A DNA stretch of 64,000 bases from Microbacteriaceae bacterium (GTDB lineage: Bacteria; Actinomycetota; Actinomycetes; Actinomycetales; Microbacteriaceae): contig JAODME010000010.1 of the NCBI GenBank assembly GCA_025465095.1, forward strand, positions 1 through 64,000, read 5' to 3'. The notes below the pieces were generated by a model. That model was not told the DNA's origin. It searched no databases and saw only the letters and a program-made list of their open reading frames with translations. Both the position numbers and the translations under genes were made by a program. This document shows positions 1 to 64,000 of the stretch, in pieces; position 1 is the stretch's first letter, and the number at the start of each line of letters is the position of its first letter.

Positions 1-538
1 GTCACTCACCGGTTACCACATGCACCGGGGAGCCCTCGCGGCCATGCACCGGCCGGAACTGCCGTCGATGGAGGCGGTTCTCGACGGAGCGACGCGCGTC
101 GTGATTCTCGAGGACATCGTCGACCACACCAACGTCGGCGCGATCTTCCGTTCCGTCGCCGGGCTCGGCGCAGACGCGGTTCTCATCACGCCGCGCTGCG
201 CCGACCCGCTCTATCGGCGAAGCGTTCGGGTGAGCATGGGAACTGTGCTCCAGGTACCGTGGACCCGGCTGCCCGAGTGGCCGGAAGCGTCACGTATTTT
301 GAAGGCGGCCGGGTTCCATCTGGCCGCGCTGGCTCTGACGCCGGATGCGGTACCCCTGGACGCCTTCGCCGCTCGCGCTCCCTCCAAGCTGGCGCTCCTG
401 CTCGGGTCCGAAGGCGACGGACTCAGTCGTGCGGCCCTCGAACACGCGGACACGGTGGTCACCATCCCGATGGGGCACGGTGTGGATTCTCTCAATGTGG
501 CGGCGGCCAGTGCGGTCGCGCTCTGGGCGTTGCGTTGA
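1..538 (+). CDS. TrmH/SpoU-family RNA 2'-O-methyltransferase, 5'-truncated by the window edge
   Basis: The reading frame is open from base 2 to a TGA at 536-538, so the N-terminal substrate-binding part lies outside the window. The SPOUT motifs are all present: motif 1 with NVGAIFRSVAGLGADAV, motif 2 with LLLGSEGDGLS, and motif 3 with IPMGHGVDSLNVAAASAVALW near the C-terminus. These form the trefoil-knot SAM site and the dimer interface. The likely reaction is 2'-O-methylation of a tRNA or rRNA ribose. Substrate cannot be deduced from the motifs alone. The downstream gene starts inside or just after the stop codon, suggesting co-transcription. Confidence 0.9.
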   Translation, partial: SLTGYHMHRGALAAMHRPELPSMEAVLDGATRVVILEDIVDHTNVGAIFRSVAGLGADAVLITPRCADPLYRRSVRVSMGTVLQVPWTRLPEWPEASRILKAAGFHLAALALTPDAVPLDAFAARAPSKLALLLGSEGDGLSRAALEHADTVVTIPMGHGVDSLNVAAASAVALWALR

Positions 539-1830
539 ATCGCGTGCCACCGACCCGAAGTCAACTCCTGCCTCGGCGCATCGTCGCACTCGGAGCGGCC
601 ATCGGCGTTCTCGGCGGCCTCGGCGCGTACGTTCCGGTGACGCTGCTCGCGCCCGTCGCTGCAGCGACGGCAAGCGTTGACGCGTTCGAGGCGCCTGCGA
701 ATCCCGTTCCCGATCTCGTCTGGCCGGCACTCGGAGCGAGCGCGGTAGGCGCCGTCGGCTTCGATGGGATTCTCTCCTCCAGCGGCAGTGCAGATGCGCT
801 CCCGATCGCCAGTATCAGCAAGGTCATCACCGCGCTCGTCGTGCTCGAAGCGAAACCGCTCGGCGTCGGTGAGTCCGGACCGCCGATCACGTTCACGGCC
901 GCGGATGTGGCCCTTCATGACGAATACCAGAGCGTCGACGGCAAGGTGGAGCCGGTGCAAGCGGGGGTGGTGATGACCGAGCGTCAGGTGCTCGAAGTCA
1001 TGCTGGTGTCATCGGCCAACAACTACACCCAATCTCTCGTGAACTGGGCGTTCGGCTCGAACGACGGCTTTGTCAGTGCGGCATCCGACTGGCTCGCCTC
1101 CAACGCTTTCGCCGCGACGACACTCGTCGAGCCGACAGGCATCTCGCCACGGAACGTGAGTTCAGCATCCGACCTGATCGGCATCGGCAAGATCGCCATC
1201 GCCGACCCTGTCCTCGCCGAGATCGTCGCAACGGACAGCGCGGAGATTCCCTTCGTCGGGCGAATCGACAACACCAACGACCTGCTCGGTATCGATGGGG
1301 TGGACGGGATCAAGACCGGGACCCTGGATGAAGCGGGCGCCTGTCTCCTGTTCGCGGCGGACTATGCCGTGGGGTCCCAACTCGTCACCGTCGTCGGGGT
1401 GGTGCTCGGCGGGGTGGACCACGACTCGCTGGACGCGGCGATCAGCCCGCTGCTCGTCAGCGTCGCAACCGGCTTCCGTGAGGTCACGCTCGCCGAGCAG
1501 GGGGAAGCGTTCGCCCGCTATGACACACCCTGGAAGCAGAGCGCCGACGCCGTCGCTCGGGACGCGGCCTCCGTCGTCGTCTGGTCGGACACACCCATCA
1601 CAGCCGAAACCGTCGTGGACCGCGTACGTGCCGCCTCGGCCGGCGACACGGTCGGGTCGGTGACGTTCACCGCAGGGAATCGAATCATCGAGATACCGCT
1701 CATGCTCGACGACGAGATCAGCGATCCGAGCCCCTGGTGGCGCCTGTCCCATCCGGCCGAATTTGTCGCTCCTGTAGTTTTCGGTCGATCGGTGGCGGAT
1801 CCGCACGAGTTTCCCAGCGTTTCGTCATAG
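535..1830 (+). CDS. D-alanyl-D-alanine carboxypeptidase family protein (penicillin-binding, S11-like)
   Basis: This is a secreted or membrane-anchored serine peptidase that would trim the terminal D-Ala of peptidoglycan stem peptides. A hydrophobic signal/anchor segment covers about residues 16-45. The penicillin-binding triad is complete: SISK at about residues 93-96 (nucleophile Ser and general-base Lys), SAN at about 160-162, and KTG at about 260-262. Start is uncertain: TTG at 535 overlaps the previous stop (TTGA), and GTG at 544 is the alternative. Neither has a convincing ribosome-binding site. The in-frame sequence upstream to 259 is antisense-like filler over the methyltransferase. 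The C-terminal third has no recognisable catalytic motif and probably forms the PBP5-like accessory domain. Confidence 0.85.
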   Translation: MNRVPPTRSQLLPRRIVALGAAIGVLGGLGAYVPVTLLAPVAAATASVDAFEAPANPVPDLVWPALGASAVGAVGFDGILSSSGSADALPIASISKVITALVVLEAKPLGVGESGPPITFTAADVALHDEYQSVDGKVEPVQAGVVMTERQVLEVMLVSSANNYTQSLVNWAFGSNDGFVSAASDWLASNAFAATTLVEPTGISPRNVSSASDLIGIGKIAIADPVLAEIVATDSAEIPFVGRIDNTNDLLGIDGVDGIKTGTLDEAGACLLFAADYAVGSQLVTVVGVVLGGVDHDSLDAAISPLLVSVATGFREVTLAEQGEAFARYDTPWKQSADAVARDAASVVVWSDTPITAETVVDRVRAASAGDTVGSVTFTAGNRIIEIPLMLDDEISDPSPWWRLSHPAEFVAPVVFGRSVADPHEFPSVSS

Positions 1831-1902
1831 AGTCGCTCTATCCGTGAGAGCACACGCTCGTATTTTGCGACTGGGAAGTCAACAGCCGGAACGAGTTCAT
1901 AT

Positions 1903-3006
1903 ATGAGCGAAGCATCCATCGCGGCGCCTGTCGTCACCTTCACCAAGACGAAGCCGGGCGGTAGTCGGGCCAACCCGACGACCGAGTACTCGGCCCTTCT
2001 ACGGACCATCCGGGAGGCCGGCCTGCTCCGTCGACGCACGGGCTTCTACGTGATGATGTTCAGCATCCTCACCGTCGCCCTCGGCGGCGTCATCACCGGG
2101 TTCATCCTCCTCGGCGACTCGTGGTTCCAGCTGCTGCTGGCTGCCGCGCTCGGCGTCATCCTCACCCAGTACGCATTCCTCGCCCACGAGGCGTCCCACC
2201 GCCAGGTCTTCGAGTCAGGCAAGGCCAACGACATCGCCGGACGCACCATCGCGAACCTTTTCGTCGGCATCAGCTACTCCTGGTGGATGACCAAGCACAG
2301 TCGCCACCACGCCAACCCGAACATCGTCGGCAAGGACCCGGACATCGAACGCGATTTTGTCTCGTTCACGCAAACGGACGCCGCGAAGGCAAAGGGCCTC
2401 TACGCCTGGGCCACCAAGCGCCAGGGCTACCTCTTCTTCCCCGTTCTCCTGCTCGAGGGCCTCAACCTGCACATCCTCGGGTTCAAGACGGTGTTCGGCC
2501 GCGGCAAGGTCGACAAGCGCTGGCTTGAGATCACGATGCTCGTCTCCCGCGTCGGCGCCTATGTCACCGTGATCTTCCTCATGCTCCCCATCGGCATGGG
2601 CTTCGCCTTCATCGGCGTGCAACTCGGCGTATTCGGCCTGTACATGGGCGCGTCCTTCGCCCCGAATCACAAGGGAATGCCGATTCTCCCGCACGACGCG
2701 AAGGTCGACTTCCTCCGCCGTCAGGTCCTCACCTCGCGCAACATCAAGGGCAACTGGATGATGGACACCTTCATGGGTGGCCTCAACTACCAGATCGAGC
2801 ACCACCTGTTTCCGAACATGCCCCGCCCCCACCTCGCGAAAGCGCAGGAGATGGCCAAGGAATACTGCGAGACGCACAAGATTCCGTACACCGAGACGAC
2901 ACTCACCCAGTCGTACGGCATCGTCATCCAGTACCTCAACCGTGTAGGGCTCGCCGCGGGCGGCGACCCCTTCGACTGCCCGGCCGCGACAAGCATGGGC
3001 CGTTAG
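1903..3006 (+). CDS. Membrane fatty acid desaturase (acyl-CoA/acyl-lipid type)
   Basis: This is an integral-membrane di-iron desaturase that introduces a double bond into fatty acyl chains and so affects membrane fluidity. Three histidine boxes are visible: HEASH at about residues 95-99, HSRHH at about 132-136, and QIEHHLFP at about 298-305. The Gln in the third box is the variant seen in the Delta-6/linoleoyl-CoA-like subfamily. No cytochrome b5 domain is fused, so an external electron donor is needed. Hydrophobic pairs lie at about residues 48-90 and 205-250, as expected for the family, and 367 aa is a normal length. The ATG at 1903 is preceded only by a weak purine stretch. Confidence 0.93.
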   Translation: MSEASIAAPVVTFTKTKPGGSRANPTTEYSALLRTIREAGLLRRRTGFYVMMFSILTVALGGVITGFILLGDSWFQLLLAAALGVILTQYAFLAHEASHRQVFESGKANDIAGRTIANLFVGISYSWWMTKHSRHHANPNIVGKDPDIERDFVSFTQTDAAKAKGLYAWATKRQGYLFFPVLLLEGLNLHILGFKTVFGRGKVDKRWLEITMLVSRVGAYVTVIFLMLPIGMGFAFIGVQLGVFGLYMGASFAPNHKGMPILPHDAKVDFLRRQVLTSRNIKGNWMMDTFMGGLNYQIEHHLFPNMPRPHLAKAQEMAKEYCETHKIPYTETTLTQSYGIVIQYLNRVGLAAGGDPFDCPAATSMGR

Positions 3007-3016
3007 AGGCTCCCGC

Positions 3017-3814
3017 TCAGCCCCTGTCCGGAGCGCTCCACGCGGCAATACTGCCCGCGTCGGGGCGTTTCGCACTGATTCCGTCACCCGACGACTGGTG
3101 ACGGACGCGTCGGACCACCCACGGCACCAGGTACTCGCGCGCCCAGCCCATGTCCGCCACCCGAGCCTGACGCCATGGGCGCCTCGACAGCGGCTCTGGG
3201 CGGAAGGGTTCGAGATCGTTCTGCACGCCGAGCGAGTCGAGCACCATGTGCGCGATCGTGTTGTGGCCCGCCGCCGAGAAGTGCAGCCGGTCGGGCGCCC
3301 ACATCCGCGCATCCTTCAGTTCCCGCAGCGCCCACATGTCTGCGACGATCGCATCGTGGCGCAAGGCGATGGCTCGCAGGTTTTCATTGAAGATCGCGAC
3401 CTTGCCGCGGGAACGGCTCAGCACGGGAGTCATGCCGATGTCGGGGCCGCAAAAGATCACGACGGTCGCGCCGTCGGTGCGCAGTCGCCTGACGGCGTCT
3501 TCCAGTCGGCTCGCGATGATGTCCGGATCCGTGTTCGGGCGGATGATGTCGTTGCCTCCGCCCGATATCGTGATCAGGTCGGGCCGAAGCGAAAGCGCCG
3601 CGTCAATCTGCTCGTCCATGATCTGCTGCAGCAGACGGCCGCGGATCGCCAGGTTCGCGTACGCGAAATCGTCTGTGCCTGTGGCGAGCACCTCGGCGAC
3701 ACGATCGGCCCAGCCGCGGTTGCCACCCGGGGAGCGCGGCTCCGGATCGCCGATGCCCTCGGTGAAGGAATCGCCAATCGCCACGTAGCGGGACCAGGGG
3801 TGTTGCTGGGTCAT
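3017..3814 (-). CDS. SGNH/GDSL-type hydrolase (esterase/lipase-like)
   Basis: This is a cytoplasmic SGNH-fold ester hydrolase. The nucleophile block GDS sits at residues 14-16 in GDSFTEG, the oxyanion Gly/Asn block is the GGGND stretch at about residue 90, and the catalytic Asp-x-x-His block is DRLHFSAAGH at about residues 175-184. No signal peptide is seen. The last ~65 residues form a basic, Arg/Trp-rich tail typical of actinobacterial members. It converges on the desaturase, whose stop is 10 bp away. Natural substrate is unknown. Confidence 0.9.
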   Translation of the reverse strand: MTQQHPWSRYVAIGDSFTEGIGDPEPRSPGGNRGWADRVAEVLATGTDDFAYANLAIRGRLLQQIMDEQIDAALSLRPDLITISGGGNDIIRPNTDPDIIASRLEDAVRRLRTDGATVVIFCGPDIGMTPVLSRSRGKVAIFNENLRAIALRHDAIVADMWALRELKDARMWAPDRLHFSAAGHNTIAHMVLDSLGVQNDLEPFRPEPLSRRPWRQARVADMGWAREYLVPWVVRRVRHQSSGDGISAKRPDAGSIAAWSAPDRG

Positions 3815-3995
3815 GCTCTCTAGCCTGCCTCACCGGGCGGAACGATGCGAACGGCGAAATATCACACGACAAAGTGTTTGTCACGCATCGCCAGCACATT
3901 CCCAGCCCGGCTTGACCCTTGCACAGCGGACTGCCAGAGTTTAAGTGCGCGCCGAACACCCGGTGCGCAAAAACTCGATCGACTGGGAGGTCGAC

Positions 3996-4265
3996 ATGGG
4001 AATCATCGGATGGATTGTTCTTGGACTGATCGCGGGTGCTATCGCCAAGGCCGTATTGCCTGGCCGTCAAGGCGGTGGGTGGCTGATGACTCTGCTCCTC
4101 GGAGTCGTCGGAGCACTCGTCGGTGGCTTCATCGGAAGCGCGATCTTCGGAATCGGACTCGAGGAATTCTGGTCGATCCAGACCTGGCTCGTGGCCATCC
4201 TCGGCGCGATCCTCGTGCTCGCGATCTACGGGTTCGTTACCCGCGGTTCGCGCAGCAGGGCATAA
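3996..4265 (+). CDS. GlsB/YeaQ/YmgE-family small stress-response membrane protein
   Basis: An 89-aa protein with three transmembrane segments rich in Gly and Ala: about residues 3-18, 27-50 and 57-80, starting MGIIGWIVLGLIAGAIAK. The Gly-zipper pattern and the charged GRQGG loop after helix 1 are characteristic of the family. Such proteins accumulate in stress and stationary phase; molecular function is not known. The start was placed at ATG 3996 because a strong ribosome-binding site GGGAGG (3985-3990) lies 5 nt upstream. Earlier in-frame codons have none. A strong hairpin terminator follows immediately. Confidence 0.92.
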   Translation: MGIIGWIVLGLIAGAIAKAVLPGRQGGGWLMTLLLGVVGALVGGFIGSAIFGIGLEEFWSIQTWLVAILGAILVLAIYGFVTRGSRSRA

Positions 4266-4282
4266 CGCTCGCACATCTTCAT

Positions 4283-4318
4283 CACGAAACTCCCCGCCTT
4301 TCGGCGGGGAGTTTCGTG
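4283..4318 (+). terminator. Intrinsic terminator, 16-bp perfect stem
   Basis: Bases 4283-4298 pair perfectly with 4303-4318 around a 4-nt loop (TTTC). The GC-rich core is flanked by AAA/TTT on both sides, so it could work in either direction. It lies 17 bp after the GlsB-type gene stop and insulates the helicase gene that starts at 4386. Confidence 0.85.
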
Positions 4319-4385
4319 CGTTCGGGGCAGCGAATGTGCCGCGCGTGGCTGAAGCCCGGAACTGCCTCGGGTAAAGTTTCATCGA

Positions 4386-6188
4386 GTGAACACACCCCCA
4401 GCGTCAGCCCACGGTGCGTTCGGAACCTTCGCGGCGGAGCACCTGTCACCCGCGTTTCCGGAGAGAGCAGCCCGCGGAACCGCCGAACGGCTTCGCGCCT
4501 GGCAAGCGGAAGCTCTCGACCTGTACTTCGAGACCGAACCTCGCGACTTCCTCGCCGCCGCTACGCCCGGCGCGGGAAAGACGACCTTCGCCCTCAGGCT
4601 CGCCGCGGAGCTTCTCGCGCGACGCGCGATCGACCGCATCACCGTCGTTGCGCCCACCGAGCACCTCAAAAGGCAGTGGGCTGAGGCGGCGCACCGGGCG
4701 AGTATCCGGCTGAATCCCGGGTTCCGCAACAACCACGGCACCGGCGGGCGCCAGTATCACGGCGTCGTCGTGACCTACGCGCAGGTCGCGATGGCACCTG
4801 CGCTTCATCGCGCTCTCACCGAGGACCGTCGCACGCTCGTGATCCTCGACGAGGTGCACCACGGCGGCGATGCCCTGAGCTGGGGTGACGCGATCCGCGA
4901 GGCCTTCGAACCGGCCGCCAGGCGCCTGTCGCTCACCGGTACCCCGTTCCGCTCCGACACGGCACCCATTCCGTTCGTCAGCTATCTGCGCAATGAGCAC
5001 GGCATCCGGCTCTCCCAGACCGACTACGACTACGGCTACGGGCGGGCGCTGGCCGACGGTGTAGTACGTCCGGTGATCTTCCTCGCCTATGCCGGAACCA
5101 TGCGCTGGCGAACCAAAATGGGCGACGAGATGGAGGCCCGGCTCGGCGAGGGGGACACGAAGGACGTCACCGCGCAGGCCTGGCGCACCGCGCTGAACCC
5201 GGATGGGGAGTGGATTCCCTCCGTGCTGAGGGCGGCGGACCGCCGGCTCACGGAGGTGCGGCACTCCGTTCCGGATGCCGGAGCGCTTGTCATCGCGACG
5301 GATCACTTCGCCGCGAAAGCCTACGCCGCGATCCTCAAGGAAATCACGGGCGAGGCTCCCACCGTCGTGCTCTCCGACGAGAAAGAGGCGAGCGACCGGA
5401 TCGACGCGTTCTCAAGCGGCACCGGCCGGTGGATGGTCGCGGTGCGGATGGTGTCGGAAGGAGTCGACGTTCCTCGGCTCGCGGTGGGCGTGTACGCGAC
5501 ATCCGCCTCCACACCCCTGTTCTTCGCGCAGGCGATCGGTCGCTTCGTGCGCACACGGCGCCGCGGTGAGACAGCGAGCATCTTCCTGCCGAGCGTTCCG
5601 TCGCTTCTCGCCCTCGCGGCGGCACTCGAGCTGGAGCGCGACCACGCCCTCGACCGCGAGAGCGTCGACGACGGGCTCGACGACTCGCTCCTCGAGTCCG
5701 CCGAGCGCGAGGAGAAGGCGTCGTCCGAGCTCCTCAACGACTTCACGTGGGAGGCGATCGAGTCGAGCGCGACCTTCGACAAGGTGCTGTTCGACGGGGC
5801 GGAATACGGTTCGCTGGCGGAGCCCGGCAGCGATGAGGAGTTCGACTTCATCGGCATACCCGGCCTGCTGGAGCCGGAGCAGGTGAGCGACCTGCTGAAG
5901 CAGCGGCAGGCACGACAGTCACGCCGGTCCACGGATCGTGAGAAGCGACGCGTCGAGGCTGGGGAACCGGCGCCCGAACCGGCGCCGCTCTACCGAACGC
6001 TGGCCGAGCAGCGCCGCCTGCTCAACAGCCTCGTCGGGATGCGCGCGAAGATCTCGGGGGAGCCGCACGGGCTCATCCACGCCGAACTGCGACGCGCGTG
6101 CGGCGGCCCGGCCGTCGCATCCGCGACCGTCAGTCAACTGCAGGCCCGCATCGACCTTCTGCGCAAGAACGCGGCAAAATCGCGCTGA
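4386..6188 (+). CDS. Superfamily 2 DEAD/DEAH-box helicase (SSL2-like)
   Basis: A 600-aa SF2 helicase. Walker A is TPGAGKTT at residues 60-67, motif II is DEVH at 155-158, motif III-like is SLTGTPFRSD at about 180, and motif VI is QAIGRFVRTRR at about 385. The C-terminal ~150 residues are charged and may bind nucleic acid or a partner. The GTG start has no Shine-Dalgarno, but TAAAGT (4372-4377) lies 8 nt before it, so a leaderless mRNA is likely. The next gene is a putative pyrimidine-dimer glycosylase 29 bp away, and the convergent operon is the imu mutasome, so a DNA-repair role is a reasonable inference. The exact substrate (DNA or RNA) is not shown by the sequence. Confidence 0.9.
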   Translation: MNTPPASAHGAFGTFAAEHLSPAFPERAARGTAERLRAWQAEALDLYFETEPRDFLAAATPGAGKTTFALRLAAELLARRAIDRITVVAPTEHLKRQWAEAAHRASIRLNPGFRNNHGTGGRQYHGVVVTYAQVAMAPALHRALTEDRRTLVILDEVHHGGDALSWGDAIREAFEPAARRLSLTGTPFRSDTAPIPFVSYLRNEHGIRLSQTDYDYGYGRALADGVVRPVIFLAYAGTMRWRTKMGDEMEARLGEGDTKDVTAQAWRTALNPDGEWIPSVLRAADRRLTEVRHSVPDAGALVIATDHFAAKAYAAILKEITGEAPTVVLSDEKEASDRIDAFSSGTGRWMVAVRMVSEGVDVPRLAVGVYATSASTPLFFAQAIGRFVRTRRRGETASIFLPSVPSLLALAAALELERDHALDRESVDDGLDDSLLESAEREEKASSELLNDFTWEAIESSATFDKVLFDGAEYGSLAEPGSDEEFDFIGIPGLLEPEQVSDLLKQRQARQSRRSTDREKRRVEAGEPAPEPAPLYRTLAEQRRLLNSLVGMRAKISGEPHGLIHAELRRACGGPAVASATVSQLQARIDLLRKNAAKSR

Positions 6189-6217
6189 CAGCGCCCTGCA
6201 CGGGAGAGACTGGACGC

Positions 6218-7045
6218 GTGCAGACGTTCCTCCCGTACGCCGACTTCGTCGAGAGCGCACGCTCGCTCGACCAGGCGCGTCTCGGCAAGCAGCGCGTCGA
6301 GGCGCTGCAGGTGCTGCGTGCGATCGTGCTGCCCGCATACGGCTGGCAGAGCCACCCGGCGATGCAGATGTGGCGCGGCTATGTGCCCGCGCTCACCCGC
6401 TATGCGCTCGACACCGTCGACACCTGGACCTCGCTCGGCCGTGCGGACACGACACGTCCGCTGATCGCCGAATTCGCGCCGGAGGTCGACGGCACCACCA
6501 TCGCCTCTCTGCCGCGGCCGACGTGGCTGGGAAACGAGGAGCTGCACCTGAGCCACCGGTCGAATCTCGTGCGCAAGGACCCGGAATTCTACCGGCCGCT
6601 GTTTCCCGGTGTGCCAGGCGATTTGCCGTATCTCTGGCCGGGACCGGACGCCGACGCCCCGCTGTCATCCGCCCCCTCCGGGCCACCGCTCTGGATCATC
6701 CGGGCCGGCTCGGCCGGCGAGCTGGAGGCGTGGGCGGGCACGGGCTCCGTCATGCTCGCGGAGACGTCGCCGCGAGGCCGACGCACGCCGGCCTGGCGGC
6801 GGCAGCTCGACCGTTTCGCGGAACTCAGGGTCGGCACGGCCATCGCAGCGCTCGTCGGCAACGGAGCGGTGCTTCTCGGCGGGACCATCGAGGGGCGGGT
6901 CACCTCGTACCGTGGGGAGGAAGATGAGACCGGCCTGAAACGGGAGGTGGGCTTCGACCGCGAGATGGCACGTGCCGAGTTCCCCTATCCGGCGTTGCTT
7001 CAGGATCCGCGGTCGGTGTTCGAGGTGCCGGGGCCCGGTTGGTAG
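6218..7045 (+). CDS. MSMEG_6728-family protein, pyrimidine-dimer DNA glycosylase-like
   Basis: The N-terminal ~150 residues match the actinobacterial MSMEG_6728 family, related to T4 endonuclease V-type pyrimidine-dimer glycosylases. Visible hallmarks are MQTFLPYADF, the DQARLGKQRVEALQ helix, WQSHPAMQMWRGY, and HRSNLVRKDPEFYRP near residue 115. The C-terminal half is a less conserved extension. GTG 6218 was chosen because a purine-rich CGGGAGAGA lies 8 nt upstream and because the family begins with this sequence; the in-frame stretch back to 6098 overlaps the helicase gene. It is probably in one unit with the helicase. Glycosylase activity is inferred from family membership only. Confidence 0.82.
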   Translation: MQTFLPYADFVESARSLDQARLGKQRVEALQVLRAIVLPAYGWQSHPAMQMWRGYVPALTRYALDTVDTWTSLGRADTTRPLIAEFAPEVDGTTIASLPRPTWLGNEELHLSHRSNLVRKDPEFYRPLFPGVPGDLPYLWPGPDADAPLSSAPSGPPLWIIRAGSAGELEAWAGTGSVMLAETSPRGRRTPAWRRQLDRFAELRVGTAIAALVGNGAVLLGGTIEGRVTSYRGEEDETGLKREVGFDREMARAEFPYPALLQDPRSVFEVPGPGW

Positions 7046-7053
7046 AGAGCACG

Positions 7054-10000
7054 TCAGCGGAAGTCGCGAGAGTTCGTCTTCGCGGTGAGCGGCAGCAGCT
7101 CGAAGCGGTCGGCGAGCAGATTCACCACACCCTCTTTTGAGCGCTCGAGGATGCCGCGAACGATCATCGCGGGTGCCTCTCGCGTGATCCGGCGGTAGCG
7201 GTTCCACACGCCGACGCTGCAGATCACATTCACCAGACCGGTCTCGTCCTCGAGGTTGACGAAGGTGATCCCGCTCGCCGTCGCCGGACGTTGCCGGTGG
7301 GTGACGATGCCGGCCACCTCGATCCGTCGCCCGGATTCTGCCTCTTTCAACTGGGCGGATGACAGCACTCCCCGTTTCTCAAGCGAACCCCGCACGTGCC
7401 GGACAGGGTGGTCGTCGGGTGAGATCCCGGTCGCCCAGAGATCGGAGACGAGCGTCTCGGATGCGGTGGGCAGGTGGAACAGGGGAGGCTGCACCGAGAC
7501 ATAACTGCTTGGAAGGTATTCGGCCCGGTTCTGCGCGGCGTCGCCCGCGGCCCAGAGCGCCTCCCGCTGTGACATGCCGAACACCTCGAACGCACCCGCC
7601 GCGGCGAGGGCTTCGAGTTCGACGGTCTCGAGTCCCGTCCGGTGCACGAGGTCGGCCATGTCGACGTAGTCGCCGCGGCTGGTGCGCTCCTCGACGATGC
7701 GTTTCGCGAGCACCGCGCCGATTCCGCGCACTTCGGCGAGGCCGAGCCGCACCATGAAGGCACCGTCGCGCCGATGGTCGTCGCAGTCGAAGTGGGCGGT
7801 GCGGTCGAACTCTGGCACGGGGGGTTGCTCGAAGTGAAGGCATTGGGGGGTGCCGGTAACTGGTTTCTTCGCCGAACCTTCGGCGCCGCCATCCAGCGGT
7901 TCCAGCAGGGCATCCGCCCCCGACCTCAAGATGTCGGGACGGCGCACCTGAACACCGTGTCTACGGGCATCCGCCACGAGGGTCGCAGGAGAGTAGAAGC
8001 CCATCGGCTGGGCGCGCAGCAGCGCGGCGAGGAACGCCGCCGGGTAGTGCAGGCGCAGCCACGCACTCGCGTAGACGAGCAGCCCGAAGCTCAGGCTGTG
8101 ACTCTCGGCGAACCCAAAGTTCGCGAAGGCCTGAATCTTGCCGTAGATGTCGTCGGCGACGTCCCCGATGATGCCGTTGTCTGCCATCCCCGCGTAGAGC
8201 TTGGTCTTCAGCGACTCGATGCGCTCGATGCCGCGCTTGGAGCCCATCGCGCGGCGCAGCAGGTCGGCGTCCTCGCCGGTGCATCCGCCGACCGCCATCG
8301 CGACCTGCATGAGCTGCTCCTGAAAGACAGGAACCCCGAGGGTGCGCTCGAGCGGTTCGACGAGCTTCGGGTGCAGGTAGGTGATCGGCTCCTCGCCGAG
8401 CTTTCGCCGGACGAACGGATGCACCGCCCCACCCTGGATCGGACCCGGCCGCACCATCGCGATCTGTACCACCAGATCGTAGAACCGGCGCGGCTGCAAT
8501 CGGGGGAGGAGCCCCATCTGAGCGCGGCTCTCCACTTGGAACACCCCGACGGAGTCGGCACGGCAAAGCTGATCGTAGACGCCGGCTTCCTCGCGTGGGA
8601 GGGTTTCGAGGGTCCACTTCTCGCCGAGGCTCTCCTCAACCATGTCGAAGGTGTACTGCAGTGCCGCGAGCATACCGAGCCCCAGCAGATCGAACTTGAC
8701 CAGTCCCATCCAGGCGCAATCGTCCTTGTCCCACTGCAGCACGGTGCGGTTCTCCATGCGCGCGTGCTCGATCGGCACCACCTCGCCGACCGGACGATCG
8801 GTGAGCACCATCCCGCCGGAGTGGATACCGAGGTGCCTGGGGAATTTCAGCACCTGGTGGGCGAGGTCGACGACAGGCGCCGGGATGTCGTGGTCGGCAC
8901 TCGAGACGACGGCACCCCAGCGTTCCACCTGCTTGGACCAGGCATCCTGCTGGCCGGGGGAGTGTCCGAGCGCCTTCGCCATGTCGCGCACCGCGAACTT
9001 CGGACGGTAGGTGATCACGTTGGCGACCTGCGCGGCGTTCTGCCTGCCGTACTTGCCGTAGACATACTGGATGACCTCCTCCCTCCGGTCGGAGTCGAAG
9101 TCGACGTCGATGTCGGGCTCCTCGTCGCGCATGCTCGAGAGGAACCGCTCGAACGGCAGCTTGTAGTAGATCGAGTCGACGGCGGTGATGCCGAGCAGGA
9201 AGCAGACGGCGGAGTTCGCGGCGGATCCACGCCCTTGGCAGAGGATGCCGCGGCTCTTCGCGAACTTCACGATGTCATAGACGATCAGGAAGTAGCCGGG
9301 AAAGTCCTTGAGTTCGATGACCTCGAGTTCGCGTTCTATCCGCTGCCGATCGGCATCACTGAGCCCCGGGTACTTCACGGCTGCGCCGTCCCAGACGAGC
9401 TTTCGCAGCCAACTGATGGGCGTGTGACCCGCCGGCACCTTCTGCTTCGGAAGCCCGGGCCGCGCTCTCTTCAACGGGAACGCGAGGTCGTCGGCGAGCT
9501 CGACGGTGCGCTCGACGACGCCGGGGTAGCGGGCGAACCGCGCGGCCATCTCCGCTCCCGATCGCAGGTGCGCTGCCCCGGATGTCGGCAGCCAGCCGTC
9601 CATCTCATCGAGGCTGCGGCGGGCACGCACCGCCGACAGTGCACTTTGCAGCCGGTGCTGCTCCGGGGTCGCATAGTGCACGTTTCCCGTCGCGATCGCC
9701 CTCAGGCCGAGCCGCCCGGCGATGCCGTAGAGCGCGTCATTGTGCTCGGTGTCGAGCGGGTTGCCGTGGTCGGTGAGCTCGACGACGACATTGTCGGCTC
9801 CGAAGAGCTCGACGAGGCGGAACACCTCAGCTTCGGCGGCATCCGCCCCGGATCTTTCTGCACCACCGCTTTCGGCGCCGCCCATGAGTGCCTGGCGCAC
9901 CCGGCCCTTGCGGCATCCGGTCAACACGAGCCAGTGCCCGCCCGCCCTGCGGCCGAGTTCATCGAGGTCGTAGACCGGGCGGCCCTTCTCGCCGCCGGCG

Positions 10001-10554
10001 AGCTGCCCGGCGGTGATCGCGGCGGCGAGGCGGTGGTAGCCCTCCTCCCGTCGGGCGAGAATGACGAGATGGCTGCCCTCCGGCTCGGCGACACCCAGTT
10101 GCGGTGAACTGAGATTGAGGGACAGCTCGGCACCGAACACGGTCGCGATATCGGGAAAGGCCTCGGCGGCCTCGGCCAGGCGGACGATGCCGTACAGTCC
10201 GTCGTGGTCGGTGAGGCCGAGGGCGTGAAGGCCGAGCCGTTGGGCTTCCTCGAGCAACTCCTCCGGGGAGGACGCACCGTCGAGGAAGCTGAAATTCGAG
10301 TGAACGTGCAACTCCGCGTAGGGCACGGCATCGGTGGCCGCCGCCTGGTGTGCCGTCCGGTTCGGAATCTGGTTCGCGGCCCGATGCCCGGCCTGATTCG
10401 ACCCGGTAGCGTTCGGGATGTACCGCTGCCGCTTGGCCGACCAGGCTGGACTGTCGCCGCCGTCCGCTCCGACCGGAGGCGCACCTGGCCGCCGTGAGTC
10501 AGAGAGCGCACGTTCGAAGTCGGACCACGGAATCGGCGGGTTGCTCCAACCCAC
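7054..10554 (-). CDS. dnaE2: Error-prone DNA polymerase III alpha subunit DnaE2 (ImuC)
   Basis: This is the translesion polymerase of the SOS mutasome, 1166 aa. An N-terminal PHP domain starts at about residue 80 with HVHSNFSFLDG and LTDHDG. The palm carries the catalytic aspartates in PDIDVDFD at about residues 478-485. The thumb/fingers region follows, then helix-hairpin-helix elements near residue 930 (GIGAVLAKRI) and an OB fold near 1070 (VAGIVTHRQRPATASG). No exonuclease-type epsilon partner is encoded nearby. GTG 10554 is served by AAGGAGG 10 nt upstream, which lies inside the preceding small ORF. DnaE2 works with ImuB, which brings it to the beta clamp, and ImuA. Convergent with the glycosylase-like gene, with stops 8 bp apart. 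Confidence 0.97.
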   Translation of the reverse strand: MGWSNPPIPWSDFERALSDSRRPGAPPVGADGGDSPAWSAKRQRYIPNATGSNQAGHRAANQIPNRTAHQAAATDAVPYAELHVHSNFSFLDGASSPEELLEEAQRLGLHALGLTDHDGLYGIVRLAEAAEAFPDIATVFGAELSLNLSSPQLGVAEPEGSHLVILARREEGYHRLAAAITAGQLAGGEKGRPVYDLDELGRRAGGHWLVLTGCRKGRVRQALMGGAESGGAERSGADAAEAEVFRLVELFGADNVVVELTDHGNPLDTEHNDALYGIAGRLGLRAIATGNVHYATPEQHRLQSALSAVRARRSLDEMDGWLPTSGAAHLRSGAEMAARFARYPGVVERTVELADDLAFPLKRARPGLPKQKVPAGHTPISWLRKLVWDGAAVKYPGLSDADRQRIERELEVIELKDFPGYFLIVYDIVKFAKSRGILCQGRGSAANSAVCFLLGITAVDSIYYKLPFERFLSSMRDEEPDIDVDFDSDRREEVIQYVYGKYGRQNAAQVANVITYRPKFAVRDMAKALGHSPGQQDAWSKQVERWGAVVSSADHDIPAPVVDLAHQVLKFPRHLGIHSGGMVLTDRPVGEVVPIEHARMENRTVLQWDKDDCAWMGLVKFDLLGLGMLAALQYTFDMVEESLGEKWTLETLPREEAGVYDQLCRADSVGVFQVESRAQMGLLPRLQPRRFYDLVVQIAMVRPGPIQGGAVHPFVRRKLGEEPITYLHPKLVEPLERTLGVPVFQEQLMQVAMAVGGCTGEDADLLRRAMGSKRGIERIESLKTKLYAGMADNGIIGDVADDIYGKIQAFANFGFAESHSLSFGLLVYASAWLRLHYPAAFLAALLRAQPMGFYSPATLVADARRHGVQVRRPDILRSGADALLEPLDGGAEGSAKKPVTGTPQCLHFEQPPVPEFDRTAHFDCDDHRRDGAFMVRLGLAEVRGIGAVLAKRIVEERTSRGDYVDMADLVHRTGLETVELEALAAAGAFEVFGMSQREALWAAGDAAQNRAEYLPSSYVSVQPPLFHLPTASETLVSDLWATGISPDDHPVRHVRGSLEKRGVLSSAQLKEAESGRRIEVAGIVTHRQRPATASGITFVNLEDETGLVNVICSVGVWNRYRRITREAPAMIVRGILERSKEGVVNLLADRFELLPLTAKTNSRDFR

Positions 10555-10556
10555 TA

Positions 10557-10712
10557 CTACTCACCCTCCTTGAGGTGTCGGGTGTCGGGCCGGTCGCCGG
10601 GTGCGTTGGAACCATAGTTGTGGCGGTGATCCGAGCTTGCCGACAGCCATAACCCTGTTTTCGACGCCGTCCCGAGCAGCCCGAGCGGGATGAGGACAGC
10701 CCGCTCAGTCAT
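10557..10712 (-). CDS. 51-aa ORF between imuB and dnaE2 (possible mutasome microprotein)
   Basis: The ATG (10710-10712) lies 8 bp inside the end of imuB, and the TAG (10557-10559) ends 2 bp before the dnaE2 GTG. The ORF therefore exactly fills the gap between two coupled genes. The product begins MTERAVLIPLGLLGTAS and has a hydrophobic N-terminal third, then a polar, His/Asn/Asp-rich tail ending HLKEGE. The last codons contain the AAGGAGG ribosome-binding site of dnaE2, so translating this ORF could set dnaE2 initiation. No family is recognised. It may be a real microprotein or a leader-type coupling ORF; the sequence does not decide between these. Confidence 0.55.
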   Translation of the reverse strand: MTERAVLIPLGLLGTASKTGLWLSASSDHRHNYGSNAPGDRPDTRHLKEGE

Positions 10713-12303
10713 AGCGCGCCTCCGCCCACCAGCTGTCGCCCTCGTTGACGAGCAGCCAGGCGAGTCCGGCATCATCCACCACCTGAAACCGGTTGCTCCG
10801 GATGCCGCGGCCGGCGGCGCTCGACCACCAGCGCTCGTCGATCGGCCACGGCCCGGCCCAGGCCGAGAGCGGGCGGAACGTCCCTCCTGTCGAGAACGCG
10901 TTCGGAATGCCGGAGAGGGCGCCGCGCGTGTCGACCGTGACGACCCGGCCATCGGCGGAGACGACCGTGACCGGATGCCGCGTCTCGAATACCGTGGACG
11001 GCGCAGGCGTCGGCAAGCTGCCGGGCCAGGGCTGTTTCCGGTCGAGTGCCGTCGCCGGTCGATCGCCCCACGCGACGAGGTTCTGCCGATCGGCGAGGGT
11101 GCGGCCGCCTCCGACGACAGCCGTGAGCACTCCGCCGTGGCCGAGCATGCTCTGCACCCGGGAGAGCGCATGGTGAATGCGCTCCTCGGCGGCCGTGCCC
11201 CACAGCCCTTGCTCGTGGTTGCCGATGTCGTCGACACTCTCGGGGATGACACGCACGTAGCAGATCGGTGAACTCAGCCCGGTCTCTGAAGCGCTGCCCT
11301 GCAACTGCCAGCGAATCCGGTCGATCACGTCGGCAGCGGTGAAGGATCTCGGATGCAGCCAGGTGCGCTCGGAGGTCTCCCCGGCATCCGAGTCGATCTC
11401 GACCCTGATGCTCGTGCAGACCAGCTGCGCCGCCGCGATCCCCTCTATAAAGCGATCGGCGGATGCCCGGAAGCCGAACGCGACCTGGTCGATCCTGTCG
11501 AGAGGCGGCTCGAACGAGACCACGCTGTCGAGCTCGCGCGGCGGCGTGCGCGGGACGATACGGCGCGAGTCGAGGCCGCCGGCGAGGGCGTGCAGGTGCG
11601 CGCCGTCCTGCCCGAATCGCGCCGTGACGTCCTGTGCCTCGAGCGCGGCGAACTCACCGAGCGTGCGGATGCCAAGCCGTTGCAGCAGGGTCGCGAGCTG
11701 GGGCGCGCCGAGCAGTCGCACGGGCAGGGGAGCGAGGAACTCCGCCGAACCACCCTCCGGCACGATCCGAATGCGCGGTCTCGTGGCGCTGCGGGCGGCG
11801 TGCTCGGCGGTGAACGGCCCGTCGGCGACGCCGACTCGAGCGTCGGTGATCCCGAGTGAATCGAGGGTGTCCAGCAGCCACAGGGCCGCCTCCTCGTCGC
11901 TGCCGTAGAAGCGGCTCGGCCCCCGGGAACGGATGGCGCACATCCCGGGTCTCAGCAGTTGCGCCCCCGACATGACCTCCTCGATGGCCGCGACCACCGG
12001 CTCGAACGAGCGGATGTCGAGATCGGCCTCGTAGGGGAAGATGAGCAGATCAGGACATCGGGACTGGGCCTCGCGCACACGGAGCCCGCGCCTCACCCCC
12101 TCGCGGCGGGCGGCAGGCGAACAGGCGAACACCTCGCCCTTCTCGATCACGGCGACGAGGGGTTCTGGAGCACCGGGGTCCAGAGCACCGGGGTCCAGAG
12201 CACCGGCCTCCGCGGTGAGACCCCTGGCGCGGAGAACCGCGGTGATGGGCCAGTCCGGGCACCAGAACACTATGGTGCGGGTGACATTCGTGCGCTGGGT
12301 CAT
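10705..12303 (-). CDS. imuB: ImuB, Y-family polymerase-like adaptor (catalytically inactive)
   Basis: 532 aa, similar to Y-family DNA polymerases but of the ImuB class. At the site of the first catalytic Asp, in polymerases near DMDAFF, this protein reads FWCPDWPI (about residues 12-19). Where SIDE is expected near residue 110 it reads SGAQLLRPGMCAI. Both metal-binding acidic pairs are therefore missing, as known for ImuB, which serves as the hub linking DnaE2, ImuA and the beta clamp. A helix-hairpin-helix-like segment follows (LATLLQRLGIRTLGEFAAL). ATG 12303 overlaps the imuA stop by 4 bp (ATGA), so translation is coupled. Frame upstream of this ATG is imuA antiphase. Confidence 0.93.
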   Translation of the reverse strand: MTQRTNVTRTIVFWCPDWPITAVLRARGLTAEAGALDPGALDPGAPEPLVAVIEKGEVFACSPAARREGVRRGLRVREAQSRCPDLLIFPYEADLDIRSFEPVVAAIEEVMSGAQLLRPGMCAIRSRGPSRFYGSDEEAALWLLDTLDSLGITDARVGVADGPFTAEHAARSATRPRIRIVPEGGSAEFLAPLPVRLLGAPQLATLLQRLGIRTLGEFAALEAQDVTARFGQDGAHLHALAGGLDSRRIVPRTPPRELDSVVSFEPPLDRIDQVAFGFRASADRFIEGIAAAQLVCTSIRVEIDSDAGETSERTWLHPRSFTAADVIDRIRWQLQGSASETGLSSPICYVRVIPESVDDIGNHEQGLWGTAAEERIHHALSRVQSMLGHGGVLTAVVGGGRTLADRQNLVAWGDRPATALDRKQPWPGSLPTPAPSTVFETRHPVTVVSADGRVVTVDTRGALSGIPNAFSTGGTFRPLSAWAGPWPIDERWWSSAAGRGIRSNRFQVVDDAGLAWLLVNEGDSWWAEARYD

Positions 12304-13091
12304 CCGGCCAGCTCCCTCGTCTGCTCGTCGGCGAAGCGCGGGGCGCGGGAGGACCGCTCGGCGCGGCTGAACTGCTCGGCGCGATCGGGCAGCCACAGGC
12401 GAGCGCTGCGCGGGCGGGCCCCGGCTCTCGTGGTGACGGTGACCGTGGTCTCTCGCGCGGCGAGGCGCCCGTGGCCCTCCCCGATGCCGCTCCAGGTGCT
12501 GTGCGAGATACTCAGCATGGCGTCGGTCTGCGGCCAGGATCCGAGCACGATGAGGGTCGATCCGCGCTGCCGCAGCCTGGCAGCCAAACGCGCGACGCTC
12601 GAATCGCTCGCCTGCCGCGGCGGGCGTGTCACCACAACTGTCAGTACGTCGGCGATCGCCGCGGTGACCGCGAGCCACTGGTCGCCCGGATGCGGAACGA
12701 GCACAAGCCGCTCGAGGTCGATGCCGTAGTGTGCGGCAGCCTCGACGCCGAACTCCGGAACCCCGATGACGCCGCACCATGATCCGGCGGCGGACGGGCC
12801 GGCGAGCAGCGCCATGAGCAGGGTGACCGAGCGTTCGACCGAGTAGGCCGCCCCCTGTTTCAAACCGCCACCGGGAAGCAGCGAGGCGATCGCCGGATGC
12901 GTCGGCAGACTACGGGTGTCGAGCTTCGTCCCCTGCATCTGGCGGATGCGCGCCTGCAGGTCGCGCACCGTCTCGGCCGGCGCGCGTACCGGAGCCGACG
13001 CCGGCGCCGATCGCGGCGCAGACTCGTACTCGCCCTCTTCGAAGGGGTCATCGAGAACAACAGAAGCAGGCACCCCTATATCGTCGAACAT
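12300..13091 (-). CDS. imuA: ImuA, RecA-like component of the SOS mutasome
   Basis: First gene of the imuA-imuB-dnaE2 operon. The recognisable part starts with ARIRQMQGTKLDTRSLPTHP and then GGGLKQGAAYSV, followed by a degenerate RecA/SulA-like core. ImuA interacts with ImuB and RecA during damage-induced mutagenesis. The start is unsettled. ATG 13091 sits 7 nt after a -10-like CATACT and would give a leaderless 263-aa protein. GTG 13073 sits 6 nt after GACGAT of an overlapping TTGACA promoter. ATG 13121 lies upstream of both promoters and is unlikely despite giving the longest frame. The N-terminal ~55 residues (acidic, Pro/Ala-rich) are not conserved, so they do not help the choice. Confidence 0.87.
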   Translation of the reverse strand: MFDDIGVPASVVLDDPFEEGEYESAPRSAPASAPVRAPAETVRDLQARIRQMQGTKLDTRSLPTHPAIASLLPGGGLKQGAAYSVERSVTLLMALLAGPSAAGSWCGVIGVPEFGVEAAAHYGIDLERLVLVPHPGDQWLAVTAAIADVLTVVVTRPPRQASDSSVARLAARLRQRGSTLIVLGSWPQTDAMLSISHSTWSGIGEGHGRLAARETTVTVTTRAGARPRSARLWLPDRAEQFSRAERSSRAPRFADEQTRELAG

Positions 13092-13099
13092 AGGTTCGA
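13084..13099 (-). promoter_or_regulatory. LexA SOS box of the imu operon
   Basis: TCGAACATAGGTTCGA is a perfect TCGAAC-N4-GTTCGA palindrome, the actinobacterial LexA operator. On the minus strand it lies between a perfect TTGACA (13103-13108) and GACGAT (13080-13085), with a 17-nt spacer. It also covers the end of the alternative -10 CATACT (13099-13104). LexA bound here would block either promoter of imuA. Confidence 0.92.
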
Positions 13100-13121
13100 G
13101 TATGTCAATCGGCACCGACAT
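13099..13121 (-). promoter_or_regulatory. PafBC-type (RecA-independent) damage promoter motif
   Basis: Read on the minus strand, ATGTCGGTG, eight bases, then CATACT. The mycobacterial RecA-independent DNA-damage promoter is TTGTCRGTG-N8-TANNNT, so the upstream element matches 8 of 9 and the spacing is exact. The -10 has C for the first T. There is no -35 at the matching distance, as expected for PafBC-activated promoters. pafB and pafC are encoded at 44-46 kb of this window. Binding is inferred. Confidence 0.55.
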
Positions 13122-13200
13122 CCAGCCGTGTCGCCGGACCCGTACCGGCGGTCATCCGCTCACCCGTGACGGAACAACCAACACTCGCTACCCTTTAAGC

Positions 13201-13473
13201 ATGTGCCGGAACATCCACCCCCTCCACAATTTCGAACCCGCCGCCACCGACGACGAGGTACACGCCGCCGCACTGCAATTCGTGCGAAAGATCAGCGGAT
13301 CGACGAAGCCGTCGAAGGCCAACACCGAAGCCTTCGACAGAGCCGTCGAGGAGATCGCGCACATCTCGAGGCACCTGCTCGAGGACCTCGTGACCACCGC
13401 ACCTCCGAAAAGCCGAGAAACCGAGGCCGAGAAGGCCAAGGCACGCTCAGCGAAACGGTTCGCCGCGGCCTGA
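13201..13473 (+). CDS. DUF2277-family protein
   Basis: A 90-aa protein starting MCRNIHPLHNFEP, the signature N-terminus of DUF2277, followed by LQFVRKISGSTKPSKANTEA and a C-terminal lysine/alanine-rich helix. The N-terminal CRNI cysteine is conserved in the family. Function is unknown. The ATG is 6 nt behind TACCCT (13189-13194), so the mRNA may be leaderless. It is divergent from the imu operon across a 110-bp region. Confidence 0.88.
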   Translation: MCRNIHPLHNFEPAATDDEVHAAALQFVRKISGSTKPSKANTEAFDRAVEEIAHISRHLLEDLVTTAPPKSRETEAEKAKARSAKRFAAA

Positions 13474-13514
13474 CGCCGGATCGATCACCCCGGAAGGTTC
13501 ACGCGCGCCGCCGC

Positions 13515-15644
13515 TCAGTCGGTCACCAGTTCGATCAGCGTTACGCGCTCCGGAAGCTGAACAGGCGCCTGGATGCCGACGGTGGCGAGGGCGAGGCCGG
13601 AGAGGGTCAGCGGCCGCTCGGCCCACCGCAGCGGCGACAGGCCGGCACTGCGCAGTTGCCGCGAGGGCAGAGCCGGTGACAGCGTGTAGCGGCGGTCAGG
13701 GTCGAGACCTGGAAAGGTGATGCGACCGGGAGTGTAGGCGACGCTGGTCGTGACCTGGCTCACCGCGAACAGCGCGCTCGAGTCGTCGGCGGCCACGACC
13801 CCGCGCACGTCGATGGCCGGATCGTGCACGTCCGCATGCAGAAGACGTCCGGTGTGCAGCAGCTCCCGATAGTGCTTGTACGCAGCAACCCATTCCGCGA
13901 GGCGACGAATATCGTCGGCGTCGATCGCGGTGATGTCCCACTCGATGCCGAGGTGGCCGAAGATCGCCGTGCCTGCACGGAAGTCGAGATCGTGGGTGCG
14001 CCCCGTCGAGTGCGAGGTCGCCCCGCCGATATGCGAGCCCATGGCCTCGAGCGGAATCAGCAGTCCCGTGTACTTCTGAATCGTGAGCCGCTCGACCGGG
14101 TCGATGCAGTCGCTCGCCCAGACGCGGTCGGTGTAGCGCATCATCGCGAGATCGACACGCGAGCCACCCGACGCGCAGTTCTCGATTTCGACGAGCGGAT
14201 GCCGCAGCTTCAGCTGCTCGAACAGCCGGTACACCGCGAGTGTGTGCTCATGCACAGCAGGCAGTCCGGTACGAGTGTCGCCGGCGTCGAGGAGATCCCG
14301 GTTGTGATCCCACTTGAGGTAGGAGACGTCGTTCTCGGAGAGGATGGCGTCGAGTCGATCGAGAATGTACTGCCACGCCTCGGGAACGGATAAGTTGAGC
14401 ACCTGCTGCTGACGGGCGGGCAGCGGCATCCGAGTCTCCGTCCGCAGCATCCAGTCGGGGTGCGTGCGGGCGAGATCGGAGTCGGGGTTGACCATCTCGG
14501 GTTCCACCCACAGGCCGAACTGAATGCCGTGGCCGGTCACCCGATTGATGAGCGGGGCGAGCCCGTTCGGCCAGACTTCCGGGTCGACGAACCAGTCGCC
14601 AAGTCCTGCGGTGTCATCGCGTCGGCGCCGGAACCAGCCGTCGTCGAGCACGAAGCGTTCCACGCCGACCTCGGCGGCCCGGTCGGCGAGGGCCGACAAC
14701 TGCTCGAGGTCGTGGTCGAAGTACACCGCCTCCCAGACGTTGAGAGTGACCGGCCGCGGGGAGTGCGGATGCTGCGGACGGGCGCGAAGCTCCTCGTGAA
14801 AGCGCGCCGACAGCTCATTGAGCCCATCACCCCAGGAGCCGACGATCCACGGCGTCGAATAGGACTCGCCGGGCTGAAGGATGACCTCGCCGGCCAGCAG
14901 TAGCTCTCCGGCGGAGAGGAAGCTCTCGGCGGTCGACGTGCGCTCGGCGACGAAGCGGTGATTGCCGCTCCACTCGGGATGCACGGCGTGCACGAGTCCG
15001 CGTTCGAAGCCGAATCCGGGGGAACCCGCGGCGAGGAGAACCGTCGCGTCCGAGCCGGGCCGTCCCTTGCGGCTCTCACGAGAGTGGCAGCCGAAGGTGA
15101 ACCCGTGACGCTGCGGCGAGCGCTCCTTGAGGTGACGACCCGTCGTGTCGAGGATCTCCGCAGCGGTCGACGGCAGAGGGAACACCGGGGCGAGGTGCTG
15201 CACCGAGTACGGACTTTCGCCGTCGTTGACGAGCGTGATGCGCTGGCGCAGGAGCCCGGTCCGCCCGATGGTGACCTCGATGGTCGCCGAGAGTCTCGCC
15301 GCGTCATCCGTCGCGGTCACGGTGAGGCTGTCGCCGGTGGAGCGGATGCCTGCGGTCTCGAGCGCGGGCGAGAAGTCTCGGCCGTCGCGCGACCCGACCA
15401 GGCCGGGGGAGCCCTGCCAGCCGAAGGACTCCTGCGGGAGAATGGTCAGCCGCGCGGGGGTGTCGAGCGATCCGGAGACCCGTTGCGGCACGGCCGCGTC
15501 GGCGAGCGCGGCGAGCTCCGCCTCGCCGCATTCGCCAAGGTCGCGCCCCCAGTGCACGATCGTCGGCAGACCGGTCGTCCTCGTGTCGACGAGAACGCCG
15601 GTTCCGCCGGACCGGAGTTGCAGGACGGGTGCGGTTTCTGGCAT
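13515..15644 (-). CDS. Alpha-galactosidase, glycoside hydrolase family 36
   Basis: A 709-aa cytoplasmic enzyme hydrolysing terminal alpha-1,6-galactosides such as melibiose or raffinose. An N-terminal beta-sandwich domain covers about residues 1-290. The (beta/alpha)8 barrel then shows the family landmarks RFVLDDGWF, the catalytic nucleophile in LKWDHNRD, ENCASGGSRVD, and the acid/base Asp in WASDCIDPVER. The C-terminal beta domain ends with ERVTLIELVTD. Length is normal for GH36. No sugar transporter or LacI regulator is adjacent, which is unusual for this gene class. A hexanucleotide repeat tract lies ~140 bp upstream of its start. Confidence 0.95.
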   Translation of the reverse strand: MPETAPVLQLRSGGTGVLVDTRTTGLPTIVHWGRDLGECGEAELAALADAAVPQRVSGSLDTPARLTILPQESFGWQGSPGLVGSRDGRDFSPALETAGIRSTGDSLTVTATDDAARLSATIEVTIGRTGLLRQRITLVNDGESPYSVQHLAPVFPLPSTAAEILDTTGRHLKERSPQRHGFTFGCHSRESRKGRPGSDATVLLAAGSPGFGFERGLVHAVHPEWSGNHRFVAERTSTAESFLSAGELLLAGEVILQPGESYSTPWIVGSWGDGLNELSARFHEELRARPQHPHSPRPVTLNVWEAVYFDHDLEQLSALADRAAEVGVERFVLDDGWFRRRRDDTAGLGDWFVDPEVWPNGLAPLINRVTGHGIQFGLWVEPEMVNPDSDLARTHPDWMLRTETRMPLPARQQQVLNLSVPEAWQYILDRLDAILSENDVSYLKWDHNRDLLDAGDTRTGLPAVHEHTLAVYRLFEQLKLRHPLVEIENCASGGSRVDLAMMRYTDRVWASDCIDPVERLTIQKYTGLLIPLEAMGSHIGGATSHSTGRTHDLDFRAGTAIFGHLGIEWDITAIDADDIRRLAEWVAAYKHYRELLHTGRLLHADVHDPAIDVRGVVAADDSSALFAVSQVTTSVAYTPGRITFPGLDPDRRYTLSPALPSRQLRSAGLSPLRWAERPLTLSGLALATVGIQAPVQLPERVTLIELVTD

Positions 15645-15786
15645 AAGACAGTTCTACAGGCGGACGAAGCGCCAGATGCCGCTGTCTACGGTAATCCGAA
15701 GCGAAGCTTCATTCACCCGGTGCGACACGTCGCTTCCATGCTCCGGCCGCCGTCTTGGTCGACCCGACCGGCTCCGTGCGACGCGA

Positions 15787-15828
15787 GCGCCTGCGCCTGC
15801 GCCTGCGCCTGCGCCTGCGCCTGCGCCA
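15787..15828. repeat. Tandem hexanucleotide repeat (GCGCCT)6 plus one degenerate unit
   Basis: Six perfect GCGCCT units run from 15787 to 15822 and a seventh reads GCGCCA. The tract lies in the 187-bp gap between the HAD phosphatase stop and the alpha-galactosidase start, both on the minus strand. It begins only 4 bp after the phosphatase stop. Confidence 0.95.
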
Positions 15829-15831
15829 CGA

Positions 15832-16695
15832 TCATTCGATTTCAAGGGCGCGCGCGCAACGGGAGAGGAACGCCGCCCCCGCCTCGTCATTGATGAGTTG
15901 ACCCTCGGTGATCACCTCGTACGGCTTGTCCGGAACCCCGTCGGCCGGCCGCACGTCGACGTGCGCGACCTCGAATCCCCGCTCATGCAGCAGGTCGGCC
16001 ATGGCGTAATCGCTCCGCGAGTCACCGACCGTGCGCCACACCCTCGGCAGCTCGCCGGAGGGAGCCAGCAGATCGAGAGCACGGGAGGCGCCGAGGTCCT
16101 TGCCGAGCGCCGCGGACTCGATGTCGACCGAGATGATCGTAGGCTCCACCCGCACTGTGGTCGCCGAGCCGCTTCCGCGGGCCTCGAGGACGACATCGAT
16201 GCCATGGCTCGCCACGAGATCTACGGCGTCGGAGGCGAGACGGTCTCGCGCCTCGAGGAACACGTCGGAGGCGACATCCGTCCGCTGCTCGAAGGAGACC
16301 ATGGCGTGCTTGTCCGGGTCCCAGTAGACGAAATCGGTGTATCGGTCCTCGAGCAGCGCGCGCAGGTCCTCGACGATGACCGGGGGCAGGGCGAGGGATC
16401 TCTCCACCTGCACGCCGCTGAAGTTGTTCATCGTCGCGCCGAACCACACCGCCCCCTTCTCGCAGACGGCGAAGACGCGCGCGCCCGGCGCGAGGCCGGC
16501 CGTGAGCAGGGGCTTCACGATCGCGTCGCGCACGAACGGCGCCGAACGCCCCGTGTTGAAGACGACGGGAACGCCCGCGTTCGCGAGCGTCACGATGTCC
16601 CGGGTGATGGTGTCGATGGCGATCGACCGCGTGATGGGGCTCGCGATCGGACCGTCGACGTCGAGTAGGAGGCCGAGCGGGGGCATGGTGGTCAC
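15832..16695 (-). CDS. HAD-superfamily phosphatase (Cof-like)
   Basis: Motif I is LLDVDGPIAS near the N-terminus (Asp nucleophile and Asp acid/base), motif II is FNTGRS, the motif III lysine is in ALGKDLGASRAL, and motif IV is VGDSRSDYAMADLL. The cap is of the C2 type (about residues 80-195), as in Cof/sucrose-phosphatase-like HADs. Substrate is unknown, probably a phosphorylated sugar or cofactor. Start could be GTG 16695 (chosen), ATG 16686 or GTG 16722; motif I lies within ~15 residues of the first two, as normal for the family. Confidence 0.85.
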   Translation of the reverse strand: MTTMPPLGLLLDVDGPIASPITRSIAIDTITRDIVTLANAGVPVVFNTGRSAPFVRDAIVKPLLTAGLAPGARVFAVCEKGAVWFGATMNNFSGVQVERSLALPPVIVEDLRALLEDRYTDFVYWDPDKHAMVSFEQRTDVASDVFLEARDRLASDAVDLVASHGIDVVLEARGSGSATTVRVEPTIISVDIESAALGKDLGASRALDLLAPSGELPRVWRTVGDSRSDYAMADLLHERGFEVAHVDVRPADGVPDKPYEVITEGQLINDEAGAAFLSRCARALEIE

Positions 16696-16760
16696 GAGTC
16701 CATTCTCGCAGCGTTCCGCCACGGATTGACGATCTGTAGTAACTATGTTCGAATAGGCCG

Positions 16761-17849
16761 ATGAGGTGGAGCGGACAGGAGATCAACAGCGAGCAGGCGG
16801 ATGCCCTGCCGGGGCTCGCCCGCCTGAACAACCTGGTCCGCACGGTGCGCACTCCGGAGTTCGCCGGCATCACCTTTCACGAGGTACTCGCGAAGTCCGC
16901 CCTCAACAAGGTGCCGGGGAAGAGCTCGATGCCGTTCGGCTGGACCATCAACCCCATGCGTGGTTGCCAGCACGCCTGTTCCTACTGCTTCGCCCGACCC
17001 ACCCACGGATATCTCGACCTCGACGCCGGCACGGACTTCGACACGCAACTCATCGTCAAGGTCAATGTCGCGGAGGTGCTCGCCCGGGAGCTGTCGAAAC
17101 CGACGTGGACCCGAAGCCCGGTCGCGCTCGGCACGAACACTGATCCGTACCAGCGTGCGGAAGGGCGCTACCGGCTGATGCCGGGCATTATTGCGGCGCT
17201 CGCCGAGAGCGGCACCCCGTTCAGCATCCTCACCAAGGGGACGCTGCTGAGGCGCGACATCGCGCTCCTCGCCCAGGCGAGCGAGATCACGAACGTCGAC
17301 CTGGCAATGTCGATCGCGATCTACGACGACAAGCTGCAGCAGGCGGTCGAGCCTGGCACCCCGACCGCCAGTGCGCGGCTCGCCACCGTGAAGGCGGTCC
17401 GCGACGCCGGAATGAACTGCTCGGTGTTTCTGATGCCGATCCTGCCGTTCCTGACCGACACGAAGGCTCATCTGGATACCGCGCTTCGTCAAGTAAGCGA
17501 GGCGGGAGCTACATCGGTGCTCTACTCGTCGATGTATCTCAAGCCGGGCACGAAGGAGTGGTTCATGCAGTGGCTGGAGCGGGATCATCCGGAACTGGTC
17601 GGCAAATACACGGACCTGTACTCGAAAGGGGCTTACGCGCCTGTCGAGTACCGCAAGTGGCTCGCCGCCCGGGTGCAGCCGCTCATTCGCGCCCACCGGC
17701 TCGAGCGCGGCCGCGAGGATCCGGTCACAGGCGGCCCCAGGTCCCGCGGGCCGCTCGACGTCACGCCGCGCGGCCCGCGGCCGTCGCTGATCGCCGAGGA
17801 GCTGCCAACTGGAATGGACGCCGCCGCGCCGCAACCGACGCTGTTTTGA
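16761..17849 (+). CDS. Rv2578c-family radical SAM protein
   Basis: 362 aa. The CxxxCxxC cluster motif reads GCQHACSYCFARPTH with cysteines at residues 69, 73 and 76, which bind the [4Fe-4S] cluster that cleaves S-adenosylmethionine. This longer variant with the following HGYLDLDAGTDF segment is diagnostic of the actinobacterial Rv2578c family, related to spore photoproduct lyase-like radical SAM proteins. Reaction and substrate are unknown. The C-terminal ~60 residues are low-complexity, Arg/Pro-rich. Divergent from the HAD gene. Confidence 0.92.
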   Translation: MRWSGQEINSEQADALPGLARLNNLVRTVRTPEFAGITFHEVLAKSALNKVPGKSSMPFGWTINPMRGCQHACSYCFARPTHGYLDLDAGTDFDTQLIVKVNVAEVLARELSKPTWTRSPVALGTNTDPYQRAEGRYRLMPGIIAALAESGTPFSILTKGTLLRRDIALLAQASEITNVDLAMSIAIYDDKLQQAVEPGTPTASARLATVKAVRDAGMNCSVFLMPILPFLTDTKAHLDTALRQVSEAGATSVLYSSMYLKPGTKEWFMQWLERDHPELVGKYTDLYSKGAYAPVEYRKWLAARVQPLIRAHRLERGREDPVTGGPRSRGPLDVTPRGPRPSLIAEELPTGMDAAAPQPTLF

Positions 17850-17942
17850 GCCGCAGTGCACCTGCCGCTTTGTCAATGGGGTTGAGGCCGCACCTGCCAG
17901 GGTGTTGCGTTGGTGACAACCATCACGACGGAAGGCGAACCG

Positions 17943-18137
17943 ATGAACGATGCTCCCAACCCCATCCAGATGCAGAAGTTCCTCTCCGGGATCGACTACC
18001 CGGCATCGAAAGACGACCTTGTGAGCACGGCGGAGGGCAACGGCGCCCCGGATGATGTGCTCGAAACCCTGCGCAACCTCTCACAGGGCTCGTTCGACAG
18101 TCCCACCGACGTGAGTTCCGCCGTCTCCGGCGGCTGA
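17943..18137 (+). CDS. DUF2795-domain small protein
   Basis: A 64-aa protein with the DUF2795 pattern: QMQKFLSGIDYPASKDDLVSTAEGNGAPDDVLETL. ATG 17943 was chosen because GGAAGG lies about 6 nt upstream. This domain is frequent as a stand-alone protein in actinobacteria and resembles a small helical winged domain. Function is unknown. An SDR gene starts 5 bp after its stop, so the two are almost certainly co-transcribed. Confidence 0.87.
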   Translation: MNDAPNPIQMQKFLSGIDYPASKDDLVSTAEGNGAPDDVLETLRNLSQGSFDSPTDVSSAVSGG

Positions 18138-18142
18138 TCATC

Positions 18143-18949
18143 GTGACCACGGGGGAATTCGATCCGCGAAGAGCCGTTGTCACGGGCGCCGATTCCGGCA
18201 TCGGTCGCGCCATCGCTGCCGCCCTCGCGGAGGCAGGGATGGATGTCGGCATCACCTGGCACACAGACGAGTCGGGCGCCGAAGGCACGGCAGAAGAGGT
18301 GCGCCGGCACGGGCGGAAGGCGGTGATCGCCCCGCTCGACACGACCGATCCTCTCGAATCGGGCCGGGTGGTAGACGAACTCGCCGGCGAGCTCGGCGGT
18401 CTGGACGTGTTTGTCAACAACGCGGGGACAGGCGACAACGCCCCGATTCTCGAGATGACCTGGGAGCAGTGGCGGCACACGGTATCGGCCGACCTCGACG
18501 GCGCATTCCTGTGCATCCAAAGCGCGGCCCGGCGGATGGTGACGGCCGGGCGAGGCGGCCGCATCATCGCCATCACGAGCGTGCACGAGCATCAGCCGCG
18601 AGTCGGCGCGAGCGCCTACGTCGCCGCTAAACACGGTCTCGGGGGACTCGTCAAGACGGCAGCACTCGAACTCGGACAGTACGCAATCACCGCGAACTCG
18701 GTCGCCCCGGGAGAGATCGCGACCCCGATGACGGGCCAGACGGACGAGGACCCGCACGATGAGCCCCGGCCTGGCGTGCCGCTCGGGCGACCGGGCGACG
18801 CACGCGAGATCGCATCGGTAGTCGCCTTCCTCGCCTCGCCGGCGGCCAGCTACGTCACCGGAGCGTCGTGGGTGGTCGACGGAGGAATGCTGCAAATGGG
18901 CCCGCACGGCGGGTCCCACATCATCAACGACGACTGGCGTGAGGGGTGA
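18143..18949 (+). CDS. Short-chain dehydrogenase/reductase (SDR)
   Basis: 268-aa NAD(P)-dependent oxidoreductase with a Rossmann fold. The cofactor motif is TGADSGIG at about residues 14-21, NNAG is at about 92, the catalytic Ser is in ITSVHEH, and Tyr/Lys are in AYVAAKHG. The C-terminus carries the classic ASYVTGASWVVDGG motif. It resembles the glucose-1-dehydrogenase-like group, but the substrate is not determined by the sequence. GTG start, 5 bp after the DUF2795 gene. Confidence 0.93.
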   Translation: MTTGEFDPRRAVVTGADSGIGRAIAAALAEAGMDVGITWHTDESGAEGTAEEVRRHGRKAVIAPLDTTDPLESGRVVDELAGELGGLDVFVNNAGTGDNAPILEMTWEQWRHTVSADLDGAFLCIQSAARRMVTAGRGGRIIAITSVHEHQPRVGASAYVAAKHGLGGLVKTAALELGQYAITANSVAPGEIATPMTGQTDEDPHDEPRPGVPLGRPGDAREIASVVAFLASPAASYVTGASWVVDGGMLQMGPHGGSHIINDDWREG

Positions 18950-18956
18950 ATCAGGC

Positions 18957-19331
18957 ATGATCGCGAAGAACGGGGCCACGACGCAAGGGGGCCGAACGGA
19001 GGAGCCGGATCCCCGCGCGGATCCGACCAAGATCAGGAATCAACCCGCCCTGACCACCTCGACCGGGCTCGGCTGGCTGATCGTCGGCGGCCTGCTGGCG
19101 GCGACCGGGATCGCCATTCTGGTGCCTATGCTCGACCTGGCGCTGCCCTCCGTCGCGATGACGGGCATCGTGCTCCTCGCGGCCCTCTACGCGGTCATGC
19201 TGATCACGCGATTCACGACGAGCCCCGGCCGCGTGCGTCTTGGGATCATGGCAGTAGGCATGCTCGCCATCGCCGTCGTCGCGCTCGCATGCATCGGTCT
19301 GATCACCGCGACGGCCTGGCACATAATCTGA
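18957..19331 (+). CDS. Three-TM membrane protein of unknown function
   Basis: 124 aa with a polar, charged N-terminal tail of ~35 residues and then three hydrophobic helices at about residues 38-60, 66-87 and 96-122. No family is recognised. It starts 7 bp after the SDR stop and so probably belongs to the same transcript. ATG 18957 has only a short TCAGG upstream. Confidence 0.75.
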   Translation: MIAKNGATTQGGRTEEPDPRADPTKIRNQPALTTSTGLGWLIVGGLLAATGIAILVPMLDLALPSVAMTGIVLLAALYAVMLITRFTTSPGRVRLGIMAVGMLAIAVVALACIGLITATAWHII

Positions 19332-19421
19332 CGTTTCGACGGTGAACCGGCAGGGAGGGGCTCTGAGCGGATCATGAGGCGCGAGCGGTACGGTAGCGCC
19401 TCGACCAACGGGAGGTGCCGG

Positions 19422-19862
19422 TTGCGTTGTGCGTTGCGGATCACCGTAGGCGCCGCGCTTCTCGCGGTCTCCGTCGGGGTGAGCGCGTGTGACGACAGCA
19501 CCGTGCGCCTCGGGCCGTCCCCCGGCGCCAGCCCAGCGGCAGCCGTCGTCCAGTTCTGCGCCGACTTCACCACCGCCGGGGGTGACTCGAGCACCGTCGG
19601 ACCGCTCGGACTGTCACTACCGAAGGAACGTCTATCCGCCCAGATCAGTGAACGGCTCACACGGATGGGCGACCTCGAACCGCCGCAGCCGATCGCCGAA
19701 AGCTGGTCCAAGTACAAGGCCTTCTTCGCCGACGTGCGACTCGCCTTGGCGAACCAGACGGAGGGAACGGCGCTCGAGGACGACGACCTCATCCAGACCG
19801 GACTCGAGCTCTACGTCGAGTCACGGATCGTGCGCAACTTCATTCTCATCAACTGCGAGTAG
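19422..19862 (+). CDS. Predicted lipoprotein of unknown function
   Basis: TTG 19422 was chosen as start because GGGAGG (19409-19414) lies 7 nt upstream. It gives a compact signal peptide whose lipobox VSAC ends at Cys 23. Starting from ATG 19374 would add a 16-residue polar extension. The mature 120-aa domain is soluble and acidic, with a pattern such as ISERLTRMGDLEPPQPIAESW that suggests helices. No family is recognised. It follows the membrane-protein gene by 90 bp in the same direction. Confidence 0.75.
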   Translation: MRCALRITVGAALLAVSVGVSACDDSTVRLGPSPGASPAAAVVQFCADFTTAGGDSSTVGPLGLSLPKERLSAQISERLTRMGDLEPPQPIAESWSKYKAFFADVRLALANQTEGTALEDDDLIQTGLELYVESRIVRNFILINCE

Positions 19863-19953
19863 CACGGCTGGGGCGGGCACACCACCAGTAGACGTGGGCG
19901 CCGCGGCGGATGATCATGGAACAAGGCCACACCGTCTGGAAGCGAGAGTGCAC

Positions 19954-20118
19954 ATGTCTGATACCAGTCAACCCGAATCCAACCCGCCCGAGACGAGCCA
20001 GCACAATCCCGTCGAGGACAAGGCCGATGCGGAGGTGCAGCAGATTTCGGGCAAGCCGTCGCAGGCGGAGGGCGGTGTGGGCGACAGCAACGCCGGCGCC
20101 GCTTCGAGCGACTCCTGA
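19954..20118 (+). CDS. Small disordered acidic protein
   Basis: 54 aa, rich in Ser, Glu, Asp, Pro and Gly (starts MSDTSQPESN, ends AASSDS), with no hydrophobic core and no cysteine. A purine-rich AGCGAGAG precedes the ATG by 4-11 nt. Composition resembles stress-related small hydrophilic proteins of actinobacteria, but no named family is recognised. It ends 50 bp before the histidine-phosphatase gene. Confidence 0.55.
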   Translation: MSDTSQPESNPPETSQHNPVEDKADAEVQQISGKPSQAEGGVGDSNAGAASSDS

Positions 20119-20169
20119 GCTTCTGCCGCGTGCCGGATGCCGACCGCGACCACCACACGTCGCCCCGCG

Positions 20170-20775
20170 ATGAGCGGCAGTCGGGCCGCTCGCGTCTTCC
20201 TGATGCGACACGGCGAGACCGAGTGGAGCCGTTCCGGCAGGCACACCGGAATCACCGACATTCCGCTCACGCCGACGGGCGAGGAGCAGGCCCGCTCGAT
20301 CGGTCAGATCCTTGAGGGGCATCGGTTCGAGCTCGTGCTGAGCAGCCCGCGGGAACGCGCGACGCGCACGGCACAGCTCGCCGGTTTCGGGAACTCCGTG
20401 CAGCTCGACGAGAACCTTGCGGAATGGGACTACGGCGCCTACGAGGGGATGACGACACCCGAGATCGCCCAGCAGCTCGGCCACCCCTGGTATCTCTGGG
20501 ACGACGGCGTTCCCGCGGGCAACACGCCGGGCGAGACGAGCGAAGATGTGCGGCGCCGGGCCCAATCGGTTATCGCGCGGATACTGCCGGTGCTGGACAC
20601 CGGAGGCGATGTGCTGCTGGTCGCGCACGGCCATTCGCTCCGCGCGTTCGCGGCAGCCTGGCTCGGCCTGCCGCCGACCGCGGGCGGCCGATTCACCCTC
20701 GCGACGGGAACGGTAAGCGAGCTCGGCTTCGATCACGATCGACCTGTCATCGCGCGCTGGAACTGCGCTCCTTAG
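20170..20775 (+). CDS. Histidine phosphatase family protein (phosphoglycerate-mutase-like)
   Basis: The catalytic motif LMRHGETEW is at about residues 11-19 from ATG 20170, and the second catalytic His is in LLVAHGHSLR at about residue 155. Arg in SSPRERATRTA completes the phosphate pocket. Such proteins act as phosphatases on sugar phosphates, nucleotides or cofactor precursors. ATG 20137 is an in-frame alternative that would add 11 residues; neither has a clear ribosome-binding site. The stop directly abuts the stop of the convergent fluoride channel gene. Confidence 0.9.
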   Translation: MSGSRAARVFLMRHGETEWSRSGRHTGITDIPLTPTGEEQARSIGQILEGHRFELVLSSPRERATRTAQLAGFGNSVQLDENLAEWDYGAYEGMTTPEIAQQLGHPWYLWDDGVPAGNTPGETSEDVRRRAQSVIARILPVLDTGGDVLLVAHGHSLRAFAAAWLGLPPTAGGRFTLATGTVSELGFDHDRPVIARWNCAP

Positions 20776-21153
20776 CTACCCGAGGGACCCCAGCCACAAG
20801 CCGAGTACCGAGGCGAGCACGCCTGCGACGAGCAGACCGGGCCCGTTCAGGAGTGCGGCACCGTACCGTCCCTCCTGGGCGAGACGCACGGTCTCGAAGC
20901 TCGCGGTGCTGAACGTCGTGTACCCGCCGAGCAGTCCCGCACCGAGGACGAGCCGCAACTCCTCCGGAATCAGGTGGCCCGCGGCGAGCGCCGTGATGAA
21001 CCCGAGCAACAGGCATCCGGTCAGGTTGACGAGCATCGTGCCAACCGGAAAGGTCGTCGACAGCCGAGACCGGATGACTGCGTCCACTACGAGCCGGAGC
21101 GATGCCCCGACCCCGCCGGCGAGGGCCAGCAGCAGGAACGTGACCGGCGTCAT
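20776..21153 (-). CDS. crcB: Fluoride channel/exporter subunit FluC (CrcB), copy 1
   Basis: 125 aa with four transmembrane helices. Family motifs are present: GGVGASLR after helix 1, the central N-x-x-G in LVNLTGCLLLGF, and GLLGGYTTFSTAS, whose Thr/Ser and Phe line the fluoride pore. The start ATG overlaps the stop of copy 2 (ATGA), which implies coupled translation. Two adjacent small FluC genes normally form a heterodimer with opposite orientations. It protects the cell from cytoplasmic fluoride. Confidence 0.95.
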   Translation of the reverse strand: MTPVTFLLLALAGGVGASLRLVVDAVIRSRLSTTFPVGTMLVNLTGCLLLGFITALAAGHLIPEELRLVLGAGLLGGYTTFSTASFETVRLAQEGRYGAALLNGPGLLVAGVLASVLGLWLGSLG

Positions 21154-21665
21154 CCGTTCGCCCGCCGGTCGTGAAGAGATGCCGCGATCGCGATGCCGGC
21201 CCATGTCGCGACGGCGCCGATCAGGATCGTGCCGAGCGGGTATGCGACGGCGAACGGGATGTCGCCGGAGGCGGCGAGCATGCTCGTGTCGATCGCGAGA
21301 GCGCTGTAGGTGGTGAACCCACCGAGGAAGCCGGTGCCCAGCACGAGGCGTAGTACACGTCTGCCGCCGGAATCGCGACCGTGTCGCACGATCGTCTCGA
21401 GCAGGGCGCCGAGAAGGAAGGCGCCGACGACGTTGATCACGAGAGTCGCGGTGGGGAACCCGTCGGCGGACGGAACGAGGAGGGTGAGGAACTCCCGGGA
21501 GGCCGTTCCCGCGGTGCCGCCGACGAAGACGAGGCCCACGAATCGCCAGCGCAGGTGCACGGGCCTCGGCTGGCCCTCCGAGGACTCCTCGACGTCGAGG
21601 TCGCTGTCGAGCGGCAGCTCCGGATGTGCGTCGGCGTGCGGATGCTCCTGGCGGGGCTCAACCAT
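21150..21665 (-). CDS. crcB: Fluoride channel/exporter subunit FluC (CrcB), copy 2
   Basis: 171 aa: a ~45-residue acidic, His-rich cytoplasmic extension and then the four-helix FluC core. Motifs are GGTAGTASRE, LVINVVGAFLLGA and GFLGGFTTYSALA. The N-terminal extension is absent from copy 1. ATG 21665 lies 8 bp inside the preceding S4-domain gene. Partner of copy 1. No fluoride riboswitch consensus was found upstream of the operon. Confidence 0.94.
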   Translation of the reverse strand: MVEPRQEHPHADAHPELPLDSDLDVEESSEGQPRPVHLRWRFVGLVFVGGTAGTASREFLTLLVPSADGFPTATLVINVVGAFLLGALLETIVRHGRDSGGRRVLRLVLGTGFLGGFTTYSALAIDTSMLAASGDIPFAVAYPLGTILIGAVATWAGIAIAASLHDRRANG

Positions 21666-22038
21666 CCGGGTGCCGCCCGAGCAGTCGGTCGGTCGCGCGA
21701 CGCTCCCGTTTCGTCGGTCGCCCGGCGCCCCTGTCCCGTTGCGGAGCGAGCGGTGCCTCTTCCCGCGGCGGCGGCGGCGGAGTCTTGTCCACGAAGCACT
21801 CCGCGGCGACAGTCGCACTCACCCGCTTGGTGATCGTGCGGGCGACCGTCACGATGCGTTCGACGTCGCCCACCCGCACCCTCACCTCGTCACCCGGCCG
21901 CACCGCCTGCGCGGGCTTCACCTTCTCGCCATTCACGCGCACATGACCGCCGCGGCAGGCGGTCGTGGCGAGCGAGCGGGTCTTCACGAGCCGGACCGCC
22001 CAGATCCAGCTGTCTACTCGAGCGCTGGGCATGTCCAT
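21658..22038 (-). CDS. S4-domain RNA-binding protein (Hsp15-like)
   Basis: 126 aa. The S4 motif is at the N-terminus: RVDSWIWAVRLVKTRSLATTACRGGHVRVNGEKVKPAQ, split here as RVDSWIWAVRLVKTR and HVRVNGEKVKPA. A basic Pro/Arg-rich tail follows. Related to Hsp15, which binds stalled large ribosomal subunits carrying nascent chains. It overlaps crcB copy 2 by 8 bp and probably shares its transcript, although no functional link is obvious. Confidence 0.9.
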   Translation of the reverse strand: MDMPSARVDSWIWAVRLVKTRSLATTACRGGHVRVNGEKVKPAQAVRPGDEVRVRVGDVERIVTVARTITKRVSATVAAECFVDKTPPPPPREEAPLAPQRDRGAGRPTKRERRATDRLLGRHPDG

Positions 22039-22047
22039 GAACCGACT

Positions 22048-22770
22048 CTAGGGACTCCTGACGGTGCCCACGGCACCAGGCGTGAAGCGGCTGGTGCCGA
22101 TCGCTGCCGCAGCCAGCCCAACGATGAGCAGTGCGATACCGAGCACGTGAACCGCGACGCCGCCCCAACCGGCCGCCCCGCCGGGCTCGAGGAAGGGGTA
22201 CGGGTACCAGCCGTTGACCGCGCCGCGCACGAGCGTGAATCCGACCCAGGCGAGCGGATAGGACACGGCGAGCCAGATCCGGTTCCAGGGCAGCGCGGAA
22301 CGACCCGGCGCGAAGAGCCAGTCGAGCGCGAGAAAGACCGGTACGCCCACGTGCATCACCTCGTTCGGCCACTGTATGCCGACGAACCCGTCGCTCGGGA
22401 TGCCTCGCAGCAGCACGTTGTACACGCCGCCGGTCACCGCCGCGTAGGCGACCACGCACAGCCGCACGGACGCCAGCGGCTCGGCGTCCCGCGTGTTCCG
22501 CATCGCGAAGGCACCCCCGGCGATGAGCGCGACGATGTTCATCAGACTGGTCTGGATGGTGAAGTAGCCGAAGTACTCCTCGGGCACGAACGCGTCGTTC
22601 ACGAGCTGGTCGCTGATCTGAGTGACGATCGCTGCGAGCACGAGTAGACCGACCAGAACCCGGAGAATGCCCGTCGTACGGCGCAGCGTGGGGGGCGCCC
22701 CCATCCGCGTTTCCTGCTTCGCGATCGTTTGCGCGGTCGACTGCCTCACGAATTCAGCGTAGACGTCCAC
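22048..22770 (-). CDS. Pr6Pr-family integral membrane protein
   Basis: About 240 aa with six to seven hydrophobic helices. Signature parts are YFTIQTSLMN in helix 2-3, VYNVLLRG, and the conserved NEVMHVGVPVFLALDWLF and GWYPYPFL motifs of the FAR-17a/AIG1-related Pr6Pr family. Function is unknown. Start may be GTG 22770 (used here), GTG 22749 or ATG 22704; helix 1 begins only at about residue 35, so all are possible. Confidence 0.85.
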   Translation of the reverse strand: MDVYAEFVRQSTAQTIAKQETRMGAPPTLRRTTGILRVLVGLLVLAAIVTQISDQLVNDAFVPEEYFGYFTIQTSLMNIVALIAGGAFAMRNTRDAEPLASVRLCVVAYAAVTGGVYNVLLRGIPSDGFVGIQWPNEVMHVGVPVFLALDWLFAPGRSALPWNRIWLAVSYPLAWVGFTLVRGAVNGWYPYPFLEPGGAAGWGGVAVHVLGIALLIVGLAAAAIGTSRFTPGAVGTVRSP

Positions 22771-22855
22771 CCCCGCGCACGACAGGCGGCGTGCACCCCG
22801 GCATCAGACACGGCCCAGTATTGTCGACTAGATCCCAGACACCGGAAGTGAGCGG

Positions 22856-23788
22856 ATGCCCGACAGCCCGATCTCGGCGACACCGTACGAGGTACTCGGC
22901 GTGAGCGCGAGCGCTAGCACCGAGGAGCTGCGGCGCGCCTACCGGCGGCTTCTGCGTGAAACCCACCCCGACACGGGCGGAAATGCTGCACGGTTCCACA
23001 GCGTGCAGTTGGCGTGGGAGCGGATCGGAACCCCGCAAGCCAGGGCCGCATGGGACCGGGGACGCCCGTCGGGTCGAAACGAGGAGTCGCACACGCCGTG
23101 GGCGTCTTCCGCGGCGAGCAGGCCGCGGGACTCGCGTCCTCTCGCCCGTTCCTACGGTCACCCCGGCGGCTGGCGACGGGAGAGATTCCTGACCCTCATG
23201 CGGGAGTGGGCCGGGCGCGGGGTGACGCTCGACGACCCGTTCGATCCCGCGCTCGTTCGGACCGCGCCGCGCGACATCCGTCACGTCCTCGCCGACGCCC
23301 TCGCCGAGGAGAGCACAGCCCGCACGCTCTCCTCGCTCGGCATCGCCTACACGGTATGGCACGACGTGCGGACGGATGCCGCTGGCGGCGGCCCGGAGAT
23401 GAAGCTCGACCACATCGTGCTCGGGCCGACCGGACTGTTCGCCCTGTTGTCGGAGGACTGGGGCGGCCCCGTTCGGGTGCGCAAGGGCGACCTGATCGGT
23501 GAGGTGCTCGGCGACGAACGCCCGATGAACGGACTGTCGTTACGTGCGCGCTCGGTCGCACGCGCCGCCCGGGTTCGCTTCACCGCACTCGTGATCGTCG
23601 TGCCGGACGACGCTAGCGAGGAGTCCCTCGCGGTGATGGGGAAATCCCGAGGGGTGCCGACCGTGCTCGTGCAACGGTCGCGACTCGCCGACCTGCTACG
23701 CTCCGGGCTCGACGGCGCGCCGGCGATTGCCGGGACCGAGCTCTTCGAGCTTCGCACGCGCCTGCAGGCGGCCGTGCGCTTCGTCTGA
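22856..23788 (+). CDS. J-domain protein with a degenerate NERD-like C-terminal domain
   Basis: The J domain occupies residues 8-68: PYEVLGVSASASTEELRRAY and the HPD tripeptide in THPDTGG, which stimulates Hsp70 ATPase. A Pro/Arg/Ser-rich linker follows. Residues 135-290 resemble a NERD nuclease-related fold: the Asp of KLDHIVLGPTGLFAL is kept, but the following E-x-K of active NERD domains is replaced by LSED. It is therefore probably a binding or scaffolding module, not a nuclease. No DnaK or GrpE is nearby. Only the J domain assignment is firm. Confidence 0.85.
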   Translation: MPDSPISATPYEVLGVSASASTEELRRAYRRLLRETHPDTGGNAARFHSVQLAWERIGTPQARAAWDRGRPSGRNEESHTPWASSAASRPRDSRPLARSYGHPGGWRRERFLTLMREWAGRGVTLDDPFDPALVRTAPRDIRHVLADALAEESTARTLSSLGIAYTVWHDVRTDAAGGGPEMKLDHIVLGPTGLFALLSEDWGGPVRVRKGDLIGEVLGDERPMNGLSLRARSVARAARVRFTALVIVVPDDASEESLAVMGKSRGVPTVLVQRSRLADLLRSGLDGAPAIAGTELFELRTRLQAAVRFV

Positions 23789-23834
23789 GAACCGGCGGCG
23801 AAAGATCCTCAACGCCTTCCGGATCGGAGATTCG

Positions 23835-23870
23835 TGAGGGGCGCCCGGGAGCCCCGTTCGAGGCCCCTCA
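23835..23870. terminator. Possible hairpin between convergent genes
   Basis: TGAGGGGC (23835-23842) can pair with GCCCCTCA (23863-23870) around a 20-nt GC-rich loop. It lies in the 131-bp gap between the convergent J-domain gene and the uracil permease gene. There is no U tract, so a terminator role is only plausible. Confidence 0.35.
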
Positions 23871-23919
23871 GCGGACAAGCCCTCGGCGAGTGGGCGGGTT
23901 GCTCCGGTTCCCGCTTCCG

Positions 23920-25251
23920 TCAGCGCGCCTGCATCCCTTTGGTTTTCGCCGAACGCAGCCGCTCCGTCGCGGGAACGCGCGCCGAATCATCCGTGCCCCG
24001 CCACTTTCCGATGGCCGCCATGAAGTGGTAGATCACGATCGCGGCAACCGTGCCGAGGATGATGCCATTGAAGGTCATCTCGCCGGCGCTCAGGGTGAAA
24101 TCGGCGATCCCCATGATCAGGGCGACGCCCGCCGTCAACTGGTTCTTCGGTTTACTGAAGTCCACGCGGTTCTCGACCCAGATGCGCACGCCGATGATGC
24201 CGATCAGGCCGTAAAGCGCGGTGGTCACCCCGCCGAGCACGCCGGTCGGAACGGTGAAGATGACGGCGCCGATCTTCGGAGACAGGCCGAGGAGGATCGC
24301 GGTGATGCCGGCTACCCAGTACGCGGCGGTCGAGAAGACACGCGTCGCCGCCATCACGCCGATGTTCTCGCCGTAGGTCGTGGTGGGGGAGCCGCCGCCG
24401 ACCCCGGAGACGACCGTCGCGAGCCCGTCCGCGAAGAGTGCGCGTCCGGTGAGAGCGTCGAGGTTGCGCCCGGTGAGCTGCCCGACGCCCTTGATGTGGC
24501 CGACGTTCTCGGCGATGAGCGCGAGCACGACGGGAAGGAACATGAGGTAGATGGGCAGGAACATCGGGTCGAACACCGGCGTCGTGAACTGGGGCAAACC
24601 GACCCAGGCCGCGTCCGCCACCGGGGCGAAGTCCACCTCGCCGGCGAGAACCGCGGCCAGATAGCCGATCACGACGCCGACGACAATCGACAGCCGTCCG
24701 AGCAGGCCACGGAACAGCACGGCGGTCAAGATGATCGCGAACAGGGTGATCAGGGCGATGACGGGCGATGACTCGAAGTTGGTCTTCGCGGCGGGAGCCA
24801 GGTTGAATCCGATGAGCGCGACCACCGCGCCGCTGACGATCGGCGGCATCAGCACGTCGATCCAGCGTGTGCTCGTGAAGTGCACGACGAGTCCGACGAC
24901 GGCGAGCAGCGCACCGACGATGACGACGCCGCCGAGGGCGACCTGCTGACCGGCGGAGGCCGTCGCCGCGCCGATCGGCGCGAGGAATGCGAATGACGAA
25001 CCGAGGTAGCTCGGCAGCCTGTTCCGGGTGATGAGGAGAAACAGGAGCGTGCCGAGGCCCGAGAACAGCAGCGTCGTGCTCGGCGGGAACCCGGTGATCA
25101 GCGGCACGAGGAAGGTGGCCCCGAACATCGCCACGACGTGCTGGCCGCCGAAGCCGATCGTGCGCCACCAGGAGAGACGCTCTTCCGGGAGGACTATCTC
25201 GTCATGCGGGACCGTGCGGCCGTCGCCGTGCAGCTTCCAGGGCAGTGCCAT
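23920..25251 (-). CDS. NCS2-family uracil/xanthine permease (UraA-type)
   Basis: 443 aa with about 14 helices. The QH motif GGQHVVAMFGATFLVP follows the first helix, substrate-binding AENVGHIKGVGQLTGR is in TM8, and the signature GGSPTTTYGENIGVMAATRV is in TM10. This combination is typical of proton-coupled uracil transporters. It is divergent from a second NCS2 gene of the AzgA branch across 180 bp, so pyrimidine and purine uptake genes sit together. Confidence 0.94.
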   Translation of the reverse strand: MALPWKLHGDGRTVPHDEIVLPEERLSWWRTIGFGGQHVVAMFGATFLVPLITGFPPSTTLLFSGLGTLLFLLITRNRLPSYLGSSFAFLAPIGAATASAGQQVALGGVVIVGALLAVVGLVVHFTSTRWIDVLMPPIVSGAVVALIGFNLAPAAKTNFESSPVIALITLFAIILTAVLFRGLLGRLSIVVGVVIGYLAAVLAGEVDFAPVADAAWVGLPQFTTPVFDPMFLPIYLMFLPVVLALIAENVGHIKGVGQLTGRNLDALTGRALFADGLATVVSGVGGGSPTTTYGENIGVMAATRVFSTAAYWVAGITAILLGLSPKIGAVIFTVPTGVLGGVTTALYGLIGIIGVRIWVENRVDFSKPKNQLTAGVALIMGIADFTLSAGEMTFNGIILGTVAAIVIYHFMAAIGKWRGTDDSARVPATERLRSAKTKGMQAR

Positions 25252-25433
25252 CAGTACTCCTTCGTCGCGCGATTAGTACGGACACTAGCGCAGCGCGCAG
25301 ACGCCGGGTGGAACCCACGATCGACGCCGGGAAACGCCGTCGTGACGGAATCGGGGAGGGCCGCGGCGCGCTAAGCTCACGATCGGCACCCCAGCCGCCA
25401 ACCGCTGACACCGCGATTTCATAGGAGCCCGCC

Positions 25434-26888
25434 ATCACCACCACACAGCCGCGGCCGAACGTCCGCACGCGTATCGACCGTTTCTTCTCGATCACCGAGC
25501 GCGGATCGACGACCAGCCGGGAGATCCGTGGTGGCCTCGTCACGTTCATGACGATGGCGTACATTGTGATCCTCAACCCGCTCATCCTCGGCGGTTTCAG
25601 CGGCGATCAAGCGACCCTGGATGTCGAGGGCGGCTGGCTTCAGGCGGGTCAGGTCGCCGCCGTGACCGCGCTCACCGCCGGCGTCATGACAATCCTGTTC
25701 GGACTCGTCGCGAACCTGCCGTTCGGCCTCGCCGCCGGTCTTGGCATCAACTCCTTCCTAGCTGTAAGCGTCGTCGGCCAGGTCACCTGGGCGGAGGCGA
25801 TGGGCCTCGTCGTCATCAACGGCCTCCTGATCGTGCTGCTGTCCGCGACGAAACTGCGAGAGCTCATCTTCAACGCGGTACCCGCGCAACTGAAGACAGC
25901 GATCACCGTCGGAATCGGCCTCTTCATCGCCTTCATCGGGCTCGTCGACGCGGGTTTCGTTCGTTCGAGCGGCGCGGCCTCCCCGCCCGTCCAGCTCGGT
26001 GAAGCAGGCTCGATCACCACGGTCCCGACCCTCGTCTTCGTCCTCGGACTGCTCATCATGGGTGTGCTCATGGCTCGCAAGGTCAAGGGTGCACTCCTCA
26101 TCGGAATTCTTGCGACCACAGTCGTCGCCGTCATCATCGAAGCCATCTTCAAGCTCGGCCCGTCGTTCACGAATCCCGGCGGCTGGAGCCTCAACGCGCC
26201 CGTAATTCCGGAGGCGATAGTCTCCCTCCCCGACCTGAGCCTTATTGGCGCGTTCAGCTTCGGCGCCTTCGAGCGGATCGGTGCCCTCGCGGCGATCATG
26301 CTGGTCTTCACCCTCGTGTTCACCAACTTCTTCGACGCCGTCGGCACCCTCACCGGACTCACCAAGGAGGCCGGGCTCGCGGACGCGAAGGGTAACTTCC
26401 CGCGGCTGAAGTCGGCGCTCATCGTCGAGGGCGTTGGCGCGGTCGCCGGAGGAGCAACCTCCTCGTCGTCGAACACCATCTTCATCGATTCCGCGGCCGG
26501 CGTCGGCGAGGGAGCCCGCACCGGCCTCGCGAACGTCGTCACCGGCATCCTGTTCCTGCTCGCCATGTTCTTCACCCCGCTCACCCAGGTCGTGCCGCTC
26601 GAGGTGGCCGGCGCTGCACTCGTCGTCGTCGGGGTGCTGATGGTGTCGCAGATCAAGGACATCGACTGGAGCGAGTTCTCGATCGGCCTGCCCGTGTTCC
26701 TCACGGTGATCGTTATGCCGCTGACCTACTCGATCGCCAACGGCATCGGGGTCGGCTTCATCAGCTGGGTGATCGTTCGTGCCCTCGCCGGCAAGGCGCG
26801 CGAGATCTCGCCGCTGCTGTGGATCGTCGCGGCCGGGTTCCTCATCTACTTCGCCCGCGGACCGATCGAGGCCCTGATCGGCGGTTGA
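25434..26888 (+). CDS. NCS2-family AzgA-type purine permease with a non-canonical ATC start
   Basis: 484 aa. The family N-terminus IDRFFSITERGSTTSREIRG and the first helix GGLVTFMTMAYIVILNP are in frame from 25434, but there is no ATG, GTG or TTG between the in-frame TAG (25422-25424) and ATG 25548. ATG 25548 lies within helix 1. A perfect AGGAG (25423-25427) stands 6 nt before ATC 25434 followed by ACC ACC, exactly where ATG or GTG is expected. Further family marks are LAAGLGINSFLAV and NFFDAVGTLTGL and GGATSSSSNTIFIDSAAGVGEGARTG in part. It imports adenine, guanine or hypoxanthine. Either AUC is used for initiation or the base is a mutation or sequencing error. Confidence 0.88.
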   Translation: MTTTQPRPNVRTRIDRFFSITERGSTTSREIRGGLVTFMTMAYIVILNPLILGGFSGDQATLDVEGGWLQAGQVAAVTALTAGVMTILFGLVANLPFGLAAGLGINSFLAVSVVGQVTWAEAMGLVVINGLLIVLLSATKLRELIFNAVPAQLKTAITVGIGLFIAFIGLVDAGFVRSSGAASPPVQLGEAGSITTVPTLVFVLGLLIMGVLMARKVKGALLIGILATTVVAVIIEAIFKLGPSFTNPGGWSLNAPVIPEAIVSLPDLSLIGAFSFGAFERIGALAAIMLVFTLVFTNFFDAVGTLTGLTKEAGLADAKGNFPRLKSALIVEGVGAVAGGATSSSSNTIFIDSAAGVGEGARTGLANVVTGILFLLAMFFTPLTQVVPLEVAGAALVVVGVLMVSQIKDIDWSEFSIGLPVFLTVIVMPLTYSIANGIGVGFISWVIVRALAGKAREISPLLWIVAAGFLIYFARGPIEALIGG

Positions 26889-26915
26889 CGCGCTGCGTCA
26901 GCCTTGTCGCGAGGT

Positions 26916-27212
26916 TCACGAGCGGATCTCGAACCAAGCGCCCGCGGGTGCCTCCGCATCCGGGACACCCAGTTCCACGACGTCCATCGACTCGACGGAC
27001 GCACCGGGCGGACCGGATGAGAGCCACTCGAGCAATTCGTCGACGGCCGCCGCCGGGCCTTCCGCCTCGAGCTCGACGGCGCCATCCGCCCGATTCCGCA
27101 CCCAACCGGTCAGGCCGAGACGCCGTGCAGCCTGGCGCGCGCTGTAGCGGAATCCGACTCCCTGCACGGTCCCGCGCACGATCACGCCCCGTCGAATCGT
27201 GCTTTCCTCCAC
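26916..27212 (-). CDS. Acylphosphatase
   Basis: A 98-aa alpha/beta-sandwich enzyme that hydrolyses carboxyl-phosphate bonds such as in acetyl phosphate or carbamoyl phosphate. The signature TVQGVGFRYSARQAA carries the catalytic Arg 22, and GWVRNRADGAVELEAEG carries the catalytic Asn 40. Length is standard. GTG 27212 is used because the family sequence begins right there; the open frame further upstream is over a promoter region. Convergent with the purine permease gene. Confidence 0.93.
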   Translation of the reverse strand: MEESTIRRGVIVRGTVQGVGFRYSARQAARRLGLTGWVRNRADGAVELEAEGPAAAVDELLEWLSSGPPGASVESMDVVELGVPDAEAPAGAWFEIRS

Positions 27213-27266
27213 ACCGATCGAATCTAGGCGAGGCGTGGCCGAGGCGGAAGCAGGAGATCGGTGCCC

Positions 27267-27296
27267 ATGACGATCGACGGCCGTCACGGGTAGAAT
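27267..27296 (+). promoter_or_regulatory. Putative sigma-A promoter of the EEP-family gene
   Basis: ATGACG (27267-27272), an 18-nt spacer and TAGAAT (27291-27296). The expected transcript begins near 27303, giving a ~33-nt leader that includes the GAAGAGG ribosome-binding site at 27324-27330. This supports initiation close to 27336. Confidence 0.55.
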
Positions 27297-27335
27297 GACG
27301 AGTGGAATCGAATCGGCACGAACGAAGAGGCTGTC

Positions 27336-28049
27336 CTGATAAGAGTCATTAGTTACAACCTCCGCAAACACAATGCGATCGGCGAACTCCTCGATCTCAC
27401 TGAGAGTTTCGACGTCGACATGTTGTGCCTGCAAGAGTGCGACACGCTGGATCTGCCGGCGGAGATCCACGACCTGCACCTCGCGGACTCCACCAAGCTC
27501 AATCGTCTCGGGCTGGCGGTCTACTACCGCAAATCCCGTTTCACGGCGGTCAAGACGCAGGCGTTCGCACTCAAGAAGTCCCTGCACGATCGCGTCCTCT
27601 CACCCGCTCACGAGCGACTGCTCGGCACCCGGCTGATCGACACCGAAACGGACCGAGAGCTCGTCGTCGCCTCGTTCCACGCAGCCCCCCTGACCGCCCT
27701 CAACTCTCTGCGCCGCAATCAGATCAAGGCCGCCCATGAAGAGCTGCATCGGCTCGGCGAGAACCTTCCGACGCTCATGGTCGGGGACTACAACTATCCC
27801 TATTTCAAAGACAAGTTGAACCGCCACGTGACGGAGTCCGGATACGACCTGACCCTGAGCGACACGACCACCTACACGCGGTACAAGTTCTTCAAGGGCC
27901 ACTTCGACCTCGTCACCTCGATCGGCATAGAAGTCGGCAAGGTCGAGACGCTGCCGGTCGGCGCATCCGACCACATGCCGATCCTGGTCACCGCTGACTA
28001 CACCATGAGCAGCAATCAAGCCGGCGCGGACATCCTGTCTGGCCCTTAG
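27336..28049 (+). CDS. Endonuclease/exonuclease/phosphatase-family protein with a non-canonical start
   Basis: The EEP fold begins with IRVISYNLRKHNA, whose Asn is part of the active site, followed by LQECD (metal-binding Glu 34), GDYNYP (catalytic Asp/Asn) and SDHMPILVTA (Asp-His pair). The N-terminal strand lies upstream of the first ATG (27420), and no ATG, GTG or TTG exists in frame back to the TAG at 27291. GAAGAGG at 27324-27330 is 5 nt before CTG 27336 and 8 nt before ATA 27339, so CTG is the best start. Likely a metal-dependent phosphodiesterase or phosphatase; substrate unknown. Confidence 0.83.
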   Translation: MIRVISYNLRKHNAIGELLDLTESFDVDMLCLQECDTLDLPAEIHDLHLADSTKLNRLGLAVYYRKSRFTAVKTQAFALKKSLHDRVLSPAHERLLGTRLIDTETDRELVVASFHAAPLTALNSLRRNQIKAAHEELHRLGENLPTLMVGDYNYPYFKDKLNRHVTESGYDLTLSDTTTYTRYKFFKGHFDLVTSIGIEVGKVETLPVGASDHMPILVTADYTMSSNQAGADILSGP

Positions 28050-28151
28050 ACCAGCAGCGACTCAGGTGGATATCCTCCTCCTGATGCGGATCGCCCTGCA
28101 GGCGGTGAGGCGACGGGGCGGAGACATCGAAGCGCCTCGATTTTCGTCGGC

Positions 28152-28865
28152 TCACACCGTCGCCGCCCTAGTGGAATGATGCTCCCCTCGCCGCATCAGG
28201 GGCAGACGCTCCACGCGGTGCGCCCCTCGGGTCAGGCCTCTACTCAGCGTGTGCAGCGCCGGTACCGCTCTCGCCGGGCCGGTGAGCGCCGCGAAATCGA
28301 CGAGGTCACGCGCCCGATCGATGAGTGAGAGCGGAATGGCCGCGATGAGGTTCCCCGGCGGTCGACGAGCGACGACGGGGTGGGCGCGGGTGGGAGCTGT
28401 GCGCCGAACGAGTTCCCACGCCACGCCGAGCCCTCTGAGTTGCTTGCCTGTCAAGCTCGCCTGAAGCCGCGGAAAGAGCACGTCTTCCTCATCCCGCACG
28501 TCTTCACGCAACACGATGACCAGTCGGTCGAGAATGCTCGACCGGCGCGGCGATTGCTCTTCCAGTTCCTCGAGCGCTGTGACGAGTTCGTTGACCTCCT
28601 GGTGCTCGCGCTCCACCTCGAGGGTCAACTCGTTCCCCTCCGGCAGGGCGCGGCGCATCACCGGCCACAGGACCGACTCCTCTGCGAAAGCGTGCGGAAA
28701 GACCAGCCGGCATATACGCAACAACACGAGCTCCTGCCTGGTGCCACTCGTGCCCTCCAGATCCTCCAATAGGCGGTTGAGCTTGATGTGATCGCCCTTT
28801 TGGCGGGCGAGCACGCTGAGGTGCCCCCCCAACTCGCCCACGCTCTGGTCGGCAATGGATCTCAT
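28152..28865 (-). CDS. Hemerythrin HHE-domain protein
   Basis: 237 aa. The N-terminal ~140 residues form the four-helix bundle with DHIKLNRLLEDL, HAFAEESVLWPVM, EHQEVNELV and REDVRDEEDVLFPRL. In typical di-iron HHE proteins the last motif is HEEEELFP; here the His is replaced by Asp (RDEED), so one iron ligand differs. The C-terminal ~80 residues are basic and unassigned. Such proteins act in oxygen, NO or iron sensing. Convergent with the EEP gene. Confidence 0.85.
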   Translation of the reverse strand: MRSIADQSVGELGGHLSVLARQKGDHIKLNRLLEDLEGTSGTRQELVLLRICRLVFPHAFAEESVLWPVMRRALPEGNELTLEVEREHQEVNELVTALEELEEQSPRRSSILDRLVIVLREDVRDEEDVLFPRLQASLTGKQLRGLGVAWELVRRTAPTRAHPVVARRPPGNLIAAIPLSLIDRARDLVDFAALTGPARAVPALHTLSRGLTRGAHRVERLPLMRRGEHHSTRAATV

Positions 28866-28959
28866 GTCGTCCCCGTTCTGTAGTCGGCCGGCAAACCGCT
28901 CTTCAGGCGAGGTTATCCGTCGCCGACACCCCTGTCATGGGCTTGATAATGCCGCGCTG

Positions 28960-29580
28960 CTACCACTCCAGTCGGCTCCCCTCGAGGCCGTCCACCAGAG
29001 CCTCGACCCCTGCCTTGAAGGCCGCCTCGGATCGATGCTGGCTCAGGTCGGCGGCGGACAGGGCTTCGTGCAGCGCGGGATGCACCGGCGGACGCGTGAC
29101 CCACGGCACGTCGGGAGAGGCCGCATCGATCGCCGAGCCAAGCACGAAGTTGTCGAGGATCGAGACCGCTACCATCACCGCTCGCGGGGGGAAGCCCTGG
29201 TCGGTCAATAGCGCCGCGAGGCGCTCGTAGATCTCGAGCGTTGCATCATCCGTCACCGCCTCACCGACCAGAACCGGAATCGCCTTCGCGTGCTGGCCGA
29301 GCCCGTTCCGGTAGACGCGGGCCCAGCGAACCGCCTGCTCCTGCCACGTCCCTCCGCCGGCAGGAAACTGCCCATCGGCCAGTACGTCGGCGCTGATGAT
29401 CGAACGCATGCCGTTGACGATCTCCGACCGGCCCTCCACATGGTGGTAGATCGACGAGGGACTGACACCCAACCGGCGGGCAAGATCCGGCAGGGTGAAC
29501 TCGCCACGCTCGTCGACCAGGTCGAGCGCGGCCCGGTAGATCCGCTCCTTCGACAGCAGCGGCTTGCGCGGCCTGCCCAT
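28960..29580 (-). CDS. TetR/AcrR-family transcriptional regulator
   Basis: 206 aa. The helix-turn-helix is in residues 27-55 (FTLPDLARRLGVSPSSIYHHV, shown here only in part), after a basic start GRPRKPLLSKERI. The C-terminal ligand domain resembles TetR_C (tetracycline-repressor-like class). It is the last gene of the permease operon, starting 2 bp after the alcohol dehydrogenase stop. It probably represses this operon and the divergent nitrilase gene; a palindrome suitable as its operator lies at 32341-32353. Confidence 0.92.
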   Translation of the reverse strand: MGRPRKPLLSKERIYRAALDLVDERGEFTLPDLARRLGVSPSSIYHHVEGRSEIVNGMRSIISADVLADGQFPAGGGTWQEQAVRWARVYRNGLGQHAKAIPVLVGEAVTDDATLEIYERLAALLTDQGFPPRAVMVAVSILDNFVLGSAIDAASPDVPWVTRPPVHPALHEALSAADLSQHRSEAAFKAGVEALVDGLEGSRLEW

Positions 29581-29582
29581 GC

Positions 29583-30680
29583 TCAGAAGACGATCACACT
29601 GCGCGCCCTTTCGCCGCGCCGCATGGCATCGAAGGCTTCGTTGACGTCGTCGAGGGCGATCCGGTGCGAGATCAGCTCGTCGACCGGAAGCTTGCCCGCC
29701 AGATACAGCTCGGCGAGGCGTGGGAAGTCCCGTCCGGGAACGGTGGATCCGTAGTTGGATCCGACGATCGACTTGCCACTCTCGGCGAGTTTCAGCATGT
29801 CGATGGCGGCCGGCGAATTCTCGGCAGGTAGCCCGACGATGATGGCCTTGCCTCCCGGAGCAATCAGGCCCGGGAGGCTCTCGATGGTGTCCACTCGGCC
29901 AATAGCCTCGAACGCGTAGTCTGCGCCATCACCGGTGATCTGCCGCACCTGCGCGGCCAGGTCAGGGCCAGCGGCGAGGGTGTGGGTCGCGCCGAGTAGT
30001 CGCGCCGCCTCCAGCTTGGCCTCGCTGACGTCGATCGCGATGATCGGATTGGCACCGATCAGTCTGAGCGCCATGACGATTGACATTCCGACCCCGCCCG
30101 TTCCCACCACCACGGCCGAGGCACCCGCCTCCACGCCCGCGTCATGGGTGACCGCGCCGAAGCCCGTGGCGATCGAGCAGCCGATCAGGCTCGCAACGTC
30201 GAACGGAACCGCCTTGGAGATACGGATGGCTCCGGATTCGGGAACCACGGCATACTCGCTCATCGACCCCACCGCGAGGTAGGGGAAGACCCGCTGGCCG
30301 TTCCGGGTCAAGGCAGTGGTGCCATCCGGTAGCAGGCATTGCTCCGATCTGCTCCCGGTGCAAATGTACGACTTGCCGGAGAGGCACGGGGTGCAACGAC
30401 GGCACGGGTAGAACCAGGACAGGATGACGTGATCTCCCACCGCGACATCCGTCACTCCATCGCCGACCGCTTCGACCGTGCCGGCACCCTCGTGTCCCAT
30501 GACCGTGGGGGAGGGCAGAGTCCAGTCGCCGTCGAGAACGTGGCGATCCGATCCACACACTCCCGACGCCCCCATACGTACGAGGACGCTGCCGGGGCCG
30601 GGATCGGCGACGTCGACCGTGACGATCTGGAGATCGCTCGAGGAGCCGTCGTGGATCGCTGCGCGCGCCGGTCGGGTCAC
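29583..30680 (-). CDS. Zinc-dependent alcohol dehydrogenase (MDR superfamily, class III-like)
   Basis: 365 aa. The catalytic zinc ligands are in GVCGSDRH and GHEGAGTVEAVG, and the structural zinc lobe is CRRCTPCLSGKSYIC. The NAD-binding site is VVVGTGGVGMSIV. The length and the long TGSRSEQCLLPDG lobe resemble the class III / mycothiol- or glutathione-linked type, but a generic alcohol substrate is equally possible. GTG 30680 overlaps the permease stop by 4 bp (GTGA). It probably oxidises an alcohol released from the compound taken up by the permease. Confidence 0.92.
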   Translation of the reverse strand: MTRPARAAIHDGSSSDLQIVTVDVADPGPGSVLVRMGASGVCGSDRHVLDGDWTLPSPTVMGHEGAGTVEAVGDGVTDVAVGDHVILSWFYPCRRCTPCLSGKSYICTGSRSEQCLLPDGTTALTRNGQRVFPYLAVGSMSEYAVVPESGAIRISKAVPFDVASLIGCSIATGFGAVTHDAGVEAGASAVVVGTGGVGMSIVMALRLIGANPIIAIDVSEAKLEAARLLGATHTLAAGPDLAAQVRQITGDGADYAFEAIGRVDTIESLPGLIAPGGKAIIVGLPAENSPAAIDMLKLAESGKSIVGSNYGSTVPGRDFPRLAELYLAGKLPVDELISHRIALDDVNEAFDAMRRGERARSVIVF

Positions 30681-32149
30681 GCCTGTTCCTCGATCCGCGG
30701 GGACGACTTCCCCTCGACGAAGTCGCCGACACCGCGCCGCTTGTAGAGCAGGGTGGCGAGCAGGTAGTAGACGATACCGCCGACGATGGCCGCCGGCAGG
30801 GAAGCGGTGATGTACCCGAAGAGCGGATGCGTTTCCAGCGTGATGGGGTTGTAGATCATCAGGTAGAAGGCGGCACCGACGATCACCGCGCCCATGCCCG
30901 CCCAGTTCACCCCACCGTTGTAGTGGTAGGCGCTGGCGTCGCGGTGCCGGTAGAGGTCGGGAAGTGAGACCCGCTGTCGGCGCATCACGAAGTAGTCCGC
31001 GATGATCGCCCCACACATGGCCGCGAGGAAGGCGCCGCTCAGCGTGACGAACAGCATGAACTTCTGGTACATGAAGGCTGGGAAGAACGCAAGAATCGCC
31101 GGCAGAACGAAGAACCCGGCGCACAACCACATCCAGCGCACTCGGGACAGCAGCTTGCCGCTGGCTTGCCGAATCGCGAGAACGGTGGAGTAGACAATGG
31201 ATGACGTGCTGGTGATATTGGCGAATGCTATGAACAAGAGGATGAACGCGCCGAGCACGGGCCCACCGAAGGGCAACATCCATACCGTCGGGTCGGAGTC
31301 GCCCAGCGTCAGGGCGGCCGCCATTCCGACGATCTGGGCGATCAGCGTCGCGATCAGCAACCCGCCATAAGAGGGCCAGAGCGCTGCCCGCGGAGTACGG
31401 GTGAGTCGCGCGAGGGACCCCATCACCGGGTACCAGGAAACGCCGACGCCGGCATTGAACTCGACGGCGAGCATGAAGTTGAGCCGGTCATCCTCGAACG
31501 GCGCGAGCGGCGCGGCGGTGAAGAGCGCCTCCCATGACGTGTTGAGCACCAGGAAGACCATGAGGAAAACGGTGACCACGATGAGGCCGGGGGCGATGAA
31601 CTTGTTGAAACGCCCGATCGTCACCGGGCCTCGGGACAGGATCCACCACGACACGGCGATCGCAACCAGCGCGAACACGGTGACCATCAGGCTTTCCGGG
31701 CCGAAGTCCGTGCCGAACGTCGAGTTGGACACCTGGGTGACGGCGCGACCGACCATGATCGCGAGCAGCGACGACCAGCCCATTTCGGTGATCAGGATGA
31801 TGGTGAATACCAGGACGCTGACACCGATGAGACCGAAGACCGGCCGCAACAGGGTGTACTGCTCGATGCCGTGGCGCTGGCTCGCGACCACGCTCGCGAG
31901 GATCATGAACGACAAGCCGATCGCGTTTCCGATGATCATCGCCGCTATACCCTGTTGGAATCCGACCAGGAGCGCGGTGGATCCGCCGACCAGGAACGCC
32001 CAGGTGGCGATCGCCAGGCTGACGTTGACGCCCGTGAAGTCGGTTCCGTTCCAGATCCGCTCCCTCTTGAGAAGGGGCAGGGATCCGAGCGAGGCGCTGT
32101 CCATTCCCGTGCGTTCGTGGCTCCCGGCCTTATCGAGCCGCTGCGACAT
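30677..32149 (-). CDS. NCS1-family nucleobase/hydantoin-type permease
   Basis: 490 aa, 12 helices. The NCS1 entrance motif NGTDFTGVNVSLAIATWAF is at about residue 32 and later core motifs are GFQQGIAAMIIGN, EFNAGVGVSWYPVMGSLAR and ADYFVMRRQRVSL. NCS1 transporters take up cytosine, uracil, allantoin, hydantoins, thiamine or similar compounds. Substrate is not predictable here. ATG 32149 overlaps the stop of a 56-aa membrane peptide gene (TGATG), so translation is coupled. The earlier in-frame start at 32212 would lie in that peptide gene. Confidence 0.93.
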   Translation of the reverse strand: MSQRLDKAGSHERTGMDSASLGSLPLLKRERIWNGTDFTGVNVSLAIATWAFLVGGSTALLVGFQQGIAAMIIGNAIGLSFMILASVVASQRHGIEQYTLLRPVFGLIGVSVLVFTIILITEMGWSSLLAIMVGRAVTQVSNSTFGTDFGPESLMVTVFALVAIAVSWWILSRGPVTIGRFNKFIAPGLIVVTVFLMVFLVLNTSWEALFTAAPLAPFEDDRLNFMLAVEFNAGVGVSWYPVMGSLARLTRTPRAALWPSYGGLLIATLIAQIVGMAAALTLGDSDPTVWMLPFGGPVLGAFILLFIAFANITSTSSIVYSTVLAIRQASGKLLSRVRWMWLCAGFFVLPAILAFFPAFMYQKFMLFVTLSGAFLAAMCGAIIADYFVMRRQRVSLPDLYRHRDASAYHYNGGVNWAGMGAVIVGAAFYLMIYNPITLETHPLFGYITASLPAAIVGGIVYYLLATLLYKRRGVGDFVEGKSSPRIEEQA

Positions 32150-32319
32150 CACAGCGCCAGCACCAGAACGCCGACCAATGCGATTGCGACGCTGACGCCG
32201 ACGAAGAGCCACAGTTCTGACGCCGAGAGGGCGTGGCGCGATTCATCGTTCTGTTCGACTGTCGCTATCTCCTTCAGGCGACCGTTCAGACCGTAGTCGA
32301 GTTCGGCATCCGCAGCCAT
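32149..32319 (-). CDS. 56-aa single-TM protein coupled to the NCS1 permease
   Basis: Product begins MAADAELDYGLNGRLKEIA, continues with a charged segment (TVEQNDESRHALSASE), and ends with one hydrophobic helix of ~22 residues (LWLFVGVSVAIALVGVLVL). It has AAAGGAG 8 nt before the ATG. Its TGA shares one base with the permease ATG (TGATG), a classic reinitiation arrangement. It is the first gene of the operon, directly behind a TTGACA promoter. The topology, cytoplasmic amphipathic part plus C-terminal helix, suggests a small accessory subunit or stabiliser of the permease. No family is recognised. Confidence 0.78.
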   Translation of the reverse strand: MAADAELDYGLNGRLKEIATVEQNDESRHALSASELWLFVGVSVAIALVGVLVLAL

Positions 32320-32340
32320 GACGGCACTCCTTTGTGTAAT

Positions 32341-32353
32341 CGAATCTCATTCG
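32341..32353. promoter_or_regulatory. Candidate TetR operator in the divergent promoter region
   Basis: CGAATCTCATTCG is a 5-3-5 inverted repeat. It lies about 4-16 bp downstream of the predicted transcription start of the permease operon, where a repressor would block elongation or initiation. Assignment to the TetR gene at 28960-29580 is an inference from operon context. Confidence 0.45.
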
Positions 32354-32363
32354 GTTCGGGTAC

Positions 32364-32392
32364 ATGCTGCTGCCTCCGCCGGAGCGTGTCAA
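32364..32392 (-). promoter_or_regulatory. Promoter of the membrane-peptide/permease/ADH/TetR operon
   Basis: On the minus strand, a perfect TTGACA (32387-32392), a 17-nt spacer and CAGCAT (32364-32369). The start would be near 32357, about 38 nt before the ATG of the membrane peptide. The -10 match is only 3 of 6, as expected for a regulated promoter. Confidence 0.55.
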
Positions 32393-32440
32393 TCTGCAAA
32401 CGGTGAAATACTTTCCGCTAACCCATGGATGGAGGCCTCG

Positions 32441-33241
32441 GTGCTCACTATCGCCCTACTGCAGGCGGTCGGCGTAGTCGACGCTGTCGCCGACAATCTC
32501 GAGAAACTGGAGATGTACGCGCGCCGGGCCGCCGCCGGGGGAGCGGACCTCCTCGTGACACCCGAGCTCTTTCCGACCGGGTACGCTCCCGCTGTCGTCG
32601 TGGACTCCGACGGCGAAGCGGTCCGTGCCGAGCTCTCCCGCATCGCACGCGACCAGCGCATCGCCGTCGTCGGATCGAGCGTGGAACGTGCGGGCTCGAC
32701 GCGACACATCACCGCGTCCTTCTTCGACGATCAAGGGACTGAGCGCACGCGCTACCGCAAGGCGCACCTGTTCGGGCCGGACGAGAAGTCGGTGTTCAGG
32801 CCGGGCGACGACCTGCCTGAGCTGATTCCCTATCTCGACCTGACGGTCGCGCTCGGTCTCTGCTACGACATCGAGTTTCCTGAGTACGCCAGGAGTGCGA
32901 CGCAGCGCGGAGCCGATCTGCTCTGCATTCCGACAGCGGTGCCCGCTACAGGAGACGTCGGCGGTGCTGGCGCCGAGTTGACCTACAACGCCGAGCGGAT
33001 CTCCACGCTCATGGTGCCGACGCGAGCCCTCGAAAACGGGGTGTACGTCGCCTACGCCAACCACACCGCCCCGGAGTTCACCGGTTTGAGCAGCATCGCG
33101 AGCCCATACGGCACGTTTCTCGCCAAAGCGGGAGCCGACGAGGAACTCCTCACCGCGCACGTCGACGAGGCGGAAGTGCGGCGGGCGCGGGAGGTGAACA
33201 CCTACCTGACCTGTGCACGACCGGAGCTGTACCGGCTGTAG
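32441..33241 (+). CDS. Carbon-nitrogen hydrolase (nitrilase superfamily)
   Basis: 266 aa. The catalytic triad is Glu 42 (TPELFPTGY), Lys 107 (YRKAHLFG) and Cys 141 (GLCYDIEFPE). Members hydrolyse nitriles, amides or N-carbamoyl compounds. GTG 32441 is chosen because GGAGG (32431-32435) is 5 nt upstream; ATG 32429 would put the site inside the gene. Divergent from the NCS1 permease operon with a shared 120-bp control region, so it probably hydrolyses the imported compound or a product of it. No close match to a characterised amidase can be claimed from motifs. Confidence 0.92.
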   Translation: MLTIALLQAVGVVDAVADNLEKLEMYARRAAAGGADLLVTPELFPTGYAPAVVVDSDGEAVRAELSRIARDQRIAVVGSSVERAGSTRHITASFFDDQGTERTRYRKAHLFGPDEKSVFRPGDDLPELIPYLDLTVALGLCYDIEFPEYARSATQRGADLLCIPTAVPATGDVGGAGAELTYNAERISTLMVPTRALENGVYVAYANHTAPEFTGLSSIASPYGTFLAKAGADEELLTAHVDEAEVRRAREVNTYLTCARPELYRL

Positions 33242-33251
33242 CTACCCTTGA

Positions 33252-33695
33252 TCAGCGCGGGTCGGTTCGAGTGAGCACGAACACGGGAATCTCCCGGTCG
33301 GTCTTCTCCTGATAGGCCGCATAGTCGGGAAATGCCTCGACTGCCCGTTCCCACCACAGCGCCTTCTCGGCGCCCTCCACTATGCGAGCCTCGTAATCGG
33401 CTCTGACCGGCCCGTCCTGCAGTTCGACGTGTGGGTTCTTCCGCAGGTTGAAGTACCAGACCGGGTGCTTCGCCGCCCCTCCGAGGGATGCAACCACGGC
33501 GTACTCGCCGTCGTGCTCGACACGCATGAGAGGGGTCTTCCGCAGTTTTCCGCTCTTAGCGCCGACGGAGGTCAGGATGATGACAGGCATACCCCGCAAG
33601 GTGGTGCCCTCGGTGCCGCCGGACTCCTCGTAGAGTTCGGCCTGCTCACGCGCCCACCCTGAGGTGCTTGGTTCGTATTCTCCGAATAGTGGCAT
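33252..33695 (-). CDS. Deazaflavin (F420)-dependent nitroreductase-family protein
   Basis: 147 aa of the DDN/Rv3547-like split beta-barrel family. Recognisable segments are [36 protein letters not shown] (given in part: [16 protein letters not shown]) and [17 protein letters not shown]. The Lys/Arg/Ser set binds the F420 phosphates in characterised members. Likely a reductase using F420; substrate unknown. F420 use is inferred from the family. Convergent with the nitrilase gene, stops 10 bp apart. Confidence 0.9.
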
Positions 33696-33962
33696 TGTCG
33701 CTACAACGCGAAGTGACGCGATCTATTCCTTCACGTCCGGTTACCGGATGCAACGCGCCGACGCCGCTGCCGGCTCCCACCCGATCCTCACCGCCCACCG
33801 GGAACGGCGAACGGACGAGAAACGCTGCGCGCTCTGGTGGTTCACGAATCCGTCCGGGGCAACACCGAGGAGGTCGCCCGGGCGCGCAAGGAGGACAGGG
33901 GGCCGGCTCGACGCGCTGATAGATTTGCGGCGAAGCGAAAGCGGGAGAGGTCGGGGGCAGTT

Positions 33963-34673
33963 GTGAGCGCAGGATTTGCCGAACTGGCGTGGCAAGAGAC
34001 TCCCATGGGCGAGATCAGTCTTCGGCGGCGTCACGAGCCGACCGTCGGGGTAGATGTGTTCGAGGCCAAGCTGGGCGACGAGTTCCTCATGTCGAGTCTC
34101 TTCACGGTCGCAGAGATTGAACTCGCGAGGCTCGGCCTCGCCGAGGTCGCGGGGGAGGCACTCAGGGTCTTGGTCGGCGGTCTCGGGCTGGGGTACACCG
34201 CGCAAGCCGTGCTCGAAGACTCCCGCGTGGAATCCCTGATCGTGGTCGAAGCGCTCGGCGCGGTCATCAGTTGGCACGAGCGCAGGTTGCTGCCCGTGTC
34301 CGCGGCCCTGGTCGCAGATGAAAGGACAAGGCTGGTCGAGGACGACTTCTTCGATCTGATGCGGCGCGATCCACGCTCTCAGGACAGCTTCGACGCCATC
34401 CTCGTGGACATCGACCACTCGCCCCGGCACCTGCTCAACTCCTCGCACGCAGACCTCTACACAGTCGAGGGACTGCGCCGGGTCCGTCGGCGTCTCGCCC
34501 CAGGCGGGGTGTTCGCTCTGTGGTCGGACGATCCGCCGGATGCGGAGTTCGAAGCGTTGCTGGCAGGTGTCTTCCCTGTTTGCGCCTCGCGAGTGGTGAC
34601 CTTCGACAACGCCCTCACCCGCGGTGAGTCGGCGAACACGGTCTACGTCGCGAGGATGGACCCAACCGCGTGA
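33963..34673 (+). CDS. Spermidine-synthase-like protein (polyamine aminopropyltransferase fold)
   Basis: 236 aa. The Rossmann-type methyltransferase fold is shown by RVLVGGLGLGYTAQAVLE (nucleotide-binding glycine motif), IVVEALGAVISWH and FDAILVDIDHSP, followed by GGVFALWSDD. The SAM-like pocket is kept, but polyamine-binding residues of true spermidine synthases are not evident, as in many actinobacterial paralogs. GTG 33963 has a GGGGG-containing ribosome-binding site; codons further upstream (to 33837) do not encode conserved sequence. Confidence 0.8.
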   Translation: MSAGFAELAWQETPMGEISLRRRHEPTVGVDVFEAKLGDEFLMSSLFTVAEIELARLGLAEVAGEALRVLVGGLGLGYTAQAVLEDSRVESLIVVEALGAVISWHERRLLPVSAALVADERTRLVEDDFFDLMRRDPRSQDSFDAILVDIDHSPRHLLNSSHADLYTVEGLRRVRRRLAPGGVFALWSDDPPDAEFEALLAGVFPVCASRVVTFDNALTRGESANTVYVARMDPTA

Positions 34674-35005
34674 AGAGAGGCTAGCCGACGACGGAAACGT
34701 CACACGCTCACCACGAAGGACACTCGTCCTGTCGTGACCAAGGCGCCGATGACTGCGGTGGCGGCCGCCGGTGAACGCTGATCGGCATGTGGTGCTTCCA
34801 ACCCCGCCGTCACTGGTTACGCGGGAAGAAAACGGGGCGGGCCCGAGCACGACCGCCGCAAGAAGAATGGCTGACCGCCGGCACAGAACCACTCACACTT
34901 GCCGCAACATCAATTGACCGCGTCTGCCTGTGAAGGCAGCCGTTTCGCAGTGCAACCGCCCGGCGTGGTGTCCTCGGCCGTGCAAATCGAGCGTCCCGAA
35001 ACACG
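34674..35005. other. Gene-free stretch before the tRNA terminator
   Basis: No open frame with family features is seen on either strand between the spermidine-synthase-like stop and the hairpin at 35006. Base composition is mixed, with local A-rich parts (for example GAAGAAAACGG). No repeats or att-like duplication of the tRNA end were found by eye. It may be decayed coding sequence. Confidence 0.5.
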
Positions 35006-35048
35006 AAAAGGGCCGCGACGATCAGTATCTGATCGTCGCGGCCCTTTT
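35006..35048 (-). terminator. Intrinsic terminator of tRNA-Leu, 20-bp perfect stem
   Basis: Bases 35006-35025 pair perfectly with 35029-35048 around a 3-nt TAT loop. The stem is flanked by AAAA/TTTT, giving a U tract in either direction. It lies 40 bp downstream of the tRNA-Leu 3' end and is the obvious end of that transcript. Confidence 0.9.
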
Positions 35049-35088
35049 GTTCGAACTAGTTGCAGCCTATTGGCCGAACCACTCTGCG

Positions 35089-35174
35089 TGCGCGAAGGGG
35101 GACTTGAACCCCCACGCCCTAATACGGGCACTAGCACCTCAAGCTAGCGCGTCTGCCATTTCCGCCATCCGCGC
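35089..35174 (-). tRNA. tRNA-Leu(GAG)
   Basis: Acceptor stem GCGCGGA pairs with TTCGCGC, with U8-G9 following and discriminator A at 35089. The anticodon loop is TTGAGGT with anticodon GAG at 35138-35140, reading CUC/CUU leucine codons. A long variable arm, typical of class II tRNAs, and the T arm GGGGG-TTCAAGT-CCCCC are present. CCA is not encoded. Length 86 nt. Confidence 0.96.
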
Positions 35175-35210
35175 GCATCCGGCTCCTCCTTGCGGAACAG
35201 CCGACGTACG

Positions 35211-35241
35211 AGAATAGCACGCGCACGGGGGGCTGTTTCAA
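35211..35241 (-). promoter_or_regulatory. Putative promoter of tRNA-Leu
   Basis: On the minus strand, TTGAAA (35236-35241), a 19-nt spacer and TATTCT (35211-35216). This would start transcription about 30 nt before the mature tRNA 5' end at 35174. The spacer is slightly long; TGAAAC one base in would give 18. Confidence 0.5.
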
Positions 35242-35423
35242 CACGACGAGCGGTGACGCGCGCTCCGTTCGGAATTCGGGAACGTCATGGGAAAGCGAAT
35301 GGTGGATGTTGCGGTTGCGCGTTACCGGGGCGGCTATTCGCCCCTGCCGCCGAGAGGGTTCCTGAATTGCGCGAGCGGGACGGGTGCGCGGAGAGCACGA
35401 CCGGCATCGGTATCGTGGGGGCC

Positions 35424-36758
35424 ATGCCTTCCGACACCGCAGACCCCCAGTTCGACGACGGCGGCGTGCAGCTCGACGAGACCGCGATCATCGCGCGGGA
35501 CCTCATCCGCTTTGATACATCAAACTACGGCGAGGGGCGATCCAACGGTGAGGCGGATGCCGCACAGTACCTGGAGGCGCGGCTTTCCGCACTCGGGTTG
35601 AAGCCGGAATCGTTCGAGTCCGCACCCGGCCGGGTGTCGGTCGTGGCGCGAGTGGAGGGACGCAACCGCCACACGCCAGCACTCGTCGTGCACGGCCACA
35701 CCGATGTGGTGCCCGCCGACCCGGCGAACTGGAGCGTCGACCCGTTCGGGGGCGTCATCAAAGACGGGCTCCTCTGGGGTCGGGGCGCCGTAGACATGAA
35801 GAACATGAACGCCATGATCGTCGCAGCGGTCGGAGACATCCTCCGCAGCGGCCGGCAGCCCGCCCGCGACCTCGTGCTCGGGTTCTTCGCCGATGAGGAG
35901 GACGGCGGCCGGCTCGGCGCGCATTACCTCGTGCGCGAGCATCCGCAACTGTTCGAGGGCGCGACCGAGGCGATCAGCGAGGTCGGCGGATACTCGATCA
36001 CCCTGAACGGGCAGCGCGCCTACCTGCTGCAGACCGGCGAGAAGGCGCTCATCTGGGTGAAGCTCATCGCAAGGGGACGGGCGTCGCACGGCTCGCGCGT
36101 CATGCACGACAACGCGATCACGAAACTCGCCGAGGCGGTAGCGGCTCTCGGACGGCGCGAGTGGCCGATCCGCCTGACCGACACGACGACACAGCTCATC
36201 AGCGAACTCTCCCGCATCCTCGGCCAGGACCCGCAAAAGGTCGGACCCGACGAGCTGGTGCTCTCCACCGGCACGGCGGGCGGGTTCATTCAGGGCTCGC
36301 TGCGCACTACGACGAATCCGACCATGCTCACAGCCGGCTACAAGCACAACGTGATCCCGGACACCGCCGAGGCGCTCGTCGACATTCGCACACTGCCGGG
36401 GGAGGAGGATGCCGTGCTCGCCGAGGTCCGCGAGCTGATCGGCCCCGACATCGAGATCGTCATTCTGAACCAGGACGTCGGCCTCGAGAACGAGTTCTCC
36501 GGCCCTCTCGTCGAGGCGATGACATCTGTGATCCGTAAGCACGATCCGGGCGCGCCGGTGCTGCCGTACATGCTCAGCGGCGGCACCGACAACAAGTCGT
36601 TATCGCGCCTCGGCATCACCGGTTACGGCTTCGCGCCGCTCAAGCTTCCCGCCGACCTCGATTTCCCGGCCATGTTCCACGGGGTCGACGAGCGCGTGCC
36701 GCTCGACGCATTAGTGTTTGGCAGGCGTGTCCTCACGGACCTGCTCCTCGACTACTGA
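35424..36758 (+). CDS. M20-family metallopeptidase/dipeptidase
   Basis: 444 aa. Zinc-ligand motifs are HGHTDVVP, GRGAVDMKN and FADEEDGG, with a His in the C-terminal MFHGVDERV. A dimerisation (lid) domain lies at about residues 195-320. These enzymes cleave dipeptides or N-acylated amino acids; this actinobacterial group is often annotated as dipeptidase or ArgE/DapE-like. ATG 35424 follows GGGGG by 3 nt; the open frame further upstream overlaps the tRNA promoter and is not coding-like. Confidence 0.93.
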   Translation: MPSDTADPQFDDGGVQLDETAIIARDLIRFDTSNYGEGRSNGEADAAQYLEARLSALGLKPESFESAPGRVSVVARVEGRNRHTPALVVHGHTDVVPADPANWSVDPFGGVIKDGLLWGRGAVDMKNMNAMIVAAVGDILRSGRQPARDLVLGFFADEEDGGRLGAHYLVREHPQLFEGATEAISEVGGYSITLNGQRAYLLQTGEKALIWVKLIARGRASHGSRVMHDNAITKLAEAVAALGRREWPIRLTDTTTQLISELSRILGQDPQKVGPDELVLSTGTAGGFIQGSLRTTTNPTMLTAGYKHNVIPDTAEALVDIRTLPGEEDAVLAEVRELIGPDIEIVILNQDVGLENEFSGPLVEAMTSVIRKHDPGAPVLPYMLSGGTDNKSLSRLGITGYGFAPLKLPADLDFPAMFHGVDERVPLDALVFGRRVLTDLLLDY

Positions 36759-36785
36759 CCCTTCGACACCCAGATCGGCTGCCGC

Positions 36786-37688
36786 GTGAGTCTTTTCGAA
36801 GCGATCATCCTTGGCCTCATCCAGGGGCTGACCGAGTTCCTGCCCGTCTCCTCCAGCGCGCATCTGCGCATCGCCGGGGAGCTCCTGCCCTCGGCGACCG
36901 ACCCCGGCGCGACTTTCACCGCGATCACACAGCTGGGCACCGAGGCCGCGGTACTCGTCTACTTCTGGGGCGACATCACCCGCATCATCGGCAAGTGGTT
37001 CCGACATTTCGGGTCGGGCTCGAGGCGAGCGACTTCCGTCGGTGAGGGCACCACGCGCCGGTCGACGACCGTCGGCTCGGCAGTGATCGAGAAGAACGAC
37101 CCTGACGTGCGGATGGGCTGGCTCATCATCATCGGCACGATTCCGATCGTGATCGCCGGTTTCTTGCTCCAGGACGCTATCCGCGGAGCACTACGGTCCC
37201 TCTGGCTCGTCGCGATCGTGCTCATCGTCTTCGGCATCATCCTCGGAATCGCCGATCTCCTCGGGCGACGGGGCAAGTCGCTGAACGACATCACCTACCG
37301 CGACGGCATCCTCTTCGGGCTCGCGCAGATGCTCGCGCTGATTCCGGGCGTCTCCCGCTCCGGCGCGACGACGACGATGGGCCGCGTCCTCGGCTACCAG
37401 CGCCCCGCCGCAGCGGAATACGCGTTCCTGCTTGCGGTACCTGCGGTGTTCGGCAGCGGACTCTACGAGCTCTACAACAGCATCACCGAACCGGATGCGA
37501 GCGCACCATTCGGTTACCTAGAAACGGCGCTCGCTACACTTGTCGCGTTCGGCGTAGGCCTCGCCGTGATCGCCTTCCTGATGAACTACATCAAAAAGCA
37601 TTCCTTCCTGCCCTTCGTGATCTACCGCCTGCTCCTCGGCGGAACGCTCATCGTGCTGCTGTCCACAGGGGTCCTTCCGCCGCTCTGA
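36786..37688 (+). CDS. uppP: Undecaprenyl-diphosphate phosphatase UppP (BacA)
   Basis: 300 aa, about eight helices. It recycles undecaprenyl diphosphate to the monophosphate for cell-wall synthesis and contributes to bacitracin tolerance. Motifs: IQGLTEFLPVSSSAHLRI at the N-terminus and PGVSRSGATTTMGRVLG in the second conserved block, carrying the catalytic Glu/Ser/Arg. A soluble insertion of ~25 residues (RRATSVGEGTTRRST) after helix 2 is typical of actinobacterial UppP. GTG start 27 bp after the peptidase gene. Confidence 0.97.
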   Translation: MSLFEAIILGLIQGLTEFLPVSSSAHLRIAGELLPSATDPGATFTAITQLGTEAAVLVYFWGDITRIIGKWFRHFGSGSRRATSVGEGTTRRSTTVGSAVIEKNDPDVRMGWLIIIGTIPIVIAGFLLQDAIRGALRSLWLVAIVLIVFGIILGIADLLGRRGKSLNDITYRDGILFGLAQMLALIPGVSRSGATTTMGRVLGYQRPAAAEYAFLLAVPAVFGSGLYELYNSITEPDASAPFGYLETALATLVAFGVGLAVIAFLMNYIKKHSFLPFVIYRLLLGGTLIVLLSTGVLPPL

Positions 37689-37764
37689 CCCGAGACACTC
37701 GAGCTGGCGAGGAGTAGCCTTGGATTGATCGACGGAGAATCGATGAACCCCGCTCGCAGCGCGC

Positions 37765-38448
37765 ATGGCTGACCGTGATGGCTCCGGTGACGCGCAGCGC
37801 GAAAGCCTGTGCCAGCCATTTCTCGCCGCCGTGCCGGCAACCGGGGCGGCTGTCTCCGTGTTCGTCGGACTCCACGGGCAGTCGACGCTGTGCGCTAGCG
37901 ACGACGTGGCCGCGCGTCTCGACGAGATGCAGTTCGACCTCGGAGAGGGGCCCAGCTGGGAGGCGCTGGCGACGAGGCGCCCTGTCCTCGCACCAGGCAT
38001 CCGGGCATCCGGGCATCCGGCCTGGCCGATGTTCGCCGAGGCTCTCCGCAGCGACGGCGTGGGGAACAACGTCGCCTCCATGTACGCTTTTCCGCTCGCC
38101 GTCGGATCTTTGGACATCGGCGCGGTGGACCTGTACAGCTCATCGGTGCGGGAACTCACGAGCGCGCAGGTCGCGGATGTGGTCGCGCTCGCGACCCGGG
38201 TCACCTGGCAGGTATTGCGTTGCATCCTCGCCGATGAACCGGGCGAGGTGGAGGACAGCGTCGTATCGCCCTACTCCCGCCGGGAGATTCACCAGGCGAC
38301 GGGAATGGTGCTTGCGCAACTGGGAATCAGCGCCGCAGACGCCGCGCTGCTCCTGCGCGCACACGCGTTCTCGACCGGCCGTCCGGTTCGCGAAGTGGCG
38401 AGCGACGTCGTAGCCAGACGGATGGACTTCGGTGAGGGCAGTCGGTGA
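37765..38448 (+). CDS. GAF- and ANTAR-domain regulator, copy 1
   Basis: 227 aa. An N-terminal GAF-like domain (VSVFVGLHGQSTLCASDD, FDLGEGPSWEAL) is followed by a C-terminal ANTAR RNA-binding helix bundle (REIHQATGMVLAQLGISAADAALLLRAHAF, shown in part). ANTAR proteins bind twin hairpins in nascent mRNA to prevent termination. No ANTAR target hairpins were recognised. A second GAF-ANTAR gene follows 51 bp downstream. Confidence 0.9.
   Translation: MADRDGSGDAQRESLCQPFLAAVPATGAAVSVFVGLHGQSTLCASDDVAARLDEMQFDLGEGPSWEALATRRPVLAPGIRASGHPAWPMFAEALRSDGVGNNVASMYAFPLAVGSLDIGAVDLYSSSVRELTSAQVADVVALATRVTWQVLRCILADEPGEVEDSVVSPYSRREIHQATGMVLAQLGISAADAALLLRAHAFSTGRPVREVASDVVARRMDFGEGSR
37996..38019. repeat. 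Three tandem copies of GGCATCCG inside the GAF-ANTAR gene
   Basis: The octamer is repeated three times without interruption and encodes part of GIRASGHPA. Twenty-four bases keep the frame; loss or gain of one copy would shift it. Confidence 0.9.
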
Positions 38449-38499
38449 CTGGCGATGGCCTGCATGAGGGCTGAGATGAGAAGAAGGTAAGTTGATCGG

Positions 38500-39222
38500 A
38501 TGATGGCAAGTACTCGCGAATCTCGCCTGACCGCGACGTTCGTCGCCCTCGCAGACACGCTCGTCGCCGGTTACGACGTCGTCGACCTGCTTGACACTCT
38601 CGTCAACGCCTGCGCCGAGATTCTGGATGCGTCAGCGGTGGGCCTGCTGCTCGTCGACGAGTCCGGCGACCTGTCGGTCGTCGCGTCGACGAGTGAGCGG
38701 AGCCGGATCGTCGAGATCATGCAACTCAAGTCCGACTTCGGCGGCCCGTGCGTCGAATGCCATGCCACCGGGGAGGTCGTCAGCGTTCCCGACATCGATG
38801 ACGTCCGCGAGAAGTGGCCGCAGTTCCGCGAGGCCGCTCTCGAGCAAGGCTTCCGCTCCGTTCACGCAGTACCGCTGCGACTGCGCGGCACCATCATGGG
38901 CGCCCTCAACCTGTTCCGCAGCCAGTCGGGCTTCCTCAGTCCCGAGGACGCCGCCGTCGCCCAGGCGCTGGCGGACGCTGCGACGATCGGCATCATCCAC
39001 GAGCGTGCACTCCGGGAGAGCAATATCGCCCAGCAGCAGCTCCAGTACGCACTGGAGAGCAGGGTGATCATCGAGCAGGCGAAGGGCGTGATCGCCCAGA
39101 TGCACCGGGTCGGCGTGGACGAAGCGTTCGGCATGCTGCGTTCGTATGCGCGGAGGAACGGACTGCACCTGAGGGACGTGGCGGAGCAGATCGTCGGGCG
39201 CACGCTCAGCCTTCAGCACTAG
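38500..39222 (+). CDS. GAF- and ANTAR-domain regulator, copy 2
   Basis: 240 aa. The GAF domain is clearer than in copy 1 (DASAVGLLLVDESGDL, SDFGGPCVECHATGE, VHAVPLRLRGTIMGALNLF). The ANTAR domain reads LESRVIIEQAKGVIAQ followed by EAFGMLRSYARRNGLHLRDVAEQIV. Cysteines in GPCVECHATG could bind a ligand or metal. TAAGTT lies 6 nt before the ATG, so a leaderless start is possible. Likely an antiterminator responding to a small molecule. Confidence 0.93.
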   Translation: MMASTRESRLTATFVALADTLVAGYDVVDLLDTLVNACAEILDASAVGLLLVDESGDLSVVASTSERSRIVEIMQLKSDFGGPCVECHATGEVVSVPDIDDVREKWPQFREAALEQGFRSVHAVPLRLRGTIMGALNLFRSQSGFLSPEDAAVAQALADAATIGIIHERALRESNIAQQQLQYALESRVIIEQAKGVIAQMHRVGVDEAFGMLRSYARRNGLHLRDVAEQIVGRTLSLQH

Positions 39223-39283
39223 AGTTGACGAGTTGTCCCAGACCCGGCATTGATTCTTCTGCTGGTGGTCGAAGGGAATACTC

Positions 39284-39457
39284 ATGTTGGAACCTCTCCA
39301 TCCCACGGATGCGCAGGAGGACTTCGCCGGTGCCCACGCACTCATTCCTCGGATGATCCGGCCACGGCCGACCGGGGTGGTCTCGAGGGCCGTGCCGTTC
39401 TCTGCGGAGGAGATCGCTGCAATGCGCCTGGACGACGAGGACTACCTGTACCTCTGA
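39284..39457 (+). CDS. 57-aa hypothetical protein
   Basis: Begins MLEPLHPTDAQEDFAGAH and ends RLDDEDYLYL. GAAGGGA (39271-39277) lies 6 nt before the ATG, and a TTGACG (39225-39230) with CATTGA 17 nt later could be its promoter. Composition is balanced with an acidic, aromatic C-terminus; no transmembrane segment and no cysteine. It fits neatly between the ANTAR gene and mshC. Family unknown. Confidence 0.6.
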   Translation: MLEPLHPTDAQEDFAGAHALIPRMIRPRPTGVVSRAVPFSAEEIAAMRLDDEDYLYL

Positions 39458-39502
39458 GACATGCTGGTAATCTCACCGCCGCCGCTCGCCTAGGCTGGTC
39501 AG

Positions 39503-40747
39503 GTGAAGTCGTGGAGCCGCCCCGAGGTTCCCCGGATAGCCGGAACCGGCATCCTTCCCCGTCTGTACGACACCTCGACCCGGAAGCTGGTCGTCCCCTC
39601 GACCACGGGCACGGCATCCCTCTACGTGTGCGGCATCACCCCCTACGACGCCACGCACCTCGGCCACGCGGCCACCTACCTGGCGTTCGACACCCTCCTG
39701 CGGGTCTGGATCGACGCCGGCCTCGACGTGACCTACGTGCAGAACACGACCGACGTCGACGACCCGCTGTTGGAACGTGCGGCAGCGACCGGGGTCGACT
39801 GGCGGGAGCTCGCTGCCTCGCAGACGGATCTGTTCCGCGGCGACATGGAGGCCCTCTCGGTGATCCCGCCCGACCACTATGTGCCAGTCACCGCGGTGAT
39901 CCCCGAGGTGGCGGCCGCGGTCAACATCATGCTGGCCGACAAGCTCGCCTACGAGGTCGAGGCGGATGACTCCGTCGACTCGCAGCCCGACCTGTACTTC
40001 GACAGCGCCGCCGCCGCCGACACCACTCCCTGGCACCTGGGCCTCGAGAGCAATCTCGATCGCGACGAGATGCTCGCCCTGTTCGGCGAACGCGGGGGAG
40101 ACCCCGACCGGCCGGGAAAGCGGGATCCGCTCGACCCGCTCCTCTGGCGAGCGGCTCGCGACGGGGAACCGGTGTGGGACACCGTGCTCGGACCCGGCCG
40201 CCCCGGCTGGCATGTCGAATGCTCGGTCATCGCCGTCAATCGGCTGGGCTCGCAGATCACCGTGCAGGGTGGCGGCTCGGATCTGCTCTTCCCGCACCAT
40301 GAATTCAGCGCCGCGCACGCTTCGGCACTGACGGGCGAGCCGTTCGCGCAGGTGTACTCCCACGCCGGAATGATCGCCTACCAAGGCGAGAAGATGAGCA
40401 AGTCGCTCGGCAACTTGGTGCTCGTCTCACGGTTGGTCGAGGACGGCGTCGACCCACGCGTCATCCGTCTCGCCCTGTTAGCCCACCATTACCGCAGTGA
40501 CTGGGAATGGACGGATGAAGCTCTCGAGTCCGCCGGCACGCGGCTCGATTCCTGGCTTTCCTGGGCGGCCAGCCCCGCCGGGCGAGACGACGGCCTGGTA
40601 TCGAAGCTGCGGGAAGCTCTTGCCGACGATCTCGACACGCCGGCCACGCTTCGGCAGGTCGACGCGGCAGTGCTGCATGGCGGACCGGCGTCCGGCGAGG
40701 CGCTCGACGCGATCCATGCCCTGCTCGGCATAGACCTGAGCGCCTAG
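39503..40747 (+). CDS. mshC: L-cysteine:1D-myo-inositol 2-amino-2-deoxy-alpha-D-glucopyranoside ligase (MshC)
   Basis: 414-aa class I synthetase-fold enzyme of mycothiol biosynthesis. It joins cysteine to GlcN-Ins using ATP. The HIGH-like motif is THLGHAATY, the KMSKS motif is KMSKSLGN near residue 297, and YVCGITPYDATHLGHA carries the zinc-binding Cys shared with cysteinyl-tRNA synthetase. The short length and the N-terminal RPEVPRIAG and LYDTSTR segments distinguish MshC from CysS. GTG start, 6 nt after TAGGCT, so probably leaderless. Diagnostic for Actinomycetota. Confidence 0.96.
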   Translation: MKSWSRPEVPRIAGTGILPRLYDTSTRKLVVPSTTGTASLYVCGITPYDATHLGHAATYLAFDTLLRVWIDAGLDVTYVQNTTDVDDPLLERAAATGVDWRELAASQTDLFRGDMEALSVIPPDHYVPVTAVIPEVAAAVNIMLADKLAYEVEADDSVDSQPDLYFDSAAAADTTPWHLGLESNLDRDEMLALFGERGGDPDRPGKRDPLDPLLWRAARDGEPVWDTVLGPGRPGWHVECSVIAVNRLGSQITVQGGGSDLLFPHHEFSAAHASALTGEPFAQVYSHAGMIAYQGEKMSKSLGNLVLVSRLVEDGVDPRVIRLALLAHHYRSDWEWTDEALESAGTRLDSWLSWAASPAGRDDGLVSKLREALADDLDTPATLRQVDAAVLHGGPASGEALDAIHALLGIDLSA

Positions 40748-41704
40748 CTACTCCTTCGGGCGCCAGGGTTCCTCGCCAGCGGAACCGTCCTGCTTCTCGT
40801 CCCCGCTGCGGCGCAGGTACTTCTCGAACTCCTGCGCGATCGCCTCGCCGCTCGCCTCCGGCGAGTCGACCGTGTCCCTGGCCTGTTCGAGCTGCTCGAT
40901 GTAGTTCGACATGTCCTCGTCCTCGCTGGCGAGAGCGTCGATTCCGCTCTCCCAGGTTGCAGCATCGTCCACGAGACCGCCACGCGGAATGACGACGTCG
41001 ATGATCTCCTCGAGCTTGTCGATGAGCGCGAGGGTGGCCTTCGGTGACGGCGCATTGTGCACGTAGTGCGGAACCGACGCCCAAATCGACAACGTCGGGA
41101 TGCCTGCTGCCTCTGCGGCCTCGCCGAGCACCGAGAGAATCCCCACCGGACCCTCATAGGTGCTGCGCTCGATGCTCAGCTCGGAGCGCACGAGCGCGTT
41201 CTCCGAGCTGACGAACACGGAGATCGGCCTCGTGTGGGGCACGTCGGCGAGCATCGCTCCAAGCATGACGATTCCGGAGACGCCTGTCTCACGCACGGTA
41301 GTGAGGATCTCGGCAGTGAAGCTCTTCCAGCCGCGCGAAGGCTCGGTGCCCAGCAGCAGGTAGACGTTGGACCGGTTCGCCGCCCCGATCGAGAGCTTCG
41401 CGTCACTTGCCAGTCCGGCGCCGCGCTCCGCCGCAGTCGGCGACTGCTCGCCCACCGCAGTCGGCCCGTAGATTGTGACGGTCGGCCAGACGAGGAGGCG
41501 GTTGCCGTCCTCATCGGAGGTCACGACCGGGCGGTTGAACTGGTAGTCGAAGTAGTCTTCGGACTCGACTTCCGCGATCGGGTACAGGTCGAGAAGGTCC
41601 TTGAGCGTGCGTACGGCGCCGCTCGCCGCTTCGCCGGCGTCGTTCCAGCCCTCGAACGCAACGACGAGAAGTCGTCCATCCAGTATTCCTGAGCTGTCAG
41701 CCAC
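40748..41704 (-). CDS. PAC2-family protein (proteasome-assembly-chaperone-like)
   Basis: 318 aa. The N-terminal VVAFEGWNDAGEAASGAV is the PAC2 signature, followed by LLVWPTVTIYGP and FLLLGTEPSRGWKSF in altered form. In actinobacteria these proteins are encoded near the proteasome and mycothiol genes, and their role is unclear. The C-terminal ~60 residues are acidic and coiled-coil-like. Its stop abuts the mshC stop. It is divergent from the HAD gene at 41807. Confidence 0.9.
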   Translation of the reverse strand: MADSSGILDGRLLVVAFEGWNDAGEAASGAVRTLKDLLDLYPIAEVESEDYFDYQFNRPVVTSDEDGNRLLVWPTVTIYGPTAVGEQSPTAAERGAGLASDAKLSIGAANRSNVYLLLGTEPSRGWKSFTAEILTTVRETGVSGIVMLGAMLADVPHTRPISVFVSSENALVRSELSIERSTYEGPVGILSVLGEAAEAAGIPTLSIWASVPHYVHNAPSPKATLALIDKLEEIIDVVIPRGGLVDDAATWESGIDALASEDEDMSNYIEQLEQARDTVDSPEASGEAIAQEFEKYLRRSGDEKQDGSAGEEPWRPKE

Positions 41705-41792
41705 AACGTGTCCTCCGCCGGCCGAACCCTGCTGGCCCGGCTTTCGCTATCAGTCAAGGATAGGTCTCGGAAGCCAGCCAATCGAACCCCGG

Positions 41793-41798
41793 TACAAT
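41793..41798 (+). promoter_or_regulatory. -10 box TACAAT for a leaderless HAD mRNA
   Basis: TACAAT lies 8 nt before GTG 41807, so transcription would start at or next to the start codon. No clear -35 element is seen. Confidence 0.6.
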
Positions 41799-41806
41799 TG
41801 GGCACC

Positions 41807-42496
41807 GTGACCGAACTCAGCCCGACTCCCGCCGCCGTCCTCTGGGACATGGATGGCACCCTCGTCGACACGGAACCGTATTGGATGCTCGCCGAAACGG
41901 AGCTCATCGAGTCGTTCGGGGGCAGCTGGACGCATGAAGACGCCCTCACCGTTATCGGCAAGGGCCTCTGGGATGTCGCCGTCGTCTTCCAGGCACACGG
42001 CGTCGAGATGACCGCTGACGAAATCGTTGAGTGGATGACGAACCGCGTGCTCGAGCAGGTCAGAGCCAACGTCCCGTGGCGCCCAGGAGCGCGAGAGCTG
42101 CTCGCAGAACTCAAGGAGGCGAAGATCCCCACCGCCATGGTGACCATGTCGGTGCACCGCATGGCGAGGATGGTGGCCGACTCCGTCGGATTCCCGGCGT
42201 TCGATGTCATCGTCGGCGGCGACGACGTCGCCCGGGCGGAGGCGAAACCGCATCCAGCACCGTATCTCCGGGCCGCAAAGTTGCTCGCCGTCGACATCGT
42301 CGATTGCGTCGCGATCGAGGATTCCGTGCCGGGCCTCGCCTCCGCGGTCGCCTCCGGTGCCGTGACGATCGGGGTGCCGCTGCTCGCGAAGCTTCAGCCG
42401 GGCCCGACGCACACCCTGTGGCCGAGCCTGGCCGGCAAGACCCTCGCCGACCTCGTCAACCTCCTCGACGAGCGCCGTTCGGTGCGCGCCCTGTGA
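41807..42496 (+). CDS. HAD-family hydrolase (beta-phosphoglucomutase-like)
   Basis: 229 aa. Motif I is WDMDGTLVDTEPYW with the DxDGT nucleophile pair, motif II lies in TAMVTMSVHR, the Lys is in EAKPHPAPYLRAAK, and motif IV is VAIEDSVPGLASAVASG. The small helical C1 cap between motifs I and II fits the PGM-like subgroup. Substrate is unknown. GTG 41807 fits the TACAAT box 8 nt before it. The next gene trmI overlaps by 4 bp (GTGA), so the two are translationally coupled. Confidence 0.92.
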   Translation: MTELSPTPAAVLWDMDGTLVDTEPYWMLAETELIESFGGSWTHEDALTVIGKGLWDVAVVFQAHGVEMTADEIVEWMTNRVLEQVRANVPWRPGARELLAELKEAKIPTAMVTMSVHRMARMVADSVGFPAFDVIVGGDDVARAEAKPHPAPYLRAAKLLAVDIVDCVAIEDSVPGLASAVASGAVTIGVPLLAKLQPGPTHTLWPSLAGKTLADLVNLLDERRSVRAL

Positions 42497-43500
42497 GCGG
42501 CGGAAAAGCCGTTCGCCGCCAGAGTGGGCCGTTTCGCGTGGGCGACAAGGTGCAGTTGACTGGTCCGAAGGGACGACTCAACACCGTCACCCTCGAACCG
42601 GGCGGAAGTTTCCACACCCACAGGGGAGTTGTCGAGCACGACAGGATCATCGGCCAACCCGACGGCTCGGTGGTCGCGGGCACGACCGGCGACGACTACC
42701 TCGCGCTGCGCCCCCTGCTCGATGACTTCGTCATGTCGATGCCGCGCGGTGCCGCGATCATCTATCCGAAGGACGCGGCGCAGATCCTCAGCCGTGGCGA
42801 TATCTTCCCCGGCGCGACCGTCGTCGAGGCCGGCGTGGGCTCCGGCGCCCTGAGCCTCTGGCTGTTGCGTGCGATCGGGCCCGACGGCGTTCTGCACTCC
42901 TTCGAACGTCGCGACGAATTCGCCCAAGTCGCTCGCGGAAACGTGACGAGCTTCCTCGGGGCGGAGCCAGAGAACTGGACTGTCACCGTCGGCGACCTCG
43001 TCGAACAGCTGGCGAGCGTCGTCGAGGCAGGAACCGTCGACCGCGTAGTGCTCGACATGCTCGCCCCCTGGGAGTGCATCGAGGATGTCGCGGAGGCGCT
43101 GACTCCCGGTGGGGTGCTGATCTGCTACATCGCGACCGTCACCCAGCTCTCGCGAGTCGCGGAGGCGATCCGCCGCACCGGGCTGTTCACGGATCCGGAC
43201 TCCTCCGAGACGATGGTGCGCGGCTGGCATGTGGAAGGCCTCGCCGTCCGACCGGACCACCGGATGATCGGGCACACCGGTTTCCTGCTCAGCGCGAGGC
43301 GCCTCGCGCCCGGCGCGGTGCTTCCCCAGCTCAAACGCCGGGCGTCGAAGTCGGACTTCTCGGAAGCCGATGTCGAGGCATGGACGCCTGGCTCTCTCGG
43401 AGAACGCACCGCCACTGACAAGCGCCTGCGGAAGGCCGCTCGGGCAGCACAGGCGGCAGCGGAGTCGTCGGTCGCCGCCGAGGCGACCTCAGCCACCTAG
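42493..43500 (+). CDS. trmI: tRNA (adenine-58-N1)-methyltransferase TrmI
   Basis: 335 aa. SAM-binding motif I is VVEAGVGSGALSLWLLRAIG, with the acidic GVLHSFERR after it and VLDMLAPWECIEDV as motif IV. An N-terminal small beta domain (FRVGDKVQLTGPKGR) is typical. It makes m1A58 in the T loop of tRNAs and works as a tetramer. The C-terminal ~50 residues are Ala/Lys-rich. In other actinobacteria the arc/mpa gene of the pupylation cluster lies next; here an FKBP gene follows after 43 bp. Confidence 0.95.
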   Translation: MSGGKAVRRQSGPFRVGDKVQLTGPKGRLNTVTLEPGGSFHTHRGVVEHDRIIGQPDGSVVAGTTGDDYLALRPLLDDFVMSMPRGAAIIYPKDAAQILSRGDIFPGATVVEAGVGSGALSLWLLRAIGPDGVLHSFERRDEFAQVARGNVTSFLGAEPENWTVTVGDLVEQLASVVEAGTVDRVVLDMLAPWECIEDVAEALTPGGVLICYIATVTQLSRVAEAIRRTGLFTDPDSSETMVRGWHVEGLAVRPDHRMIGHTGFLLSARRLAPGAVLPQLKRRASKSDFSEADVEAWTPGSLGERTATDKRLRKAARAAQAAAESSVAAEATSAT

Positions 43501-43543
43501 AATTATCCAGTCACGCCCCCGGTTGCTAAGAGAAGAGGCCTTC

Positions 43544-44458
43544 GTGCGCAGATTTTCCGCGCTAGTCGTCGCTGCAAGCGTCACAGCCGCGCTGACCGCG
43601 TGCGCCGGCGTGGGCGGCGCTGCCGGCTGCGCCTCCTCCGTGCCCAGCGGCGACGCAGCCAGCATTGTGGAAGCCGATTCGAAGTTCGGCAGCGCCCCCG
43701 AGGTGACCTTCCCGACGCCGCTCATCACCAGGTCACTCGAACGTTCGGTCCTCATCCAAGGTGGAGGAGAAACGGTACAGGAAGGCCAACCGGTCATTCT
43801 GGAGGCGACGATCCTGAACGGCGCCGACGCTTCTGTGCTGCAGCAGACCCCTTACGCCGCTGACGGTGGCAGCCTGTTCACGGTCGGCGATGACGGCCTC
43901 CCGGCACTCGGCCCCGGCCTGGCATGTGCCACCGTCGGGTCCCGTGTTGCCGTCGTCGCCCCCGGCGGAGAGAACGGGGAAGCAGCGGCCACCGAGGACT
44001 CGATCGTGTACGTGGTCGACGTTCTTCGCGCCTACCCCTCCCGCGCCACAGGAACCGCCCAACTGCCCGTCGTCGGCATGCCGTCAGTCGTCGGCGCCCC
44101 GGACGGCACCCCGGGGATCACCATTCCCAACGAAGACGCGCCCACCGACTACCGACTCTCCGTACTCAAACGGGGCGGTGGTGACGTGGTCGAGGACGAC
44201 GAGGCGGTTGTCGTGAAGTTCACCGCGGTGGACTGGGAGACGTCCGAGGTCACGACGTCGACATGGTCAACGGGCAGCGCGGCGATCCTCGACCTCGAAG
44301 GCACCGCCGTGAGCGAGGGCCTCCGGCAAGCGATCGCCGGCGAAAAAATCGGGTCCCAGATCCTCGCCGTTCTTCCGCCCGGACTCGCCGGAAGTGCGGA
44401 AGCACCGGCGACCTCCACTCTCGTCTACGTCGTGGATATTCTCGGAACCGTCGCCTGA
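43544..44458 (+). CDS. FKBP-type peptidyl-prolyl isomerase lipoprotein, two FKBP-like repeats
   Basis: 304 aa. The signal peptide ends with the lipobox LTAC (Cys 20), so it is a membrane-anchored extracytoplasmic protein. Two FKBP-like repeats are visible, one at about residues 60-155 (VLIQGGGETVQEGQPV ... YVVDVLRAY) and one at about 205-304 (SVLKRGGGDVVEDDEAV ... LVYVVDILGTVA). Some aromatic pocket residues are missing, so isomerase activity may be weak. GTG 43544 has AGAAGAGG upstream. FKBP genes sit between pafA and pafB in other actinobacteria. Confidence 0.88.
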   Translation: MRRFSALVVAASVTAALTACAGVGGAAGCASSVPSGDAASIVEADSKFGSAPEVTFPTPLITRSLERSVLIQGGGETVQEGQPVILEATILNGADASVLQQTPYAADGGSLFTVGDDGLPALGPGLACATVGSRVAVVAPGGENGEAAATEDSIVYVVDVLRAYPSRATGTAQLPVVGMPSVVGAPDGTPGITIPNEDAPTDYRLSVLKRGGGDVVEDDEAVVVKFTAVDWETSEVTTSTWSTGSAAILDLEGTAVSEGLRQAIAGEKIGSQILAVLPPGLAGSAEAPATSTLVYVVDILGTVA

Positions 44459-44465
44459 ACGAGGG

Positions 44466-45533
44466 ATGATCGTGCCAGATGCGGTGCCTCCCACCAGGCG
44501 CGATCGTGCCCACGACGCGCAGCGGGTGCCCGTCGAGGAGCGACTGTTCAGCCTGGTGCTCGCGCTTCTCGCCACGGAGAGCGGCCTGACCAAGCACGAG
44601 ATCTTGTCGACGGTGCAGGGCTACCGCCAGCGCTACTCGCGGGCGGGCGACAACGCCAACCTGGAGCGCCAGTTCGAGCGCGACAAGGACGACATCCGCG
44701 ATCTGGGCGTGCCGCTGGAGACGGTCGAGATGCCGGAGGACGCGGGAAGCAACCACAACGCACGCTACCGGATACCCCGCGGAAGCTACGAGTTGCCGGC
44801 CGACATCACCTTCTCGGCCGAGGAGACGACGCTACTCGGGCTCGCCGCGATGGTGTGGCGCGAGGGATCCCTTTCCGCCGAGTCCCGCCGGGCCCTGCTG
44901 AAGCTGCGATCGCTCGGCGGAGTGACCGAAGACCCTGTGCTGGGGTACACGACGACGGCACGGGCGCGCGATGCCGCGTTCGAGCCGCTCCGCACCGCGC
45001 TCGAGAAGCATCAAATCGTCCGATTCGATTATCTCAAACCGGGGGAGGCCGACGCCCGGGCGAGAACTGTCGTGCCGCTCGCGCTCGTCCAACATCAGGG
45101 CCGCTGGCATCTCAGCGCGGAGGAGGAGGGCACGGGCGCCCGCAAGACGTTCCTGCTGCGCCGCATCGTCAGCAAGGTCAGCTCCACGGGAAGAACCTTC
45201 ACCCCGCGCCCCGGCGACCACACGGCCGACGCGCTAGGTGAGTTGGAGCAGATCTGGGCGTCCCAGACCGCGGTCGTCGAGGCAGTGCCCGAGTCGGATG
45301 CCGCAACGCGCCTGCTGAAGCGTCGCGGCACCGTTCCCACGAACACAGGGGCCCTCGAACTCCACTACGCAGACGTGAACATCGTCGCCGACGAGCTCGC
45401 CGCATACGGGCCGGAGGTTCTCGTGCTCGCCCCGCCGGAGCTTCGCGAGGCCGTCCGGTCCCGACTGGAACGCACCGCGGATGACCACGCCGACGCATCC
45501 GGCGACGCCGATCAAGGGCCCGACCATGGTTAG
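44466..45533 (+). CDS. pafB: PafB, WYL-domain transcriptional activator
   Basis: 355 aa. An N-terminal winged helix (RLFSLVLALLATESGLTKHEIL) is followed by the WYL domain (about residues 165-260, with RWHLSAEE in place of the canonical W-Y-L) and a C-terminal WCX extension. PafB and PafC form a heterodimer that activates RecA-independent DNA-damage genes, probably after binding single-stranded DNA. It overlaps pafC by 8 bp. Despite the name (proteasome accessory factor), this activity does not need the proteasome. Confidence 0.93.
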   Translation: MIVPDAVPPTRRDRAHDAQRVPVEERLFSLVLALLATESGLTKHEILSTVQGYRQRYSRAGDNANLERQFERDKDDIRDLGVPLETVEMPEDAGSNHNARYRIPRGSYELPADITFSAEETTLLGLAAMVWREGSLSAESRRALLKLRSLGGVTEDPVLGYTTTARARDAAFEPLRTALEKHQIVRFDYLKPGEADARARTVVPLALVQHQGRWHLSAEEEGTGARKTFLLRRIVSKVSSTGRTFTPRPGDHTADALGELEQIWASQTAVVEAVPESDAATRLLKRRGTVPTNTGALELHYADVNIVADELAAYGPEVLVLAPPELREAVRSRLERTADDHADASGDADQGPDHG

Positions 45534-46503
45534 ACAGGTGCCCGCCCAGCAGGCGACCGACAAATTGGCTTTCCTGCTCTCGCTCGTTCCGTGGCTCATC
45601 GACAGGGCCGAGGTCACCGTGACCGAGGCGGCGGAGCATTTCGGCGTGCCGGAGCAGCAGATCCGGGACGCGGTGATGCTCATCTCGGTCTCCGGAATTC
45701 CGGGCGAGACGAGCCAGTACCAGCACGGCGACCTCTTCGACATCGCCTGGGACAGGTTCGAGGAGCACGGCGAGATCGTTCTCACCCACCTCGTCGCGAT
45801 CGACGAATCACCGCGCTTCTCCGGGCGCGAGGCCGCGGCGCTGATCGCCGGACTTCAGTATCTGTCGGCCCTCCCGGAGAACGCCGACCGGGGCGCGATC
45901 GACTCGCTGATGGCGAAACTCGCGCGCGGGGCATCCGCGAGCCCCAGCCAGCTCGGCGTCGAGGCCTCCGAATCGGATGCCACGCTCGCGGTGATTCGCA
46001 CGGCCGTCGCTGCGGGGGTGCAGGTCGAGTTCCACTACGTCGATTCGCGGGGCGAACACGAGCACCGTCGGGTAGACCCGCTGCGGATCGAATCGGTCGA
46101 CGCCGACTGGTACCTGCGCGGCTGGGACCACGTGCGCGAGGCAGTGCGTACCTTCCGCCTCGACCGGATCTCGTCCCTCGGTGCCACGACCCGGCCAATC
46201 AACCATCACGCTGGCAGCGTTCAGCTTCCGGACGAGCTTTTCGAGGGGTCGGCGGACGACTTCGTCGTGACGATCGACGTCGCGCCGTCCGCACTGCCCC
46301 TCATCGCGGACTACATTCCCCACGGCGCCGGCAGTTCCGACGTCGACGGTCGGTCGCGGACCACGATCCGGGTCTCCCACTACCACGGACTCAAGCGACT
46401 CGTCGCGAGCCTGCCGGGGGTCGTCACCGTCGTCGCGCCGCCCGACGCCCGTCGAGCTGTCGCCGAATGGGCCGGCGCCGGAGCCGCACGCTATCGCTCC
46501 TGA
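45526..46503 (+). CDS. pafC: PafC, WYL-domain transcriptional activator
   Basis: 325 aa. The N-terminal helix-turn-helix (VTVTEAAEHFGVPEQQIRDAV) and the WYL motif DWYLRGWDHVREAVRTF, which matches the family better than PafB does, are visible. Starts 8 bp inside pafB; AAGGG is 7 nt upstream of the ATG. With PafB it activates damage promoters of the type TTGTCRGTG-N8-TANNNT; a near match stands before imuA in this window. Confidence 0.94.
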   Translation: MVRQVPAQQATDKLAFLLSLVPWLIDRAEVTVTEAAEHFGVPEQQIRDAVMLISVSGIPGETSQYQHGDLFDIAWDRFEEHGEIVLTHLVAIDESPRFSGREAAALIAGLQYLSALPENADRGAIDSLMAKLARGASASPSQLGVEASESDATLAVIRTAVAAGVQVEFHYVDSRGEHEHRRVDPLRIESVDADWYLRGWDHVREAVRTFRLDRISSLGATTRPINHHAGSVQLPDELFEGSADDFVVTIDVAPSALPLIADYIPHGAGSSDVDGRSRTTIRVSHYHGLKRLVASLPGVVTVVAPPDARRAVAEWAGAGAARYRS

Positions 46504-46601
46504 CCTCCGCAGGGAACCAGCAACCGGTAAGCAGGGAAAACCCGCCGCGGGGGGGTAAAATGAGGGTGTTGCATCACCCTGCGAGATCTAAGGACTGAAT
46601 C

Positions 46602-46844
46602 ATGCCGTGGCAAAATCTTTCAGGATGGCACGCGATCATCATCCTCGTCGTCATCCTGCTTCTGTTCGGTGCGGCGAAGCTGCCTGCGCTCGCCCGTAGC
46701 GTCGGACAGTCGATGAAGATCTTCAAGAGCGAGATCAAGAGCGGCCAGGAAGACGAGCAGACAGCAGAACCGGTACAGCGCGACGCCAGCGCATCTGGCC
46801 AGGCTCCGGCCCCCGGCTCAAGCGAAACCCGCTCGAAGCCATAG
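46602..46844 (+). CDS. tatA: Sec-independent protein translocase TatA
   Basis: 80 aa: one N-terminal transmembrane helix (WHAIIILVVILLLFGAAKLP), the FGAAKLP hinge, an amphipathic helix (ARSVGQSMKIFKSEIKSG) and a disordered acidic tail. It forms the variable-size pore of the Tat system that exports folded proteins. It is 5 bp upstream of tatC. There is no tatB between them, as in the minimal Gram-positive Tat system. Confidence 0.97.
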   Translation: MPWQNLSGWHAIIILVVILLLFGAAKLPALARSVGQSMKIFKSEIKSGQEDEQTAEPVQRDASASGQAPAPGSSETRSKP

Positions 46845-46849
46845 TTCCG

Positions 46850-47653
46850 ATGGCTCCGCGCACCATGAAAAGCGCGAACAGCGAAGGCCGGATGTCGCTG
46901 GCCCAGCACCTGCTGGAGTTGCGCAAGAGACTTTTCCGCTCGGCCCTGGGGATCGTGATCGCCGCAATCGCGGGCTTCCTCTTCGCCCCGCTCGTGCTCG
47001 ACGTATTGCGCCAGCCGATCCTGGAGCTCGGCTCCGAATCGCGCACCGCCGAGCTCAACTACGACAGTCTCACCGGCGCGTTCGACCTTCGAATGCAGAT
47101 CGCCATCTACATCGGGATCGTCGGGTCGAGCCCGAACTGGCTTTACCAGATATTCGCCTACATCACCCCTGCGCTCACCCGGAACGAAAAGCGCTACACC
47201 TTCGGGTTCTTCTTCTCCGCGGTTCCCCTGTTCCTCGCCGGATGCGCGACGGGGTTCTTCATCTTTCCCGAAATCGTGCGGGTGCTTGCGAGCTTCGTGC
47301 CGGAAGAGGACTCCTCGATCTTCCTTTCCAAGTACTACGTCGACTTCGCCCTCAAGCTGATCGTCGCCGTCGGCGTCGCGTTCGTGCTACCGGTGTTCGT
47401 CGTACTGCTCAATTTCATGGGGGTGGTTTCGGCGAAGGGCATCCTGAAGGGCTGGCGTTGGGCGGTGCTGCTCATCACGATCTTCTGCGCCCTCGCGACG
47501 CCGGCCGCCGATGTGTTCTCGATGTTCCTGCTCGCCGTGCCGATGGTGATCCTCTACTTCGCCGCGGTCGGCGTCGCGTTCGTGCACGACCGCGTGGCGG
47601 CCAGGCGAGCCGAGAAGCTGGTTGTCGAGAGTCTCGGCAGCGCTCCCGCATGA
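46850..47653 (+). CDS. tatC: Sec-independent protein translocase TatC
   Basis: 267 aa, six transmembrane helices. The twin-arginine receptor features are MSLAQHLLELRKRLFRSALG at the N-terminus and the loop NWLYQIFAYITPALTRNEKRY, with the conserved Glu. It recognises the RR signal peptide and recruits TatA. ATGA overlap with the downstream helicase gene shows tight transcriptional linkage. Confidence 0.97.
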   Translation: MAPRTMKSANSEGRMSLAQHLLELRKRLFRSALGIVIAAIAGFLFAPLVLDVLRQPILELGSESRTAELNYDSLTGAFDLRMQIAIYIGIVGSSPNWLYQIFAYITPALTRNEKRYTFGFFFSAVPLFLAGCATGFFIFPEIVRVLASFVPEEDSSIFLSKYYVDFALKLIVAVGVAFVLPVFVVLLNFMGVVSAKGILKGWRWAVLLITIFCALATPAADVFSMFLLAVPMVILYFAAVGVAFVHDRVAARRAEKLVVESLGSAPA

Positions 47654-50085
47654 CCGACCAGCTGTCGCCGGCGGAACGATTCGCGGCCGCGAAGTCGCGC
47701 AGGGAACTCCCTCGCCTCGAAGCGTTCCGCGGCAAACAGAAGTTCGACCTCGACCCGTTCCAGCTGAGCGCGTGCGCCGCCCTCGAGAACGGCAACAGCG
47801 TCCTCGTCGCAGCGCCCACGGGCGCAGGCAAGACCGTCGTAGCCGAATTCGCGGTGTACCTCGCGATGCAGGAGTCGCGCGCGAAGGTCTTCTATACCGC
47901 GCCGATGAAGGCGCTGAGCAACCAGAAGTTTCAGGAGTTCCAGGCCGAGTACGGCGCGGGCGAGGTGGGCCTGCTCACGGGAGACACGAACATCAACTCC
48001 GGCGCACGCATCGTCGTCATGACGACGGAGGTGCTGCGGAACATGCTCTACGCCGACTCCGAGCTGCTCACCGACCTCGCCTTCGTCGTGATGGACGAGG
48101 TGCACTATCTCGCCGACCGGTTCCGCGGCGCGGTATGGGAGGAGGTGATCATTCACCTGTCGGAGCGGGTGCGCCTCGTCTCGCTCAGTGCGACCGTCTC
48201 CAACGCGGAGGAGTTCGGGGATTGGCTGCAGGCCGTCCGCGGTGAGACGGACGTCATCGTGTCGGAGGAACGGCCGGTGCCGCTCGACCAGCACATCCTG
48301 ATGCGCACGAAGCTCGTCGATCTGTTCGACGCGTCCGGTCTCGTGGCCACCAACCGGGTGAATCCCGAGCTCGTGCAGATGGCCCGATACAGCGGCCGGC
48401 CGATCAACTCCCGCCGATCTCAGGACGTCGGCCGGCGGCATTCGCGGGGCGGACGACCGGAAGACCTGCGGATGAACCGGGCAGCCGTCATCCGTCTATT
48501 GGAAAGCCACAACTACCTGCCCGCTATTTTCTTCATCTTCAGTCGGGTGGGCTGCGACCAGGCCGTCGCCCAGGTGCTGCGGGCCGGCGCCCACCTGACG
48601 AAGCAGTGGGAACGGGACGAGATCCGTGCCATCGTGGAGGACCGTTGCCGCACACTGCTCGACGAGGACCTCGCCGTGCTCGGCTACTGGGAGTGGCTCG
48701 AGGGGCTCGAACGCGGCGTCGCCGCCCACCATGCCGGAATGCTGCCCGCCTTCAAGGAGGTCGTCGAGGAGCTCTACCGGCGCAAACTCGTCAAGGTGGT
48801 CTTCGCCACGGAGACCCTGTCGCTCGGCATCAACATGCCGGCGCGCACGGTCGTGCTCGAGAAGCTCGAGAAGTTCAACGGCGAGGCGCGCGTGCCGATC
48901 ACGCCGGGGGAGTACACCCAGCTGACTGGTCGCGCGGGACGACGCGGGATTGACGTCGAGGGGCACAGCGTCATCCAGTGGCAGGACGGGCTCGACCCCC
49001 AGGCGGTAGCGTCGCTCGCGTCGAAGCGCACCTATCCGCTCAACTCCAGCTTCCGCCCGACGTACAACATGGCCGTCAACCTCATCGAGCAGTTCGGGCG
49101 TGAGCGCACCCGCGAGATCCTCGAGTCCTCGTTCGCGCAGTTCCAGGCGGACCGCGCTGTCGTGGACCTCGCCAGGAAGGTGCGCAGCCAACAGGAGTCT
49201 CTCGACGGCTACGCGGAGGCTATGCAGTGCCACCTCGGCGACTTCGTGGAGTATTCGGGCATCCGCCGCGAACTCACCGACCTCGAGCGCAAGGGAGCCG
49301 TGCGCGGTGAGACCGGCAGCCGGGGCGAGCGCGAACGCCGGCAGCACCAGTTGACCGCTCTGCGCAAGCGGCTGAAGCAGCATCCGTGCCACAGTTGCAA
49401 CGACCGTGAGGCTCACTCCCGTTGGGCTGAGCGCTGGTGGCGCCTGAAGAAGCAGACCGATGACCTGACCCGGCAGATCCGCACCCGCACCGGGGCGGTC
49501 GCCCGCGTCTTCGACCGCGTGACCGACGTGCTGATGTCGCTCGGATACATCGAACGCGATTCGACAGGCTCCGTCGCCCTCGCCGACGGGGGACGGATGC
49601 TGCGCCGCATCTACGGCGAGAGGGACCTCCTCGTCGCCGAAAGCCTGCGCCGCGGTATCTGGGACGACCTCGACCCGGCAGGGCTCGCCGCCATGGCAGT
49701 GGCTCTCATCTATGAACCTCGACGGGACGAGGGACAACTCAGCGAGCGGTACCTTCCGAAGGGGGCGTTCCGGGAGGCGCTGGAGAAGACGACCGACCTG
49801 TGGAGCCGGCTCGACGACCTTGAGCGGGAGAACAAGCTGCCCGGCAGCAATCCGATCGCGACTGGTCTGTCGCTCGCGATGAACCGGTGGGCGCAGGGTG
49901 CCAGCCTCAATTCGGTGTTGCAGGATTCCGATCTCGCCGCCGGGGACTTTGTTCGCGTGACGAAGCAGACGATCGACCTGCTCGACCAGCTGTCAATGGT
50001 TGCCGACGCCCCTGTCGGCCCCAAGGCGCGGAAGGCTCTCGACGCGATCCGTCGCGGCATCGTCGCCTACTCGAGCGTGGCCTGA
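47650..50085 (+). CDS. helY: Ski2/Mtr4-like DEAD/DEAH-box RNA helicase (HelY-like)
   Basis: 811 aa. Walker A is AAPTGAGKTVVAEF at about residues 55-68, DEVH in VMDEVHYLADRFRG, SAT in VSLSATVSN, and motif VI in QLTGRAGRRGID. After the second RecA-like domain comes a winged helix and a helical C-terminal region with the DSHCT-like end. Gene order tatA-tatC-helicase is conserved in actinobacteria, where the product is called HelY. Probably an RNA helicase in ribosome or mRNA metabolism. Confidence 0.92.
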   Translation: MTDQLSPAERFAAAKSRRELPRLEAFRGKQKFDLDPFQLSACAALENGNSVLVAAPTGAGKTVVAEFAVYLAMQESRAKVFYTAPMKALSNQKFQEFQAEYGAGEVGLLTGDTNINSGARIVVMTTEVLRNMLYADSELLTDLAFVVMDEVHYLADRFRGAVWEEVIIHLSERVRLVSLSATVSNAEEFGDWLQAVRGETDVIVSEERPVPLDQHILMRTKLVDLFDASGLVATNRVNPELVQMARYSGRPINSRRSQDVGRRHSRGGRPEDLRMNRAAVIRLLESHNYLPAIFFIFSRVGCDQAVAQVLRAGAHLTKQWERDEIRAIVEDRCRTLLDEDLAVLGYWEWLEGLERGVAAHHAGMLPAFKEVVEELYRRKLVKVVFATETLSLGINMPARTVVLEKLEKFNGEARVPITPGEYTQLTGRAGRRGIDVEGHSVIQWQDGLDPQAVASLASKRTYPLNSSFRPTYNMAVNLIEQFGRERTREILESSFAQFQADRAVVDLARKVRSQQESLDGYAEAMQCHLGDFVEYSGIRRELTDLERKGAVRGETGSRGERERRQHQLTALRKRLKQHPCHSCNDREAHSRWAERWWRLKKQTDDLTRQIRTRTGAVARVFDRVTDVLMSLGYIERDSTGSVALADGGRMLRRIYGERDLLVAESLRRGIWDDLDPAGLAAMAVALIYEPRRDEGQLSERYLPKGAFREALEKTTDLWSRLDDLERENKLPGSNPIATGLSLAMNRWAQGASLNSVLQDSDLAAGDFVRVTKQTIDLLDQLSMVADAPVGPKARKALDAIRRGIVAYSSVA

Positions 50086-50136
50086 GCGGCGGGCGCGCAG
50101 GAATCTGGCGGCAAGCCGATCTAGGCTGTAACCCTG

Positions 50137-51729
50137 ATGACCGCGCCCGCCATTCCTGATCGGAAGCCCGTTCTCGTGGCACCGGCCGTGGTCGCGCCGT
50201 CCGAATGGCGCTCCGGCGCGCCACTTTGGCTCGCCGCGTTCCTCGCGGCGGCCGGCGGGGTGCTCAACGCCGTAGCGTTCCCCGGTCCTGGCTGGTGGCC
50301 GCTCGTCTTCGTCGGCACGCCGCTGATCCTCTTCACTTTGATCGGGCGCCGCATTTGGGGGGCGCTCCTCGTCGGTCTCATCGCCGGTTTCGCATTCTGG
50401 GGCACCCACATCTTCTGGCTCACCGTCTACCTCGGCGCAGTGCCCTGGCTGGCCCTGGCGGGCCTCCAGTCCATCTTCTTCGCGCTCGGCTGCGCGCTCA
50501 TCGCTCTTGCCTGGCGCTTCGGTGACAGCTTTCTCGACGGCGCAGCGGGGCGTATCGGGCTGCTTCCGGTGATCGTCGCCGGCCTCTGGACGCTACGCGA
50601 GACCGTAACGAGCAACTGGCCGTACGGCGGGTTCTCCTGGGGCAGGCTCGCCTTCTCCCAGTCGGAGAGCCCGTTCGGTGAGCTCGTCGCCTGGGTGGGG
50701 GTGTCCGGCCTGTCGTTCCTGATCGCCTGGGTCAGCGTCCTGGCGGTGCAGGCCGTGCGCGAACCGGTCCGCGGCAGCAGAAGCCTGCGCCTCCTTCCGA
50801 TCGCTGTGATCGTGATGATCGCGATCCCGCCCTTCCCCGTGTCCACAACCGGAAGCATCCGCATCGCCGCGGTGCAGGGCGACTCCGACGCCGGGCTGTT
50901 CGCCGAGTACTCGCCGGGTGAGATTTTGCAGGACCACCTGGCGGCCACCGAGCCGCTCTACGGCGAGAACGTCGACCTCGTCGTCTGGCCGGAGAACTCC
51001 TCGGACCTCAACCCGCTGGAGGTGCGCCGGTCGGCCTCCGCCCTCGACCGGGTCACGGAACGGATGAACGCCCCTCTCGTCACGGGAACGATCACGACCG
51101 ACGGCGATGACGTCTACAACAGCTTGCTCCTCTGGGGAAACGGCACCGGCGCGATCGACCAGTACGACAAGATCCATCCCGTTCCGTTCGCCGAGTACAT
51201 TCCCGACCGGGACTTCTGGTACCCGCTCGCCCCGGACCTGCTGTCGATGATCCCCAGGGACTACACGGTCGGCACCCGCGACAACCTGTTCGACGTCGAT
51301 GACGTGCGGGCAGGACTGGCAATCTGCTTCGACATCGTGGACGACAACCTCATCCGGCAGATGATCGGCGGGGGAGCGGAGATCATCCTCGCCCCCACCA
51401 ACAACGCGGACTTCGGGCGCAGCGACGAGAGCGTGCAGCAGCTCGCGATCGCTCGCCTGCGCGCGGTCGAGACCGGTCGCAGCGTCGTGAACGCCTCCAC
51501 TGTCGGCATCTCGGCCATCATCGCGCCCGACGGGTCGACCATCGCCAGCCTGCCCACCTTCACGCCCGGATCGATGATTCAAGATGTGCCGCTCAGCAGC
51601 ACGACGACCCTGGCGACTATCGTGGGCCGCGGCATCGAACTCGCCGCATCCGCAGCCGGGCTGGCCGGGCTGGCCGCGCTGGTTGTCGGCGCGACCATCG
51701 TCCGCCGACGTAGAGGCTTCCGTGGCTGA
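50137..51729 (+). CDS. lnt: Apolipoprotein N-acyltransferase
   Basis: 530 aa. Six to seven N-terminal helices (about residues 22-230) carry the lipid-binding part, then an extracytoplasmic carbon-nitrogen hydrolase domain with the Glu in VVWPENSSDL, Lys in QYDKIHPVPFAEY and Cys in AICFDIVDD. A final helix lies near the C-terminus. It N-acylates the lipobox Cys of lipoproteins. TAGGCT lies 9 nt before the ATG. It overlaps ppm1 by 8 bp; in mycobacteria the two are often a single fused or adjacent gene. Confidence 0.95.
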   Translation: MTAPAIPDRKPVLVAPAVVAPSEWRSGAPLWLAAFLAAAGGVLNAVAFPGPGWWPLVFVGTPLILFTLIGRRIWGALLVGLIAGFAFWGTHIFWLTVYLGAVPWLALAGLQSIFFALGCALIALAWRFGDSFLDGAAGRIGLLPVIVAGLWTLRETVTSNWPYGGFSWGRLAFSQSESPFGELVAWVGVSGLSFLIAWVSVLAVQAVREPVRGSRSLRLLPIAVIVMIAIPPFPVSTTGSIRIAAVQGDSDAGLFAEYSPGEILQDHLAATEPLYGENVDLVVWPENSSDLNPLEVRRSASALDRVTERMNAPLVTGTITTDGDDVYNSLLLWGNGTGAIDQYDKIHPVPFAEYIPDRDFWYPLAPDLLSMIPRDYTVGTRDNLFDVDDVRAGLAICFDIVDDNLIRQMIGGGAEIILAPTNNADFGRSDESVQQLAIARLRAVETGRSVVNASTVGISAIIAPDGSTIASLPTFTPGSMIQDVPLSSTTTLATIVGRGIELAASAAGLAGLAALVVGATIVRRRRGFRG

Positions 51730-52453
51730 CATCCTCGTCGTGCTCCCCACCTTCAACGAGATCGACAACCTCGAGAGCATCCTCGGACGCATCCGGCAGG
51801 CGGTACCGAACGCCGACGTGCTCGTGATCGATGATTCCAGCCCGGACGGCACCGGCGATCTCGCGGAGAGGCTCGCCGAGAGCGACCCCGGGGTGAGCGT
51901 GATGCATCGCACCGGCCCGGCGGGCCTCGGCTCCGCCTACCTCGCGGGATTCCGCCGCGCAATCGACGATGGATACGCCTACGTGGTGGAAATGGATGCC
52001 GACGGCTCGCACAATCCGTCGTCGCTGCCGGCGATGATCGGCCTCGCTCGCGCCGGGGCAGACCTCGTCATCGGATCGCGGTGGGTGCGAGGCGGACAGA
52101 CCCGCAACTGGCCGTGGGTCCGTCGGGCGATCTCCCGCGGCGGCAACCTCTATTCGCGCCTCCTGCTCGGGTCGCGAATACGCGACCTGACCTCCGGATT
52201 TCGCGTCTACCACGCCACAGCGCTGCTCGACGTCGACCCGTCCACGGTCTCATCCCAGGGCTATTGCTTCCAGGTGGAACTGGCCTGGAGGTTGGAACGC
52301 TCCGGCGCGGTAGTCATCGAGTATCCGATCACCTTCGTGGAGCGCACGCTGGGCAACTCGAAAATGCACGCCGGCATCGTCGCGGAGGCCCTATGGAGAG
52401 TCACCCTGTGGGGAATCGGCCGCGCCAGACGAGAAACGTCCCCCGCCGCATAA
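51722..52453 (+). CDS. ppm1: Polyprenol-monophosphomannose synthase (Ppm1/DPM1-like)
   Basis: 243-aa GT2 glycosyltransferase. The N-terminal VVLPTFNEIDNLESIL, the DDSSPDGTGD motif with the metal-binding Asp pair, EMDADGSHNP, and RDLTSGFRVY are all present. It transfers mannose from GDP-mannose to polyprenyl phosphate, donating mannose for cell-envelope glycoconjugates and protein O-mannosylation. No C-terminal transmembrane helices, unlike some DPM1 homologs. GTG start in lnt. Confidence 0.94.
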   Translation: MADILVVLPTFNEIDNLESILGRIRQAVPNADVLVIDDSSPDGTGDLAERLAESDPGVSVMHRTGPAGLGSAYLAGFRRAIDDGYAYVVEMDADGSHNPSSLPAMIGLARAGADLVIGSRWVRGGQTRNWPWVRRAISRGGNLYSRLLLGSRIRDLTSGFRVYHATALLDVDPSTVSSQGYCFQVELAWRLERSGAVVIEYPITFVERTLGNSKMHAGIVAEALWRVTLWGIGRARRETSPAA

Positions 52454-52467
52454 GCGGCGAGGGACGT
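52436..52467 (+). terminator. Terminator overlapping the ppm1 stop codon
   Basis: Bases 52436-52449 can pair with 52454-52467 around ATAA, with one mismatch; the loop contains the ppm1 TAA. It lies between the convergent ppm1 and rbpA genes, whose stops are 35 bp apart, and may serve both. Confidence 0.65.
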
Positions 52468-52488
52468 CTTCAACTCGGTATTTCTCCG

Positions 52489-52851
52489 TTAGCCGACCTT
52501 CTGCTGACCCTTTCGTGCCCTGAGGAAGTCGAGTCGCTCGTTGAGCAACTCCTCGAGCTCGCCGCGCGTGCGACGCTCGAGCAGCATGTCCCAGTGGGTA
52601 CGCGGAACCTTCGCGTCAGATTCCTCGAGCACCACCGGCTTGCCGTTGGCGGCAATCAGGATTCCCTCCTGGCCGCTCTTGGGGGAACCCCACACCTGGG
52701 GAATCTCTGCGTCCGCCGCGAAGGTCACCTCAAAGGTCGACTCGTCCGGCAGTTGGTACGTGCTTGTGATTCGCGGGGAGAAGGTCACGCCTTCTTCGCT
52801 CTGCAGACTCTGGGATCCGAGTCGCATCCCGCGCAAACTGCGATCTGCCAT
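52489..52851 (-). CDS. rbpA: RNA polymerase-binding protein RbpA
   Basis: 120 aa. Starts MADRSLRGMRLGSQSLQ, the sigma/promoter-contacting N-terminal tail, followed by the core domain and the sigma-interaction domain (KVPRTHWDMLLERRTRGELEELL). RbpA binds group I/II sigma factors and stabilises open complexes. The protein contains no cysteine, so it cannot bind zinc like the streptomycete protein. AAAGGGG precedes the ATG by 8-9 nt. Confidence 0.98.
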   Translation of the reverse strand: MADRSLRGMRLGSQSLQSEEGVTFSPRITSTYQLPDESTFEVTFAADAEIPQVWGSPKSGQEGILIAANGKPVVLEESDAKVPRTHWDMLLERRTRGELEELLNERLDFLRARKGQQKVG

Positions 52852-52963
52852 TTTGTGGCCCCTTTCTCGCTTTCGCTTCGGAATCTCTCAACCCCGAGGA
52901 TGGCGCAATCCATACCCGATTCCGACTATTTCAGCGAGTTCACAGAGATCTCCCTGCCAGCGG

Positions 52964-53770
52964 CTAGGACCCGCACCGCGAATCGGACCTGTACTGCGCC
53001 ACCACGCGCACGGCCAGGTCGGCACGATCGGTGACCAGTCCGTCCGCGCCCGAATCGAGAAGTCGCACCATGTCGTCGACGTCGTTCACCGTCCAGACAT
53101 GCACCTCGACTCCCGCCGCATGGAGGAGGCGCAGCATCCGCGGTGTCACGATGCGAATGCCGTGACGCCGCTCGGGCACCTGCACTGCGTCGACCCCACG
53201 GAGCACGAAGGCGACCACGGGAGTCAACCCGAGCTTGCCAGCGAGCAGGGCTACGGCGAACAGCGAGTTCGACGCCGATGAGGCGACCCCCGGAAGCCGA
53301 CGCACGGCAGCACGGCGCCGCCCCTCGCTGAACGAGGTCACGAGAACGCGATCGATCGAGCCGGTGGCGATGATGGCGTCCACCGTCGGACGCACGGCGT
53401 CAGGCGACTTGATGTCTATGTTGAACCGGGCGTCGGGAAAGGCGTCGAGCGCCTCGTCGAGCCGGCAGAACGTCTGCTCGTCGCCCAGATCGATCTCGCT
53501 GAGCTCGGCCATCGTGAGTGCGTCGAGGCGGATGCTGCGTCCCGTCAGTCTTTCAAGGGAATGGTCATGGCTGATCACGGCGACGCCGTCGCGGCTCGCC
53601 CGCACATCGATCTCAAGATGGGTGAGCCCCAGCGCCAACGCCCGCAGGAAAGCCAGCAGCGTGTTCTCGGGCGCCTCGATTGCGAGCCCGCGGTGGGCGA
53701 GCACGCGAGGCGCTGCAGGGAAGAGGTAGCTTGCAGGTGCTCGCCGACGGGAGCGGACGCGCCCGGTCAT
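52964..53770 (-). CDS. Glycerophosphodiester phosphodiesterase
   Basis: 268 aa, TIM barrel. The catalytic His pair is in LAHRGLAIEAPENTLLAF and VISHDHSLERLTG, and metal-binding Glu/Asp are in LEIDVRASRDG. Near the N-terminus it has a basic stretch (RSRRRAPASY) but no clear signal peptide. It cleaves glycerophosphodiesters to glycerol-3-phosphate and an alcohol. It starts 3 bp after the SPFH gene stop and so belongs to that unit. Confidence 0.93.
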   Translation of the reverse strand: MTGRVRSRRRAPASYLFPAAPRVLAHRGLAIEAPENTLLAFLRALALGLTHLEIDVRASRDGVAVISHDHSLERLTGRSIRLDALTMAELSEIDLGDEQTFCRLDEALDAFPDARFNIDIKSPDAVRPTVDAIIATGSIDRVLVTSFSEGRRRAAVRRLPGVASSASNSLFAVALLAGKLGLTPVVAFVLRGVDAVQVPERRHGIRIVTPRMLRLLHAAGVEVHVWTVNDVDDMVRLLDSGADGLVTDRADLAVRVVAQYRSDSRCGS

Positions 53771-53773
53771 GGC

Positions 53774-54727
53774 CTACCGCTGGTCGGACGGTCCGGGCCC
53801 GCCGACAGGCTCGGCGACGGAAGAGTCCGGCGGGGCTCCACCGAGAAAACCCTTGCCGATTCCTTTAAGCGCCTCGGTCAACTCCGACGGGATGATCCAC
53901 AGCTTGTTCGCCTCGCCCTCGGCGAGTTTCGGCAGCGTCTGCAGGTACTGATAGGCCAGCAGGGGGCCGTCCGGGTCCCCGGCGTGAATCGCGCCGAAGA
54001 CGGTGGTGATCGCCTCGGCCTCGCCCTTCGCCCGAAGCACGGCGGCCTGCGCGTCTCCCTCCGCGGAGAGGATCGCCGCCTGGCGAGACCCTTCGGCCTG
54101 GAGGATCGCCGACTGCTTGGTGCCCTCTGCGGTGAGGATCGCCGCACGCTTGTCGCGCTCGGCCCGCATCTGCTTCTCCATCGAGTCCTTGATTGAGGCG
54201 GGCGGGTCGATAGCCTTGAGCTCGACCCTACCGACCCTGATGCCCCACTTGCCTGTCGCCTCGTCGAGCACGATCCGCAATTGACCGTTGATGTTGTCGC
54301 GGCTGGTCAGGGCCTCCTCGAGATTCAATCCGCCGACGACGTTGCGCAGAGTGGTCGTGGTCAGCTGTTCGACGGCGCCGAGGTAGTTCGCGATCTCGTA
54401 AGTCGCGGCTCGGGCATCCGTCACCTGGAAGTACACAACCGTGTCAATGGAGACGACCAGGTTGTCCTCGGTGATCACCGGTTGCGGCGGAAAGGACACC
54501 ACCTGCTCGCGCATGTCGAGCAGAGGGCGCACCCTGTCGATGAACGGCACGAGGATGTTGAGGCCCGGCATCAGCGTCTTGTGGTATTTGCCGAGACGCT
54601 CGACGACGCCCGCGTTCGCCTGCGGAATGATGCGGATGGCGCGGATCAGCACGACGATCACGAACACTCCGACGACGACGAGAAGGGCGACGACGAAGAG
54701 CTGCCCGATGAAACCGGAGTCAAACAT
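53774..54727 (-). CDS. SPFH/band-7 (stomatin-like) membrane protein
   Basis: 317 aa. One N-terminal transmembrane helix is followed by the SPFH core (QANAGVVERLGKYHKTLMPG, IDTVVYFQVTDARAATYEI) and a long alanine/glutamate coiled coil (repeated AEGxxQAAIL motifs). ATG 54727 is used because AAAGGA lies about 9 nt upstream; ATG 54736 would touch that site. Forms ring scaffolds in functional membrane microdomains and works with the NfeD partner encoded just upstream. Confidence 0.93.
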   Translation of the reverse strand: MFDSGFIGQLFVVALLVVVGVFVIVVLIRAIRIIPQANAGVVERLGKYHKTLMPGLNILVPFIDRVRPLLDMREQVVSFPPQPVITEDNLVVSIDTVVYFQVTDARAATYEIANYLGAVEQLTTTTLRNVVGGLNLEEALTSRDNINGQLRIVLDEATGKWGIRVGRVELKAIDPPASIKDSMEKQMRAERDKRAAILTAEGTKQSAILQAEGSRQAAILSAEGDAQAAVLRAKGEAEAITTVFGAIHAGDPDGPLLAYQYLQTLPKLAEGEANKLWIIPSELTEALKGIGKGFLGGAPPDSSVAEPVGGPGPSDQR

Positions 54728-55199
54728 GGGGTTCATTCCTTTCTGAGGGAATCACGACCGCGGTCGAGCCTTCGATTGCCGTGACGGTCACTCTCTCGCC
54801 CCGATCGACGGTCGCAGTATGTGCGGAGTGGTCGAGCCGCGCTGTCCACGTTTCGCCGTTCGCAAGCTTGACGAGGCCGCCGGACTCACCGAGCGTCGAG
54901 AGAGCCCTGCCGCTGATCCCGGTGAGCGCGGCGATGTTACTGAGCGTCGGATCTGCCCCTCGGGCCATCACCCGCAGCAGGAGCGGGCGGATGGTGAGCA
55001 GAAGCAGCACCGACAGCACCGCGGCTATGAGTATCTGCAGCCACCACGGGGCATCAAGCAGGTTGGCGGCGAGGCCGCCGAGGCTTCCCGCGGCGATCAT
55101 CAGAAACGTGAACTCGAGGGTGAGCAGTTCGATGATCACGAAGATGAAGATGAACACGAGCCACACGATCCATAGGTAGTCCGTCAGATCCATCACCAT
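54720..55199 (-). CDS. NfeD-family membrane protein
   Basis: 159 aa. Three to four N-terminal helices are followed by a C-terminal OB-fold domain (ISGRALSTLGESGGLVKLANGETW in part). ATG 55199 was chosen because GGAAGG lies 5 nt upstream; GTG 55205 is the alternative. Its end overlaps the SPFH gene by 8 bp, the usual NfeD-stomatin pairing. The pair is thought to organise membrane microdomains or quality control. Confidence 0.92.
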   Translation of the reverse strand: MVMDLTDYLWIVWLVFIFIFVIIELLTLEFTFLMIAAGSLGGLAANLLDAPWWLQILIAAVLSVLLLLTIRPLLLRVMARGADPTLSNIAALTGISGRALSTLGESGGLVKLANGETWTARLDHSAHTATVDRGERVTVTAIEGSTAVVIPSERNEPHV

Positions 55200-55421
55200 C
55201 GGCACCTTCCGCGTGTCGGCTCAGTCTCGAAAGTAGCACCAAACTGTCTCGCGGCCCCGGAATGTCGGCGGTTGTCCGGGGGCTTGCCATCGATCCCTGC
55301 TCTCCCGCCGGCTCGGCGCGCCAGCGCCGGCGGCACGCCTCTCGCGCTGTCGCGTATCACCAGCGTGACGCATGGGTTGCAGCGGCACCGAGGGCGCGCC
55401 ATGTTGGTAGTGTCGGATGCC

Positions 55422-56195
55422 GTGAACACCCAACAGAATCCCCTCATGCCCGACTCCCTCGCGGGAAAGCGCGCCCTCGTCACCGGATCGTCTCGCGGCA
55501 TCGGAGCGGACACCGCCGGCTATCTCGCCGGGGCCGGCGCCGGCGTGGTGATCAACTTCCGGAATAAGGAGGCGAGGGCACAGAAACTTGTCGCCGCGAT
55601 CGAAGCGGACGGCGGCACGGCGATCGCGGTCGGTGCCGACCTGACCGACGCGTCATCCGTCTCCGCCATGTTCGACCGCGTGCGGGAGGAGTGGGGCGGC
55701 CTCGACATCCTTGTGATGAACGCGTCCGGCGGCATGGAGTCCGGCATGGCCGAGGACTACGCGATGAAACTCAACCGCGACGCCCAGGTCGCGCTGCTCG
55801 ACGCCGCGCTCCCACTGCTCGGCGAGGGCGCGCGCGTAGTGTTCGTGACGAGTCACCAGGCGCACTTCATCCACAGCGTGGAGACGATGTCGGAGTACGT
55901 TCCGGTCGCCGTCAGCAAGAGGGCGGGGGAGGACGCGCTGCGCGCGATGATCCCGGAGCTTGAGGCGGCGGGGATCGGTTTCGTGGTCGTCTCGGGCGAC
56001 ATGATCGAGGGCACCATCACCGCGACGCTGCTCGAGCGGGCGAACCCCGGGGCGATCAGCGCGAGGAAGGATGCCGCCGGCCGCCTCTACAACGTGGGGG
56101 AGTTCGCGGCGGAAATCGCTCTCGCCTGCGTGGAACCCGTTCCGGCGGACAACACCCGCTACGTCGGCGACGTCTCCGGCTTCGCCGGCGCCTGA
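55422..56195 (+). CDS. SDR-family oxidoreductase
   Basis: 257 aa. The cofactor motif is TGSSRGIGADTAG, followed by NASGGM in place of NNAG. At the active-site Ser the sequence is VFVTSHQAHFI; the Tyr-x-x-x-Lys motif is YVPVAVSKRAG, with Lys one residue later than in classical SDRs. Substrate unknown. GTG 55422 is preceded by TAGTGT 8 nt upstream (leaderless); ATG 55446 is the alternative. Downstream, a NUDIX gene follows at once. Confidence 0.87.
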   Translation: MNTQQNPLMPDSLAGKRALVTGSSRGIGADTAGYLAGAGAGVVINFRNKEARAQKLVAAIEADGGTAIAVGADLTDASSVSAMFDRVREEWGGLDILVMNASGGMESGMAEDYAMKLNRDAQVALLDAALPLLGEGARVVFVTSHQAHFIHSVETMSEYVPVAVSKRAGEDALRAMIPELEAAGIGFVVVSGDMIEGTITATLLERANPGAISARKDAAGRLYNVGEFAAEIALACVEPVPADNTRYVGDVSGFAGA

Positions 56196-56205
56196 AGCGC
56201 AGCCG

Positions 56206-56685
56206 ATGACCGCCAGGCGCCGGCTCACCTCGCGCGTCCTTGTTCTCGACGAGGACGATCGCGCCCTGCTGTTCCTCACGAAGGGGTCGGTTCCGGCCCA
56301 GGCGACGCGGTGGATCACGCCCGGCGGCGGAGTGGATCCGGGGGAGACCCATCACGAAGCGGCGTGCCGGGAGCTGTTCGAGGAAACCGGGATGGTCGCC
56401 GACGACCTCGGCGACCCGATCTGGTCCTACGACTTCTCCGTCGACTACACCGGTGGCGACCACGACACCGGGCATGCCGAGTATTTTCTGCTCCGCACGA
56501 TCGCCTTCACGCCATCCCAGCTGAACTGGACGCAGAGCGAGCACCTCGACGTGCTCGAGCACCGCTGGTGGACGCTCGAGGAACTTCGGCGCACCGAGGA
56601 TCCGTACGATCCCGTTTGCCTCCCGGACCTCATCGCCCGATTCGTCACCGCCCGCACCCAAGGACAGGAACCGCACGATGGATGA
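56206..56685 (+). CDS. NUDIX hydrolase
   Basis: 159 aa. The Nudix box GGGVDPGETHHEAACRELFEETGM matches GX5EX7REUXEEXGU (here split by the 20-residue rule as GGGVDPGETHHEAACREL and FEETGM). Hydrolyses a nucleoside diphosphate linked to another group, such as ADP-ribose or an oxidised dNTP. It overlaps the next gene by 8 bp and starts 10 bp after the SDR stop. Confidence 0.92.
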   Translation: MTARRRLTSRVLVLDEDDRALLFLTKGSVPAQATRWITPGGGVDPGETHHEAACRELFEETGMVADDLGDPIWSYDFSVDYTGGDHDTGHAEYFLLRTIAFTPSQLNWTQSEHLDVLEHRWWTLEELRRTEDPYDPVCLPDLIARFVTARTQGQEPHDG

Positions 56686-57154
56686 CACCGCAGCCCTGAT
56701 CGCCGAGATCGAGGCCCAGGAGCGCGAGCTCGTGTTTCCCCGATTCGACAACGAGGACGCTTGGCGCCTCGGCTCGCTGCTCGTGCGCATCGGCAGGGAA
56801 CGAGGGCTGCCGATCACGGTCGACATCACCCGCGGCGAGCAGCAGATGTTTCACTCGGCACTTGCGGGAACCGCCGCGCACAACGACGTGTGGGTGATTC
56901 GGAAGACGCGGACGGTGCGCGAGTTCGGCGTGAGCTCGTTCCTGGTGGGATTGCGCGCGAAAGCGGGCGGAAACCGCTTCGAGGATGCGCCGTGGATCGA
57001 CCCGATGAGATTCGCCGGCCACGGGGGGAGTTTCCCGATCACCGTCAGCGGCGTCGGGGTGGTCGGAACGGTGACCGTCTCCGGCCTGCCGCAGCATGAG
57101 GACCACGCTCTCGCGGTCGAGGCGGTCGAGGCGTTTCTGCGCGACGCGGACTAG
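56678..57154 (+). CDS. UPF0303/heme-degrading-domain (GlcG/HbpS-like) protein
   Basis: 158 aa. Segments such as PITVDITRGEQQMFHSALAG and GGSFPITVSGVGVVGTVTVSGLPQHEDH (shown in part) are typical of the family that includes yeast YBR137W and HbpS-like heme-binding proteins. These form compact homo-oligomers; the biochemical role is not firmly known. Coupled to the NUDIX gene. Confidence 0.88.
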   Translation: MDDTAALIAEIEAQERELVFPRFDNEDAWRLGSLLVRIGRERGLPITVDITRGEQQMFHSALAGTAAHNDVWVIRKTRTVREFGVSSFLVGLRAKAGGNRFEDAPWIDPMRFAGHGGSFPITVSGVGVVGTVTVSGLPQHEDHALAVEAVEAFLRDAD

Positions 57155-57215
57155 CCGGGGGAGCTCGCGAGGTCAACCACTGGCCGAGCCACCGCCGGAC
57201 GCGTAGAAACGAGGG

Positions 57216-58391
57216 ATGAAAGCACTCACCTGGCAGGGAACAGAAAAAGTCAGCGTCGAGAACGTGACGGATCCGGTCATTCTGGAACCGACCGACGCGA
57301 TCATCCGCATCACCTCGACGGCGATCTGTGGTTCGGACCTGCACCTCTACGACGTGTTCGGCCCGTTCCTGAGCAGGGGTGACATCCTCGGACACGAGTC
57401 AATGGGCATCGTGCAGGAGGTCGGCGGCGCGGTGACGAAGCTCTCCGTCGGGGATCGGGTGGTGATTCCCTTCGTCATCGCGTGCGGCCACTGCTTCATG
57501 TGCCAGCGGGGCCTGACCACCCAGTGCGAGACCACGCAGAACCGGGACAAGGGCACCGGGGCGTCCCTCTACGGTTACACCGAGTTGTATGGCTCGGTCC
57601 CCGGCGGGCAGGCGGAGTATCTGCGGGTGCGCCTCGCCGATTTCAATGCGATCAGGGTCGGACAGGAACTTCCGGATGACCGCTACCTCTTCCTCAGCGA
57701 CATCCTGCCCACCGCATGGCAGGGCGTCGACTACGCGAATGTGCCGGAGGGGGGAGTGCTCGGGGTCATCGGCCTCGGTCCGGTCGGCCAGTTCGCGAGT
57801 CGCATCGGCCGGCATCTGGGGCATCGGGTCATCGCCGTCGAACCGGTGGCGGAGCGACGCGCGATGGCCGAACGGCACGGCGTCGAGACGTTGGATCTCA
57901 CCGATGACGTGCTGGAACGCCTTCGGGCCGCGACGGAGGGGCGTGGTCCAGACTCGATCGTCGATGCGGTGGGCCTCGAGGCCCACGGGAACCCGGCAGT
58001 CGCCTTCGCGCAGCGCGCGGCCGGTTTGCTGCCCGATCCGCTCGCGAAGAAGTTCATGACGACCGCAGGTGTCGACCGCCTCGCCGCCATGCATCTGGCG
58101 ATCGACGCCGTGCGCCGCGGCGGAACCGTCTCGCTCAGCGGCGTGTACGTGGGCACCGCCGACCCGATGCCGCTGATGGACATGTTCGACAAGCAGATGG
58201 CTTTGCGGATGGGACAGTGCAACGTTCAGCGCTGGGTTGACGAACTGCTGCCACTCGTTGAGGATCCTTCGGATCCACTGGGAGTCGAGGACCTCGTGAC
58301 CCACCGGGTGTCGCTCGAGCGGGCCCCGGAGATGTACAAGACGTTCAGGGACAAATCCGACAATTGCATCAAGGTGGTTCTCCAGCCCTGA
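57216..58391 (+). CDS. Zinc-dependent alcohol dehydrogenase (formaldehyde-dehydrogenase-like)
   Basis: 391 aa of the MDR superfamily. Catalytic zinc ligands: AICGSDLHLYDVFG and GHESMGIVQEVGG. Structural zinc: ACGHCFMCQRGLTTQCETT (four cysteines). The Rossmann site is LGVIGLGPVGQFASRIG. The length of ~390 and the insertion TQNRDKGTGASLYGYTELYG match the glutathione-independent formaldehyde-dehydrogenase-like group. Substrate is not certain. ATG 57216 follows a GAGGG. Confidence 0.93.
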   Translation: MKALTWQGTEKVSVENVTDPVILEPTDAIIRITSTAICGSDLHLYDVFGPFLSRGDILGHESMGIVQEVGGAVTKLSVGDRVVIPFVIACGHCFMCQRGLTTQCETTQNRDKGTGASLYGYTELYGSVPGGQAEYLRVRLADFNAIRVGQELPDDRYLFLSDILPTAWQGVDYANVPEGGVLGVIGLGPVGQFASRIGRHLGHRVIAVEPVAERRAMAERHGVETLDLTDDVLERLRAATEGRGPDSIVDAVGLEAHGNPAVAFAQRAAGLLPDPLAKKFMTTAGVDRLAAMHLAIDAVRRGGTVSLSGVYVGTADPMPLMDMFDKQMALRMGQCNVQRWVDELLPLVEDPSDPLGVEDLVTHRVSLERAPEMYKTFRDKSDNCIKVVLQP

Positions 58392-58426
58392 CGACCGCCC
58401 CTTCCGTGGTCCACACCCCTGCGCTG

Positions 58427-58440
58427 ATAATGCACATTAT
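58427..58440. promoter_or_regulatory. Inverted repeat ATAATG-CA-CATTAT
   Basis: A perfect 6-2-6 palindrome, A/T-rich in a GC-rich genome, 36 bp after the alcohol dehydrogenase stop. It resembles a regulator site of the MarR/GntR type. It lies 400 bp before the MFS gene, so its target is unclear. Confidence 0.4.
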
Positions 58441-58796
58441 GTCAACAAGCAGCCTCGTCGCGGAGGTCTCACGCTCCGCAACCCCTCGCTCGGTGTTCCC
58501 GCAGAGGTCTATTCCTCTGCGCTCATTCTCGAGGCGTCGGCGGCGCGAACAGCTGGCGCGACGGCGGCATAACCATGCTCGCGCGGTGCGATATCCGCGG
58601 CAGTGAAGCCGAACGATTTCACCGCGAACTTCACCCACTGCGTTCTTCGCGCCTACCTCACCACAGTCCGCCAATCGACTACTCCCCCGCCCTCCGACTC
58701 AACCGCCCGGCTGCTGTCTCCGCCAGTCGGCAGGAGCGGTAAGGGAACGAGTATCTTCCGGTCTCCCCGGTGGCGTGCCCGTTGTGAGATGTCCTA

Positions 58797-58810
58797 GCAT
58801 GGAGCCATGC
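58797..58810. promoter_or_regulatory. Inverted repeat GCATGG-AG-CCATGC upstream of the MFS gene
   Basis: A perfect 6-2-6 palindrome next to the -35 region of the MFS promoter, 6 bp before the TTGTATACAA operator. Either a second operator or a hairpin in a read-through transcript. Confidence 0.4.
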
Positions 58811-58816
58811 ACTCAC

Positions 58817-58826
58817 TTGTATACAA
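58817..58826. promoter_or_regulatory. TTGTATACAA operator of the MFS gene
   Basis: A perfect 10-bp palindrome with the GTATAC core typical of GntR-family operators. It lies 3 bp before CATTCT (58830-58835), the putative -10, which is 6 nt before GTG 58842. A related site is before the cysteine-hydrolase gene at 60034-60043. Confidence 0.65.
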
Positions 58827-58841
58827 CTGCATTCTGTCGGT

Positions 58842-60005
58842 GTGATGTCGCTGATCAAGATCAATGCCCTGAGCGGGCTCTACTCGCTGGGGCTCGGCAT
58901 CTCGGGGGTCATGCTGACCTTCGTCGCCATTTCCGACGGGCTGCCCATCGGCGTCATCGCTCTTCTGAGCGCCACATCTGCTGCCTCGCAGATGATCTGC
59001 AGGCTCGCGCTCGGCGTCGCGTTCCGTCACGTCGCCGACCGCGTCGTCATGGCCCTCGCCCTGCTCGTGCTGGGATTATCCATGGCAGCCGTGCTCGTGG
59101 TGCCTGGGATAGTCGGGCTCGCCATCGCCCAGGTCTTTCAAGGTGCATCCCGGGCGGGATTCTGGACGGGCAGCCAGATTCACGTGCTCCGGGTGGCGAA
59201 GGTGCCCGCCAGGGGGATGGCCCGCAACCAGTTCGTCTCGAGCGCCATCGGTGTGCTCGGACCAGTCATTGCTGGCGCGATCGCGGGGCATGATCCTCGC
59301 CTGGCGGCCTGGGTCGTGCTCGGCGTCAGCCTGCTCGGGGTTGTTGGATGCATGCTGCTCGGACGACTGCCGGTGTTCGACCCCCCGAAGAAGCCCGAAG
59401 AGGGAAGCGTGCGCAAGCGCCCCGGCGTCGCCATCTCGTCCATGGGAAGCCTCGCCAGCGGCGTCTGGTACGTCGCCATCAATACATTTGTTCCCGTCGT
59501 GCTCGGTGCTGCACAGTGGCCGACTTTCAGCATCGGCATCGTCATGGGGGCGACCAATGCTTCGATGCTGATCGGCGTGGTCGGCGCCGGCCTGGCCAAA
59601 TCTGTACGGTTCGAGTCCATCATCATCATCGGCACGATCACTAGTTCGATCGGGGTCGCCGTGCTGTGCCTGGCAGGCATACTGCCAGTGGTCACCGTGA
59701 CCGGACTCGTGGCCTCCGGAGTAGGGACCGGCATGCTGATGACCCTCTACCCGACGCTCGCCGCGCAATCGGTGCACCCCGAGGAGAGAGGGCAGGCCGT
59801 CGTGACCACAGGCGTCTACCGGTCGAGCGCACTGCTGGGCACCCCCATCCTCGTGTCCGTCGCGACGCTCTTCATGCCGATCGGCGGGGCGATGCTCATC
59901 GTCGCCGGCATCGCCGGAACGCCCGGAATCGTGACCGCCATCAACCGTGCGCTGGGCGCCGCCGCTGGAAAGCGCCGCTTCCGAGGTCCTGAAACAGACC
60001 TGTAA
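58842..60005 (+). CDS. MFS transporter
   Basis: 387 aa, 12 predicted helices. Loop 2-3 carries the weak MFS signature with AFRHVADRVVMALALLVLG, and the central cytoplasmic loop (PVFDPPKKPEEGSVRKRP) separates the two halves. Substrate is unknown. Start is GTG 58842 or ATG 58845; a leaderless mRNA from CATTCT is likely. It is the first gene of a cluster with a cysteine hydrolase, a PuuE-like deacetylase and an ABC importer, all with the same orientation and a shared operator type. Confidence 0.9.
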   Translation: MMSLIKINALSGLYSLGLGISGVMLTFVAISDGLPIGVIALLSATSAASQMICRLALGVAFRHVADRVVMALALLVLGLSMAAVLVVPGIVGLAIAQVFQGASRAGFWTGSQIHVLRVAKVPARGMARNQFVSSAIGVLGPVIAGAIAGHDPRLAAWVVLGVSLLGVVGCMLLGRLPVFDPPKKPEEGSVRKRPGVAISSMGSLASGVWYVAINTFVPVVLGAAQWPTFSIGIVMGATNASMLIGVVGAGLAKSVRFESIIIIGTITSSIGVAVLCLAGILPVVTVTGLVASGVGTGMLMTLYPTLAAQSVHPEERGQAVVTTGVYRSSALLGTPILVSVATLFMPIGGAMLIVAGIAGTPGIVTAINRALGAAAGKRRFRGPETDL

Positions 60006-60033
60006 CACCTCCGTCACACACCAGCGTATTCCG

Positions 60034-60043
60034 CTGTATACAG
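60034..60043. promoter_or_regulatory. CTGTATACAG operator of the cysteine-hydrolase/ABC operon
   Basis: A perfect 10-bp palindrome with the same TGTATACA core as the site before the MFS gene. It lies 4 bp before TATCAT (60048-60053), the putative -10, and 32 bp before ATG 60075. Equal geometry at two promoters supports a common repressor. Confidence 0.65.
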
Positions 60044-60074
60044 TTCCTATCATCACTCGATGAAAGGAACTTCG

Positions 60075-60776
60075 ATGGCCGATCCCAAACCCTGGTCTGA
60101 CCTCATCCCTACAGACGACGTCAAGAGCTTTGCGAGCGGATTCAATGCTGCCGAGCGTCCAATGAGCGCCGGCACGACAGCCGCGATCGTCGTGGTCGAC
60201 ATGACGCTCGCCTTCGTCGATTCTGCATACCCGACCGGGCACAGCGAGACGGGATGGCCCTGCGTCGAAGCGAACGCGGAGTTGCTCGCGGTCGCACGCG
60301 CTCTCGACGTCCCCGTGTACTTCACCAAAGACCACCCTGACCCCTCCCACGTGAAGTTGCCGCAGGAGCGCGGCCGCTGGAAGACCCAGGGAGCACCCCG
60401 CCAGCCCGCCGGCCTGGCGCCGGGTGACGTCATCGTCGACGCTCTCACACCGACCGATGACGAGATCGTCATCTACAAGGGCAACAAGCCGAGCGGTTTC
60501 TTCGGTACCCCGCTCGCATCGCTGCTCACCCACCAGGGCATCGACACCGTCATCGTCACCGGAATGACAACAAGCGGATGTGTGCGAGCGACGACCCTCG
60601 ACGCGTTCATGAACAATTTCCACGTCGTCATCCCCCACGAATGCTCGGCCGACCGTAGTCAGATCTCGCACAAGGTCAACCTTTTCGACATGCATATGAA
60701 GTACGCGGATGTCGTGTCCCTCGCAGAGACCGTCGAGTACCTGCACTCAATCGTCGCCCAGCCCGCTGCCGTCTGA
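60075..60776 (+). CDS. Isochorismatase-like cysteine hydrolase (CSHase-type)
   Basis: 233 aa. The catalytic triad is Asp 42 (VVVDMTLAF), Lys 135 (IYKGNKPSGFFGT) and Cys 169 (TTSGCVRATTLDAF). This arrangement and the SGFFGT segment match N-carbamoylsarcosine amidohydrolase and maleamate-type amidases, so it likely hydrolyses a C-N bond in an N-carbamoyl or amide compound. ATG 60075 is chosen because AAAGGAA lies 5 nt upstream; ATG 60060 would precede it. It starts the operon with the deacetylase-like gene 16 bp downstream. Confidence 0.9.
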   Translation: MADPKPWSDLIPTDDVKSFASGFNAAERPMSAGTTAAIVVVDMTLAFVDSAYPTGHSETGWPCVEANAELLAVARALDVPVYFTKDHPDPSHVKLPQERGRWKTQGAPRQPAGLAPGDVIVDALTPTDDEIVIYKGNKPSGFFGTPLASLLTHQGIDTVIVTGMTTSGCVRATTLDAFMNNFHVVIPHECSADRSQISHKVNLFDMHMKYADVVSLAETVEYLHSIVAQPAAV

Positions 60777-60792
60777 AAGAGACCAGAAGCCG

Positions 60793-61662
60793 ATGTCTGA
60801 CAATTTTCTTTACGACTATTCCCCCATCACCGAGCGGCCGAAGGTCGAATGGCCCGAAGGCAAGCGCGTCGCCTTCTACTGCGGCCTGAATATCGAGCAC
60901 TTCCGCATGGGGATGCCAGCAACCAGCGCGAGCCCCCTCACTGCCGGCATGAGCCCGGACCCCATGAACCACGGCTGGCGCGACTACGGCACCCGTGTCG
61001 GCATCTGGCGCATGATGGAGCTCTTCGACGAGGTGGGCCTGCGTGCAAGCGCGATCACGAACTCCGAGGTGATCGAGGAGTACCCCCAGATCATCGAGGC
61101 CGGCATCGAGCGCGACTGGGCCTGGCTCGCCCACGGCAAGACGAACTCGACCCTGCACACCGGTTTTTCGGAAGAGGACGAGACTGTGTTCCTCGACGAA
61201 CTCTTCGCGATGTGGCACAAGGTCGGCCTGCAGCCGCAGGGCTGGCTCGGGCCGGCGCTCACCGAGACCTACAGCACTCCGAAGCTGCTCGCCGAGCGCG
61301 GAGTCAGGTACCTGCTCGACTGGAACGCCGACGACCGGCCGTTCCCGCTGAAGGTCGGCGGTCTCATCGAAGTGCCCTACAGCATGGATGTGAATGACAT
61401 CTCGGTCTTCGTGGGCCATCCGACCGCGCCGTCCGTCTATGAAGAGATGGCGATGGCCCAACTCGAGATCATGCTCGAAGAGGGGGGTGGGGTGTTCGCT
61501 CTGCCCGTGCACCCCTTCGTAGTCGGCCAGCCGTTCCGGTTCAAGCACTTCAGAAACATCATCCGAGCCATCACCTCGCACCCCGACGTGTGGGTCACCA
61601 CGAGCGAAGACATCGCCGACCACTTCCTCTCGACCCCCGCGGCCCCGACCGCCACCGCCTGA
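60793..61662 (+). CDS. Polysaccharide-deacetylase-fold protein (PuuE-allantoinase-like)
   Basis: 289 aa. The N-terminal RVAFYCGLNIEHFRMG and the sequence TRVGIWRMMELFDEVGLRAS are typical of the PuuE/HpPgdA branch of the family. In the usual NodB motif 1 (TFDDG) the Asp-Asp is replaced by LNIEHF, as in PuuE-like proteins, so classical zinc-dependent deacetylation is doubtful. LPVHPFVVGQPFRFKHFR holds the late His motif. Likely a hydrolase on a cyclic ureide or amide. Coupled to the cysteine hydrolase. Confidence 0.85.
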   Translation: MSDNFLYDYSPITERPKVEWPEGKRVAFYCGLNIEHFRMGMPATSASPLTAGMSPDPMNHGWRDYGTRVGIWRMMELFDEVGLRASAITNSEVIEEYPQIIEAGIERDWAWLAHGKTNSTLHTGFSEEDETVFLDELFAMWHKVGLQPQGWLGPALTETYSTPKLLAERGVRYLLDWNADDRPFPLKVGGLIEVPYSMDVNDISVFVGHPTAPSVYEEMAMAQLEIMLEEGGGVFALPVHPFVVGQPFRFKHFRNIIRAITSHPDVWVTTSEDIADHFLSTPAAPTATA

Positions 61663-61663
61663 G

Positions 61664-62446
61664 ATGTCACTCCAAACGGCTGAGCCAGTAATCGGCGCCA
61701 CCACCAGCACCTCGAGAATCGTCGGCTTCTCGTCGGTGGAGATGAAGTATCCCGACGGCACGATAGCGCTGTCGGGCGTAGACCTCGACGTCGCCCCTGG
61801 CGAGTTCGTGAGTGTGGTCGGGCCCTCCGGATGCGGCAAGTCAACGCTCCTGCGCCTCGCCTCAGGCCTCGAGCACGCCTCGAGCGGTGAAGTCGATGTG
61901 GCGACCGATCGGATCGGCTACGTGTTCCAAGACGCGACTCTGTTGCCATGGCGCTCTGTCGAGCGCAACGTCGAGCTGCTCGCCGAGCTCCACGGCGTTC
62001 CATCAGCTGAGCGCAAGGCGAAAGCCAGGGCGGCAATCGCCCTCACCGCCCTGACCGGGTTCGAGAAGCACCTACCGAAGCAGCTCTCGGGAGGCATGAA
62101 GATGCGCACGTCGCTCGCCCGCGCGCTCACCCTCGACCCCGAGCTGTTCCTCTTCGATGAGCCGTTCGGCGCGCTCGACGAGATCACGCGCGAACGCCTC
62201 AATGACGAACTCATCCGGTTGTTTGCCGAGCGGCGCTTCGCCGGACTCTTCATCACGCACTCCGTGAGCGAGGCCGTCTACCTCTCCACCCGGGTCGTGG
62301 TCATGTCGGGGCGCCCCGGCGGAATCGTCGCCGAGTTCGACGTGCCGTTCCCGATGCCACGGGACCCGGAGATCCGCTACTCGGCCGAGTTCGCGGCACT
62401 CACCGGCGAGGTCCACCACGCACTGAGGAAGGGGTACAGCGCATGA
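61664..62446 (+). CDS. ABC transporter ATP-binding protein (SsuB/TauB-like)
   Basis: 260 aa. Walker A is GPSGCGKST at residues 53-61, Q-loop VFQDATLLPW, signature LSGGMKMRTSLARAL, Walker B LFLFDEPFGALDE, and H-loop FITHSVSEAVYL. The ALDEI extension and the overall length resemble the nitrate/sulfonate/taurine/pyrimidine-precursor importer group. ATG is 2 bp after the deacetylase-like stop. ATGA overlap with the permease gene. Confidence 0.95.
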   Translation: MSLQTAEPVIGATTSTSRIVGFSSVEMKYPDGTIALSGVDLDVAPGEFVSVVGPSGCGKSTLLRLASGLEHASSGEVDVATDRIGYVFQDATLLPWRSVERNVELLAELHGVPSAERKAKARAAIALTALTGFEKHLPKQLSGGMKMRTSLARALTLDPELFLFDEPFGALDEITRERLNDELIRLFAERRFAGLFITHSVSEAVYLSTRVVVMSGRPGGIVAEFDVPFPMPRDPEIRYSAEFAALTGEVHHALRKGYSA

Positions 62447-63297
62447 CCACGACTGGCTGGGCACCAAAAACCGAACTGGAGACCGAGTCGCTCGTCAAAC
62501 CGGCGGCCCAACGTAAGGGCCGCCTCCCGTCGTTCGTGCCGCCGCTCGTCGTTGCCACCGCCGTGCTCGCCGTCTGGTATCTGATCAGCTATGTGTTCCT
62601 CGATCAGACACGACGGTTCTTGCTGCCGCCGCCGCACGAGATCTTCACCGGCGCCATCTTCGTGCCCGATTCCCTCGCCGACATCGGACTCGCCACCCTT
62701 CGGACCACGATCGTTGCCCTGATCGGCCTTCTGATCGCAATAGTGCTCGGTGTCGCGTGGGCAGTGGCGATGAGCCAGGCTCGATGGCTCGAGACATCGC
62801 TCTTCCCCTACGCGGTCATCTTGCAGTGCATCCCGATCCTCGCGCTGGTGCCGCTCATCGGCTTCTGGTTCGGATTCGAGTACCCGGCCCGGGTTATCGT
62901 CTGCGTCATGATCGCGCTGTTCCCGATGGTGTCGAACACCCTCTTTGGCATCCAGTCGGTCGACGCCGGGCAGCGCGAGCTGTTCCGGCTGCACGGCGCC
63001 GCCCGCTGGACTGTGCTGCGCAAACTCGAGTTCCCGAACGCGCTGCCCGCGATCTTCGCCGGAATGCGGATCTCGGCGGGGCTGGCTGTTGTCGGCGCAA
63101 TCGTCGGCGACTTCTTCTTCCGGCGCGGCGAACCTGGCCTGGGCGCCCTCATCAGCAATTACCAGGCGCAGATCCAGTCGGAGGAACTCTTCGCCGCGAT
63201 CCTTGCCGCTTCGCTCCTGGGGATCGTCATCTTCGCCGCTTTCGGCTGGCTCAGCCGTGCCGCGGTCGGCGCCTGGTACGAGTCTTCGGGCCGCTGA
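62443..63297 (+). CDS. ABC transporter permease (BPD-type, NMT1/SsuC-like)
   Basis: 284 aa, six helices. The EAA loop reads FRLHGAARWTVLRKLEFPNALPAIFAGMRISAGLAVVGA (given here as LHGAARWTVLRKLEFPNALP). A soluble N-terminal tail of ~35 residues precedes the first helix. It forms the membrane part of the importer with the ATPase encoded upstream and the lipoprotein downstream. Confidence 0.95.
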   Translation: MTTTGWAPKTELETESLVKPAAQRKGRLPSFVPPLVVATAVLAVWYLISYVFLDQTRRFLLPPPHEIFTGAIFVPDSLADIGLATLRTTIVALIGLLIAIVLGVAWAVAMSQARWLETSLFPYAVILQCIPILALVPLIGFWFGFEYPARVIVCVMIALFPMVSNTLFGIQSVDAGQRELFRLHGAARWTVLRKLEFPNALPAIFAGMRISAGLAVVGAIVGDFFFRRGEPGLGALISNYQAQIQSEELFAAILAASLLGIVIFAAFGWLSRAAVGAWYESSGR

Positions 63298-63341
63298 TCC
63301 TTTACCGCAACCTCATCACAGCGAAAACAGAGAGAGAGACC

Positions 63342-64000
63342 ATGCGCTCCATCACCACCACGCGAATCGTCGTCATCGGCGTCCTTACCGCGACGGCTAT
63401 CACGCTCGCCGCCTGTTCCGCACCGTCCGAGGTCGCTCCCCAGGAGGCGAGCGCCGAGCGTTCAATCGGCCCGATCGATCTCTCTGACGTCTGCCCGGCG
63501 ACCATCGTCATCCAGGACTCCTGGTACCCGCAGGCCGAGCTCGGCGGCATGCTCGCCCTCATCGCAACCGACTACACCGTCGACGCGTCGAACAAGTCAG
63601 TCTCCGGGCCCCTCGTCGCGTCCGACGAATACACCGGCGTCAATCTCGAGCTGCGAGCAGGAGGCCCGGCGATCGGCTTCACCCCGCCGGTAAGCCAGAT
63701 GTACCAGGACACGTCGATTACCCTCGCCCGAATGGACGTCGACTCCGCAATCCAGAACTCCGCAGATCTGCCGACGATCTCGATCTTTGCCGCACTCGAC
63801 GTCAGTCCACTCTCCGTGATGTGGTCGACCGACTACTACCCCGATGTGAAGAGCACGAAGGACCTCGGCGAAGCTCTCGCTGCGAGCGGCGGCGTGTTCC
63901 GCTACAACCAGTCCTCGAGCGCCTACCTCCAGTACCTCATCCGGAGCGGGCAGCTCCCCGAGTCAGTCGTGGATGGCAGCTACGACGGCACCCCCGGCAA
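63342..64000 (+). CDS. ABC transporter substrate-binding lipoprotein, NMT1/SsuA-like, 3'-truncated by the window edge
   Basis: The frame is open from ATG 63342 to the end of the window. The signal peptide ends with the lipobox ITLAAC (Cys 25). The mature part shows an SBP type 2 fold with VIQDSWYPQAELGGML, the early motif of NMT1/ThiY-like proteins that bind pyrimidine-type or sulfonate ligands. AGAGAGAG precedes the ATG. Together with the two upstream genes it completes an importer. Ligand unknown. Confidence 0.9.
   Translation, partial: MRSITTTRIVVIGVLTATAITLAACSAPSEVAPQEASAERSIGPIDLSDVCPATIVIQDSWYPQAELGGMLALIATDYTVDASNKSVSGPLVASDEYTGVNLELRAGGPAIGFTPPVSQMYQDTSITLARMDVDSAIQNSADLPTISIFAALDVSPLSVMWSTDYYPDVKSTKDLGEALAASGGVFRYNQSSSAYLQYLIRSGQLPESVVDGSYDGTPG

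Follow-up and report, generated by a model that had tools for sequence, protein, structure and literature searches.

The locus lies in a 64-kb window, the whole stretch of DNA analyzed here, within the 2.45-Mb genome of a Microbacteriaceae bacterium, and it carries the mutasome genes imuA', imuB-like and dnaE2 on one strand (Table 1). The imuA' product scores 187.5 bits against the NCBIfam model NF058630 (cut-off 65), and the longest ATG-started version of its frame begins at 13121. The ATG of the imuB-like gene overlaps the imuA' stop codon (ATGA), and a Shine-Dalgarno-like AAGGAGG is found just 5′ of the dnaE2 start. PafB and PafC, which had been proposed to be encoded in the same window, are confirmed there by WYL and WCX domains in both proteins and by an additional HTH_PafC domain in PafC. 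A lexA gene is present in the same genome. Divergent from imuA', a DUF2277 gene occupies window positions 13201-13470 on the plus strand; a promoter-like TACCCT stands 6 nt before its ATG, and this gene is possibly leaderless as well.

Table 1. Genes and predicted control elements of the locus (window positions)
Feature	Positions	Strand	Remarks
dnaE2, error-prone DNA polymerase	7054..10554	-	NF004225
imuB-like Y-family polymerase gene	10705..12303	-	IMS domain; tested as 10705-12315
imuA'	12300..13091	-	NF058630 (NCBIfam ImuA')
GTG, predicted leaderless start of SOS-driven transcript	13071..13073	-	6 nt past GACGAT
SOS promoter -10, GACGAT	13080..13085	-	N17 from TTGACA; overlaps LexA box
LexA (SOS) box, perfect palindrome TCGAACN4GTTCGA	13084..13099	.	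12/12 fixed bases
ATG inside LexA box, predicted leaderless start of PafBC-driven transcript	13089..13091	-	
PafBC-type -10, CATACT	13099..13104	-	last base = first of LexA box
SOS promoter -35, TTGACA	13103..13108	-	last two bases common with PafBC-type -10
PafBC-type element ATGTCGGTG ("-26" motif)	13113..13121	-	N8 to CATACT
pafB	44466..45533	+	tested as 44472-45533; in-frame ATG at 44466
pafC	45526..46503	+	

Within about 50 bases 5′ of imuA'-imuB-dnaE2, a LexA box and a PafBC-type signature are combined and interleaved. The first-pass annotation had described a perfect SOS box, a TTGACA-N17-GACGAT promoter threading through it, and an 8/9 match to the PafBC promoter with exact spacing. 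The box was found again with all of its fixed bases, and the promoter was located at 13108-13103 and 13085-13080. The sequence, place and exact N8 spacing of the PafBC-type match also stand, but the "8/9" wording omits the fit of the -10 hexamer, in which CATACT agrees with TANNNT at two of three fixed bases. The published consensus, tTGTCRgtg-8nt-TannnT, comes from mycobacteria (PMC5656591), and for M. tuberculosis the motif is given as TGTCGG, TGTCAG or TGTCAC-N10-TA-N3-T (PMC8151990). Against the consensus, the TGTCRG core is present, the 8-nt spacing to the -10 is exact, and A at -11 and T at -7 are kept. The C at -12 is off consensus, and it also belongs to TTGACA.

The two motifs differ in how far they stand out from the rest of the genome. 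The perfect LexA box occurs at 3 places in 2.45 Mb, that of imuA' included, and allowing up to 2 mismatches raises the number to 380, compared to 111 for a reversed control. Between window positions 7000 and 13200, the imuA' box is the sole LexA box with at least 10/12 fixed bases, and the imuA' site is the sole PafBC-type site. A genome scan for the PafBC consensus, proposed earlier as a check, did not single out the imuA' site. At up to 2 mismatches it returned 132 sites (reversed control, 67), with one perfect and six one-mismatch sites listed; imuA' falls in the two-mismatch class, so that 132 sites are as good or better. A scoring matrix was also built on 30 family recA sites, one of which (L157) was mislocated yet included. 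By this matrix the imuA' site scores 8.3, compared to 14.9-30.9 for the other 29 recA sites; its rank within the 64-kb window, both strands counted, is 6th. Neither ranking, by published consensus or by recA-derived matrix, singled it out in the genome or the window. By itself, the PafBC-type match at imuA' is no better than chance; the claim rests on comparison within the family.

Searches for imuA' gave matches in 6 of 6 genomes of the genus, 43 of 60 of the family and 108 of 246 of the class, and 60 loci in named genomes. Many of the named relatives are titled Microbacteriaceae or are members of that family. Six rows were excluded as non-family by title (five Arthrobacter and one Propionibacteriaceae), and L107 and L118 were kept despite titles at phylum level only. 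The resulting 113 family rows were reduced to 101 by dropping L227, in which the box was not located, and by removing 11 near-identical rows. The score used to choose the box of each row also gave credit for an upstream TTGAC and for a start codon lying one base off the counted position; TTGAC is exact in 62 of the 101 promoters, a conservation that leans on this choice. Row L081 is aligned on a second, upstream box, which leaves a TGTCGG beside its other box uncounted, and some rows, such as L216 and L221, are possibly aligned on a secondary box. In Lacisediminihabitans changchengi G11-30, the same imuA' promoter region is found on two scaffolds (L116 and L117).

Both SOS elements are widely conserved: the LexA box retains 11 or 12 of its 12 fixed bases in 92/101 family promoters, and the -10 reads GANNNT in 93/101. 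TGTCRG occurs at the identical position in 40/101, compared to at most 2 at any other scanned position in the 50 nt upstream. The rows stem from searches with this protein as the query, and 17 of the 60 genomes searched in the family lacked a match, so 40/101 is not an unbiased frequency; and since the 40 rows were chosen by TGTCRG, their core is invariant by construction. Outside the core, the first base is A more often than G and G more often than T or C, position 8 is variable, and positions 9 and 10 favour G. The family's recA P1 sites (29 sites, all non-coding) show the same base preferences. No TGTCRG was seen in the 50 nt upstream in 17 located promoters outside the family.

A at -11 of the PafBC-type -10 is present in 40/40 rows with TGTCRG compared to 22/61 without it (Fisher p 1.6e-12, kinship ignored), but as this A is the last base of TTGACA, its conservation is not independent proof. 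Likewise, the frame between the equivalents of 13091 and 13073 is open from ATG or GTG in 40/40 rows with TGTCRG and 36/61 without (Fisher p 5e-7, kinship ignored). On a tree of ImuA' proteins, the TGTCRG label needs 13 changes, of which 4 are forced by well-supported branches. An independent-pairs test on these 4 contrasts gave averages of 2.1 in the expected direction for A(-11) and 1.6 for the open frame, with 0 opposite for each and no difference in the remainder; neither is significant, and with 4 contrasts this phylogeny-aware test is underpowered.

A strict pattern, TGTC(GG/AG/AC)-N10-(T/C)A-N3-T within 150 nt, is found in place in 37 of the 101 rows, elsewhere in 11 and not at all in 53, four of which combine TGTCGG in place with a GA-type -10. 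Controls gave 4/101 on the antisense strand and 0/88 farther upstream. Of the 11 displaced sites, nine have TA and two CA, and five lie in Microbacterium-like rows at -30 to -43; in L085, the PafBC-type site is shifted by one base. Together with the 92 LexA boxes and the 40 elements in place, these displaced sites support the earlier proposal of dual control of the mutasome. Among the 40 rows, 35 have C at -12, 4 have G and one, L101, in which TTGAC is lost, has T. Similarly, L084 (AGTCGG) has no TTGAC and carries T at -12 (TAGAAT). Among TTGAC-degraded rows, L101 and L084 thus have TA at the PafBC -10, and Microcella rows have GA or CA. The C at -12 may represent a compromise with the overlapping -35 TTGACA.

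The recA promoters provide a local standard for PafBC sites. In all 45 family genomes searched, recA was found above the cut-off, and 30 loci (L154-L183) were compared. The P1 (PafBC) site was recognized in 29 of these, and the thirtieth, in L157, was located in another scan. The start of the recA LexA box lies 83-89 nt upstream of the start of the P1 site in 29/30 loci; the DNA between them differs although this distance is kept. In the 29 sites, with L157 set aside, the first base is A in 22, and position 8 is T in 16, A in 8, C in 4 and G in 1. Family recA sites thus read ATGTCRG, and the first-letter "mismatch" at imuA' is the local norm. All 29 have T at -12, but a consensus containing this T was used to select them as best matches.

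A further conserved 9-mer, GACACGCCG, is found upstream of the LexA box within 80 nt in 35/101 imuA' promoters (28 at -35/-36) and in 20/30 recA promoters at -17 to -23. Near a LexA-like box in 30 family genomes, it gave 21 matches in 19 genomes, with 0 for the reversed control; by coordinates, 19 are at recA and 2 at imuA'. In this genome it is not enriched genome-wide (48 vs 40), and the exact 9-mer is absent from the imuA' promoter. It stands 14-15 nt upstream of the PafBC-type element in many imuA' rows. The reading of CGACA...TGTCG as an inverted repeat forming one regulator site was dropped, as GACACGCCG and the element are about 100 nt apart in recA.

Actinobacterial leaderless promoters consist of a -10, then 6-7 nt, then ATG or GTG. 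In the family, ATG or GTG stands 6 nt after the SOS -10 in 87/101 rows, with another start codon close by in 12 of these, and ATG 13091 lies 7 nt after the PafBC -10, the same distance as at dnaX. By eye, no AGGAGG-like sequence precedes the candidate imuA' starts at the usual spacing. On these spacings, imuA' probably has a leaderless start at GTG 13073, which would move to ATG 13091 under PafBC-driven transcription. This agrees with the earlier suggestion that the start is near 13091 or 13073 and not at the longest frame: the family start spacing fits 13073, and 13091 fits the PafBC -10. Stops between the equivalents of 13091 and 13073 are found in 15/61 rows without TGTCRG. The spacing is that of other actinobacterial leaderless promoters, but imuA' differs in having two nested predicted starts six codons apart.

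The pattern TGTCRG-N10-YANNNT-N6/7-RTG has 12 matches in this genome compared to 3 for the reversed control. Its -12 was widened to Y and its spacing to 6-7 with the imuA' site known; the presence of imuA' among the matches is therefore by design, but the content of the other genes is not. Eight of the 12 matches are at gene starts, and seven of these belong to replication or repair genes: a UvrD-like helicase gene, uvrB, a SprT-like gene, a holB-like gene (DNA pol III delta'-like), dnaX, polA and imuA'. The eighth is an alpha/beta hydrolase gene. Identities were assigned first by eye and then with Pfam on eight proteins, those of seven gene-start matches and of recQ, which has a near-match, TGGTCAGTG-N8-TACAGT-N6-ATG. 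Among the eight gene-start matches, C at -12 occurs in imuA' only, and the other three CA-type matches do not appear to be at gene starts. Doubtful matches include L264, with no Pfam family, L270, the C-terminal part of an ABC ATPase, and L259 and L261, with frames of 36 and 12 codons. The UvrD-like, uvrB, SprT-like, holB-like, dnaX, polA and recQ genes (L260, L262, L263, L265, L266, L269 and L004) are candidate leaderless PafBC targets.

Motifs, spacing, conservation and genome context, all observed in the DNA, suggest that two nested promoters, SOS-released and PafBC-boosted, with LexA blocking both, drive imuA'-imuB-dnaE2; we put the probability of this reading at roughly two in three. Both promoters would be of the sigma-A type on the minus strand. 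The first (P-SOS), TTGACA-N17-GACGAT, would be blocked by LexA at the box between and over its elements, and cleavage of LexA after damage would release a leaderless mRNA from GTG 13073. The second (P-Paf), ATGTCGGTG-N8-CATACT, would be used by RNA polymerase with the help of ssDNA-activated PafBC. Transcription from it would begin on ATG 13091 or immediately beside it, a second leaderless start that would give a protein 6 residues longer. The LexA box covers about -8 to +8 of P-Paf, so LexA should also block this promoter, and PafBC would then boost a derepressed mutasome promoter rather than bypass SOS. PafBC control of imuA' itself is well supported by the comparisons above, while binding by LexA and PafBC, the activity and start sites of the promoters, the operon structure and the gating are inferred from sequence.

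A more speculative extension, which we hold tentatively, is a coincidence gate. As LexA would sit on the P-Paf start site, full mutasome expression would require that LexA be removed and also that PafBC be activated by ssDNA; the two promoters would yield leaderless mRNAs encoding ImuA' with different N-termini. At recA, where the sites are separated, an either/or switch would be retained, and relocation of the PafBC site may have recreated the gate on several occasions within the family. Conversely, both switches may be real but act as independent OR inputs, a variant of the nested model that is compatible with its first half. In favour of this variant, mycobacterial LexA and PafBC pathways are described as partly redundant in the response to UV and mitomycin C (PMC10421592); against it, the LexA box would cover the P-Paf start region, and we regard the variant as rather doubtful.

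It is unlikely that the promoter responds to SOS only, with LexA and TTGACA/GACGAT in control and the PafBC-like element a decayed or unused relic. The C at -12, the weak recA-matrix score, the 53 promoters lacking a strict site and the underpowered phylogeny-aware test are all consistent with a relic, and in M. tuberculosis treated with mitomycin C, induction of imuA', imuB and dnaE2 is RecA-dependent (PMC8151990). Against a relic, TGTCRG holds one fixed position in 40 divergent promoters, some of which keep A(-11) although TTGAC is degraded, as in Microcella (TTGCGA or TTGCCA) and Planctomonas (with TAACCT). The TAGAAT of L084 and the 11 rows with a PafBC-type site at other positions argue in the same direction.

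The element could also be conserved as the true start of a longer ImuA' (Met-Ser-Val..., MSVPIDI) rather than as a regulator site. Its first-base order of A, G and T resembles that of start codons, the frame is open in 40/40 TGTCRG rows, and L106, L107, L109, L112, L114 and L121 still have an ATG in frame at the equivalent of 13121 although TGTCRG has diverged; in L107 the diverged motif is TGTCAC, an accepted M. tuberculosis variant (PMC8151990). Yet recA P1 sites, upstream of recA, have the same first-base pattern. The second base of codon 3 varies (T 30, C 9, A 1) and the third hardly does (G 38, or 40/46 with the six diverged rows added), which is the reverse of coding constraint. Moreover, L092 and L077 have CTG, TGTCGG is out of register with the imuA' frame in L085 and in L061, the latter having no -10 to match, and 13121 is preceded by no AGGAGG-like sequence at the usual spacing, while dnaE2 has one. 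With stops before the conserved start in the 15 rows without the element mentioned above, a start at 13121 is unlikely, and translation from there as the reason for conservation is largely rejected and highly improbable.

With the nested promoters as the preferred reading, the sequence signature of induced mutagenesis under joint SOS and PafBC control extends past mycobacteria to the family of this genome. The contrasting predictions of gate and fail-safe would separate the timing of repair (recA) from that of mutation (imuA'-imuB-dnaE2). By-products of the analysis are a list of candidate PafBC targets for this genome and a correction of the likely imuA' start.

PafB touches the -26 motif and PafC touches domain 4 of sigma-A, and ssDNA activates the complex (PMC11804915). 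In mycobacterial recA, P1 is LexA-independent and requires PafBC, and P2 is a LexA promoter (PMC5656591). Mycobacterial imuA'-imuB/dnaE2 are controlled by both LexA and PafBC, as stated in PMC10421592 citing Adefisayo et al. 2021, and dnaE2 in biofilms is described as mostly RecA-dependent (PMC12702967); like the RecA dependence after mitomycin C, this speaks against a large share for PafBC. Dual LexA/PafBC control of the mutasome is thus known in principle from mycobacteria. For Microbacteriaceae, we found no report on PafBC in the open-licence literature.

A related arrangement appears in a second family of the same class (f10), which we guess is mycobacteria-like. Twenty-one f10 genomes matched the imuA' search, and 12 stretches were fetched; in 8 of these, TGTCGG stands immediately 5′ of the LexA box at the imuA' relative, and 4 have no such element. 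At the -10 spacing, five of the eight have TTTACT and three have TANNNT, and in L253, one of the latter, the last T is the first base of the LexA box, as in this genome.

The promoter described here thus has recognizable counterparts. The same two switches operate recA P1/P2, where the LexA box lies upstream of the PafBC site; at imuA' the two overlap. Mycobacterial imuA'-imuB/dnaE2 comprise the same genes under the same two regulators as those proposed here. In contrast to the mycobacterial system, the three genes lie together in this genome with a single control region, in which the SOS -35 shares bases with the PafBC -10. Compared with the open-licence literature searched, what is new is the nesting of the two promoters, the shifting position of the PafBC site and the occlusion by LexA that is predicted from it.
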